Shown here piece by piece: positions 1 to 41,320 of a stretch of DNA of 41,320 nt. The notes beneath the pieces are model-generated. The model had not been told where the DNA came from and did not search any database. It saw only the letters and a program-made list of their open reading frames with translations. Position numbers and translations under genes: made by a program. Source of the DNA: Thermoleophilaceae bacterium (GTDB lineage Bacteria > Actinomycetota > Thermoleophilia > Solirubrobacterales > Thermoleophilaceae); the NCBI GenBank assembly GCA_016929195.1, contig JAFGJG010000040.1:1-41320 (forward strand), given 5' to 3'. How positions within the stretch are numbered: position 1 is the stretch's first letter; every line of letters starts with the position of its first letter.

Positions 1-1326
<1,326 letters not shown>

Positions 1327-1339
1327 AGCTGCCTGATAG

Positions 1340-1368
1340 CCGTCCGGGCGCCTAGCGCGCCCGGGCGG
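1340..1368. terminator. rpoC downstream hairpin, probable bidirectional terminator
   Basis: Arms 1340-1351 and 1357-1368 pair over 12 positions (11 Watson-Crick plus one G-U), with the 5-nt loop CTAGC. The hairpin starts 13 nt after the rpoC stop. No clear T-run follows on the plus strand. The loop holds the stop codon (CTA on plus) of the small minus-strand gene, so the element could end transcripts from both sides. Confidence 0.6.
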
Positions 1369-1531
1369 CCTTCACGGCCTTCTTCGGCGCCAGCACCGTG
1401 TAGGTGCGGCGTCCGAGCCGCTCTGCGTGCCCTTGCTTCGCCAACCGCTTCATCACGACCGGGCAGCGCTTGCAACGCGGGTTCGACTTGCAGCAGCGCT
1501 TCTTCTCCTTCACGGTGCGGGCGGCGGGCAC
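1352..1531 (-). CDS. Small Cys-rich basic protein, function unknown
   Basis: A short minus-strand frame encodes 59 residues from GTG 1531, or 53 from GTG 1513. From the inner start it reads VKEKKRCCKSNPRCKRCPVV and ends in a basic Ala/Lys/Arg tail. The CC-x5-C-x2-C pattern (CCKSNPRCKRC) could be a small zinc-binding knuckle, and the net charge is strongly positive, suggesting nucleic-acid or ribosome contact; both points are inference. An extended -10-like box (TGC-TACGGT, plus 1541-1549) lies 9 nt before GTG 1531, which favours the outer start and a leaderless message; no Shine-Dalgarno sequence is visible. The HAD-like gene ends 22 nt upstream, so co-transcription is also possible. I believe similar short Cys-rich proteins exist in actinobacteria, but could not check this. 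Confidence 0.6.
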   Translation of the reverse strand: MPAARTVKEKKRCCKSNPRCKRCPVVMKRLAKQGHAERLGRRTYTVLAPKKAVKAARAR

Positions 1532-1540
1532 GGGCCGCGC

Positions 1541-1549
1541 ACCGTAGCA
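1541..1549 (-). promoter_or_regulatory. Extended -10-like box before the small Cys-rich gene
   Basis: On the minus strand this reads TGCTACGGT, matching TGn-TAnnnT. Nine bases separate it from GTG 1531. There is no recognisable -35 box. Single-site evidence is weak, but it fits the pattern at other genes in the window. Confidence 0.3.
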
Positions 1550-1553
1550 GGAG

Positions 1554-2057
1554 TTAGGGCTCCCTAATGGACTTGGCCCACCCGAGCAGGTCGTCCACGT
1601 GCTCGTCGGTCAGCCCGACGGCGGGGAGGGTCTCCACGATGAGCGTGGGGGCGTCGCGGCCGTTCGCCCAGGCCATGCAGGCCTCGTCGATGTTGTCGTC
1701 GATCCATGCCGCCGGGCGGTCGCCGGCGTACTCGTCGATGGCGTCCAGCTTCCAGTGCGCGGAGCCGAAGACCGCGCGGCCGTCGAAGCGCAGCACCGGC
1801 AGGCTCGCGAACGGCAGCTTCAGCAGAAACGGAAGGTGCTCGTTGGCGCGGTCCTCCCAGCCCGTGGCCCAGACGAGCTCGAACCCCTCGGCCAGCCGCG
1901 CCAGGCGCGGGCCGACGCTCGCCGGGATGCAGTGGGCCACGCCGTCGACCCAGTGCAGGGGCCCGGGCAGCTCGCGGATGTCGGGGGTGAAGCCGAACAG
2001 GCTGAGCACCCCGTCGACGTCGACGAACAGGATCGGTGGAGTTGTGCCGTTTGTCAC
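1554..2057 (-). CDS. HAD-like hydrolase of the SAK (RNA-repair associated) type
   Basis: A 167-residue protein with the full set of haloacid-dehalogenase motifs: motif I DVDGVL with nucleophile D13 and acid D15, motif II Thr65 in WATGWED, Lys103 (motif III) in HWKLDAI, and motif IV WIDDN with D120/D121. There is no separate cap domain. The arrangement resembles the HAD domain family first described in Swiss-army-knife RNA repair proteins; stand-alone copies are common in actinobacteria and their substrate is unknown. It starts with GTG (2057). A sigma70-like promoter lies about 35 nt upstream on the minus strand. The stop is 22 nt before the small Cys-rich gene. Assignment to the HAD fold is firm; the specific function is not known. 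Confidence 0.85.
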   Translation of the reverse strand: MTNGTTPPILFVDVDGVLSLFGFTPDIRELPGPLHWVDGVAHCIPASVGPRLARLAEGFELVWATGWEDRANEHLPFLLKLPFASLPVLRFDGRAVFGSAHWKLDAIDEYAGDRPAAWIDDNIDEACMAWANGRDAPTLIVETLPAVGLTDEHVDDLLGWAKSIREP

Positions 2058-2092
2058 GCGAGTATCGGAATGTCGTTACGTGGGTATGGGAC

Positions 2093-2122
2093 GTTCTACG
2101 ACTTGACGCCATTCCCATTCAA
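2093..2122 (-). promoter_or_regulatory. Candidate promoter of the HAD-like gene
   Basis: On the minus strand TTGAAT (plus 2117-2122) and TAGAAC (plus 2093-2098) are separated by 18 bases, a good vegetative-sigma fit. An inverted repeat, ACTTGA 2101-2106 with TCAAGT 2119-2124, overlaps the -35 box and spacer and could be an operator. Confidence 0.4.
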
Positions 2123-2214
2123 GTGGAAGGCGCGTGAGCCGATACCTCGAATAGCGCAGGGGATCGCCGCCACCGACTCCCGCGGCGTCTGCACAGCTCC
2201 AGATCTTCGCCTCC

Positions 2215-3081
2215 GTGACCATTGAACTAGGCATTCTCCTTGCGCTTCTTTGCGCATTCGCGACGAACCTCGGGTTCCTCCTGAAGCATCGCGGAGCGTG
2301 CGCGGCTCCCGACGTGAGCCTGAGCCACCCGGTTCGCAGCGCGGTCGGGCTGTTCCGCTCGAAGTGGTTTGCGATCGGCATGCTCGTCGCGCTGTTCGCC
2401 TGGTGCCTGCACGTCTTCGCGCTGGCGCTCGCGCCGCTGTCGATCGTCCAGGCCGTCATCTCGGGCGGGCTCGTCTTCCTCACCGTGCTGGCCGAGCGCT
2501 GGTTCGGCTTCAACGTCGGCACCCGGCAGTGGGCCGGCGTGGGCTTCACCGCCCTCGGCCTGGTGCTGCTGGCCGTCACCCTGCCGCACGGCGAGGGTGC
2601 GAACTCGAGCTACTCGCTCGCCGCGATGGTGGCCTTCGAGTCGGCCCTGCTGGTCGTCGGCACCGTGCTGGTGCTGTCCCCGCAGCTCGGCTCGCACGAG
2701 CACCACGGAGTGATGCTCGGCATGGCCGCCGGCATCCTGTTCGGCGTCTCCGACGTCGCGATCAAGGCCCTGACCGGGCCGGTCGGTACCGAGGGCGTCA
2801 CGGGCCTGCTCTCGCCGTGGCTGATCACCTGCATCATCGCCTCCGTGCTCGCCTTCTACGCGTCGGCGCGCGGGCTCCAGAAGGGCGAGGCCGTTCCCGT
2901 CATCACCCTGACGAGCGCCGCGGCGAACGTCTCCGCGATCAGCGGCGGGATCATCGTGTTCGGCGACCCGATGCCGAACGATCCGCTGGGGATCATCGTC
3001 CAGTGCTTCGCTTTCGTGCTGGTGATCGTGGCCGCCGCGCTGACGCCGGCGCCTCTGCGCGCCGCGCGCGCTACTGCCTAG
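2215..3081 (+). CDS. DMT-superfamily (EamA/NIPA-like) membrane transporter
   Basis: A 288-residue integral membrane protein with about nine or ten hydrophobic helices in two similar halves, as in the drug/metabolite transporter superfamily. The first helix begins at residue 5 ([11 protein letters not shown]). The segment [20 protein letters not shown] in the first half and the [22 protein letters not shown] stretch in the second half occupy equivalent places in the two repeats. The GTG start at 2215 is the first in-frame start giving a proper first helix. The substrate cannot be told: NIPA-like members are linked to magnesium, EamA members to metabolites. It stands alone between the divergent HAD gene and rpsL. 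Confidence 0.8.
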
Positions 3082-3159
3082 GCCGCCGGGCTTGCGCGGA
3101 CGCCCGCCCTGCCCTGCTTCACTCGGAACGCAAGCCCCCGGCCGCAGCCACGGCGCTGC

Positions 3160-3165
3160 TAACCT
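3160..3165 (+). promoter_or_regulatory. Extended -10-like box just upstream of rpsL
   Basis: CTGCTAACCT contains TGC-TAACCT, fitting TGn-TAnnnT. It ends 10 nt before the rpsL ATG, so a transcript from here would have almost no leader. No -35 box or Shine-Dalgarno sequence is visible. Confidence 0.4.
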
Positions 3166-3175
3166 CCGCCGCCGC

Positions 3176-3571
3176 ATGCCGAGCATCAACCAACTGGTCC
3201 GCAAGGGCCGCGTGAAGCCCAAGAAGAAGGTCTCGACCCCCGGCCTCAAGTCCGGCCAGGGTCGCAAGCGCCGCATCGCCGCGCCCCAGCGCCGCGGCGT
3301 CTGCACGCGCGTGTACACCACCACCCCGAAGAAGCCGAACTCGGCGCTCCGCAAGGTCGCCCGTGTCCGGCTGACGAACGGGATGGAGGTGACGACCTAC
3401 ATTCCGGGCGAGGGCCACAACCTGCAGGAGCACTCGGTGGTCCTGGTCCGCGGCGGCCGCGTCAAGGACCTCCCGGGCGTGCGCTACAAGGTCGTGCGCG
3501 GAACGCTCGACGCCGCCGGCGTGTCGGAGCGGAAGAAGGCTCGCTCGCAGTACGGGGCGAAGGCGCGCTAG
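3176..3571 (+). CDS. rpsL: 30S ribosomal protein S12
   Basis: S12 sits at the decoding centre of the small subunit and monitors codon-anticodon pairing. The 131-residue product begins [12 protein letters not shown] and has the conserved [18 protein letters not shown] segment (K52/K53, region of streptomycin-resistance changes) and [12 protein letters not shown]. Between residues 24 and 37 it carries about nine extra residues (SGQGRKRRI-like, very basic) compared with Streptomyces S12, at the same place where Firmicutes have a longer insertion. ATG 3176 is chosen because it gives the exact family N terminus; the frame is open further upstream. The stop overlaps the rpsG start by one base. Confidence 0.98.
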
Positions 3572-4041
3572 TGCCGCGCCGCGCGTCGCCAGGCGTCCGC
3601 TCCATCGAGGCGGACCCCATGTACGGCTCCAAGCTGGTCGCCCAGGTGATCAACAAGGTGATGGTCGACGGCAAGAAGTCGACCGCCGAGCGCATCGTCT
3701 ACGACGCCCTCGAGATCCTCTCCCGCCGCACCAAGCAGGACCCGGTGCCGGCGCTCGAGGAGTCGATCAAGATCCTCACCCCCACGCTCGAGGTCCGCTC
3801 CCGCCGCGTCGGCGGCGCGACCTATCAGGTGCCCGTCGAGGTGCCGCAGAACCGCGCCCGCACCCTCGCGGTGCGCTGGCTCGTCGAGTTCTCACGCGGG
3901 CGCCGCGAGAAGACGATGTCCGAGCGCCTCGCTGGCGAGCTGGGCGACGCCCAGTCGCAGCAGGGCGGCGCGTACAAGCGGAAGGACGACATCTTCCGCA
4001 TGGCGCAGGCCAACAAGGCCTTCGCCCACTATCGCTGGTAG
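3571..4041 (+). CDS. rpsG: 30S ribosomal protein S7
   Basis: S7 nucleates assembly of the 30S head and lies next to the E site. The 156 residues have the standard bacterial length and signature ([20 protein letters not shown] near the N terminus, then [11 protein letters not shown]). It starts with GTG sharing one base with the rpsL stop, implying translational coupling. In most bacteria fusA follows directly; here an opposite-strand gene intervenes. Confidence 0.98.
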
Positions 4042-4071
4042 ACCTTCGGCCCGCCCTCCCCGAGGGGGGGT

Positions 4072-4110
4072 TGCAGACGTTCCCTGGGATATGCCCGGGA
4101 AACGCATGCA
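4072..4110. terminator. Hairpin between convergent rpsG and membrane-protein gene
   Basis: Arms 4072-4088 and 4094-4110 are 17 nt each, pairing at 13 Watson-Crick positions plus one G-T wobble around the loop ATATG. A smaller CCCTC/GAGGG hairpin lies just before. The site lies between two convergent stop codons, as expected of a shared terminator, although no long T-run is present. Confidence 0.45.
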
Positions 4111-4115
4111 GGTGG

Positions 4116-4553
4116 TCAGGGCGGCGGGCGGCGCAGGCCCAGCAGGCCCGCCAGCACGGCCACCGCGCCGCCGGCCACCTCGAGCCACAGGCCCGGTCCG
4201 GGCCTCGCCTCGGCGCCCGCGTAGTCGCGGCCGATCACGCCGGCCTCATTGGCGGCGGGCAGGTCGCTGAGGAGCGCTATCCCCAGTGCGACCGCCCCGA
4301 GGGCGATCAGGCCGAGGCCGGCGGAGCGCGAGCGCTCCGCCCACAGCGCCATCGCCAGGACCGCCGCCGCGAGCAGGGCGAACGCGGGCCCGTGGCGCTC
4401 GAACCCGCCCTGTACGCAGCGCTCGGCGAGCGTCGGATCGGTGTCGTTCAGGGCCTCGCAGCTGCCCGCGGCCACGTCGACCGAGACGACCGTCATGAAC
4501 TGCGAGGCGAGCAGCAGGAGCGCGGCCAGCATGGCGAGTGGGCGAACCCGCAC
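4116..4553 (-). CDS. Predicted four-helix membrane protein, function unknown
   Basis: About 145 residues. Helix 1 is near the N terminus (AMLAALLLLASQF); then comes an external loop of about 30 residues with two cysteines (SCEAL and ERCVQ) that could form a disulfide; helices 2 and 3 follow (AFALLAAAVLAMALWAE and GLIALGAVALGIALL); a second loop and helix 4 end in GLLGLRRPPP. The frame is open to 4652, but GTG 4553 is preferred because a -10-like GATTCT (plus 4562-4567) sits 8 nt before it and the extra upstream residues look like non-coding sequence. I do not recognise the family. Its main interest is position: it separates rpsG from fusA on the opposite strand. Confidence 0.65.
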   Translation of the reverse strand: MRVRPLAMLAALLLLASQFMTVVSVDVAAGSCEALNDTDPTLAERCVQGGFERHGPAFALLAAAVLAMALWAERSRSAGLGLIALGAVALGIALLSDLPAANEAGVIGRDYAGAEARPGPGLWLEVAGGAVAVLAGLLGLRRPPP

Positions 4554-4680
4554 GGGGAGTGAGAATCCGCCCGTTCGCGGCTCCCGATGCCTGCTACCAT
4601 CACGGATCGCTTCGTGGCCGGGATCCCTCCGGGCGCGATGCCGCTCAGCCACGCGGTCGGAAGGGCTGCGTCGAGCGGGC

Positions 4681-4710
4681 TTGAACTGCGATGGAGGCCC
4701 CTACTACATA
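4681..4710 (+). promoter_or_regulatory. Promoter of fusA-tuf
   Basis: TTGAAC (4681-4686) and TACATA (4705-4710) are 18 bases apart. Transcription would begin near 4717, giving a leader of about 80 nt before fusA. This explains how fusA-tuf is expressed although it is detached from rpsL-rpsG. Confidence 0.6.
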
Positions 4711-4744
4711 AGACAGCGCCGGGCGACTCCTCCACGCAGCACCG

Positions 4745-4765
4745 GGCCCGGCAAGGGCCTTTTTT
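4745..4765 (+). terminator. Terminator-like hairpin with T6 in the fusA leader (possible attenuator)
   Basis: GGCCC (4745-4749), loop GGCAA, GGGCC (4755-4759), then six T (4760-4765): a textbook intrinsic terminator shape. It ends 30 bp before the fusA ATG and lies downstream of the candidate promoter. CCGGGC at 4742-4747 (and again at 4719-4724) can pair instead with GCCCGG at 4768-4773, so an alternative, non-terminating fold is available. Whether this regulates fusA-tuf is inference. Confidence 0.5.
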
Positions 4766-4795
4766 CTGCCCGGAAACAGCGAGAACGAGAAGAAC

Positions 4796-6907
<2,112 letters not shown>

Positions 6908-6932
6908 GGAGTATGTTTCGCGAGTTCGGGTT

Positions 6933-6948
6933 GATTCCCGACGGAATC
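6933..6948 (+). promoter_or_regulatory. Hairpin in the fusA-tuf spacer
   Basis: GATTCC (6933-6938), loop CGAC, GGAATC (6943-6948) form a perfect 6-bp stem. A competing TCGGG/CCCGA stem (6926-6930 with 6937-6941) shares its bases. The hairpin lies just before the purine stretch GAGAAAGGGG that serves as ribosome-binding site of tuf, so it could tune tuf translation. No function is proven. Confidence 0.3.
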
Positions 6949-6969
6949 TTGAGAAAGGGGTAGTTCGGA

Positions 6970-8157
<1,188 letters not shown>

Positions 8158-8185
8158 GGAGCTCGTCTCAGCGACACCCTTCTCG

Positions 8186-8213
8186 GGGGCGGGCTGAAGC
8201 ACTGGCCCGCCCC
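8186..8213. terminator. Strong GC hairpin between tuf and rpsJ
   Basis: GGGGCGGGC (8186-8194) and GCCCGCCCC (8205-8213) pair perfectly over 9 bp with a 10-nt loop. It begins about 28 nt after the tuf stop and ends 21 nt before rpsJ. It may end fusA-tuf transcription or act as part of the S10-operon leader. No T-run follows. Confidence 0.55.
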
Positions 8214-8234
8214 TAAGCCTGTCAAGACAAGACC

Positions 8235-8558
8235 ATGGCCACGCTCACGCAGAACAAGATCAGGATCCGGCTCAAGGCCTACGACCACTCGGCGATCGAG
8301 ACGGCCGCCAAGGAGATCGTGGACACGGCCGTGCGCACGGGAGCGTCGGTGTCCGGCCCGGTCCCGCTGCCGACCGAGAAGAACGTCTACGCCGTGATCC
8401 GCGGGCCCTTCAAGGACAAGGACTCGCGCGAGCACTTCGAGATCCGGACGCACAAGCGCCTCATCGACATCCTCCAGCCGACGCCGAAGACGGTCGACTC
8501 GCTGCAGCGACTCGACCACCTGCCGGCCGGAGTGGACATCCAGATCCAGCTCATCTGA
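8235..8558 (+). CDS. rpsJ: 30S ribosomal protein S10
   Basis: S10 is a head protein of the 30S subunit, also known as NusE in antitermination complexes. The 107 residues include [32 protein letters not shown] and [11 protein letters not shown], all typical. It heads a run of closely packed genes reaching rplO. The ATG follows a 77-nt gap after tuf; no clear promoter or Shine-Dalgarno sequence was found in that gap. The stop overlaps the rplC start by one base. Confidence 0.98.
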
Positions 8559-9181
8559 TGGCCGGCATGCTGGGACGAAAGCTGGGCATGACGCAGGTCT
8601 TCGACCCCGAGGACGGACACGTCGAGCGCGTGACCGTCATCGAGGCGGGCCCCTGCTTCGTGACGGCGATCCGGCGCGCCGACCGCGACGGCTACGACGC
8701 CGTGCAGCTGGCCTTCGGCGAGGTCGCCGAGAAGAAGCTCCAGCGGGCGCGGCGCGGCCATCTCCAGAAGGCCGGCGTGGGCAACCTCCGCCACCTGCGC
8801 GAGTTCCGCGGCGAGGCGGGCGAGCTCGAGGTCGGCGCCGAGGTGAAGGTCGACTCGGTCTTCGAGAAGGGCGAGACCGTGAAGGTCTCCGGCGTCTCGA
8901 AGGGGAAGGGCTTCGCCGGCACGATCAAGCGCCACAACTTCTCCCGCGGGCCGGTCTCGCACGGCTCCCACAACGTCCGCGCCCCCGGCTCGATCGGCGC
9001 CTCGGCCGACCCGGCGCGCGTGTTCAAGGGGATCCGCGGGCCGGGCCAGATGGGCAACGCCCGCGCGACTCAGCGCGGCCTGGAGGTCGTGGACGTGCGC
9101 CCGGACGACAACCTGCTGTTCCTGCGCGGCTCGGTGCCGGGCGCCAAGGGCAGCGTCGTCGAGATCCGGAAGGACGCCTGA
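8558..9181 (+). CDS. rplC: 50S ribosomal protein L3
   Basis: L3 starts 50S assembly and reaches toward the peptidyl-transferase centre. The 207 residues begin [14 protein letters not shown]; the long central extension contains [14 protein letters not shown] and [18 protein letters not shown], and ends with [15 protein letters not shown]. The start overlaps the rpsJ stop (TGATG) and the stop overlaps rplD in the same way. Confidence 0.98.
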
Positions 9182-9822
9182 TGGCCGCGCCCCAGGCCCC
9201 GTACATCGGCAAGCAGGGCAAGCTGGCGCTCGACGAGTCCATCTTCGGCGAGCGCTTCCACGGCCCGATCGTCCACGAGGCGGTGCGCGCCGAGCTGGCG
9301 GCACGCCGCCGCGGCACCGCGTCCACGAAGACGCGCGCCGAGGTCGCCATGACCGGCGCGAAGGCCTGGCGCCAGAAGGGCACCGGCCGCGCGCGCGTCG
9401 GCGCCCTCTCCACGCCGAACCGCACCGGCGGCGGCGTCGCGTTCGGCCCCAAGCCGCGCGGCTTCACCGTCAAGGTCAACCGCAAGGCCCGCCGGCGCGC
9501 GCTCCGCGCCGCGCTGGCGCTCCACGCCGAGCGCGGCTCGATCGCAGGCCTGGACCCGTCGGGCTGGGATGCCCCGTCCACGAAGCAGGCCGCGAAGGCG
9601 CTGGCCTCGCTGGACGGTGCCGGCAGCATCCTCGTCGTCCTCGCCGAGGGCGAGGAGACGTGTGCCAAGTCCTTCCGCAACATCGCGGGCGTGACCGTCC
9701 TCGACGCCGACCAGGCCGGCGTGGCCGACATCGTCGGCGCCGCCCGGATCGTCGTGTCGGAGGCCGCGCTCCAGCGGCTCGGCGACAAGGCGCGCGCCCC
9801 TGAGGCGGGTGAGCCCGAGTGA
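9181..9822 (+). CDS. rplD: 50S ribosomal protein L4
   Basis: L4 helps fold 23S rRNA and its loop lines the exit tunnel. The 213-residue product has the loop sequence [23 protein letters not shown] and the following FGPKPRGF. In some bacteria L4 represses its own operon; no matching leader structure is evident here apart from the 8186-8213 hairpin. It overlaps rplW by four bases (GTGA). Confidence 0.97.
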
Positions 9823-10115
9823 ACGCCCGCCAGGTGATCCTCCGCCCGGTCGTGTCCGAGAAGAGCTACGCGCTCCTCGCGGCCAACAAGTACACGTTCC
9901 GCGTCGCGGACCGCGCGAACAAGACGCAGGTGCGCCAGGCGATCGAGGAGATCTTCGGCGTGCGCGTGGAGGGTGTGCGGACCTCGTGGGTGAAGCCGAA
10001 GCCGAAGCGGCGCGGCTTCACGAGCGGGACCCGGCGGCGCTGGAAGAAGGCGGTCGTGACCCTCCACGAGGAGGACACGATCGAGCTGTTCGAGGGCCAG
10101 GAGATCGGAGCCTGA
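9819..10115 (+). CDS. rplW: 50S ribosomal protein L23
   Basis: L23 sits at the tunnel exit and is the docking site for trigger factor and SRP. The 98 residues begin [19 protein letters not shown] and include [22 protein letters not shown], typical of the family. It starts with GTG within the rplD stop and its TGA overlaps the rplB ATG. Confidence 0.97.
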
Positions 10116-10960
10116 TGGCCATCAAGAAGCACAAGCCCACGAGCCCGGGACGGCGCTTTTCCACCTGGCTCCAGCACGAGGCGGTCACCAAGACCGAGCC
10201 CGAGAAGTCGCTGACCGAGGGCCTGAAGAAGTCCGGCGGCCGCAACGCCAACGGCCGCGTGACCTCGCGCCACCGCGGCGGCGGCGCCAAGCGCAAGTAC
10301 CGGAAGATCGACTTCAAGCGCCGCAAGGACGGCGTGCCGGCCAAGGTGGCCGCGATCGAGTACGACCCGAACCGGAGCGCGCACATCGCGCTGCTCCACT
10401 ACCTGGACGGCGAGAAGCGCTACATCCTGGCGCCCGCGCGGATCCGGATCGGCGACACCGTCTCCTCGGGCCCCGGCGCGGACATCGCACCGGGCAACGC
10501 CCTGCCGCTCAGCTCGATCCCGACCGGCACCACGGTCCACAACGTGGAGCTCGTGCCCGGGCGCGGCGGCCAGCTCGGCCGCTCGGCCGGCACGTCGGTG
10601 CAGGTCGTGGCCAAGGAGGGGTCGTACGCGACGCTGCGGCTGCCCTCGAGCGAGATGCGCATGGTGCAGGTCGACTGCCGCGCCACGATCGGCGCGCTCG
10701 GGAACGCCGAGCATGAGCTCGTGGAGCTCGGCAAGGCCGGCCGCTCCCGCCATCGCGGCAAGCGCCCACAGACGCGCGGCGTCGCGATGAACCCAGTCGA
10801 CCACCCGCACGGCGGAGGCGAGGCCCACCACACGCCCGGCGGCCACCCGGTCACGCCCTGGGGCGTGCCGACGCTCGGGTACCGCACGCGCAAGAAGCGC
10901 AAGACCTCAGACCGATACATCGTCCGCGGCCGGCGCCGCGGCAAGAAGGGCAGGCGCTAG
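10115..10960 (+). CDS. rplB: 50S ribosomal protein L2
   Basis: L2 is needed for subunit association and peptidyl-transferase activity. The 281 residues start [14 protein letters not shown]; the C-terminal part has the conserved [16 protein letters not shown] segment carrying the key histidine, then a very basic end. The frame is open upstream to 9809, but ATG 10115 is chosen since it gives the family N terminus and overlaps the rplW stop by one base. Confidence 0.97.
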
Positions 10961-10963
10961 GCG

Positions 10964-11242
10964 ATGTCACGTTCCAGCAAGAAGGGCCCGTTCATCGAGG
11001 AGCGCCTGATGCGGCGCATCGAGCAGATGAACGAGGCGGGCCAGCGGCAGATGGTCAAGACCTGGTCCCGGACCTCGACGATCTTCCCCGACATGGTCGG
11101 GCACACGATCGCCGTCCACGACGGGCGCAAGCACGTGCCCGTGTTCGTCTCGGAGTCGATGGTCGGCCACAAGCTGGGCGAGTTCGCCCCCACGCGCGTG
11201 TTCCGCGCGCACGCCGGGGGCGACAAGGTGAGGATGCGGTGA
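10964..11242 (+). CDS. rpsS: 30S ribosomal protein S19
   Basis: S19 binds the head of 16S rRNA with S13. The 92 residues begin [16 protein letters not shown] and include [22 protein letters not shown] and the [11 protein letters not shown] motif. It starts three bases after rplB, and its end overlaps the GTG start of rplV by four bases. Confidence 0.98.
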
Positions 11243-11871
11243 CCCCTCCGGCCGGAGAAGCGCCCGAGGGCGGCTGGGAGTCCCTGAAGGTCGCCGAGCT
11301 CCAGGAGGAGCTCGAGGCCCGCGGGCTCCCCAAGAGCGGCAAGAAGGCCGAGCTGGTCGCGCGTCTCGAGGAGGACGACGCGAAGGGCGGCGAGGCCGAG
11401 GCCCCCGAGGCGAAAGCACCGGAGGAGACGCCCGAGGCCGAGGAGAAGCCCGCCCGGCGGCGCGGCTCCGCCGAGACGGGCACCCCGAGGAAGCGCGCCC
11501 GGAAGCCCGCGCCCGAGGGCGAGATCATCGTGCTGGCCCGCGCGCGCTACGTGCGGAGCGCGCCGCGCAAGGCCCGCCTCGTGATGAACCACATCCGCGG
11601 CAAGCCGGTCGAGCAGGCGCAGGCGATCCTCCGCCATGCGCCGCGGGCGGTCTCCGTGGACATCCTGAAGCTGCTGAACTCGGCCGTGGCCAACGCCGAG
11701 TCCGGGCACGAGCTGGGCGCCGACGAGCTGCGCATCCACAGGTGCTACGTCGACGAGGGCCCGACGATCAAGCGTTACCGGCCGCGCGCCCTCGGGCGCG
11801 CCACGCGCATCCTCAAGCGCACGAGCCACATGACCATCGAACTCACGACGGCTGAAAGGAACGGGAGGTAG
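11239..11871 (+). CDS. rplV: 50S ribosomal protein L22 with N-terminal SAP-like domain
   Basis: L22 lines the peptide exit tunnel. This copy has 210 residues, about 95 more than usual. Residues 14-47 ([18 protein letters not shown] followed by [14 protein letters not shown]) match the SAP helix-extension-helix motif, normally a DNA- or RNA-binding element. Residues 48-95 are a linker, first acidic (Glu/Pro/Ala), then basic (RRR, RKRARK). The L22 core runs from about residue 96 ([20 protein letters not shown]) to the end ([19 protein letters not shown]). The GTG start overlaps rpsS by four bases, which supports translation of the whole extension; no start codon is close to the L22 core. Similar extensions may occur in relatives, but this needs a search. 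Confidence 0.95.
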
Positions 11872-11873
11872 CC

Positions 11874-12662
11874 ATGGGGCACAAAGTGCACCCCGAGTCC
11901 CTCCGGGTCGGCTACATCCACGACTGGAAGTCGACCTGGTTCAACGAGCGCGAGTTCTCCGACTACCTGTTGGAGGACATCCACATCCGCGACCACATCA
12001 CGAACAAGCTCGCGCACGCGGGCCTGTCGAACATCACGATCAAGAAGAACAAGAACGAGGTCGAGGTCAACATCCACACGGCCCGGCCGGGGATCGTGAT
12101 CGGCAAGTCCGGGTCCGAGGTGGACGCGCTCCGCAAGGAGCTCCACAAGATGACGGGCAAGGCCGTGAAGGTGAACATCCTCGAGATCAAGCGCCCCGAG
12201 CTCGACGCGAACCTCGTGGCTCAGTCGATCGCCGAGCAGCTGCAGAACCGCGTGGCCTTCCGACGCGCGATGAAGCGCGCCCTCACCTCCGCCATGCGCT
12301 CCGGCGCGAAGGGCGTGAAGATCCAGGTGTCCGGGCGCCTCGGCGGCTCGGAGATGGCCCGCACCGAGGGCTACTCGGACGGGCGCGTCCCGCTGCACAC
12401 GCTGCGCGCGGACATCGACTACGGCTTCTACGAGGCCCGCACCACCTTCGGCCGGATCGGCGTGAAGGTGTGGATCAACAAGGGCGAGATCATGCCCAAG
12501 GGCTTCGCCCAGGACCTCACCGATCTCGAGGCCCCGCAGGCGGTCGGCGCCGGTGGCCCGGGCCGCGGCGGGCCGGGTGGCCGCGGTCGCGGCGGCGGTG
12601 GCGGTGGCGGTGGCGGTGGCGGCCGTGGCCGCGGGCCGGGCGGCGGCGGGAGGGGTCGCTGA
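11874..12662 (+). CDS. rpsC: 30S ribosomal protein S3 with Gly/Arg-rich C-terminal tail
   Basis: S3 lies at the mRNA entry site and contributes to helicase activity. The core is complete: N terminus [18 protein letters not shown], type-II KH domain with the GKSG loop at residues 77-80, and the C-terminal domain ending near [11 protein letters not shown]. Residues 219-262 form an added tail made almost only of Gly, Arg and Pro (RGG-like, with a run of eleven Gly). Part of it is coded by a GGCGGT tandem repeat. A good ribosome-binding site (GGGAGG) precedes the ATG. rplP follows after three bases. Confidence 0.97.
12594..12617 (+). repeat. GGCGGT tandem repeat inside rpsC
   Basis: Four perfect GGCGGT units, flanked by near matches, encode the poly-Gly part of the S3 tail. 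Hexamer gain or loss keeps the frame, so tail length may vary between strains. Assembly errors are also possible here. Confidence 0.8.
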
Positions 12663-12665
12663 CCG

Positions 12666-13085
12666 ATGCTGCAGCCGAAGCGAGTCAAGTGGCGCAAGGA
12701 GCACCGCGGGCGCCGGCGCGGGTACGCCAAGGGCGGCACGCGCGTGGAGTTCGGCGAGTACGGCCTGAAGGCGCTCGACCGCGGCTGGGTGACCAACCGC
12801 CAGATCGAGGCCGCCCGTATCGCGATGACGCGCCGCATCAAGCGGGGAGGGAAGGTCTGGATCAACATCTTCCCGGACAAGCCCTACACGCAGAAGCCGG
12901 CCGAGACCCGGATGGGCTCCGGCAAGGGCACGCCCGAGGGCTGGGTCGCCGTCGTGAAGCCGGGCCGCGTGATGTTCGAGCTCTCCGGCGTGCCGGAGGA
13001 CCTGGCGCGCGAGGCGATGCGGCTCGCCGGGCACAAGCTGCCCGTTCGCACCAAGTTCGTGACCCGCGACGGAGCCGGGCAATGA
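12666..13085 (+). CDS. rplP: 50S ribosomal protein L16
   Basis: L16 helps position A-site tRNA and is added late in 50S assembly. The 139 residues begin [16 protein letters not shown] and contain [23 protein letters not shown] and [19 protein letters not shown], all family hallmarks. The stop overlaps the rpmC ATG (ATGA). Confidence 0.98.
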
Positions 13086-13312
13086 CGAAGGCGGTCGAGG
13101 TGCATAACCTGGAGGACCCGCAGCTCGTCGAGTTCGTGGACAACGCGCGCAGGGAGATCTTCAACCTGCGGTTCCAGCACGCCACGGGTCAGCTCGAGAA
13201 CACGGCGCGGCTGAAGCAGGCCAAGGGCGATCTCGCGCGTGGGATGACGGTCGCCCGCCAGCGCGGGATCGACGTGGAGATCGAGATTCGCAGGCAGAAG
13301 AGCAATGGCTGA
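13082..13312 (+). CDS. rpmC: 50S ribosomal protein L29
   Basis: L29 is a small helical protein near the tunnel exit beside L23. The 76 residues contain the diagnostic [20 protein letters not shown] segment followed by [17 protein letters not shown] 13082 overlaps the rplP stop; upstream in-frame sequence is shadow of rpsC/rplP. The end overlaps rpsQ by eight bases. Confidence 0.95.
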
Positions 13313-13910
13313 GACAGAAGAGAACGTGAACGAAGAGCAGACGCCGGAAGAGCAGGCGCCCGAAGAGACGCCCGAGGCCGCGGCCCCCGAGGAGGCTCCG
13401 GAGCCCGCCGCCGAGGCGGCCCCCGAGCCCGAGGCCGAGGCCGAGCCCGAGGAGCAGCTCTCCCCGAAGGAGCGACGCCGTCGCTCGCGCTCGGCCCATA
13501 CCGGCGAGACGAGTCCGCAGCGCTCCGTCGAGGAGCGCGCCGCCGCACGCGCCGAGGCGCGGAAGGCGAAGGCCAAGCACCGGAGCGCCTACCGGGCGCG
13601 TCTTCGCGAGCGCCGCGCCGACCGGCCGGCCCCCGCGCCCGTGGAGGCGGAGCCCAAGGCGAGCGGCCGCGCGAAGGTGCGGCTAGGCGTCGTCGTCTCG
13701 GACAAGGCCGACAAGACGATCACGGTCCGCGTGGACATGGCCCGCCAGCACCGCCGGTACGGCAAGATCGTCCGCACGTCGTCGACGCTGCACGCGCACG
13801 ACGAGGCGAACGACGCCCACATCGGGGACACGGTGCGCCTGGTCGAAAGCCGTCCGCTCAGCCGCACGAAGCGCTGGCGCCTCGTAGAGGTACTGGAGCG
13901 CGCCCGGTGA
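13305..13910 (+). CDS. rpsQ: 30S ribosomal protein S17 with long charged N-terminal extension
   Basis: S17 is a primary 16S-binding OB-fold protein, normally 80-90 residues. This product has 201. Residues 1-51 are almost wholly Glu, Pro and Ala; residues 55-107 are rich in Arg, Lys and Ala and look helical; a Pro/Ala/Glu linker follows; the OB core starts near residue 122 ([20 protein letters not shown]) and runs to the end. The ATG at 13305 overlaps the rpmC stop, the typical coupling in this operon. A shorter start cannot be excluded, but codon use and high GC continue evenly through the extension. Function of the extension is unknown. Confidence 0.92.
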
Positions 13911-14275
13911 TCCAGCAGGAGTCCCGGCTCAAGGTCGCGGACAACACGGGCGCCCGCGAGGTGCTCTGCATCCGCGTGGACGGCGGCTCGCGCCGCCGCT
14001 ACGCCGGCGTGGGCGACGTGATCACCTGCACGGTCAAGGCCGCGATCCCGCACGGCTCCGTCAAGAAGGGCGAGGTCGTCAAGGCGGTCGTGGTCCGGAC
14101 CAAGAAGGAGTTCGGCCGCGACGACGGCACCTACATCGCGTTCGACGAGAACGCGGCGGTGCTCCTCGACGCCCAGAACAACCCGCGCGGCACGCGCATC
14201 TTCGGGCCGGTGGCGCGCGAGCTGCGCGACCGCAACTTCATGAAGATCGTCTCGCTCGCGCCGGAGGTCCTCTGA
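13907..14275 (+). CDS. rplN: 50S ribosomal protein L14
   Basis: L14 forms an intersubunit bridge and is the binding site of the silencing factor RsfS. The 122-residue sequence ([49 protein letters not shown]) is standard. GTG start overlapping rpsQ by four bases; one-base overlap with rplX. Confidence 0.98.
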
Positions 14276-14604
14276 TGCCGCGCATCCGCCGCGACGACCA
14301 GGTGAAGGTGATCGCCGGCAAGGACCGCGGCAAGACCGGCCGCGTCCTCCGCGTGGAGCCGAAGCGCAACCGCCTGTACGTCGAGGGGCTCAACATCGTC
14401 AAGCGCCACACGAAGCCGCGCAGCCTGCGCGACACCCAGCGCGCCCAGGAGATCGGCGGCATCGTCGAGCGCGAGGGCCCGATCCACATCTCGAACGTGA
14501 TGCTGCTCGACCCGGACTCGAACCAGCCGACGCGCGTGCAGGTCAAGCGCGACAGCGGGCGCCGTGTCCGCGTCGCGAAGCGCTCCGGCAAGGAGATCGA
14601 CTGA
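14275..14604 (+). CDS. rplX: 50S ribosomal protein L24
   Basis: L24 starts 50S assembly and lies near the tunnel exit. The 109 residues have an N-terminal KOW motif ([18 protein letters not shown]) and the later [10 protein letters not shown] segment. One-base overlaps with rplN and rplE suggest coupled translation. Confidence 0.98.
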
Positions 14605-15362
14605 TGGAAGCCACGGCAGCCGTCCCGCCGCGCCTGAAGGAGCGCTACGAGAGCGAGATCCGTCCCGCGATGATCAAGCGGTTCGGCTTCAGCTCGCCGA
14701 TGCAGGCGCCGCGGATCCAGAAGATCACGCTCAACATGGGCGTCGGCGACGCGAAGCAGGACTCGAACGTCCTCGACGCCGCGATGGAGCAGCTCGCCAC
14801 GATCGCCGGCCAGAAGCCGAGCGTGCGCCGCGCCCGCAAGTCGATCGCCGCCTTCAAGCTGCGCGACGGCATGCCCGTCGGCGTGAGCGTGACGCTCCGG
14901 CGCGCGCGCATGTGGGAGTTCCTCGACCGGCTCACGGCGGTCGCCCTCCCGCGCGTCCGCGACTTCCGCGGTCTCAACGCGCGTTCCTTCGACGGCCGCG
15001 GCAACTATTCGCTGGGCATCCGCGAGCAGATCATCTTCCCTGAGATCGACTACGACGCCATCGACCAGGTGCGCGGGCTCGACGTGACGATCACGACGAC
15101 GGCGGAGACCGACGAGCAGGCCTACTATCTGCTGCGCGAGCTCGGCATGCCGTTCTCCCGCGAGGGAGCGCCCGGCGAGGAGTCGGTGGAGGACGAGGAG
15201 GCCGCCGAGGAGCAGCGCAAGGAGGAGGCGCGTCAGCGCGCCGAGGCCGAGCAGGCGGCGCTGGAGCAGCTCAAGGAGGAGAACCCCGAGGCCTACGAGA
15301 AGCCGGCCGAGCCCGAGGAGGGCGACGGCGAGGACGGCGAGCAGAGAAGCGAAGAGGAGTAG
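14604..15362 (+). CDS. rplE: 50S ribosomal protein L5 with acidic C-terminal extension
   Basis: L5 binds 5S rRNA in the central protuberance. The core (residues 1 to about 186) contains [34 protein letters not shown] and [19 protein letters not shown]. Residues 187-252 are an added tail dominated by Glu, Gln, Ala and Lys, likely a charged helix or coiled coil ([20 protein letters not shown]) followed by a disordered Glu/Gly end. Usual L5 length is about 180. The TAG is directly followed by the rpsN ATG. Confidence 0.96.
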
Positions 15363-15548
15363 ATGGCCAAGACTTCACAGGTGGTCCGCCAGCAGCGCGG
15401 ATCGAAGTACAAGACAAGGAACTACAACCGCTGCAAGCGGTGCGGCCGTCCGCGCGCGTATCTGCGCAAGTTCGGGCTCTGCCGCATCTGCCTGCGCGAG
15501 ATCGCACACGAGGGCATGATCCCCGGGCTCACGAAGTCGAGCTGGTAG
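15363..15548 (+). CDS. rpsN: 30S ribosomal protein S14, zinc-binding type Z
   Basis: The 61-residue short S14 has two CxxC pairs (CKRCGR and CRICLRE), the zinc ribbon of the type-Z form. S14 completes the 30S head. Bacteria with this form often carry a second zinc-free copy under Zur control; none is in this window. It is packed between rplE and rpsH with no spacer. Confidence 0.97.
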
Positions 15549-15947
15549 ATGTCGCAGACCGACCCCATCGCCGACTTCCTGACCCGCATCCGCAACGGGC
15601 TGCACGCCGACCACGACGAGGTCGAGATGCCGGCGTCCACCTTCAAGACGGAGCTGGCGCGGATCCTGCGCGAGCAGGGCTACATCGAGGACTTCGCGGT
15701 CGAGCCGGGACGCGTGGGCCGCACGCTGCGCGTGCGCCTCAAGTACACCGAGAACCGCCGTCCCGTCATCAGCGGGCTCCAGCGCGTGTCGAAGCCGGGC
15801 CGCCGCCAGTACGTGACGGCCGGCTCGATCCCGCGCGTCCAGGGCGGGATGGGCACCACGATCGTGTCCACCTCGCGAGGCGTGATGAGCGGCCACGACG
15901 CGACCCGCGAGGGTGTCGGCGGCGAGCTCGTGGCCAGGGTCTGGTGA
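15549..15947 (+). CDS. rpsH: 30S ribosomal protein S8
   Basis: S8 binds the central domain of 16S rRNA and represses the spc operon in enterobacteria. The 132 residues include [16 protein letters not shown] and the C-terminal [20 protein letters not shown]. It follows rpsN directly and ends two bases before the rplF start. Confidence 0.98.
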
Positions 15948-15948
15948 C

Positions 15949-16482
15949 GTGAGCCGCATCGGCAAGCAGCCGATCCCCGTCCCGTCGGGGGTGGAGGTGG
16001 CGATCGAGCCCGATCTCGTGCGCGTGAAGGGCCCCAAGGGGGAGCTCCACGAGCGCGTGGACAAGGACATCACCGTCGCCCAGGAGAACGGCGAGATCGT
16101 CGTCACGCGGCCGACCGACCGCGGCGAGCACCGTGCGCTCCACGGCCTCACCCGCAGCCTGATCGCCAACATGGTCGAGGGCGTTACCGGCGGCTTCGAG
16201 AAGCGCCTCGAGATTCAGGGAGTGGGCTACCGCGCCCAGCTCCAGGGCAACAAGCTCGTGCTGGCGCTCGGCTACTCGCACCCGGTCGAGATCACCGCCC
16301 CGCAGGGCATCGAGTTCGAGGTCCCGATGCCGACCCGCATCGTCGTGCGCGGCATCTCGAAGCAGGTCGTGGGCGAGACGGCGGCCAACATCCGCAAGCA
16401 GCGCCCGCCGGAGCCGTACAAGGGCAAGGGCATCCGCTACGAGGGCGAGTACGTCGCCCGCAAGGTCGGAAAGCGCGCATGA
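15949..16482 (+). CDS. rplF: 50S ribosomal protein L6
   Basis: L6 lies near the factor-binding site of the 50S subunit. The 177 residues begin [17 protein letters not shown] and end with [23 protein letters not shown]-like family sequence. The GTG at 15949 gives the exact family N terminus; an in-frame ATG at 15913 would overlap rpsH by 35 bases and add unrelated residues. Four-base overlap with rplR. Confidence 0.97.
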
Positions 16483-16835
16483 GCGCCACGACGACGAGGC
16501 CCCAGTCGCGCCTGCGCAGGCGCCGCCGCGTGCGTGCGAAGGTCGCGGGCACGGCCGAGCGGCCGCGCCTGTCGATCTTCCGCTCGAACCGCGGGATCCA
16601 GGCCCAGCTCATCGACGACGTCAAGGGCCACACCGTCGCGGCCGTCACCTGGACCGAGAAGGACCTGAAGGGCCTCGGCCGCATGGAGCAGGCGAAGAAG
16701 GCCGGCGAGCTGATCGCGGAGCGCGGCAAGGCGGCCGGCGTCGAGGACTGCGTCTTCGACCGCGGCGGCTACCGCTACCACGGCAAGGTCAAGGCGCTCG
16801 CCGAGGGCGCACGAGAGGGCGGGCTCCGCTTCTAG
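16479..16835 (+). CDS. rplR: 50S ribosomal protein L18
   Basis: L18 brings 5S rRNA to the 50S subunit together with L5. The 118-residue product has [41 protein letters not shown] and the final EGGLRF. It is followed by one of the longer gaps (32 nt) of this operon, which includes the palindrome AGCGATCGCT (16838-16847). Confidence 0.98.
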
Positions 16836-16867
16836 GGAGCGATCGCTACTTTGAGCGAGACGATCTG

Positions 16868-17461
16868 ATGGCATCGAGAGACAGGACAAGAGGCGACCGC
16901 GGCGGCCCCAGGGGCCGTGACGGACAGGACCTGCAGGAGCGGGTCGTCGAGATCAACCGCGTCGCCAAGGTCGTGAAGGGCGGCCGGCGCTTCTCCTTCA
17001 CCGCGCTCGTCGTGGTGGGTGACGAGAAGTCGCAGGTCGGCGTGGGCTACGGCAAGGCCAACGAGGTGCCCGTCGCGATCCAGAAGGGCGTCGAGCGCGC
17101 CCGCAAGGACCTGTTCGCCGTGCCGATGCACGGGTCGACGATCACCCACGAGGTGATCGGCGTGCACTCGTCCTCGCGCGTGCTGCTGAAGCCGGCCTCG
17201 CCCGGTACCGGCGTGATCGCCGGCGGCGGCGTCCGCGCGGTGCTCGAGCTCGCCGGTATCCACGACGTGCTCTCGAAGTCGCTCGGCAGCCAGAACCCGA
17301 TCAACCTCGTCAAGGCCACGGTCGCGGCGCTCCAGGCGCTGCGCACGCCGAAGCAGGTGGCCGAGCTCCGCGGCCTCACGGTCAGAGAGGTCCTGGGGCT
17401 CGAGGCTGTCGGCGCAGGCGCAGGCGCAGGCGCCGGCGCCGACGCGGGCGACGCGGGCTGA
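16868..17461 (+). CDS. rpsE: 30S ribosomal protein S5 with Gly/Ala tail
   Basis: S5 shapes the mRNA entry site and affects accuracy. It has an N-terminal Arg/Gly-rich lead, the double-stranded RNA-binding-like domain ([20 protein letters not shown]) and the C-terminal domain ([28 protein letters not shown]). The last 18 residues or so are Gly/Ala/Asp repeats, coded by hexamers at 17411-17440. 197 residues in total. TGATG overlap with rpmD. Confidence 0.97.
17411..17440 (+). repeat. GGCGCA hexamer repeat in the end of rpsE
   Basis: Three GGCGCA units followed by two GGCGCC-type units encode the Gly-Ala tail of S5. Low-complexity, in-frame, possibly variable in length. Confidence 0.7.
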
Positions 17462-17646
17462 TGGCCGCCGCGACCCTGCGCATCCGGCAGGTGCGCTCGG
17501 CCAACGGCTCGAGCCGCAAGCAGCGCGATTCGCTGAGGACGCTCGGGCTCGGCCGCATCGGGAAGGCCACCGAGCGCCCGGACGACCCGATCAACCGCGG
17601 CCTGATCGCCTCGGTCGCCCATCTCGTGGAGGTCGACGATGGCTGA
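17461..17646 (+). CDS. rpmD: 50S ribosomal protein L30
   Basis: L30 is a small 50S protein. The 61 residues show the pattern [25 protein letters not shown] then [17 protein letters not shown]. One-base overlap with rpsE and an eight-base overlap with rplO place it in its normal spc-operon spot. Confidence 0.97.
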
Positions 17647-18130
17647 CAAGGATCGCATCGGCCTCCACAGCCTCAAGCCGGCCCCCGGGTCGCGCCACCC
17701 GCGCAAGCGCGTCGGCCGCGGCGAGGGCTCCGGCCTCGGCAAGACCTCCGGCCGCGGCCACAAGGGCGCGGGCTCGCGCTCGGGCGCGAAGAAGAAGGTC
17801 GGCTTCGAGGGCGGGCAGAACCCGATCCACATGCGGATGCGGAAGCTCCGCGGGCCCACGAAGAAGACCTCCATGCCGTTCGAGAAGTTCCGGACGCGCA
17901 CCCAGCCCGTGAACGTCGCCGACCTCGAGGCGCGGTTCGACAAGGGGGCCGAGGTGTCCCCGGACTCGCTGCGCGCCGCCGGCCTGGCCACGCGCCGGGG
18001 CGTGCCCGTCAAGGTCCTCGGCCAGGGCGACATCTCGAAGGCGCTGACGGTCCACGCTCACGCCTTCTCCGCCACCGCGCGCGAGAAGATCGAGGCGGCC
18101 GGCGGCACCTGCGTGGCGCTCGAGGGGTAG
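17639..18130 (+). CDS. rplO: 50S ribosomal protein L15
   Basis: L15 joins late in 50S assembly. The 163-residue protein has the Gly/Lys-rich N terminus [20 protein letters not shown] and the core [18 protein letters not shown]. Family length. ATG 17639 lies inside the end of rpmD. secY follows after four bases. Confidence 0.97.
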
Positions 18131-18134
18131 CCCC

Positions 18135-19403
18135 TTGCTGCGCACCTTCCTGAACGCCTTCCGGGTCGCCGACATTCGGAAGAAGCTGGCGTTCACGGCC
18201 GGCATCCTGGCGCTCTACCGGATCGGCGCCTACATCCCGGCGCCGGGCATCAACGTGGACGCCGTCGAGAGCATCTCGGAGAACTTCGGCGGCTCGAACG
18301 TCCTCGGCTTCCTGAACCTGTTCTCGGGCGGATCGCTCCAGCGCTTCGCGATCTTCGCGCTCGGGATCATGCCCTACATCACCGCGTCGATCATGCTGCA
18401 GCTGCTGACCGTGGTGATCCCTCAGCTCGACAAGCTCCGCAAGGAGGGCGAGGTCGGGCAGCAGAAGATCACCCAGTACACGCGGTACCTGACGGTGGCG
18501 CTCGCCTTCGGCCAGTCGATCGGCTACGTCTTCCTCTTCCGGACCTTCTCGAGCGGCAGCGCCGACGTGGTGGACGACTTCACGTTCGGCAGCGTCTTCG
18601 TGATCGTCATAACGCTCACGGCGGGCTGCGTGCTGCTCATGTGGTTCGGCGAGCTGATCACCCAGCGCGGCATCGGCAACGGGATCTCGCTGATGATCTT
18701 CGCGTCGATCGCCTCCGGCCTCCCGAACGGGATCAACTCCTGGTGGAACAACCCCGACCAGGTCTTCGTGCTGATGATGCCCTTCCTGGCGCTGGCGATC
18801 ATCGCCGCCATCGTGTTCATGCAGGAGGGCCAGCGGCGCATCCCGATCCAATATGCGAAGCGCGTGGTGGGGCGGCGAATGGCCGGCGGGGGCTCGACCT
18901 ACCTTCCGCTCCGCGTGAACATGGCCGGCGTCATCCCGGTGATCTTCGCCGCCTCGCTGATGGCGTTCCCGCCGACGGTCGGAGAGCTGACGCAGGCGAG
19001 CTGGGCCCGCGACTTCTCGACCTTCTTCTCGCCGAACAAGGCGCCCTACCTCATCGGCGAGTCCATCTTCATCATCCTGTTCACGTACTTCTACACCGCG
19101 GTCACGTTCAACCCGGTGGAGCAGGCGGACAACCTGAAGAAGTACGGCGGCTTCATCCCGGGCGTGAGGCCAGGCAGGCCCACGGCCGAATACCTGGACC
19201 GGATCCTCGCGCGGCTGACCTTCCCGGGCGCGCTCTACCTGGCCGCCGTTGCGGCGCTGCCGACGATCCTGCTCAGCCAGACCAGCGCGAACTTCTACTT
19301 CGGCGGCACGTCGATCCTGATCGTGGTCGGCGTGGCCCTCGACACGATGAAGCAGCTGGAGGCGCAGCTGATGATGCGCAACTACGAGGGCTTCCTGAAG
19401 TAA
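18135..19403 (+). CDS. secY: Preprotein translocase channel subunit SecY
   Basis: SecY forms the membrane pore for protein export with SecE and SecG. The 422 residues show about ten membrane helices; family sequences include ALYRIGAYIPAPGIN at the start, GIMPYITASIMLQLL (helix 2), GNGISLMIFASI, and the cytosolic loop PIQYAKRVVGRR. It begins with TTG (18135), preceded by GAGGGG as ribosome-binding site; no ATG or GTG gives the right N terminus. adk follows 28 nt downstream. Confidence 0.97.
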   Translation: MLRTFLNAFRVADIRKKLAFTAGILALYRIGAYIPAPGINVDAVESISENFGGSNVLGFLNLFSGGSLQRFAIFALGIMPYITASIMLQLLTVVIPQLDKLRKEGEVGQQKITQYTRYLTVALAFGQSIGYVFLFRTFSSGSADVVDDFTFGSVFVIVITLTAGCVLLMWFGELITQRGIGNGISLMIFASIASGLPNGINSWWNNPDQVFVLMMPFLALAIIAAIVFMQEGQRRIPIQYAKRVVGRRMAGGGSTYLPLRVNMAGVIPVIFAASLMAFPPTVGELTQASWARDFSTFFSPNKAPYLIGESIFIILFTYFYTAVTFNPVEQADNLKKYGGFIPGVRPGRPTAEYLDRILARLTFPGALYLAAVAALPTILLSQTSANFYFGGTSILIVVGVALDTMKQLEAQLMMRNYEGFLK

Positions 19404-19413
19404 CCGCCCCCGG

Positions 19414-19419
19414 TACCCT
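19414..19419 (+). promoter_or_regulatory. -10-like box before adk
   Basis: TACCCT lies 12 nt upstream of the adk GTG in the short secY-adk spacer. A transcript from here would have a leader of about five bases. No -35 box is seen. adk may also be read from upstream. Confidence 0.3.
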
Positions 19420-19431
19420 CTCGCCCTCCCC

Positions 19432-20106
19432 GTGAGCGAGCTCAATCTCATCCTGCTGGGCCCGCCCGGCGCCGGCAAGGGCACTCAGGCCGAGCGCCTC
19501 GTCGACGACTTCGACCTGCCCTACCTGGCCACGGGCGACATCCTGCGCCAGGCGGTGAAGGACGAGACCGAGCTCGGCCGCGAGGCGAAGGAGTACATGG
19601 ACCGGGGCGATCTCGTGCCGGACGACCTCATCGTCCGCGTGATCGTCGACCGGCTCAACACCGACGAGGCCAGCGACGGGTTCATCCTCGACGGCTTCCC
19701 GCGGACGGTGCCCCAGGCGGAGGCGCTGCGCGACGCGCTCGCCCGGCTGGACCGCTCGCTGACGGCCGCGCTCCTGGTCGACGCCTCGGACGAGGAGGTC
19801 ATGAGCCGGATCTCCGGGCGGCGTATCTGCGTGAAGGCCGGGCACGTGTACCACGTGGAGACGGACCCGCCGAAGAACGACGGGATCTGCGACCAGGACG
19901 GCTCGCGGCTCGTCCAGCGCGACGACGACAAGCCCGAGACCGTGCAGAAGCGGCTGTCCGTCTACCACGACCAGACGGAGCCCGTGATCGGCTTCTACGA
20001 GGACGCCGGCCTGCTGCGCCGCTTCGACGGCAACCGCTCGCCGGAGGAGGTCCACGACCACATCCGCGCGACGCTGGCCACCCTTAAGCTGGAGGGCGAG
20101 CTCTGA
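19432..20106 (+). CDS. adk: Adenylate kinase, long form with partly lost zinc site
   Basis: Adenylate kinase converts ATP and AMP to two ADP. The 224-residue product has the P loop GPPGAGKGT (10-18), the AMP-site segments ATGDILRQAV and LDGFPRT, and a long LID. In zinc-type LIDs four ligands are placed C-x2-C...C-x2-C/D; here they are C133, A136, C153 and D156, so the second ligand is missing and metal binding is doubtful. It starts with GTG. It sits in the normal secY-adk-map order, and its stop overlaps the map ATG. Confidence 0.97.
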   Translation: MSELNLILLGPPGAGKGTQAERLVDDFDLPYLATGDILRQAVKDETELGREAKEYMDRGDLVPDDLIVRVIVDRLNTDEASDGFILDGFPRTVPQAEALRDALARLDRSLTAALLVDASDEEVMSRISGRRICVKAGHVYHVETDPPKNDGICDQDGSRLVQRDDDKPETVQKRLSVYHDQTEPVIGFYEDAGLLRRFDGNRSPEEVHDHIRATLATLKLEGEL

Positions 20107-20906
20107 TGATCCTCCGCAAGACGCCCGATGAGCTGGACAAGATCGCCGCGGCCGGCGACATCCTGATCCGCTGCCACGAGATCCTGAAGGCGAAGGCGCG
20201 CCCGGGCGTGACCACGAAGCAGCTGGACGAGGCCGCCGAGCGCTTCATCCGGTCGCAGGGCGCCGAGCCCGCCTTCAAGGGCTACCGCGGCTTTCCCGGG
20301 TCGATCTGCGCCTCGCCCAACTCGATGGTCGTGCACGGGATCCCGGGGCCCTACGCGCTGCGCCGCGGCGACCTCCTCTCGATCGACATCGGCGTGGTCC
20401 TCGACGGCTGGGTCGCCGACGCCGCGATCACCCACCCGATCGGGACCGTCACCCCGGTGGCGACGAAGCTGCTCTCGGCCACGCGCCAGTCGCTCTTCGA
20501 CGCCGTCGAGCAGTGCCGTCCCGGCAACCGCCTCGGCGACGTCTCCCATGCGGTCCAGCAGCGCGTCGAGTCGGAGGGCTTCTCGGTGATCCGCTCGCTG
20601 GTCGGTCACGGCATCGGGCGCGACATGCACGAGGACCCGCAGATCCCGAACTTCGGCGACCCCGGAACCGGCCCCGAGCTCGAGGAGGGCATGGTGCTGG
20701 CGATCGAGCCGATGGTCAACGCCGGCAACCACCAGGTCCGCATGGGGTCCGACAACTGGGCCGTCTACTCGCAGGACGGGTCGCTCACGGCGCACTTCGA
20801 GTTCACGGTTGCCATCACCGCCGAGGGACCCCGGATCCTCACCCCCTGGCACCTCTCGGCGGCCGACCGCGCGCCCGCCGCACCGCAGGCTGCAAGCCGC
20901 GCCTGA
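20106..20906 (+). CDS. map: Methionine aminopeptidase type I
   Basis: Removes the initiator methionine from new proteins. The 266 residues have all five metal ligands of the family: D94, D105, H168, E201 and E232, and the CASPN...VHGIPG segment. There is no N-terminal zinc-finger or SH3-binding extension. The C terminus has a short Ala/Pro tail. infA, which normally follows, is absent; rpmJ comes after 81 nt instead. Confidence 0.97.
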   Translation: MILRKTPDELDKIAAAGDILIRCHEILKAKARPGVTTKQLDEAAERFIRSQGAEPAFKGYRGFPGSICASPNSMVVHGIPGPYALRRGDLLSIDIGVVLDGWVADAAITHPIGTVTPVATKLLSATRQSLFDAVEQCRPGNRLGDVSHAVQQRVESEGFSVIRSLVGHGIGRDMHEDPQIPNFGDPGTGPELEEGMVLAIEPMVNAGNHQVRMGSDNWAVYSQDGSLTAHFEFTVAITAEGPRILTPWHLSAADRAPAAPQAASRA

Positions 20907-20987
20907 CTGCTATTCTTGCCTGTTGGCGCTTGGCCGTCTCCTGGGCCCTGCGTCACCTCTCTTTCAATACGTCCCAGTAACGGAGCT

Positions 20988-21101
20988 ATGAAGGTCCGAG
21001 CATCGGTCAAGCCCATGTGCGAGAAGTGCAAGGTCATCCGCCGCGGCGGGGCCGTTCTCGTGATCTGCCAGAACCCCCGTCACAAGCAGCGGCAGGGGTG
21101 A
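20988..21101 (+). CDS. rpmJ: 50S ribosomal protein L36, zinc-binding form
   Basis: A 37-residue protein starting [16 protein letters not shown]. The zinc ligands C11, C14, C27 and H32 are present, so this is the C+ form. GGAG lies very close to the ATG (two bases between). The 81-nt gap after map holds TGC-TATTCT (20908-20916), a possible extended -10, but no infA. Confidence 0.95.
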
Positions 21102-21112
21102 CGCGGGGCTAG

Positions 21113-21499
21113 ATGGCGCGCATAGCCGGAGTCAACATCCCCCTCAACAAGAGGGTCGAGATCGGCCTCACGTACATCTACGGAATCGGCCAGTCGACCG
21201 CCGGAAAGGTCCTGGACGAGGCGGGCGTGGACAAGGACACGCACGTGAAGGACCTGACCGAGGACGAGGTCCGGAAGCTGCGCGAGCGGGTAGACGACCT
21301 GCTCGTCGAGGGAGACCTGCGGCGCGAGCGCTCGCAGAACGTGAAGCGGCTGATGGAGATCGGCTCCTACAAGGGGCTCCGCCACCGGCGCGGCCTGCCC
21401 GCGAACGGCCAGCGGACGAAGACCAACGCTCGCTCGCGGAAGGGCCCGAAGCGCGGCTCGGCGATGGGCGGCGGCAAGAAGAAGATAAGGAAGCACTGA
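21113..21499 (+). CDS. rpsM: 30S ribosomal protein S13
   Basis: S13 sits at the top of the 30S head and contacts the 50S subunit. The 128 residues include [25 protein letters not shown] and the C-terminal [20 protein letters not shown], ending in a basic tail. It begins the rpsM-rpsK-rpsD-rpoA-rplQ (alpha) group. Confidence 0.98.
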
Positions 21500-21506
21500 C
21501 CCTCAG

Positions 21507-21905
21507 ATGGCGCAGCAGAAAACAGGACGGCCGCGTGGCCGCAGGCGGGTTCGCAAGAACGTCCCCTTCGGCCAGGCCCACATCAAGACGAGCTTCAACA
21601 ACACGATCGTCGCCCTCACCGACCGTGAGGGGAACGTGATCGCGTGGGAGTCCGCCGGCGGCGCCGGCTTCAAGGGCTCGCGCAAGTCCACCCCCTTCGC
21701 CGCGCAGGTGACCGCCGACGCCGCGGCTCGCAAGGGCATGGAGCACGGGCTCCAGAAGGTCGAGGTCTTCGTCAAGGGCCCGGGGTCGGGCCGCGAGACC
21801 GCGATCCGGTCGCTCCAGGCCGCCGGCCTCGAGATCACCGGGATCCGCGACGTCACGCCGCAGGCCCACAACGGCTGCCGTCCTCGGAAGCGCAGGAGGG
21901 TGTAG
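21507..21905 (+). CDS. rpsK: 30S ribosomal protein S11
   Basis: S11 lies on the 30S platform near the Shine-Dalgarno helix. The 132 residues include [31 protein letters not shown] and the end [13 protein letters not shown]. Seven bases follow rpsM; three bases precede rpsD. Confidence 0.98.
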
Positions 21906-21908
21906 CCG

Positions 21909-22529
21909 ATGGCCCGTGACACGAGCCCGCAGTGCAAGCAGTGCCGCCGGGAGGGCGTGAAGCTCTTCCTCAAGGGCGAGCGCTGCCTGACGGACAAGTG
22001 CGCGATCGAGCGCCGCAGCTACCCGCCCGGGGACCATGGCCGCGGCCGCTCCCGCCAGTCCGAGTACCGGCTCCAGCTGCGCGAGAAGCAGAAGGCTCGC
22101 CGCTACTACGGCGTTCTCGAGAAGCAGTTCCGCAACTACTACGCGAAGGCCTCGGGCCAGAGCGGAGTGACCGGCGAGAACCTGCTGCGCCTGCTCGAGA
22201 GCCGTTTCGACAACGTGCTGGTGCGGCTGGGCTTCGCGGCCTCGCGGCGCCAGGCCCGGCAGATGGTCAGGCACGGGCACTGGGCCGTGAACGGGAAGCG
22301 GGTCAACATCCCGTCCTACCAGCTGCGGCCCGATGATGTGATCACGATGAGGACCGGCGCGGCGGCCGAGCCGGTGGTGCGTGACGCCACCGAGCTCACC
22401 TCGGCAGTGCCGGCTTGGCTCCAGGCCGATCACGACGGCCTTACGGCGAAGGTGCTCCGGCTCCCAGAGCGGCAGGAGATCACCACGCCGGTGCAGGAAC
22501 AGCTCATCGTCGAGCTCTACTCGAAGTAG
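21909..22529 (+). CDS. rpsD: 30S ribosomal protein S4, zinc-binding form
   Basis: S4 nucleates 30S assembly. The 206 residues begin with a four-cysteine zinc site, C9, C12, C26 and C31 (CKQC ... CLTDKC). The S4 RNA-binding domain follows (RLDN-like [37 protein letters not shown]). S4 is the repressor of the alpha operon in enterobacteria; a small hairpin (GCGGCC 22544-22549 with GGCCGC 22556-22561) lies just after the gene, before rpoA. Confidence 0.97.
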
Positions 22530-22590
22530 TGACCGCGAGTGTGGCGGCCCGATGCGGCCGCGCACGCCCTAGACGCGAAGGAAGCGCCCC

Positions 22591-23565
22591 ATGATCGAGT
22601 TCCAGACTCCCCAGATTTCCACCGAGAACGTGCAGGACAATCGCGGCACGTTCACGATCGAGCCGCTGGACCGCGGCTTCGGCTACACGTTCGGCAACTC
22701 GCTGCGGCGAGTGCTGCTGTCGTCCCTCGCGGGCGCGGCCGTGACGAGCGTGCGGATCGAGGGCGTGGCCCACGAGTTCTCCACGATCAACGGGGTGAAG
22801 GAGGACGTGACGGACATCGTCCTCAACCTCAAGGAGGTCGTCTGCCGGATGCACTCCGACGCGGCCGAGATCGAGGCGCCGCTCGTGGTGACCGGCCCGG
22901 GCGACGTCACCGCCGGTGACATCGACCTGCCTTCGGGCGTCGAGATCCTCAACCCCGACGCCCACATCGCGACGCTCGAGCGCAAGACGAAGCTCGAGGT
23001 GTACCTCACGATCGGCCACGGCCGCGGGTACTCCCCGGCCGAGGAGAACAAGACCCCCGACCAGCCGATCGGCGTGATCCCGATCGACTCGATCTTCTCC
23101 CCCGTGAAGCGCGTGGCCTACTCGGTCGACGCCGCCCGCGTGGGCCAGAAGACCGACTACGACAAGCTCACGCTCGACATCGAGACCGATGGCTCGCTCG
23201 ACCCGCAGGCCGCTCTGCGCGAGGCCGCCGAGATCCTGATCAAGTACCTGGCGATCTTCACCGACGCCGACCGGGTCGAGGCCCTGCGTGACCAGGGGGC
23301 GGCGCTCGTGGCCGGCGACCTGGGGATCTCCGGCGACGGCGTCGGCGCCCCCGGCGCCGGCGGCATGGACGAGATCCTGATCGAGGAGCTCGAGCTGGGC
23401 GTCCGCTCCTACAACTGCCTCAAGCGCGCCGGCATCCAGACGGTCGGCGACCTGGTGCAGAAGAGCGAGTCCGAGCTGGCCGCGATCCCCAACTTCGGCC
23501 GCAAGTCGATCGAGGAGGTCAAGGAGACCCTCGACGCTCGCGGACTGGCGCTCCGCGCCGGGTAG
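22591..23565 (+). CDS. rpoA: RNA polymerase alpha subunit
   Basis: Alpha starts polymerase assembly and contacts UP elements and activators. The 324 residues contain the N-terminal domain (TIEPLDRGFGYTFGNSLRRVLLSSL) and, after an Ala/Gly linker, the C-terminal domain with ELELGVRSYNCLKRAGIQTVGDL. The ATG is preceded by GAAGGAAG. A 61-nt spacer after rpsD carries a 6-bp hairpin. Confidence 0.98.
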   Translation: MIEFQTPQISTENVQDNRGTFTIEPLDRGFGYTFGNSLRRVLLSSLAGAAVTSVRIEGVAHEFSTINGVKEDVTDIVLNLKEVVCRMHSDAAEIEAPLVVTGPGDVTAGDIDLPSGVEILNPDAHIATLERKTKLEVYLTIGHGRGYSPAEENKTPDQPIGVIPIDSIFSPVKRVAYSVDAARVGQKTDYDKLTLDIETDGSLDPQAALREAAEILIKYLAIFTDADRVEALRDQGAALVAGDLGISGDGVGAPGAGGMDEILIEELELGVRSYNCLKRAGIQTVGDLVQKSESELAAIPNFGRKSIEEVKETLDARGLALRAG

Positions 23566-23577
23566 TCTCCCCGGGCC

Positions 23578-23931
23578 ATGCGCCACCGGAAGCAAAAGGG
23601 AAAGCTGTCGCGCGACGCGGCGCATCGCAAGGCGCTGTTCATGAACCTGTGCCGCGAGGTGATCGACCACGAGCGCATCCAGACCACCGAGGCCAAGGCC
23701 AAGGCGGTCAAGCCGGAGCTCGAGCGGCTGATCACGCTCGCGAAGCGGGGCGATCAGCACGCCCGCCGGACCGCGATGGCCCGGCTCGGGCAGGACAAGT
23801 TCGTGGTCTACAAGCTCTTCGAGGAGATCGCGCCGCGGTATGCGGAGCGTGAGGGGGGCTATACGCGGATCCTGAAGCTGGGGCCGCGCCGGTCGGATTC
23901 GACCGAGATGGTCTTTCTCGAGCTCGTTTAG
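23578..23931 (+). CDS. rplQ: 50S ribosomal protein L17
   Basis: L17 lies near the tunnel exit. The 117 residues begin MRHRKQKGKLSRDAAHRKAL and include TTEAKAKAVKPELERLITLA and RYAEREGGYTRILKL. It is the last gene of the ribosomal block. The next gene is convergent, 15 bases away, and no strong terminator is visible in that gap. Confidence 0.98.
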   Translation: MRHRKQKGKLSRDAAHRKALFMNLCREVIDHERIQTTEAKAKAVKPELERLITLAKRGDQHARRTAMARLGQDKFVVYKLFEEIAPRYAEREGGYTRILKLGPRRSDSTEMVFLELV

Positions 23932-23946
23932 GGCGGTGGGCTTAGC

Positions 23947-24351
23947 CTAGGCGTCCAGGCCGGCGGCTTCACGCGCGTCGGCCGGGTCGCTGTAGCTCAT
24001 GATGCGCATGATCAGCTCGTCGCGCAGCTCGAAGACGAAGCCGCCGATGAAGTCGATCTCCACGCCGGTGGCGCTGCTGCGCCCGTTCACGTGGCCCGTG
24101 ACCACCACGAGGTCGTCGCGCGCCGTGAGCTCGACCGGGTCGATCGTGAACGTCTCCCAGTCCTCGCCCATGTCGCGGACGAAGCGGCGCACTCCCTGGT
24201 GGCCCTGGTACGACGTGCCCTCGAGCTGGGCGCGGAACGGGAACCACTCGCAGTGCGGGTGGGTCAGCGAGACCAGCCGGTCGGTGTCGCGCGTGTTGAA
24301 GGCCTCGAACGACTGGGCAACCGTCTCGACGCCCGTCGCCCGCACGGTCAT
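23947..24351 (-). CDS. SnoaL/NTF2-like protein, function unknown
   Basis: The 134-residue product has the cone-shaped alpha+beta pattern of the SnoaL-like NTF2 superfamily: an N-terminal helix (VETVAQSFEAFNTRDTDRLV), a segment HPHCEWFPFRAQLEGTSYQGHQGVRRFVRDM, and alternating beta strands ending with ELIMRIMSYSDPADAREAAG. Members act as isomerases, hydrolases or ligand binders, so the reaction cannot be named. It overlaps the upstream MBL-like gene by four bases, so the two are probably co-translated. Confidence 0.8.
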   Translation of the reverse strand: MTVRATGVETVAQSFEAFNTRDTDRLVSLTHPHCEWFPFRAQLEGTSYQGHQGVRRFVRDMGEDWETFTIDPVELTARDDLVVVTGHVNGRSSATGVEIDFIGGFVFELRDELIMRIMSYSDPADAREAAGLDA

Positions 24352-24944
24352 GCCTCGGCGAACTGGCGCAGGCTCTCGCGGGCGCGGCCCACGACCGGGT
24401 CGCCGTGCGCGACCAGCAGGTTGTCGAACTCGAGCTCCGCGGCCAGGCGGCCGTAGGCCTGCCGCAGCCCCGCCTTGGTGTCCTCAGGGTCGTCCATGAG
24501 GTTGTCGGGAACGAAGCGCAGCCCGTCGTAGCTGACGACCCCGTCGGCCACCGCGAGCGCGGACACGGCCGGGATGTGGAGGGCCGACTCGTCGGGGCAG
24601 ATCGAGCCGATCTCGTGGACCGTCACGGCGCCGTCCGCGAGCGAATCCCCGAAGTCGTACGGCTCGACCGGGTCGCCCTCGTCGAACTCGTGCATGCCCA
24701 CGCGGGGGGCGCGCACGGTGAGGCCGAAGCGCTCGGTCACCTTCCCGCAGTCGCGCCAGTGATGGCGGTTCGTCAGGAGGACGAACCGCGGCGGCCCGAG
24801 CTCCTCGAGCTGCTCCAACTCGCTGTCCGGCACGAGCGGGTCGAGAAGAACGCCCTGGCCGGGCAGGAAGTAGGAGCTGACCTCCATGCCGATGCGCGGG
24901 TGGGGCGCCTTCCAGTGCCAGATGCCGGGCGCGATCTGCTGCAC
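24348..24944 (-). CDS. Metallo-beta-lactamase-fold-like protein with degenerate metal motif
   Basis: The 198 residues follow the layout of MBL-fold hydrolases: IAPGIWHWKAP start, GVLLDPLVP strand, FVLLTNRHHWRDCGKVTERFG where the metal motif should be, ALHIPAVSALAVADGVVSYDGL, and a late LLVAHGDPVVG. The usual HxHxDH is replaced by NRHHWRD, and the asparagine/second histidine pattern suggests altered or lost metal binding; AHGDP may keep one histidine. I recall NRHH-type relatives annotated as MBL-fold proteins in actinobacteria. It is co-transcribed with the NTF2-like gene and divergent from the sulfate importer. Confidence 0.65.
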   Translation of the reverse strand: MQQIAPGIWHWKAPHPRIGMEVSSYFLPGQGVLLDPLVPDSELEQLEELGPPRFVLLTNRHHWRDCGKVTERFGLTVRAPRVGMHEFDEGDPVEPYDFGDSLADGAVTVHEIGSICPDESALHIPAVSALAVADGVVSYDGLRFVPDNLMDDPEDTKAGLRQAYGRLAAELEFDNLLVAHGDPVVGRARESLRQFAEA

Positions 24945-24979
24945 ATGCCGACCTTACCGTGCGGAGCGAGTCGCCATTT

Positions 24980-25010
24980 CCGACTTTGTCGGTGGAGATT
25001 ATGCTATTTT
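24980..25010 (+). promoter_or_regulatory. Candidate promoter and operator of the sulfate-transport operon
   Basis: CCGAC-TTT-GTCGG (24980-24992) is a perfect 5-bp inverted repeat. An extended -10, TGC-TATTTT (25002-25010), lies 9 bases further on; there is no good -35. The repeat overlaps the -35 region, where a repressor would block polymerase. The Rrf2-family gene at the other end of the operon is the natural candidate binder; that link is inference. Confidence 0.45.
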
Positions 25011-25045
25011 CCTCCGTCCCGCGAAGTCAATCGACAAGGTGGAGA

Positions 25046-26074
25046 ATGACCAGGACCTGGACTCGCCCCATCCGCATCGCCCTGGCCCTCGTGGCCGCCC
25101 TCGCTGCAGCGACGGTCGTCGCCTGCGGCAGCGACGACGACTCCTCCTCCGGTGGCGGAGGGGGCGGCGAGAAGCTCTCGCTCGTGGCCTACTCGACGCC
25201 GCAGGAGGCGTACGAGGAGATCATCCCCGCCTTCGAGAAGACGGCGGACGGCAAGGGCGTGACCTTCAACCAGTCCTACGCCGCATCGGGCGAGCAGTCG
25301 CGCGCCGTCGAGGGCGGACTGCCGGCGGACATCGTGGCCTTCTCGCTGGCCCCGGACGTCGACCGGCTCGTCGACGCCGGCCTCGTGGCCGAGGACTGGG
25401 CGAACACCCAGAACGACGGGTTCGTGACCAACTCGGTCGTGGTCTTCGTCGTCCGCAAGGGCAACCCGGAGAACATCGAGACCTGGGACGACCTGACGAA
25501 GGACGGGGTCGAGGTCATCACGCCGAACCCGTACACGTCGGGCGGCGCGAAGTGGAACATCATGGCCGCGTGGGGCGCCCAGCTCGAGCAGGGCAAGTCC
25601 GAGGACGAGGCGAAGGACTACCTCTCCACGCTCTTCGATCACGTCCCTGTGCTCGACAAGAGCGCGCGCGAGGCGCTGCAGACGTTCGCGGGCGGCAAGG
25701 GCGACGTCCTCATCTCGTACGAGAACGAGGCGATCACCGCCCAGCAGAAGGGTGAGGACGTGGACTACGTCATCCCCGACGAGACGCTCCTGATCCAGAA
25801 CCCGGCCGCCGTGACCACGGATGCGCCGGCGACCGCTCAGAAGTTCCTCGACTTCCTCCACGGCGACGAGGCCCAGAAGATCTATCAGTCGAAGGGCTAC
25901 CGCACGGTGAACCCGGACCTGGCGGACGACGCCAAGTTCCCCGTCCCGCCGAAGCTCTTCGAGATCACGAAGTTCGGTGGCTGGGACAAGGTCAACGCCG
26001 ACTTCTTCGATCCCGAGGGCGCGATCGTCACCGACATCTTCCAGGACCAGGGGAAGTCAACTGCCTCCGGCTAG
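25046..26074 (+). CDS. sbp: Sulfate-binding lipoprotein of an ABC importer
   Basis: This is the external solute-binding subunit that hands sulfate (or thiosulfate) to the CysTWA importer. The 342 residues start with a lipoprotein signal peptide (basic MTRTWTRPIR, then a hydrophobic stretch and lipobox VVAC, C27), then a Ser/Gly linker. The mature part has VAYSTPQEAYEEIIPAFEK, ADIVAFSLAPDVDRL and the family signature NPYTSGGAKWN. ATG 25046 is chosen because it gives the signal peptide and has AAGGTGGAG before it; upstream in-frame codons cover the promoter. cysT overlaps its 3' end. Confidence 0.93.
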   Translation: MTRTWTRPIRIALALVAALAAATVVACGSDDDSSSGGGGGGEKLSLVAYSTPQEAYEEIIPAFEKTADGKGVTFNQSYAASGEQSRAVEGGLPADIVAFSLAPDVDRLVDAGLVAEDWANTQNDGFVTNSVVVFVVRKGNPENIETWDDLTKDGVEVITPNPYTSGGAKWNIMAAWGAQLEQGKSEDEAKDYLSTLFDHVPVLDKSAREALQTFAGGKGDVLISYENEAITAQQKGEDVDYVIPDETLLIQNPAAVTTDAPATAQKFLDFLHGDEAQKIYQSKGYRTVNPDLADDAKFPVPPKLFEITKFGGWDKVNADFFDPEGAIVTDIFQDQGKSTASG

Positions 26075-26897
26075 CGCCGCAGCTCCCTCCCTCCTCCGTG
26101 GCGCATCGAGGGCGGCCCCATCCGGGGCCGCCCTCAGCCGTGGAATAGTCGTCACCTATCTGAGCGTGATCGCGCTGATCCCGCTCTCGGCCGTCGTCCT
26201 GAAGTCGACCGACAGGGGCTGGGACAGCTTCTGGAACGCGGTCTCGAGCCCTCAGGCCTGGGCCGCTCTGCGGCTGACGCTGATCGCCTCGGTGGTCGTC
26301 GTGATCGTCAACGCGATCGTCGGGACGGTCATCGCCTGGGTGCTCGTGCGCGACGAGTTCAGGGGCAAGAGCGTCATGAACTCGATCATCGACCTGCCCT
26401 TCGCGCTCCCGACGATCGTGGCCGGCCTGACCCTGCTCGCGCTGTACGGGCCGCGCGGCCCGTTCGGCCTGGACGTGGCCTACACGCGCTTCGCCGTGGT
26501 GCTGGCGCTCCTGTTCGTCACGCTGCCGTTCGTCGTCCGGGCGGTGCAGCCGGTGCTGCTCGAGCTCGACCAGGAGGTGGAGCAGGCGGCCGAGTCGCTC
26601 GGGGCCTCGAAATGGGTGACCTTCCGTCGGATCATCCTCCCGGCGCTCTACCCGGCGATCATCGCCGGCAGCGGTCTTGCGTTCGCTCGCGCCGTCGGCG
26701 AGTTCGGCTCGCTGGTGCTGATCACGGGCAACCTCCCCTTCAAGACGGAGGCGGCGTCCGTGTTCATCTTCTCCCAGGTCGAGAGCGACAACGTCACGGG
26801 CGCGGCGGCGGTGTCCGTCGTCCTGCTGCTGATCGCGTTCGTCGTGCTGCTCGGCTTCGGCTGGCTGAGCCGCAAGGTGGTGCGGGATGAAGGGTAG
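26061..26897 (+). CDS. cysT: Sulfate ABC importer permease CysT
   Basis: One of two membrane subunits of the sulfate importer. From the CTG at 26061 the product has 278 residues, the usual CysT length, with six predicted helices; TM1 starts at IVVTYLSVIALIPLSAVVL. The coupling-helix motif EQAAESLGASKWVTFRRIILPAL is present, as is FARAVGEFGSLVLITGN. The CTG start is supported by AGGGGAAG seven to twelve bases upstream. The only ATG in frame (25977) would overlap sbp by 98 bases and add a Ser/Arg-rich stretch unlike the family. The start is therefore uncertain; the identity is not. Confidence 0.92.
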   Translation: MPPASAAAPSLLRGASRAAPSGAALSRGIVVTYLSVIALIPLSAVVLKSTDRGWDSFWNAVSSPQAWAALRLTLIASVVVVIVNAIVGTVIAWVLVRDEFRGKSVMNSIIDLPFALPTIVAGLTLLALYGPRGPFGLDVAYTRFAVVLALLFVTLPFVVRAVQPVLLELDQEVEQAAESLGASKWVTFRRIILPALYPAIIAGSGLAFARAVGEFGSLVLITGNLPFKTEAASVFIFSQVESDNVTGAAAVSVVLLLIAFVVLLGFGWLSRKVVRDEG

Positions 26898-27678
26898 GCT
26901 CGGGCTCCGCTTCGTCGCGATCGGCTACCTCGCCGCGCTGCTCGCGTTTCCGGTGGGGCTGGTCTTCTATCGCGCGTTCGAGCACGGGGTGGACGCCTTC
27001 TGGGAGGCGATGACGACCCCGGACGCGCAGCACGCGTTCTGGCTGACAGTCGAGATGGTGGCGATCGCCGTGCCGTTGAACACCGCCTTCGGCGTGCTCT
27101 GCGCCCTGGTCCTCGTGCGTCAGAACTTCCGTGGAAAGGCGCTTCTCAACGCCGCGGTCGACCTCCCGTTCGCGGTCTCGCCGGTCGTGATCGGGCTGGC
27201 GCTGATCCTCATCTACGGCCGCGACGGCTGGATCGGCGACTGGCTGATCGAGAACGGCATCCGCGTGATCTTCTCGACGCCGGGCATGATCCTGGCGACG
27301 ATCTTCGTGTCGCTGCCGTTCGTCGTCCGCGAGGTCGTGCCGGTGCTGCGCGAGATCGGCACCGAGCAGGAGCAGGCGGCCGAGACGCTCGGGGCCTCGC
27401 CGCTCCAGACCTTCTTCCGGATCACGCTGCCCGCCATCCGCTGGGGCGTGGCCTACGGCGTCGTGCTCACCACCGCGCGGGCGCTCGGCGAGTTCGGTGC
27501 CGTGAGCATCGTGTCCGGCAAGCTCTCGGGGCAGACGGAGACGCTGACGCTCCTGGTGGAGAACCGGTTCCAGCGCTTCGACCTGGCCGGCGCGTATGCC
27601 GCGTCCGTGGTGCTCGCCATCCTGGCCCTGCTGACCCTGCTGTCCATGAACCTGCTGAGACCGAAGGAAGGACGCTGA
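26887..27678 (+). CDS. cysW: Sulfate ABC importer permease CysW
   Basis: The second permease subunit, 263 residues and six predicted helices. The EAA loop [23 protein letters not shown] and [17 protein letters not shown] match CysW. The ATG overlaps the end of cysT by 11 bases and the stop overlaps the cysA ATG by one base, so the operon is tightly coupled. Confidence 0.95.
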
Positions 27679-28646
27679 TGGGCATCGTCGTCGAGAACGT
27701 CGGCAAGAAGTACGGCGACTTCGTCGCGCTCGACGACGTCTCGCTGAACGTCCGCGACGGCTCGCTCACAGCGCTGCTCGGGCCGAGTGGCGGCGGCAAG
27801 TCCACGCTGCTCCGGGTGATCGCCGGGCTGGAGGAGCCGGACACCGGCACCGTGGTGATCGACGGTGAGGACGCCACGGGGGTGCCGGCGCGCAAGCGCG
27901 GCGTCGGGTTCGTGTTCCAGCACTACGCGCCGTTCAAGCACATGACCGTGCGCGACAACGTCGCCTTCGGCCTGAAGATCCGCAAGCGCGAGAAGGCGGA
28001 GATCGACGAGCGGGTCAGGGAGCTGCTCGAGCTGGTGCACCTCGAGGGCTTCGCGCACCGTTACCCCTCCCAGCTGTCCGGCGGGCAGCGCCAGCGCATG
28101 GCGCTCGCGCGCGCGCTCGCCGTGAAGCCGAAGGTGCTCCTGCTCGACGAGCCCTTCGGGGCGCTCGACGCCACCGTCCGCAAGGAGCTGCGGGCGTGGC
28201 TGCGCCGCCTCCACGACGAGATGAACGTGACGACCGTGTTCGTCACCCACGACCAGGAGGAGGCGATGGAGGTCGCCGAGCAGATCGTGGTTCTGAACCA
28301 CGGCGCCATCGAGCAGGTCGGCGCGCCGCAGGACCTCTACGACAGGCCGGCGAACGACTTCGTCATGCACTTCATCGGGCCGGTGGCGCCGCTCGGGAAG
28401 CGCTGGCTGCGCCCGCACGACCTCGACATCCTGCTCGAGCCGGAGCCGGGCGCCTCCGAGGCGACCGTCCAGCACGTCCTCCACCTGGGGTTCGAGGTGC
28501 GCGTGGAGGTCAAGGTCGAGGGAGGCGAGGAGACCTGGGTGCAGACCACGCGCGACCGCGCGCGGGAGCTCGAGCTGGCGGACGGCCAGCAGGTCTGGCT
28601 GCGTCCCGCGCACGACCCGGTGCTGGAGCCCGAGGCCGCGGCCTAG
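27678..28646 (+). CDS. cysA: Sulfate ABC importer ATPase CysA
   Basis: ATP-hydrolysing subunit of the importer. The 322 residues contain Walker [10 protein letters not shown] (35-43), the signature [15 protein letters not shown], Walker [14 protein letters not shown] and the switch histidine in [11 protein letters not shown]. After the nucleotide-binding domain there is a C-terminal regulatory (TOBE-like) part that recalls CysA/PotA. GGAAGGA precedes the ATG. The gene ends at a perfect 13-bp hairpin. Confidence 0.96.
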
Positions 28647-28675
28647 CGGTGCACCCGGCTCGGCCGGGTGCACCG
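28647..28675. terminator. Perfect 13-bp hairpin between cysA and the Rrf2 regulator
   Basis: Arms 28647-28659 and 28663-28675 are perfectly complementary with a 3-nt loop (TCG). The hairpin begins directly after the cysA stop and ends four bases before the convergent regulator's stop, so it probably terminates from both sides. There is no T-run. Confidence 0.7.
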
Positions 28676-28679
28676 ATGG

Positions 28680-29135
28680 TTACCGCCGCGACCAGGCGTC
28701 AGGGGCCTCGGTGAGGCGGCGGATCCTGGCCGGCATGCGGTCGCTCGCGACGTCGGCCAGGGTCAGCTCGTCCACGACCGAGCGCAGGCTCGCGCGGACC
28801 GCGATCCAGACAGTGCGCAGGTGCTCGGCGGCGCCCTGGTAGTCCATGTCCTCGGGCGGCTCCCCGCGAACGCTCGCCAGCGGGCCCTCCACGGCCCGGA
28901 TGACCTCGCCGATCGTGACCTCCGAGGCCGGCCGGGCGAGCCAATAGCCACCGTCCGCGCCGCGCTGTGCGCGCACGATCCCGGCGTGGCGGAGGTCGAT
29001 CAGGATGTTCTCGAGGAACTTGAGAGGGATCTCCTGCGCCTGGGCGATGCGCTCGCCCTTGATCGGGCCCTCCCCGGCCTCGGTCAGCTCCAGGAGCGCC
29101 CGGACCGCATAGTCCACTTTCGCCGTGACGCGCAC
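28680..29135 (-). CDS. Rrf2-family transcriptional regulator, CymR-like
   Basis: A 151-residue Rrf2 winged-helix protein: VDYAVRALLELTEA at the N terminus, recognition region AQEIPLKFLENILIDLRHAG, wing RGADGGYWLARPASEVTIGEVIRAVEG. It has no cysteine at all, so it cannot bind an iron-sulfur cluster as IscR or NsrR do. Cluster-free Rrf2 members include CymR, which represses sulfur uptake with CysK in Firmicutes. Lying next to cysTWA, it is a good candidate repressor of that operon. GTG start at 29135; the stop faces the cysA terminator hairpin. The exact effector is unknown. Confidence 0.85.
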   Translation of the reverse strand: MRVTAKVDYAVRALLELTEAGEGPIKGERIAQAQEIPLKFLENILIDLRHAGIVRAQRGADGGYWLARPASEVTIGEVIRAVEGPLASVRGEPPEDMDYQGAAEHLRTVWIAVRASLRSVVDELTLADVASDRMPARIRRLTEAPDAWSRR

Positions 29136-29142
29136 ACGCTCA

Positions 29143-29169
29143 TTGTTATCCAGATCGCCTCGATAGGCT
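29143..29169 (+). promoter_or_regulatory. Candidate promoter of the methyltransferase gene
   Basis: TTGTTA (29143-29148) and TAGGCT (29164-29169) are 15 bases apart. Only seven bases separate the second box from the GTG start, which would give a leaderless message. Confidence 0.35.
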
Positions 29170-29176
29170 CGCGCCC

Positions 29177-29977
29177 GTGGACATCGCCCAGTTCAAGGAG
29201 CGCCAGGCCCATGCCTGGGGGCTCGGCGACTACAGCTCGCTGTCCCGCGTGCTGGCGCCCGCCGCGCGCGACCTCTGCGACGCGTGTGCGGTCGGGGCCG
29301 GGCAGGAGGTGCTCGACGTGGCGGCCGGCGACGGCAACTTCGCGCTCGCGTGCGCGGGCGAGGGGGCGGCCGTCGTCGCCAGCGACCTCGCGCCCGTGAT
29401 GGTGGAGCTCGGCAGGGCCCGCACCGAGGCCGAGGGGTACGACGTCGAGTGGGTCCTGGCCGACGCCGAGGAGCTTCCGTTCGCCGGCGACAGCTTCGAG
29501 TGCGTCGGCTCCGTCTTCGGCGCCGTCTTCGCCCCCCGGCCGGAGGTGATGGCACGCGAGCTGTTCCGGGTGGTGCGCCCGGGCGGCACGGTGGGTCTGA
29601 CGATGTGGACCCACGACAGCTTCACCACCGAGCTGTTCGGCGTCGGCAGACGCTACTCGCCGTCGCCTCCCGACCTCCCGCGAGCGGAGCTCTGGGGCGA
29701 CGAGGACACCGTCCGCGAGCGGCTCGACGGCCTCGCGGCCCGCATCGAGACCGAGCGCCGCACGATCGTCTGGGAGGGCGAGTCGCCCGAGGAGTTCGTC
29801 GACCGGCTCGAGCGCGACGCGCCGATGCAGGTGGCCGCACGGCAGTCGCTCTCCGAGGAGGAGCTCGAGGCGAGCCACGCCGACTACCTCGAGGTCGTTC
29901 GCCGCCGCGCCGGGGGAGACGGCCCCGTGCGGATCGAGAGCGAGTACCTCCAGATCGTGGCGCGCAGGCGCGGTTAG
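29177..29977 (+). CDS. Class I SAM-dependent methyltransferase
   Basis: 266 residues with the Rossmann-type SAM fold: motif I VLDVAAGDGN (residues 45-54), the acidic residue after strand 2 in VVASDLAPVMVELGR, motif II region VLADAEELPFAGDSFECV, and the post-motif RVVRPGGTVGLTMW. It belongs to the UbiE/Methyltransf_11 type, whose substrates vary widely, so none is proposed. GTG start (29177). truA begins two bases after its stop. Confidence 0.85.
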   Translation: MDIAQFKERQAHAWGLGDYSSLSRVLAPAARDLCDACAVGAGQEVLDVAAGDGNFALACAGEGAAVVASDLAPVMVELGRARTEAEGYDVEWVLADAEELPFAGDSFECVGSVFGAVFAPRPEVMARELFRVVRPGGTVGLTMWTHDSFTTELFGVGRRYSPSPPDLPRAELWGDEDTVRERLDGLAARIETERRTIVWEGESPEEFVDRLERDAPMQVAARQSLSEEELEASHADYLEVVRRRAGGDGPVRIESEYLQIVARRRG

Positions 29978-29979
29978 CG

Positions 29980-30687
29980 CTGGCCGCCCGCCTCCTGCTC
30001 GAGTACGACGGCTCGGAGTTCGCCGGGTGGGCGACCCAGCCCGGGCGGCGCACCGTCCAGGGCGTGCTCGAGGAGGCGCTCGCGACGGTGGTCCGGCGGC
30101 CCGTCCCGCTGACCGTGGCCGGCCGCACCGACGCCGGCGTCCACGCGCGGGGGCAGGTGGCAAGCCACGACGGCGAGGCGATTGCTGCCGAGCGCCTGAA
30201 CGGCCTGCTGCCCGGCGACGTGAGCGTGCTCCGCTCCGAGCCGGCACCGGAGGGGTTCGACGCGCGCCGCAACGCGCGCGCCCGCACCTACCGCTACCGG
30301 GTGCTGGCGCGCCGCGAGCCCAGCGCGCTCGAGCGCCGGCGCGCGCTCTGGTGGCCGCGCCCGCTCGACCGCGACGTGCTCGACGCCTGCGCGGCCGCGC
30401 TGCACGGCACGCACGACTTCACCGCATTCACGCCCACCGAGACGGAGCACGTGCGCTTCGAGCGCGACGTCCTCCGGGCCGAGTGGCTGGACGAGCCCGA
30501 CGGTGTGCTCGCCCTCTGGATCGAGGCGGACACGTTCATGCGGCACATGGTGCGCATCCTCGTCGGCACCATGCTGCGGACCGCCTCTCCCGGCGATTTC
30601 GTCACCCTCCTGACCGGCCGGCCGCGCTCCGAGGCCGGGCCCACGGCGCCGCCGCACGGGCTCTACCTCGAGGCCGTGCGCTACTGA
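29980..30687 (+). CDS. truA: tRNA pseudouridine synthase A
   Basis: TruA makes pseudouridine at positions 38-40 of the anticodon arm. The 235-residue product has the N-terminal LLLEYDGSEFAGW, the catalytic Asp51 in AGRTDAGVHARGQV, YRYRVLARR and the later FMRHMVRILVGTML. The frame is open far upstream but only as shadow sequence. CTG 29980 is the only initiator-like codon at the right place, two bases after the methyltransferase stop, so a CTG start is proposed. No Shine-Dalgarno sequence is seen. Confidence 0.93.
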   Translation: MAARLLLEYDGSEFAGWATQPGRRTVQGVLEEALATVVRRPVPLTVAGRTDAGVHARGQVASHDGEAIAAERLNGLLPGDVSVLRSEPAPEGFDARRNARARTYRYRVLARREPSALERRRALWWPRPLDRDVLDACAAALHGTHDFTAFTPTETEHVRFERDVLRAEWLDEPDGVLALWIEADTFMRHMVRILVGTMLRTASPGDFVTLLTGRPRSEAGPTAPPHGLYLEAVRY

Positions 30688-33794
<3,107 letters not shown>

Positions 33795-33796
33795 GG

Positions 33797-35050
33797 TCAG
33801 CCGCTCACGCCCGCGATCGCCTGCACCATCCGGTCCTGGATGCCGCGGGCGGTCGTCGGCGGGAAGGCGTTCATGAGGATCGAGAACGCGTACGTGTCGC
33901 CCGAGCGCGCCTCGCAGTAGCCCGAGAGCGCGCTCACGTCAGAGAGCGTCCCGGTCTTCGCGTGGCAGTTGCCGCGGGCGGGGCCGCGGCGCATCCGGTC
34001 GTAGAGGGTGCCGTCGCGCCCGGCGATCGGCAGCGATTCCACGAACGCGTCGTAGCCCTCGGTTCGCATGACCGCGCCGAGCAGCTTCACGATCGCCGCA
34101 GGCGATGCGCGGTTCCCGCGCGACAGCCCGGAGCCGTCCACCAGCCGGGCCCGGGCGCCGAGCCGGCGGGCGTACCGGGCCGCGAGCCTGGCGCCGCCGG
34201 CGGTCGTGCCGCGCCCGCGCGCCTGTAGCGCCAGGTCCTTCACGAGCGTCTCGGCGAAGAAGTTGTCCGAGGGCTTGTTGGTGAGCTTCACGAGCCGCTC
34301 CATCGGCGGCGACTCCACGCTCGCCAGCACGTCCAGCCCGCGCGGCGCCCTGCCGGTCCGCGGCGTCCGCTTGACGACCACCCCGCGGGCCTCGAGCGCG
34401 TCGTCCAGCCTGGCCGCCGCGAAGCTCGGCGGGTTCGCCTGGAACGCCGCGCCGCCCTCGTCGGCGAGCCCGCGGTTGAAGGACAGCGCGCTCAGGGGGC
34501 CGACCCAGATCGACACGCCGTAGCGCGAGTCGGGGCCGCCGCGCAGCGAGTCGAAGCGCGACTCGTCGCCGTAGACGCGCCCGGTCACGCGCTCGATGCC
34601 GGCGGCCGTGAGTGCCTTCGCGAGCGCCTCGACCGTGGCCCCGCGGCCGTACGAGCGGCGCGTAAAGCGGCGGGTCCCGAAGGTGGGGTCCCCGCCGCCG
34701 CGCAGGTAGAGGTCACCGCGCCAGATGCCGTCCTCGCCGAGGCGGCCGCGGCCCAGCACCTCGGTGCCGAGCGTGCCCTCGGTGCCGTAGCGGGCCAGCG
34801 CGGCCGAGGTGGTGAACAGCTTGGTGTTCGAGGCGAGGATGCGCCTGTAGCCGCTCTTCCACGAGAAGACGCGGCGGCCCTCGGAGAGGTTCACGACGTA
34901 CGCGCTCGCGTAGCCGCCGGCCGCGCGCATCTGGCGCGCCAGCGCGGAGCCCAGGCCCGCCTGGGTCCCGGCGTCGGCAGGGCCGGCCGCGGCGCCTCCC
35001 AGCGCGCAGGCTGCCAGTGCCACGATCGCTGCCTTGCGGTTCGGCGGCAT
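33797..35050 (-). CDS. dacB: D-alanyl-D-alanine carboxypeptidase/endopeptidase (PBP4 family)
   Basis: A class C low-molecular-weight penicillin-binding protein that trims peptidoglycan peptides. The 417 residues have a signal peptide (KAAIVALAACALGG ... ADA, cleavage near residue 27), then the three active-site motifs: SNTK (S74-K77), SDN in KPSDNFFAETLVKDL, and KTG in CHAKTGTLSDV. ATG 35050 gives the signal peptide; the frame continues upstream only as shadow. It is divergent from the patatin-like gene, with 69 bases between them. Confidence 0.93.
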   Translation of the reverse strand: MPPNRKAAIVALAACALGGAAAGPADAGTQAGLGSALARQMRAAGGYASAYVVNLSEGRRVFSWKSGYRRILASNTKLFTTSAALARYGTEGTLGTEVLGRGRLGEDGIWRGDLYLRGGGDPTFGTRRFTRRSYGRGATVEALAKALTAAGIERVTGRVYGDESRFDSLRGGPDSRYGVSIWVGPLSALSFNRGLADEGGAAFQANPPSFAAARLDDALEARGVVVKRTPRTGRAPRGLDVLASVESPPMERLVKLTNKPSDNFFAETLVKDLALQARGRGTTAGGARLAARYARRLGARARLVDGSGLSRGNRASPAAIVKLLGAVMRTEGYDAFVESLPIAGRDGTLYDRMRRGPARGNCHAKTGTLSDVSALSGYCEARSGDTYAFSILMNAFPPTTARGIQDRMVQAIAGVSG

Positions 35051-35104
35051 GGAGCGGAAACACGGTAGCGACCGGCGCGGAGCGGTATCCGGGGGCGGAT
35101 CCGC

Positions 35105-35110
35105 GATAAT
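35105..35110 (+). promoter_or_regulatory. -10 box of the patatin-like gene
   Basis: GATAAT is near consensus and ends nine bases before the ATG. No -35 match is seen 16-18 bases upstream. It implies a very short leader. Confidence 0.45.
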
Positions 35111-35119
35111 GGGGGGCCG

Positions 35120-36388
35120 ATGGGTGATGTAGTCCGGCTCGAGAAGCCGTCGAAGGCCGGCCGGAAGACGGCCGGCAAGCCGCCCCGGAGGCGGCCGAAG
35201 CGCTCGCGGACCGCGCTGGTGCTCGGCGGCGGGGGGTTCACCGGCGGCGTCTACGAGATCGGGGCGCTGCGCGCGCTCGACCTGCTGGCCGTCAACCGCA
35301 CGGTCAACCAGTTCGACGTCTACGTGGGCACGAGCGCCGGCTCCTTCGTGGCCTCGCTCGTGGCCAACGGGGTCACGCCCGAGGAGATGATGCGCGTGGT
35401 CAACCAGCAGGTCCCCACGCCCTTCCGGGACGTGGACCGCGGCACGCTGATGCGCCCCAACGCCAGGGAGTTCGCCCAGAGCGCCGCGCTCCTGCCGCTC
35501 CGGGTCCTGGGACTCGCGCGCAGCTTCGTCTCGCAGCTGGGCTCCGCGTCGCTGATCGACCTCGCGGTCGGCGTCGCCGAGGCGCTCCCGTCGGGCCTCT
35601 ACGACGGGGCCGGCATCCAGGAGTACCTCGAGACCGTGCTCGGCGACCCCGACCGCGTGAACGACTTCCGCCTGCTCGAGAACGAGCTCTACCTCACCGC
35701 CACCGACCTCGACACCTGCGAGCGGATCGTGCTCGGCGGCCCGGAGTGGGACGACGTGTCGATCTCGCGCGCCGTCGCCGCCAGCACGGCCCTCCCGATG
35801 GTCTACAAGCCGATCGAGATCAAGGGCCGGCACCTCGTGGACGGCGGGATCCGCTCGACCACCAACGTGGACGTTGCGGTCGAGCGCGGCGCCAAGTTCG
35901 TGATCGTGGTCAACCCGCTGGTCCCCTACGTGAACGACTTCCAGAAGGTCATCCCGACGATGCTCGGGAGCCGCGTCCGGCGCGTGGCCGACATGGGCTT
36001 CCCGCAGATCGGCTACCAGGCGTTCAAGCTGCTCGCCCACCAGCGCCTCCACGAGGCGGTCCGCCACTGGCGCGAGAAGTACCCGGGCGTGGACATCATC
36101 CTGATCGAGCCCGATCCCAACGACGAGCTGATGTTCGAGACGAACATCCTCAACTTCACGCGGCGCGTGGAGATCGCCCGGCACGGGTTCGAGTCGGTCA
36201 CGCTGAAGCTGGCGTCCGACTACGACGAGCTCAAGGCCGTCTGCGCCAAGCACGGCATCGAGATCTCGGCCACGCGCGTGCGCAAGGTGGTGCGCCGGTT
36301 CGCCGAGGAGCGTGAGCAGAGCGCCGGCTGGCGGCGCATCTTCGAGCAGACGACCGGCGCCCTGCTGCGCCAGTCGGAGGACGGCTAG
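35120..36388 (+). CDS. Patatin-like phospholipase (serine lipase)
   Basis: 422 residues. After a basic Lys/Arg/Pro-rich N terminus (residues 9-31) the patatin fold begins with the oxyanion loop GGGGFTGGVYE (36-46), the nucleophile elbow GTSAG with S72, and the catalytic aspartate D241 in the DGG motif (LVDGGIRSTTN). These form the Ser-Asp dyad of acyl hydrolases acting on lipids. The C-terminal 150 residues extend beyond the catalytic core, as in bacterial RssA-like and longer members. No signal peptide is seen; the basic N terminus may bind membranes or nucleic acid. The stop shares CTAG with the convergent aminotransferase gene. Confidence 0.9.
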   Translation: MGDVVRLEKPSKAGRKTAGKPPRRRPKRSRTALVLGGGGFTGGVYEIGALRALDLLAVNRTVNQFDVYVGTSAGSFVASLVANGVTPEEMMRVVNQQVPTPFRDVDRGTLMRPNAREFAQSAALLPLRVLGLARSFVSQLGSASLIDLAVGVAEALPSGLYDGAGIQEYLETVLGDPDRVNDFRLLENELYLTATDLDTCERIVLGGPEWDDVSISRAVAASTALPMVYKPIEIKGRHLVDGGIRSTTNVDVAVERGAKFVIVVNPLVPYVNDFQKVIPTMLGSRVRRVADMGFPQIGYQAFKLLAHQRLHEAVRHWREKYPGVDIILIEPDPNDELMFETNILNFTRRVEIARHGFESVTLKLASDYDELKAVCAKHGIEISATRVRKVVRRFAEEREQSAGWRRIFEQTTGALLRQSEDG

Positions 36389-37506
36389 CCGCCGTCCCCG
36401 CTCAGAGCATTCTCCAGCGCCCGCAGCAGCCGGTCGGTTGCGCGCTCGTCGCGGATCGTGATGCGCACGTGGTCGTCCGCGCCGAGCGGGCCGCCCGGCG
36501 CCACGATCACCCCCTGACGGAGCAGGCGCTTGGTCAGCTCGGCTCCGTCGATTCCGCGAGCGCTCAGCCAGACGAAGTTGGCCTGGCTCGGCTCCGCGTC
36601 CACGGGCAGCTTGCGCAGCGCCTGGAAGAGCCGCGCGCGCTCGCGCGAGACGGCGTCGCGCCGGCGCCTCAGCTCGGCGTCGCCGCCCTGGAGCGCGTAC
36701 TCCACGGCCGCCTGCGACAGCGCGTTGACGCCGAGCACCGGGGCGATGGTGCCGAGCAGGTCCGCGTCGCTGCCCACGGCGTAGCCCACGCGCAGCCCCG
36801 AGAGCCCGTAGGCCTTCGAGAAGGTGCGCACGACCAGCAGGCGCGGAAAGGCCTTCACCAGCCTCAGGCAGGCGTCCGCCTCCTCCACGTCCTGGAAGTG
36901 CACGAGCGCCTCGTCGAGCAGGACGTGGACCCGCTCGGGCAGCACGGCGAGCAGCGGCCCCAGCTCGGCCGCCGGCAGGTAGTGGCCGGTGGGGTCGTTC
37001 GGGTTGCAGATCACGAGCGCCCGCGTGCGCTCGGTCACCGCCCCGGCGAGCGCGGGGCCGTGGTGCGGCTCGTCGTCGGCCGTGACGGAGACCGGCTTGG
37101 CCCGCGCCCGCGTGGCCATCAGCGGGTACAGCGGGTAGGACGGCCAGGGCATCACGATCTCGTCGCCGGGCGAGAGCAGCGTCAGGGCCGCGGTCTGGAG
37201 CAGCTCCGCCGCCCCGTTGCCGAGCACGACCTGCTCGGGCGCCACGTCGTGGCGCTCGGCGAGCAGCCGCCGGACGTTCCCGGCGTACCGGTCCGGATAG
37301 CCGTTCACCCGCCCGCGGGCGCGCGCGATCGCGGCGTTGACGATCTCGGAGTTCGGGAGGTCGGGCCACTCGGTGCCGGAGAGGTCGAGGTCCGGCACCT
37401 GCTCGAGCGCCAGCCTGCGCTCGGCCGCGCGGCGCTCGCGCAGCTCGCGGTTGCGGTCATCCTCGTCGACGTCGTCGAACTGGCGGTAGTAGGAGAAGAG
37501 ATCCAC
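36385..37506 (-). CDS. PLP-dependent aminotransferase, histidinol-phosphate aminotransferase-like
   Basis: 373 residues of fold type I, class I/II. Features: NGAAELLQTAALTLLSPGD, the substrate loop WPSYPLYPLM, NPNDPTG (168-174), the PLP-binding DEA at 198-200, and the Schiff-base K231 in TFSKAYGLSGLRVGYAVG. HisC enzymes normally read DEAY at this place; here it is DEAL, followed by VHFQDVEE, so the substrate may differ. The first 40 residues are charged (acidic DDVDEDDR, then Arg-rich). No other histidine-biosynthesis genes are nearby. It follows a membrane-protein gene by four bases. Confidence 0.85.
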   Translation of the reverse strand: MDLFSYYRQFDDVDEDDRNRELRERRAAERRLALEQVPDLDLSGTEWPDLPNSEIVNAAIARARGRVNGYPDRYAGNVRRLLAERHDVAPEQVVLGNGAAELLQTAALTLLSPGDEIVMPWPSYPLYPLMATRARAKPVSVTADDEPHHGPALAGAVTERTRALVICNPNDPTGHYLPAAELGPLLAVLPERVHVLLDEALVHFQDVEEADACLRLVKAFPRLLVVRTFSKAYGLSGLRVGYAVGSDADLLGTIAPVLGVNALSQAAVEYALQGGDAELRRRRDAVSRERARLFQALRKLPVDAEPSQANFVWLSARGIDGAELTKRLLRQGVIVAPGGPLGADDHVRITIRDERATDRLLRALENALSGDGG

Positions 37507-37510
37507 GCCG

Positions 37511-37987
37511 CTACTGCGACGGCGCGAGACTGGGCGCCGGGCCCTGGATCAGCAGGAACCAGATGCCGAAGGCGACCAGCGCGACGCCCACGCTCGCCGC
37601 GAAGATGCGCTCGAGCGCGCCGCGCTCCTGGCGGTGCCCGGCGGCGCGACGCACGATCTTCCAGGCGTGGTCCACCCGCTTGGCCGCGGCCATCGTGAGC
37701 ATGAGCGATGCCAGGCAGCCGAGCATGATGGTCGAGATGCCCGCGGTCACGTAGCCGGTGAGGTACTCGACTTGGGAGCCGATCCACAGCCAGGCGGCCG
37801 GCTGCGGGCCGAACAGGCTGAGACAGAGGATCAGCTCGACGGCCAGCAGAGCGTGGGCGAGGGCCGCGTCGCGCCGGAGGCGCCGGCGGCTGGTCTCGGG
37901 CGGCGCCTCCTTGAAATGCACGGGCGCCGTGCCGGGACGGCGCCCGATGAACAGTCCGCCGGTGTCGGTGGGGTCGTTGCTGGCCAT
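37511..37987 (-). CDS. Predicted membrane protein, function unknown
   Basis: 158 residues with a soluble N terminus of about 40 residues, then three hydrophobic segments (HALLAVELILCLSLFG, VTAGISTIMLGCLASLMLTMAAA and VGVALVAFGIWFLLIQG) and a basic loop between the last two. I do not recognise the family. It lies four bases upstream of the aminotransferase gene on the same strand, so the two are likely co-transcribed. A GC hairpin separates it from the acyl-CoA synthetase gene upstream. Confidence 0.65.
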   Translation of the reverse strand: MASNDPTDTGGLFIGRRPGTAPVHFKEAPPETSRRRLRRDAALAHALLAVELILCLSLFGPQPAAWLWIGSQVEYLTGYVTAGISTIMLGCLASLMLTMAAAKRVDHAWKIVRRAAGHRQERGALERIFAASVGVALVAFGIWFLLIQGPAPSLAPSQ

Positions 37988-38012
37988 GGCGGCGAGGGGG
38001 GCGCCGGCCTCC

Positions 38013-38034
38013 GGGGCCCGGACGGCCCGGCCCC
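38013..38034 (-). terminator. GC hairpin after the acyl-CoA synthetase gene
   Basis: GGGGCC (38013-38018) pairs with GGCCCC (38029-38034) with further partial pairing inside. It lies about 11 bases beyond the synthetase stop and before the next same-strand gene. Without a T-run, its role is uncertain. Confidence 0.3.
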
Positions 38035-38044
38035 CCGACTCAAT

Positions 38045-39868
38045 CTATCGGGCGCGAGAGTAGACCCCGTCGATGACGTCCGCGAACTTCTCGTGGACCA
38101 CGTTGCGCTTGACCTTCAGCGTCGGCGTGAGCTCGCCGGTCTCCTGCGACAGGTCGCCCGGCAGGACCTCGAAGCGCTTGATCTGCTCGACGGGCCCGAC
38201 GTGCGAGTTCACCTCGTCGACGACCTTCTGGATCTCGGCGTGCACGCGCTCGTCCTGCGGCAGCGTCGACGGGTCCTCCACGCCCAGCTCCTGAGCCAGC
38301 GCCGGAAGCTCCTCCTGGTCGAGCGTGATCAGCGCGACCAGGTACGGACGCCGGTCTCCCACCACCACCGCCTGTGAGATCCAGCGGCTCTGCTTGAGCC
38401 CGTTCTCCAGGTTCGCGGGGGTGATGTTCTTCCCGCCCGCGGTGATGATGATGTCCTTCTTGCGTCCGGTGATGAAGAGGAACCCGTCCTCGTCCAGCCG
38501 GCCGAGGTCGCCGGTGTGGAGCCAGCGATCCTCGAGCGCCTCGGCGGTCGCCTCGTCGTTCTTGTAGTAGCCCTGGAAGATGTTCGGGCCCTTGATCAGC
38601 ACCTCGCCGTCATCGGCGATCTTCACCTCCACACCCGCCTGCGGGCGGCCCACGGAGCCGAACCGGAACCCGTTGCCGGTCGGCCGGTTGACGGTGGCGC
38701 TCGTGGAGGTCTCGGTCATGCCGTAGCCCTCCATGACGGGCACGCCGCAGGCGTAGAAGAACCGCAGGATCTCCGGCGCGATCGGGGCGGCGCCCGTCAC
38801 GCACTCGCGGATCTTGCCGCCGAACAGGGCGCGGACGTTCTTGTAGAGCGCCTCCTCGGCCTTGTCGAACGCGGCCTCGAGCTCCGGGGGGACCTCCTCG
38901 CCGGCCTCCCGCGCCATGCGCACCTTCACGCCCACGTCGACCGCCTTGTCGAGCTGCTCGCGGTCGGGCGCCGCGTTCGTGGCCAGCGTGTAGATCTTCT
39001 CGAACATCCGCGGCACCGAGGGGAAGAAGCTCGGCTTGACCTCGGTGAGGTCGGGGATGATCTGCTTCGGGTCGCCGGACCAGTAGGCGAGGATCGCGCC
39101 CAGCTCGAACGTCGCGAACTGGATCAGGATCGCGAACGCGTGAGCGAGCGGCAGGAAGAGGTAGGCGCTGTCGCCCTCCTCGAGCACGCTGTCCTTGATG
39201 ACGGCGTCCGTGATCGCGCGGTAGTTGCCGTGCGAGAGGAGGCAGCCCTTGGGCGGGCCGGTGGTGCCGGAGGTGTAGATGAAGAGGCAGACGTCGTCGG
39301 GCGCCACGGCCTCGTAGCGCTTCTTCCACTCGGCCGCGTCCCGTGCGGCCCCGCGCTCGCGCAGAGCCTCGACGGAGACCTCGCCCTGCTCCGCGTCGAG
39401 CTCGGCGCCGCCCGGGTCGATCACGATCACGTGCTTCAGCTCCGGGCAGCGGGAGCGCACCTCGCGCACCTTTGCCAGCTGCTCGGCGTCCTCGGCGAAC
39501 ACCGCGCGCGAGTCGGAGTGCGCCAGCACGTACTGGCATTCCTCGGCGGAGTTGGTCTGATAGATCGTGACGAGCGCGGCCCCGGAGGTGAGGATCCCGA
39601 AGCATGCGTCGGTCCACTCGTGGCGGGTGTGCGAGAGGATCGCGACCTTCTCGCCTGGCTCGATCCCCAGGTCCACGAGGCCGAGCGAGATCTCGCGCAC
39701 GGCGCGGCCCAGCTCGTTGTAGGTGAGGTCGACCCAGGAGTCGCCCGACTTGTACCGCTGTGCGATCTGGTCGCCGTACTTCTCGGCGGCGAGCGGCAGC
39801 AGGTCAGCGATCGTCTTGGAGCCGGTGCCCACACCGGCCCCCGCCACACCGGCGGTCACAGCTTCCAT
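38045..39868 (-). CDS. Long-chain acyl-CoA synthetase (AMP-forming)
   Basis: Activates fatty acids with ATP to acyl-AMP and then acyl-CoA. The 607 residues hold the AMP-binding motif YTSGTTGPPKG, EGYGMTETS, the HTGDLGRLDEDGFLFITGR hinge and KKDIIITAGGKNI of the ANL superfamily. The length and the KVKRNVVHEKFADVIDGVYS end resemble actinobacterial FadD15-type long-chain enzymes. A -10 box TAGAAT (plus 39901-39906) and a GGAGGGAG ribosome-binding site lie upstream of the ATG. The small helix-turn-helix-like gene ends 67 bases upstream on the same strand. Confidence 0.92.
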   Translation of the reverse strand: MEAVTAGVAGAGVGTGSKTIADLLPLAAEKYGDQIAQRYKSGDSWVDLTYNELGRAVREISLGLVDLGIEPGEKVAILSHTRHEWTDACFGILTSGAALVTIYQTNSAEECQYVLAHSDSRAVFAEDAEQLAKVREVRSRCPELKHVIVIDPGGAELDAEQGEVSVEALRERGAARDAAEWKKRYEAVAPDDVCLFIYTSGTTGPPKGCLLSHGNYRAITDAVIKDSVLEEGDSAYLFLPLAHAFAILIQFATFELGAILAYWSGDPKQIIPDLTEVKPSFFPSVPRMFEKIYTLATNAAPDREQLDKAVDVGVKVRMAREAGEEVPPELEAAFDKAEEALYKNVRALFGGKIRECVTGAAPIAPEILRFFYACGVPVMEGYGMTETSTSATVNRPTGNGFRFGSVGRPQAGVEVKIADDGEVLIKGPNIFQGYYKNDEATAEALEDRWLHTGDLGRLDEDGFLFITGRKKDIIITAGGKNITPANLENGLKQSRWISQAVVVGDRRPYLVALITLDQEELPALAQELGVEDPSTLPQDERVHAEIQKVVDEVNSHVGPVEQIKRFEVLPGDLSQETGELTPTLKVKRNVVHEKFADVIDGVYSRAR

Positions 39869-39900
39869 CGACTCTCCCTCCGAAGCACGATTGACCGCCG

Positions 39901-39906
39901 ATTCTA
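39901..39906 (-). promoter_or_regulatory. -10 box of the acyl-CoA synthetase gene
   Basis: On the minus strand TAGAAT, one mismatch from consensus, 32 bases before the ATG. The leader contains GGAGGGAG, so unlike several neighbours this gene looks leadered. No -35 box is evident. Confidence 0.4.
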
Positions 39907-39935
39907 AGCGGACGGCGCGCCTGGGGAGGCGGGGG

Positions 39936-40112
39936 CTACGCCTGAAGCAGCTGCTTGCTGCGCTTGGCGTGCTTGAGACTGGAGAGGAAGAGGGTCTTGT
40001 CGATCCGGCCCTGGAATATCGGCACGCCCATCTCCATGCACTTCGAGATGACCTCGCGCCGGTGCATGCCCGCCTCCCGGCCGAGTTCCGTGGGCGTCAG
40101 ATGGATCGCCAT
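39936..40112 (-). CDS. Small helix-turn-helix-like protein, function unknown
   Basis: 58 residues, starting MAIHLTPTELGREAGMHRRE and ending in a basic Lys/Ser/Leu stretch (KHAKRSKQLLQA). LTPTELGREAGMHRREVISKC looks like the first two helices of a helix-turn-helix (small helix, Ala-Gly turn, recognition helix), followed by MGVPIFQGRIDKTLF, like the strand pair of an excisionase-type winged domain. The ribosome-binding site is the best in the window: AGGAGGA (plus 40121-40127) eight bases before the ATG. The length, start signal and clean protein-like sequence make this a real gene. DNA binding is inferred from pattern only. Confidence 0.75.
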   Translation of the reverse strand: MAIHLTPTELGREAGMHRREVISKCMEMGVPIFQGRIDKTLFLSSLKHAKRSKQLLQA

Positions 40113-40120
40113 CTAGCAGT

Positions 40121-40127
40121 TCCTCCT
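40121..40127 (-). promoter_or_regulatory. Strong Shine-Dalgarno site of the small helix-turn-helix-like gene
   Basis: AGGAGGA on the minus strand, eight bases from the ATG. It decides the start at 40112 and supports translation of a frame too short for usual gene calls. Upstream, TTGCGG and TACTCT spaced by 16 bases may be the promoter. Confidence 0.7.
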
Positions 40128-40234
40128 CGTCGCGAAAAGACCGTGAGCGGAGAGTATCGGCTGGTGGGGACGCCGCAAGCCGATTCGCGGAATTTGCGTC
40201 GTTCCCGAGTTCGGATCGTGGACGGAAGGCGGGG

Positions 40235-40240
40235 TAATCT
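40235..40240 (+). promoter_or_regulatory. -10 box of the 85-residue gene
   Basis: TAATCT lies exactly seven bases before the GTG at 40248, the distance expected when transcription starts at the first base of the start codon. No Shine-Dalgarno sequence is present. Confidence 0.45.
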
Positions 40241-40247
40241 CCGGCGC

Positions 40248-40505
40248 GTGAGCGCCAGGCGAACCGCCAAGGCCGCCGACGATCCCTTCCTCGAGTCCCT
40301 CATGGACACGAGCCTGTACTCGATGGGGGCCTTCTTCAGCGACGAGCACCCGGACCTCGTGAGCGAGGTGATCGCGCAGAGCGAGGCGATCGAGCAGGCC
40401 GGGCTGCGCGCCTACGCGGAGGAGCACGACATGACCCTCTCGGCGTGCTTCGAGACGCTCCTCACCGGCCTCGCGGTCCGGTACTACAACGCGGTGGCGG
40501 CCTAG
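40248..40505 (+). CDS. Small protein of 85 residues, function unknown
   Basis: The GTG at 40248 starts a mostly helical-looking, acidic product: a short basic N terminus (VSARRTAKAAD), then FLESLMDTSLYSMGAFFSDE, VSEVIAQSEAIEQAGLRAYA and a final ACFETLLTGLAVRYYNAVAA. No membrane helix or signal peptide. The frame is open further upstream, but only this start has a -10 box at leaderless distance. The next gene begins two bases after the stop, so both are probably one transcript. Family not recognised. Confidence 0.65.
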   Translation: MSARRTAKAADDPFLESLMDTSLYSMGAFFSDEHPDLVSEVIAQSEAIEQAGLRAYAEEHDMTLSACFETLLTGLAVRYYNAVAA

Positions 40506-40507
40506 GG

Positions 40508-40945
40508 ATGTCGGAGAACCTCGAGAAGGCGCGGGACTACGTGGACGCGTACAACGAGCGCGACTTCGACCGGGCGATGGAATGGTTCGACCCCGCGGTG
40601 GAGTGGATCCTGCCCGAGCGCCAGGCCTCCGACTCGTGCGTGGGGCGCAAGCCGATCCGGCGCTTCTGGGAGGGGCTCGACGAGCACTTCGACGAGCTGC
40701 GGCTGCTTCCGCAGGAGTGGGTGGAGGCCGGCGACCGCGTGGCCACTCGCCTCCGCCACCAGGCGCTCGGTAAGGGCAGCGGCCTCGCGCTGGACGAGGA
40801 GCTCTACCACCAGGTCATCACTTTCCGGGACGGCGTGATGGTGCGCATCGAGTACTTCGCCGAGTGGGAGGAGGCGCTCGCGGCGGCGCACGCGCCCGCG
40901 CCCGCCGAAGCGGAGGGCGGGGCGGGTCCTGCGAGGGCGAGGTAG
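40508..40945 (+). CDS. SnoaL/NTF2-like protein, function unknown
   Basis: 145 residues of the NTF2-like superfamily: helix ENLEKARDYVDAYNERDFDRAMEWF, then DPAVEWILPERQASDSCVGRKPIRRFWEGL, beta strands with VEAGDRVATRLRHQALG and VITFRDGVMVRIEYFAEWEEAL. An Ala/Pro/Glu tail follows. It is the second NTF2-like gene of the window, only distantly similar to the one at 23947. ATG 40508 follows the upstream stop by two bases. The activity cannot be predicted from fold alone. Confidence 0.8.
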   Translation: MSENLEKARDYVDAYNERDFDRAMEWFDPAVEWILPERQASDSCVGRKPIRRFWEGLDEHFDELRLLPQEWVEAGDRVATRLRHQALGKGSGLALDEELYHQVITFRDGVMVRIEYFAEWEEALAAAHAPAPAEAEGGAGPARAR

Positions 40946-41019
40946 TCGGGCTGCCCAGATTTGAACTGGGGACCTCTCCGACCCGAACGGAGCGCGCTAC
41001 CAGGCTGCGCCACAGCCCG
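40946..41019 (-). tRNA. tRNA-Pro, anticodon CGG
   Basis: On the minus strand the sequence folds as a cloverleaf: acceptor CGGGCTG with CAGCCCG, D arm GCGCAGCCTGGTAGCGC, anticodon stem CTCCG/CGGAG with the loop TTCGGGT (anticodon CGG, reading CCG codons), T arm CCCAG-TTCAAAT-CTGGG. The first pair C1-G72 and A73 fit tRNA-Pro. The 3' CCA is not encoded, so it must be added after transcription. Confidence 0.95.
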
Positions 41020-41042
41020 AACGGACCGAAGACTAGCGTTGC

Positions 41043-41048
41043 CATACT
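41043..41048 (+). promoter_or_regulatory. -10-like box before the terminal lipoprotein gene
   Basis: CATACT lies eight bases before GTG 41057, again at a leaderless distance. It lies between the divergent tRNA and the lipoprotein gene. Confidence 0.3.
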
Positions 41049-41056
41049 CCGGCTGC

Positions 41057-41320
41057 GTGTGCGCACGAGTACGCCGAGCCGCCGTCCTCGGCGCAGCCTT
41101 CATCGCAGTGGCCGGGTGCACGTCCGGGGACGACGAGGACCGCTCCGCGAGCGCCGATACGACGACTCCCGCGCCCGCCGAGCCGGCCCGGACCGGCGAG
41201 GGGCCGGCGCCCGCCCGGGCGGCCGCCCGCCAGCTGCGCCTGCTGCGGCTCGGCTCCTTCGACCAGCCGACCTATCTGGCCGCGCCGCGCGGCGACAGGC
41301 GCCGGTTCGTCGTCGAGCGG
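41057..41320 (+). CDS. Lipoprotein, probable soluble sugar dehydrogenase (partial, 3' end outside window)
   Basis: 88 codons are open to the last base. The N terminus is a lipoprotein signal (VCARVRRAAVLGAAFIAVAGC, lipobox VAGC at residue 21), then an acidic Thr/Pro/Ala linker. The start of the mature domain, RLGSFDQPTYLAAPRGDRRR followed by FVVER, matches the first blade of the glucose/sorbosone dehydrogenase (PQQ-dependent, GDH-B-like) beta-propeller family. The identification rests on about 30 residues. A TTG at 41039 is an alternative start. Confidence 0.65.
   Translation, partial: MCARVRRAAVLGAAFIAVAGCTSGDDEDRSASADTTTPAPAEPARTGEGPAPARAAARQLRLLRLGSFDQPTYLAAPRGDRRRFVVER

What the first reader, a model, noticed from the sequence alone, without database searches (positions are those of the whole stretch)
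39936..40112. Short helix-turn-helix-like gene with the best ribosome-binding site of the window
A 58-residue protein with an HTH-like start and an FQGRIDKTLF segment stands alone before the acyl-CoA synthetase gene. It could be a mini-regulator of lipid metabolism or of the divergent 85-residue gene.
Basis: partly seen in the sequence, partly recalled or inferred. Interest (0 to 1): 0.52.

Follow-up and report, generated by a model that had tools for sequence, protein, structure and literature searches.

The report
Class-specific mini winged-helix regulator gene
A tiny, previously unnamed gene turns out to be kept by most genomes of one class of soil bacteria, probably makes a small DNA-binding switch protein that controls itself, and in related families is preceded by a nine-codon mini-gene and a transcription stop signal that look like a built-in sensor of translation.

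Summary
The 58-codon ORF is real, on the minus strand (40112 to 39936). Relatives occur in 73 of 101 related genomes and 181 of 249 genomes of its class (Thermoleophilia), and almost nowhere else in the phylum. AlphaFold2 (mean pLDDT 92.8) gives a single-domain MerR/excisionase-type winged helix-turn-helix, structurally like BldC, phage Xis, RacA and the IF2 N-terminus, though below every curated sequence cut-off. The promoter carries a conserved RTCCG element between the -35 and -10 boxes, nearly unique to this locus, which suggests autoregulation. In other families of the class the same promoter is followed at the transcript start by an 8-10 codon, apparently leaderless mini-ORF (53 of 56 loci; 2.9 expected), a covarying hairpin over its stop, and an intrinsic terminator shortly before the gene: an attenuator-like leader unknown to Rfam and, in scanned genomes, specific to this gene. 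The window's own copy keeps the promoter element but lacks the leader. The architecture resembles whiB7, whose protein family was not found in the class (0 of 61). Targets and signal are unknown; nothing is tested experimentally.

The parts
39936..40112 (-). 58-codon gene for a single-domain MerR/excisionase-type winged-HTH protein (start 40112, stop 39936-39938)
   Evidence: ORF; relatives; conservation; structure; fold
40122..40127 (-). Shine-Dalgarno AGGAGG, nine bases before the ATG
40151..40156 (-). -10-like hexamer TACTCT; its TA is among the most conserved positions of the promoter alignment
   Evidence: no consensus promoter was called here by the simple scan
40168..40171 (-). GTCC of the conserved spacer element (family consensus CRTCCG; the window reads GTCCC), proposed operator for autoregulation
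40173..40178 (-). -35-like hexamer TTGCGG
38045..39868 (-). long-chain acyl-CoA synthetase (FadD-like) gene downstream; neighbour, not shown to be a target
   Evidence: name by sequence and recall
39901..39906 (-). TAGAAT, -10-like site of the acyl-CoA synthetase gene's own putative promoter
40248..40505 (+). divergent 85-codon gene of unknown function, kept within 1.4 kb in 27 of 78 Solirubrobacterales loci
   Evidence: (no Pfam family)

Best explanation
The gene makes a 58-residue, single-domain winged-helix DNA-binding protein of the MerR/excisionase fold. It most likely binds the RTCCG element between the -35 and -10 boxes of its own promoter and so regulates its own synthesis. The window's copy belongs to a lineage in which this promoter leads straight to the Shine-Dalgarno site. 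In most other families of the class the same promoter drives an 8-10 codon, apparently leaderless mini-ORF, a hairpin over its stop codon and an intrinsic terminator, so that production of the protein probably also depends on how the mini-ORF is translated. Shown by computation: the gene family, its fold by prediction, the promoter element, the mini-ORF, the hairpin by covariation, the terminator. Inferred: DNA binding, that the element is the protein's own site, that the terminator is conditional. Unknown: further targets and the signal.
For: Family: 73 of 101 relatives, 181 of 249 class genomes; with a profile, 29 of 396 phylum genomes, 28 of these in the class. 113 distinct members: H4, T6, P7, C25, P31, G35, D38 and L41 invariant; R18 in 106, R/K36 in 112, K/R39 in 113 of 113. 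AF2 mean pLDDT 92.8, helices 7-14, 18-28, 39-57 and a beta wing between; VIA-align Z 5-8 to phage and satellite packaging proteins, Xis, BldC, RacA, SoxR, IF2 N-terminus. Promoter motif by Gibbs sampling on 89 upstream regions, 20.0 bits against 7.6-8.0 in shuffles; RTC[CGA] in the same spacer position in 44 of 56 (10.4 expected) and 18 of 23 (4.2 expected) loci of other families. Strict motif in 12 genomes: 19 matches, 4 of them this gene's own promoter, against 3 for the reversed pattern. Leader: mini-ORF in 53 of 56 against 2.9 expected, in f5 13 of 23 against 0.9; hairpin with changes on both sides in 5 of 6 pairs, and with the terminator 0 of 500 shuffles reach the covariation score; T-tract ending within 40 nt of the start codon in 49 of 56; RNA model finds this locus in 13 of 24 genomes at 28.6-97 bits and nothing else above 25.6 bits, and held-out loci, four of them of other families at 25.8-28.6 bits.
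Against: No Foldseek match reaches E 0.001 (best 0.33 in the PDB), and Z below 8 can mean only a common arrangement. No Pfam or NCBIfam cut-off is met and the PHROGs hit is weak. Sequences share ancestry, so motif and mini-ORF counts are not independent. The strict promoter pattern does not match the window itself (GTCCC, not GTCCG; G000 has 0 hits), and the simple sigma-70 scan calls no promoter here. The motif matches away from this gene (15 against 3 in the control) could be other targets or composition. The window's leader has no mini-ORF and no terminator. Alternative pairings that would make an antiterminator are not species-specific (14 of 31 and 12 of 31). The family is missing from 20 of 20 retested genomes of f4, f6, f9 and a few others, so it is not essential to the class.
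Confidence: 0.6

Rival explanations
1. It is a DNA-binding regulator of the neighbouring acyl-CoA synthetase (lipid metabolism) or of the divergent 85-residue gene.
For: The acyl-CoA synthetase gene follows in 61 of 86 Solirubrobacterales loci and the divergent gene is within 1.4 kb in 27 of 78.
Against: The operator-like element is in 0 of 76 spacers before the downstream gene, which has its own TAGA[AC]T in 28 of 76. The gene is kept without these neighbours in 23 of 24 loci (acyl-CoA synthetase) and 24 of 24 loci (85-residue gene) of other families.
Confidence: 0.12
2. It uses the fold for protein or RNA contact rather than DNA, as the CbpM J-domain partner or the N-terminal domain of IF2 do (their roles recalled); it may act at the ribosome.
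For: IF2_N is the family hit by most members (56 of 86 at E up to 1, best 8.3e-6); IF2 and CbpM are among the top fold matches; the gene's leader in other families looks translation-coupled.
Against: The window protein is below the IF2_N cut-off (13.9 against 25.3 bits). Conserved basic residues on helix 2 and the wing fit DNA, and the locus-specific promoter element needs a binder.
Confidence: 0.15
3. The terminator in the leaders of other families is a constitutive damper or the end of an upstream transcript, and the mini-ORF is a by-product of a start-like triplet at the transcript start; there is no conditional control.
For: No species-specific antiterminator pairing; f5 leaders have few T-tracts (3 of 23 within 75 nt).
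Against: Promoter and mini-ORF lie upstream of the terminator, so the gene's own transcript must cross it; the T-tract mostly ends 20-40 nt before the start codon, which leaves little room for a second promoter. Mini-ORF length is 8-10 codons in 53 of 56, and the hairpin over its stop covaries.
Confidence: 0.3

Closest known systems
BldC (Streptomyces), PMC5859096
   Same: Small single-domain MerR-like winged HTH without coiled coil or effector domain (68 residues; abstract and passages read); among the top fold matches 6ama/6amk, Z 5.7-6.0; actinobacterial.
   Different: Window protein has no HTH_17 hit and 13-14% identity in the structural alignments; the conserved site is RTCCG in a promoter spacer, not AATT-type 9-bp repeats; a separate class-wide family.
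whiB7/wblC uORF attenuators (PMC11550727, passages read)
   Same: Gene for a small DNA-binding regulator preceded by a uORF and an intrinsic terminator; actinobacterial.
   Different: Different protein: no WhiB domain found in 61 class genomes. Here the mini-ORF is 8-10 codons and apparently leaderless; a conditional antiterminator is not shown; the window's copy lacks the leader.
Leaderless short ORFs of mycobacteria (PMC4633059, passages read)
   Same: Start codon at or near the transcript start, short ORF ahead of an annotated gene, peptide sequence not conserved.
   Different: Here in another class, with a covarying hairpin and terminator, ahead of one orthologous regulator gene; transcript starts are inferred from the -10 box, not mapped.
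IF2 N-terminal domain (Pfam IF2_N) and excisionases (Xis)
   Same: Same predicted fold; weak IF2_N hits in 56 of 86 members.
   Different: Below cut-off; a stand-alone chromosomal gene with class-wide conservation.

Membership tests
BldC family | stand-alone MerR-type wHTH of about 70 residues with no other domain | tested here: met
   58 residues; AF2 model H7-14, H18-28, wing, H39-57
BldC family | sequence membership (HTH_17 model; that BldC belongs to it is recalled) | tested here: not met
   window protein: no HTH_17 hit at E up to 10; 11 of 86 members hit it at E up to 1, best 2.8e-5
BldC family | head-to-tail oligomers on 9-bp direct repeats | not testable with these tools
   needs binding assays or a complex structure
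classical MerR regulators | coiled-coil dimerisation helix and effector domain after the wHTH | tested here: not met
   protein ends at residue 58; other members are similarly short
Pfam IF2_N | score over the gathering cut-off 25.3 | tested here: not met
   13.9 bits
whiB7-type attenuated regulators | WhiB domain | tested here: not met
   0 of 61 class genomes with PF02467; the control actinobacterium rings
whiB7-type attenuated regulators | uORF plus intrinsic terminator in the leader | tested here: inconclusive
   met in other families, not met in the window's own leader
whiB7-type attenuated regulators | alternative antiterminator controlled by uORF translation | tested here: inconclusive
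   candidate alternative pairings are no better within species than swapped between species

The most novel reading that the evidence does not exclude
Thermoleophilia, in which no WhiB protein was found, carry an independent counterpart of the whiB7 switch: a MerR-type mini-protein that binds its own promoter and whose transcript is released past a terminator when a leaderless nine-codon mini-ORF is not properly translated, with the window's lineage having lost the translation sensor and kept the self-regulated promoter.
Probability: 0.25. Interest if true: 0.8.

Novelty: new variant of a known kind. Interest (0 to 1): 0.56.

Why it matters
It gives a predicted fold, a likely binding site and a testable control circuit to a small gene kept by about three quarters of the sampled genomes of a large, poorly studied class of soil bacteria. 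If the leader is a conditional terminator, it would show that the design of the whiB7 stress switch arose again with an unrelated protein, and would add a locus-specific leaderless-ORF attenuator outside the mycobacteria.

Tried and rejected
Rejected: chance ORF. Regulator of acyl-CoA synthetase or of the 85-residue gene as main role. Ordinary BldC, MerR or IF2 domain. General promoter motif: the strict pattern is rare genome-wide. Known RNA family: Rfam gave only two tRNAs in 11 sources. Antiterminator by pairing of the hairpin's 3' arm with the terminator's 3' arm, or of the mini-ORF arm with the terminator's 5' arm: not species-specific.

Led nowhere: the unguided consensus fold found only the terminator stem. 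The first mini-ORF test on Solirubrobacterales (5 of 68 against 4.0) was invalid because its promoter finder required a longer leader; it was redone from the motif positions (21 of 89 against 5.6, 12 of them start-stop ATGTAG or GTGTAG; the window has none). RNA hits below 26 bits were taken as chance. Rows dropped: f5 and f8 loci, loci without a mini-ORF and 7 leaders with long or odd mini-ORFs were left out, and of the 47 kept 31 were aligned in A2; 5 of the 31 rows are visibly misplaced in the hairpin columns and were kept in the counts. The PHROGs and NCBIfam hits are weak and unrelated. PF12728 is common in the class and says nothing on this gene. Paper searches for Thermoleophilia, Solirubrobacterales or Gaiellales with regulator, small-protein, attenuation or leader terms listed no paper on this gene; only open-access full texts are held.

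Full report
What is there. The ORF at 39936-40112 is on the minus strand and encodes 58 residues. AGGAGG lies nine bases before the ATG. Downstream on the same strand, after 67 nt, is a 607-codon acyl-CoA synthetase ORF; across 135 bp on the other strand is an 85-codon ORF, followed by a SnoaL-like gene and a tRNA-Pro. The ribosome-binding site is strong but 7th of 1500 candidate starts by a simple pairing score, not the best.

It is a gene. Relatives at E up to 0.001 are in 73 of 101 related genomes and 181 of 249 genomes of the class (135 of 177 among the better assemblies), nearly always once. The record titles of the 66 loci are mostly Thermoleophilaceae, Solirubrobacteraceae and Solirubrobacterales, so the class is Thermoleophilia. 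A profile of 86 members found 29 of 396 genomes of the phylum, 28 of them in the class; the one outside is a 25-residue match inside a 950-codon frame, probably IF2 itself (not checked). The family is missing from some class members: 0 of 20 retested genomes of f4, f6, f9 and a few others. Some f5 genomes have a second copy.

What the protein is. Of 113 distinct members, residues H4, T6, P7, C25, P31, G35, D38 and L41 never vary, while the C-terminal tail varies freely. AlphaFold2 with the 86-row alignment gives mean pLDDT 92.8 and helix-turn-helix, wing, helix. Matches are MerR/excisionase-type winged helices: phage and satellite packaging proteins (Z 6.7-7.9), Xis 6.2, BldC 5.7-6.0, RacA and SoxR 5.1-5.3, IF2 N-terminus 5.0-5.3, with no Foldseek E-value under 0.001. 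Pfam hits are weak: IF2_N for 56 of 86 and HTH_17 for 11 of 86 members at E up to 1, none over cut-off for the window protein. So: this fold, a family of its own.

Neighbours. In dereplicated loci with enough flank: a Nif3-like gene (named by recall from the sequence) just upstream on the same strand in 51 of 78 Solirubrobacterales and 7 of 24 other loci; the acyl-CoA synthetase just downstream in 61 of 86 and 1 of 24; a divergent ECF-type sigma gene (named by recall) within 1.3 kb in 29 of 78 and 0 of 24; the 85-residue gene within 1.4 kb in 27 of 78 and 0 of 24. The window lacks the Nif3-like gene there. The spacer before the downstream gene holds TAGA[AC]T in 28 of 76 loci against 0.5 in shuffles and never the operator-like element. 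Neighbourhood therefore does not name the target.

Promoter. Gibbs sampling of 89 Solirubrobacterales upstream regions gives one 32-base motif, TTG, then CRTCCG in the spacer, then CGRTA, about 35 nt before the start codon; its information content is 20.0 bits against 7.6-8.0 in three shuffled sets. The T and C of RTC are about as conserved as the -10 TA. Shared ancestry inflates this, but the same element stands in the spacer in 44 of 56 (10.4 expected) and 18 of 23 (4.2 expected) loci of other families. In 12 whole genomes the strict patterns matched 19 times, 4 at this gene, against 3 for the reversed control. A site this widely kept and this local is best explained as the operator of the gene's own product; that is inference. 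In the window the element reads GTCCC instead of GTCCG, so the strict pattern misses it, and a plain sigma-70 scan calls nothing.

Leader in other families. Reading upstream of members from families f5, f7, f8, f10 and f11 shows the same promoter roughly 125-200 nt from the gene, then in most a short ORF beginning 4-13 nt after the -10 box, then a hairpin, then an intrinsic terminator. Of 56 f7/f10/f11-type loci 53 have an ORF of 8-10 codons there, 52 ending in TGA, against 2.9 expected from dinucleotide shuffles; in f5 13 of 23 against 0.9. The peptide varies; its length hardly does. A T-tract of four or more ends within 40 nt of the start codon in 49 of 56 (f5 2 of 23; f8 0 of 5, but 5 of 5 within 75 nt). 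In 31 aligned leaders the hairpin formed by the last codons and the bases after the stop has changes on both sides in 5 of 6 pairs; with the terminator included, no shuffle of 500 reaches the covariation score, and sliding by one column roughly halves the pairing. A covariance model finds this locus in 13 of the 24 genomes searched (28.6-97 bits) and nothing else above 25.6 bits (some of these loci were in the training set), recovers held-out leaders, and reaches four loci of other families (L117, L118, L120, L243) at 25.8-28.6 bits. Rfam gave no match to it. In Solirubrobacterales 21 of 89 leaders have a very short ORF at the same place, 12 of them start-stop (ATGTAG or GTGTAG), against 5.6 expected. 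The window has none.

How it probably works. The protein binds between the -35 and -10 boxes of its own promoter. In families with the leader, RNA polymerase meets the terminator before the gene, so the protein is made only on read-through; the mini-ORF and its hairpin are placed to let a ribosome influence this. Which event opens the terminator is not shown: the pairing of the mini-ORF end with the bases after its stop is species-specific (27 of 31) but the two alternative pairings that would build an antiterminator are not (14 and 12 of 31). The nearest known design is whiB7/wblC, where uORF translation favours the terminator (PMC11550727, passages), and ilvB1 of mycobacteria (PMC13236596, passages). 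Leaderless short ORFs ahead of genes are common in mycobacteria (PMC4633059, passages). WhiB proteins were not found in 61 class genomes.

Verdict. The gene and its HTH nature are real; the proposed targets are not supported; the new and more interesting part is the conserved self-promoter element and, outside the window's order, the locus-specific mini-ORF and terminator leader.

Noticed in passing
L097-L120, L186-L245 (upstream of the family gene): Leaderless-type 8-10 codon mini-ORF, covarying hairpin and intrinsic terminator ahead of the orthologous gene in other families of the class.
   Followed up: yes
L043, L075, L079, L080, L085-L087, L089, L090, L095 (upstream of the family gene): Start-stop ATGTAG six or seven bases after the -10 box in a subset of Solirubrobacterales.
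   Followed up: partly
window 40248-40505: 85-codon gene without a Pfam family, conserved in Solirubrobacterales near the wHTH gene and often divergent from it across a Nif3-like gene.
   Followed up: partly
L053:4139-4897: Nif3-like gene directly upstream of the wHTH gene in 51 of 78 Solirubrobacterales loci; absent at this place in the window.
   Followed up: partly
whole genomes of the class: No WhiB-family protein found in 61 genomes of Thermoleophilia, though the control actinobacterium rings.
   Followed up: partly
G106:C1:2198801-2198962, G126:C35:7802-7969: Second, more diverged copies of the wHTH gene in some f5 genomes.
   Followed up: no
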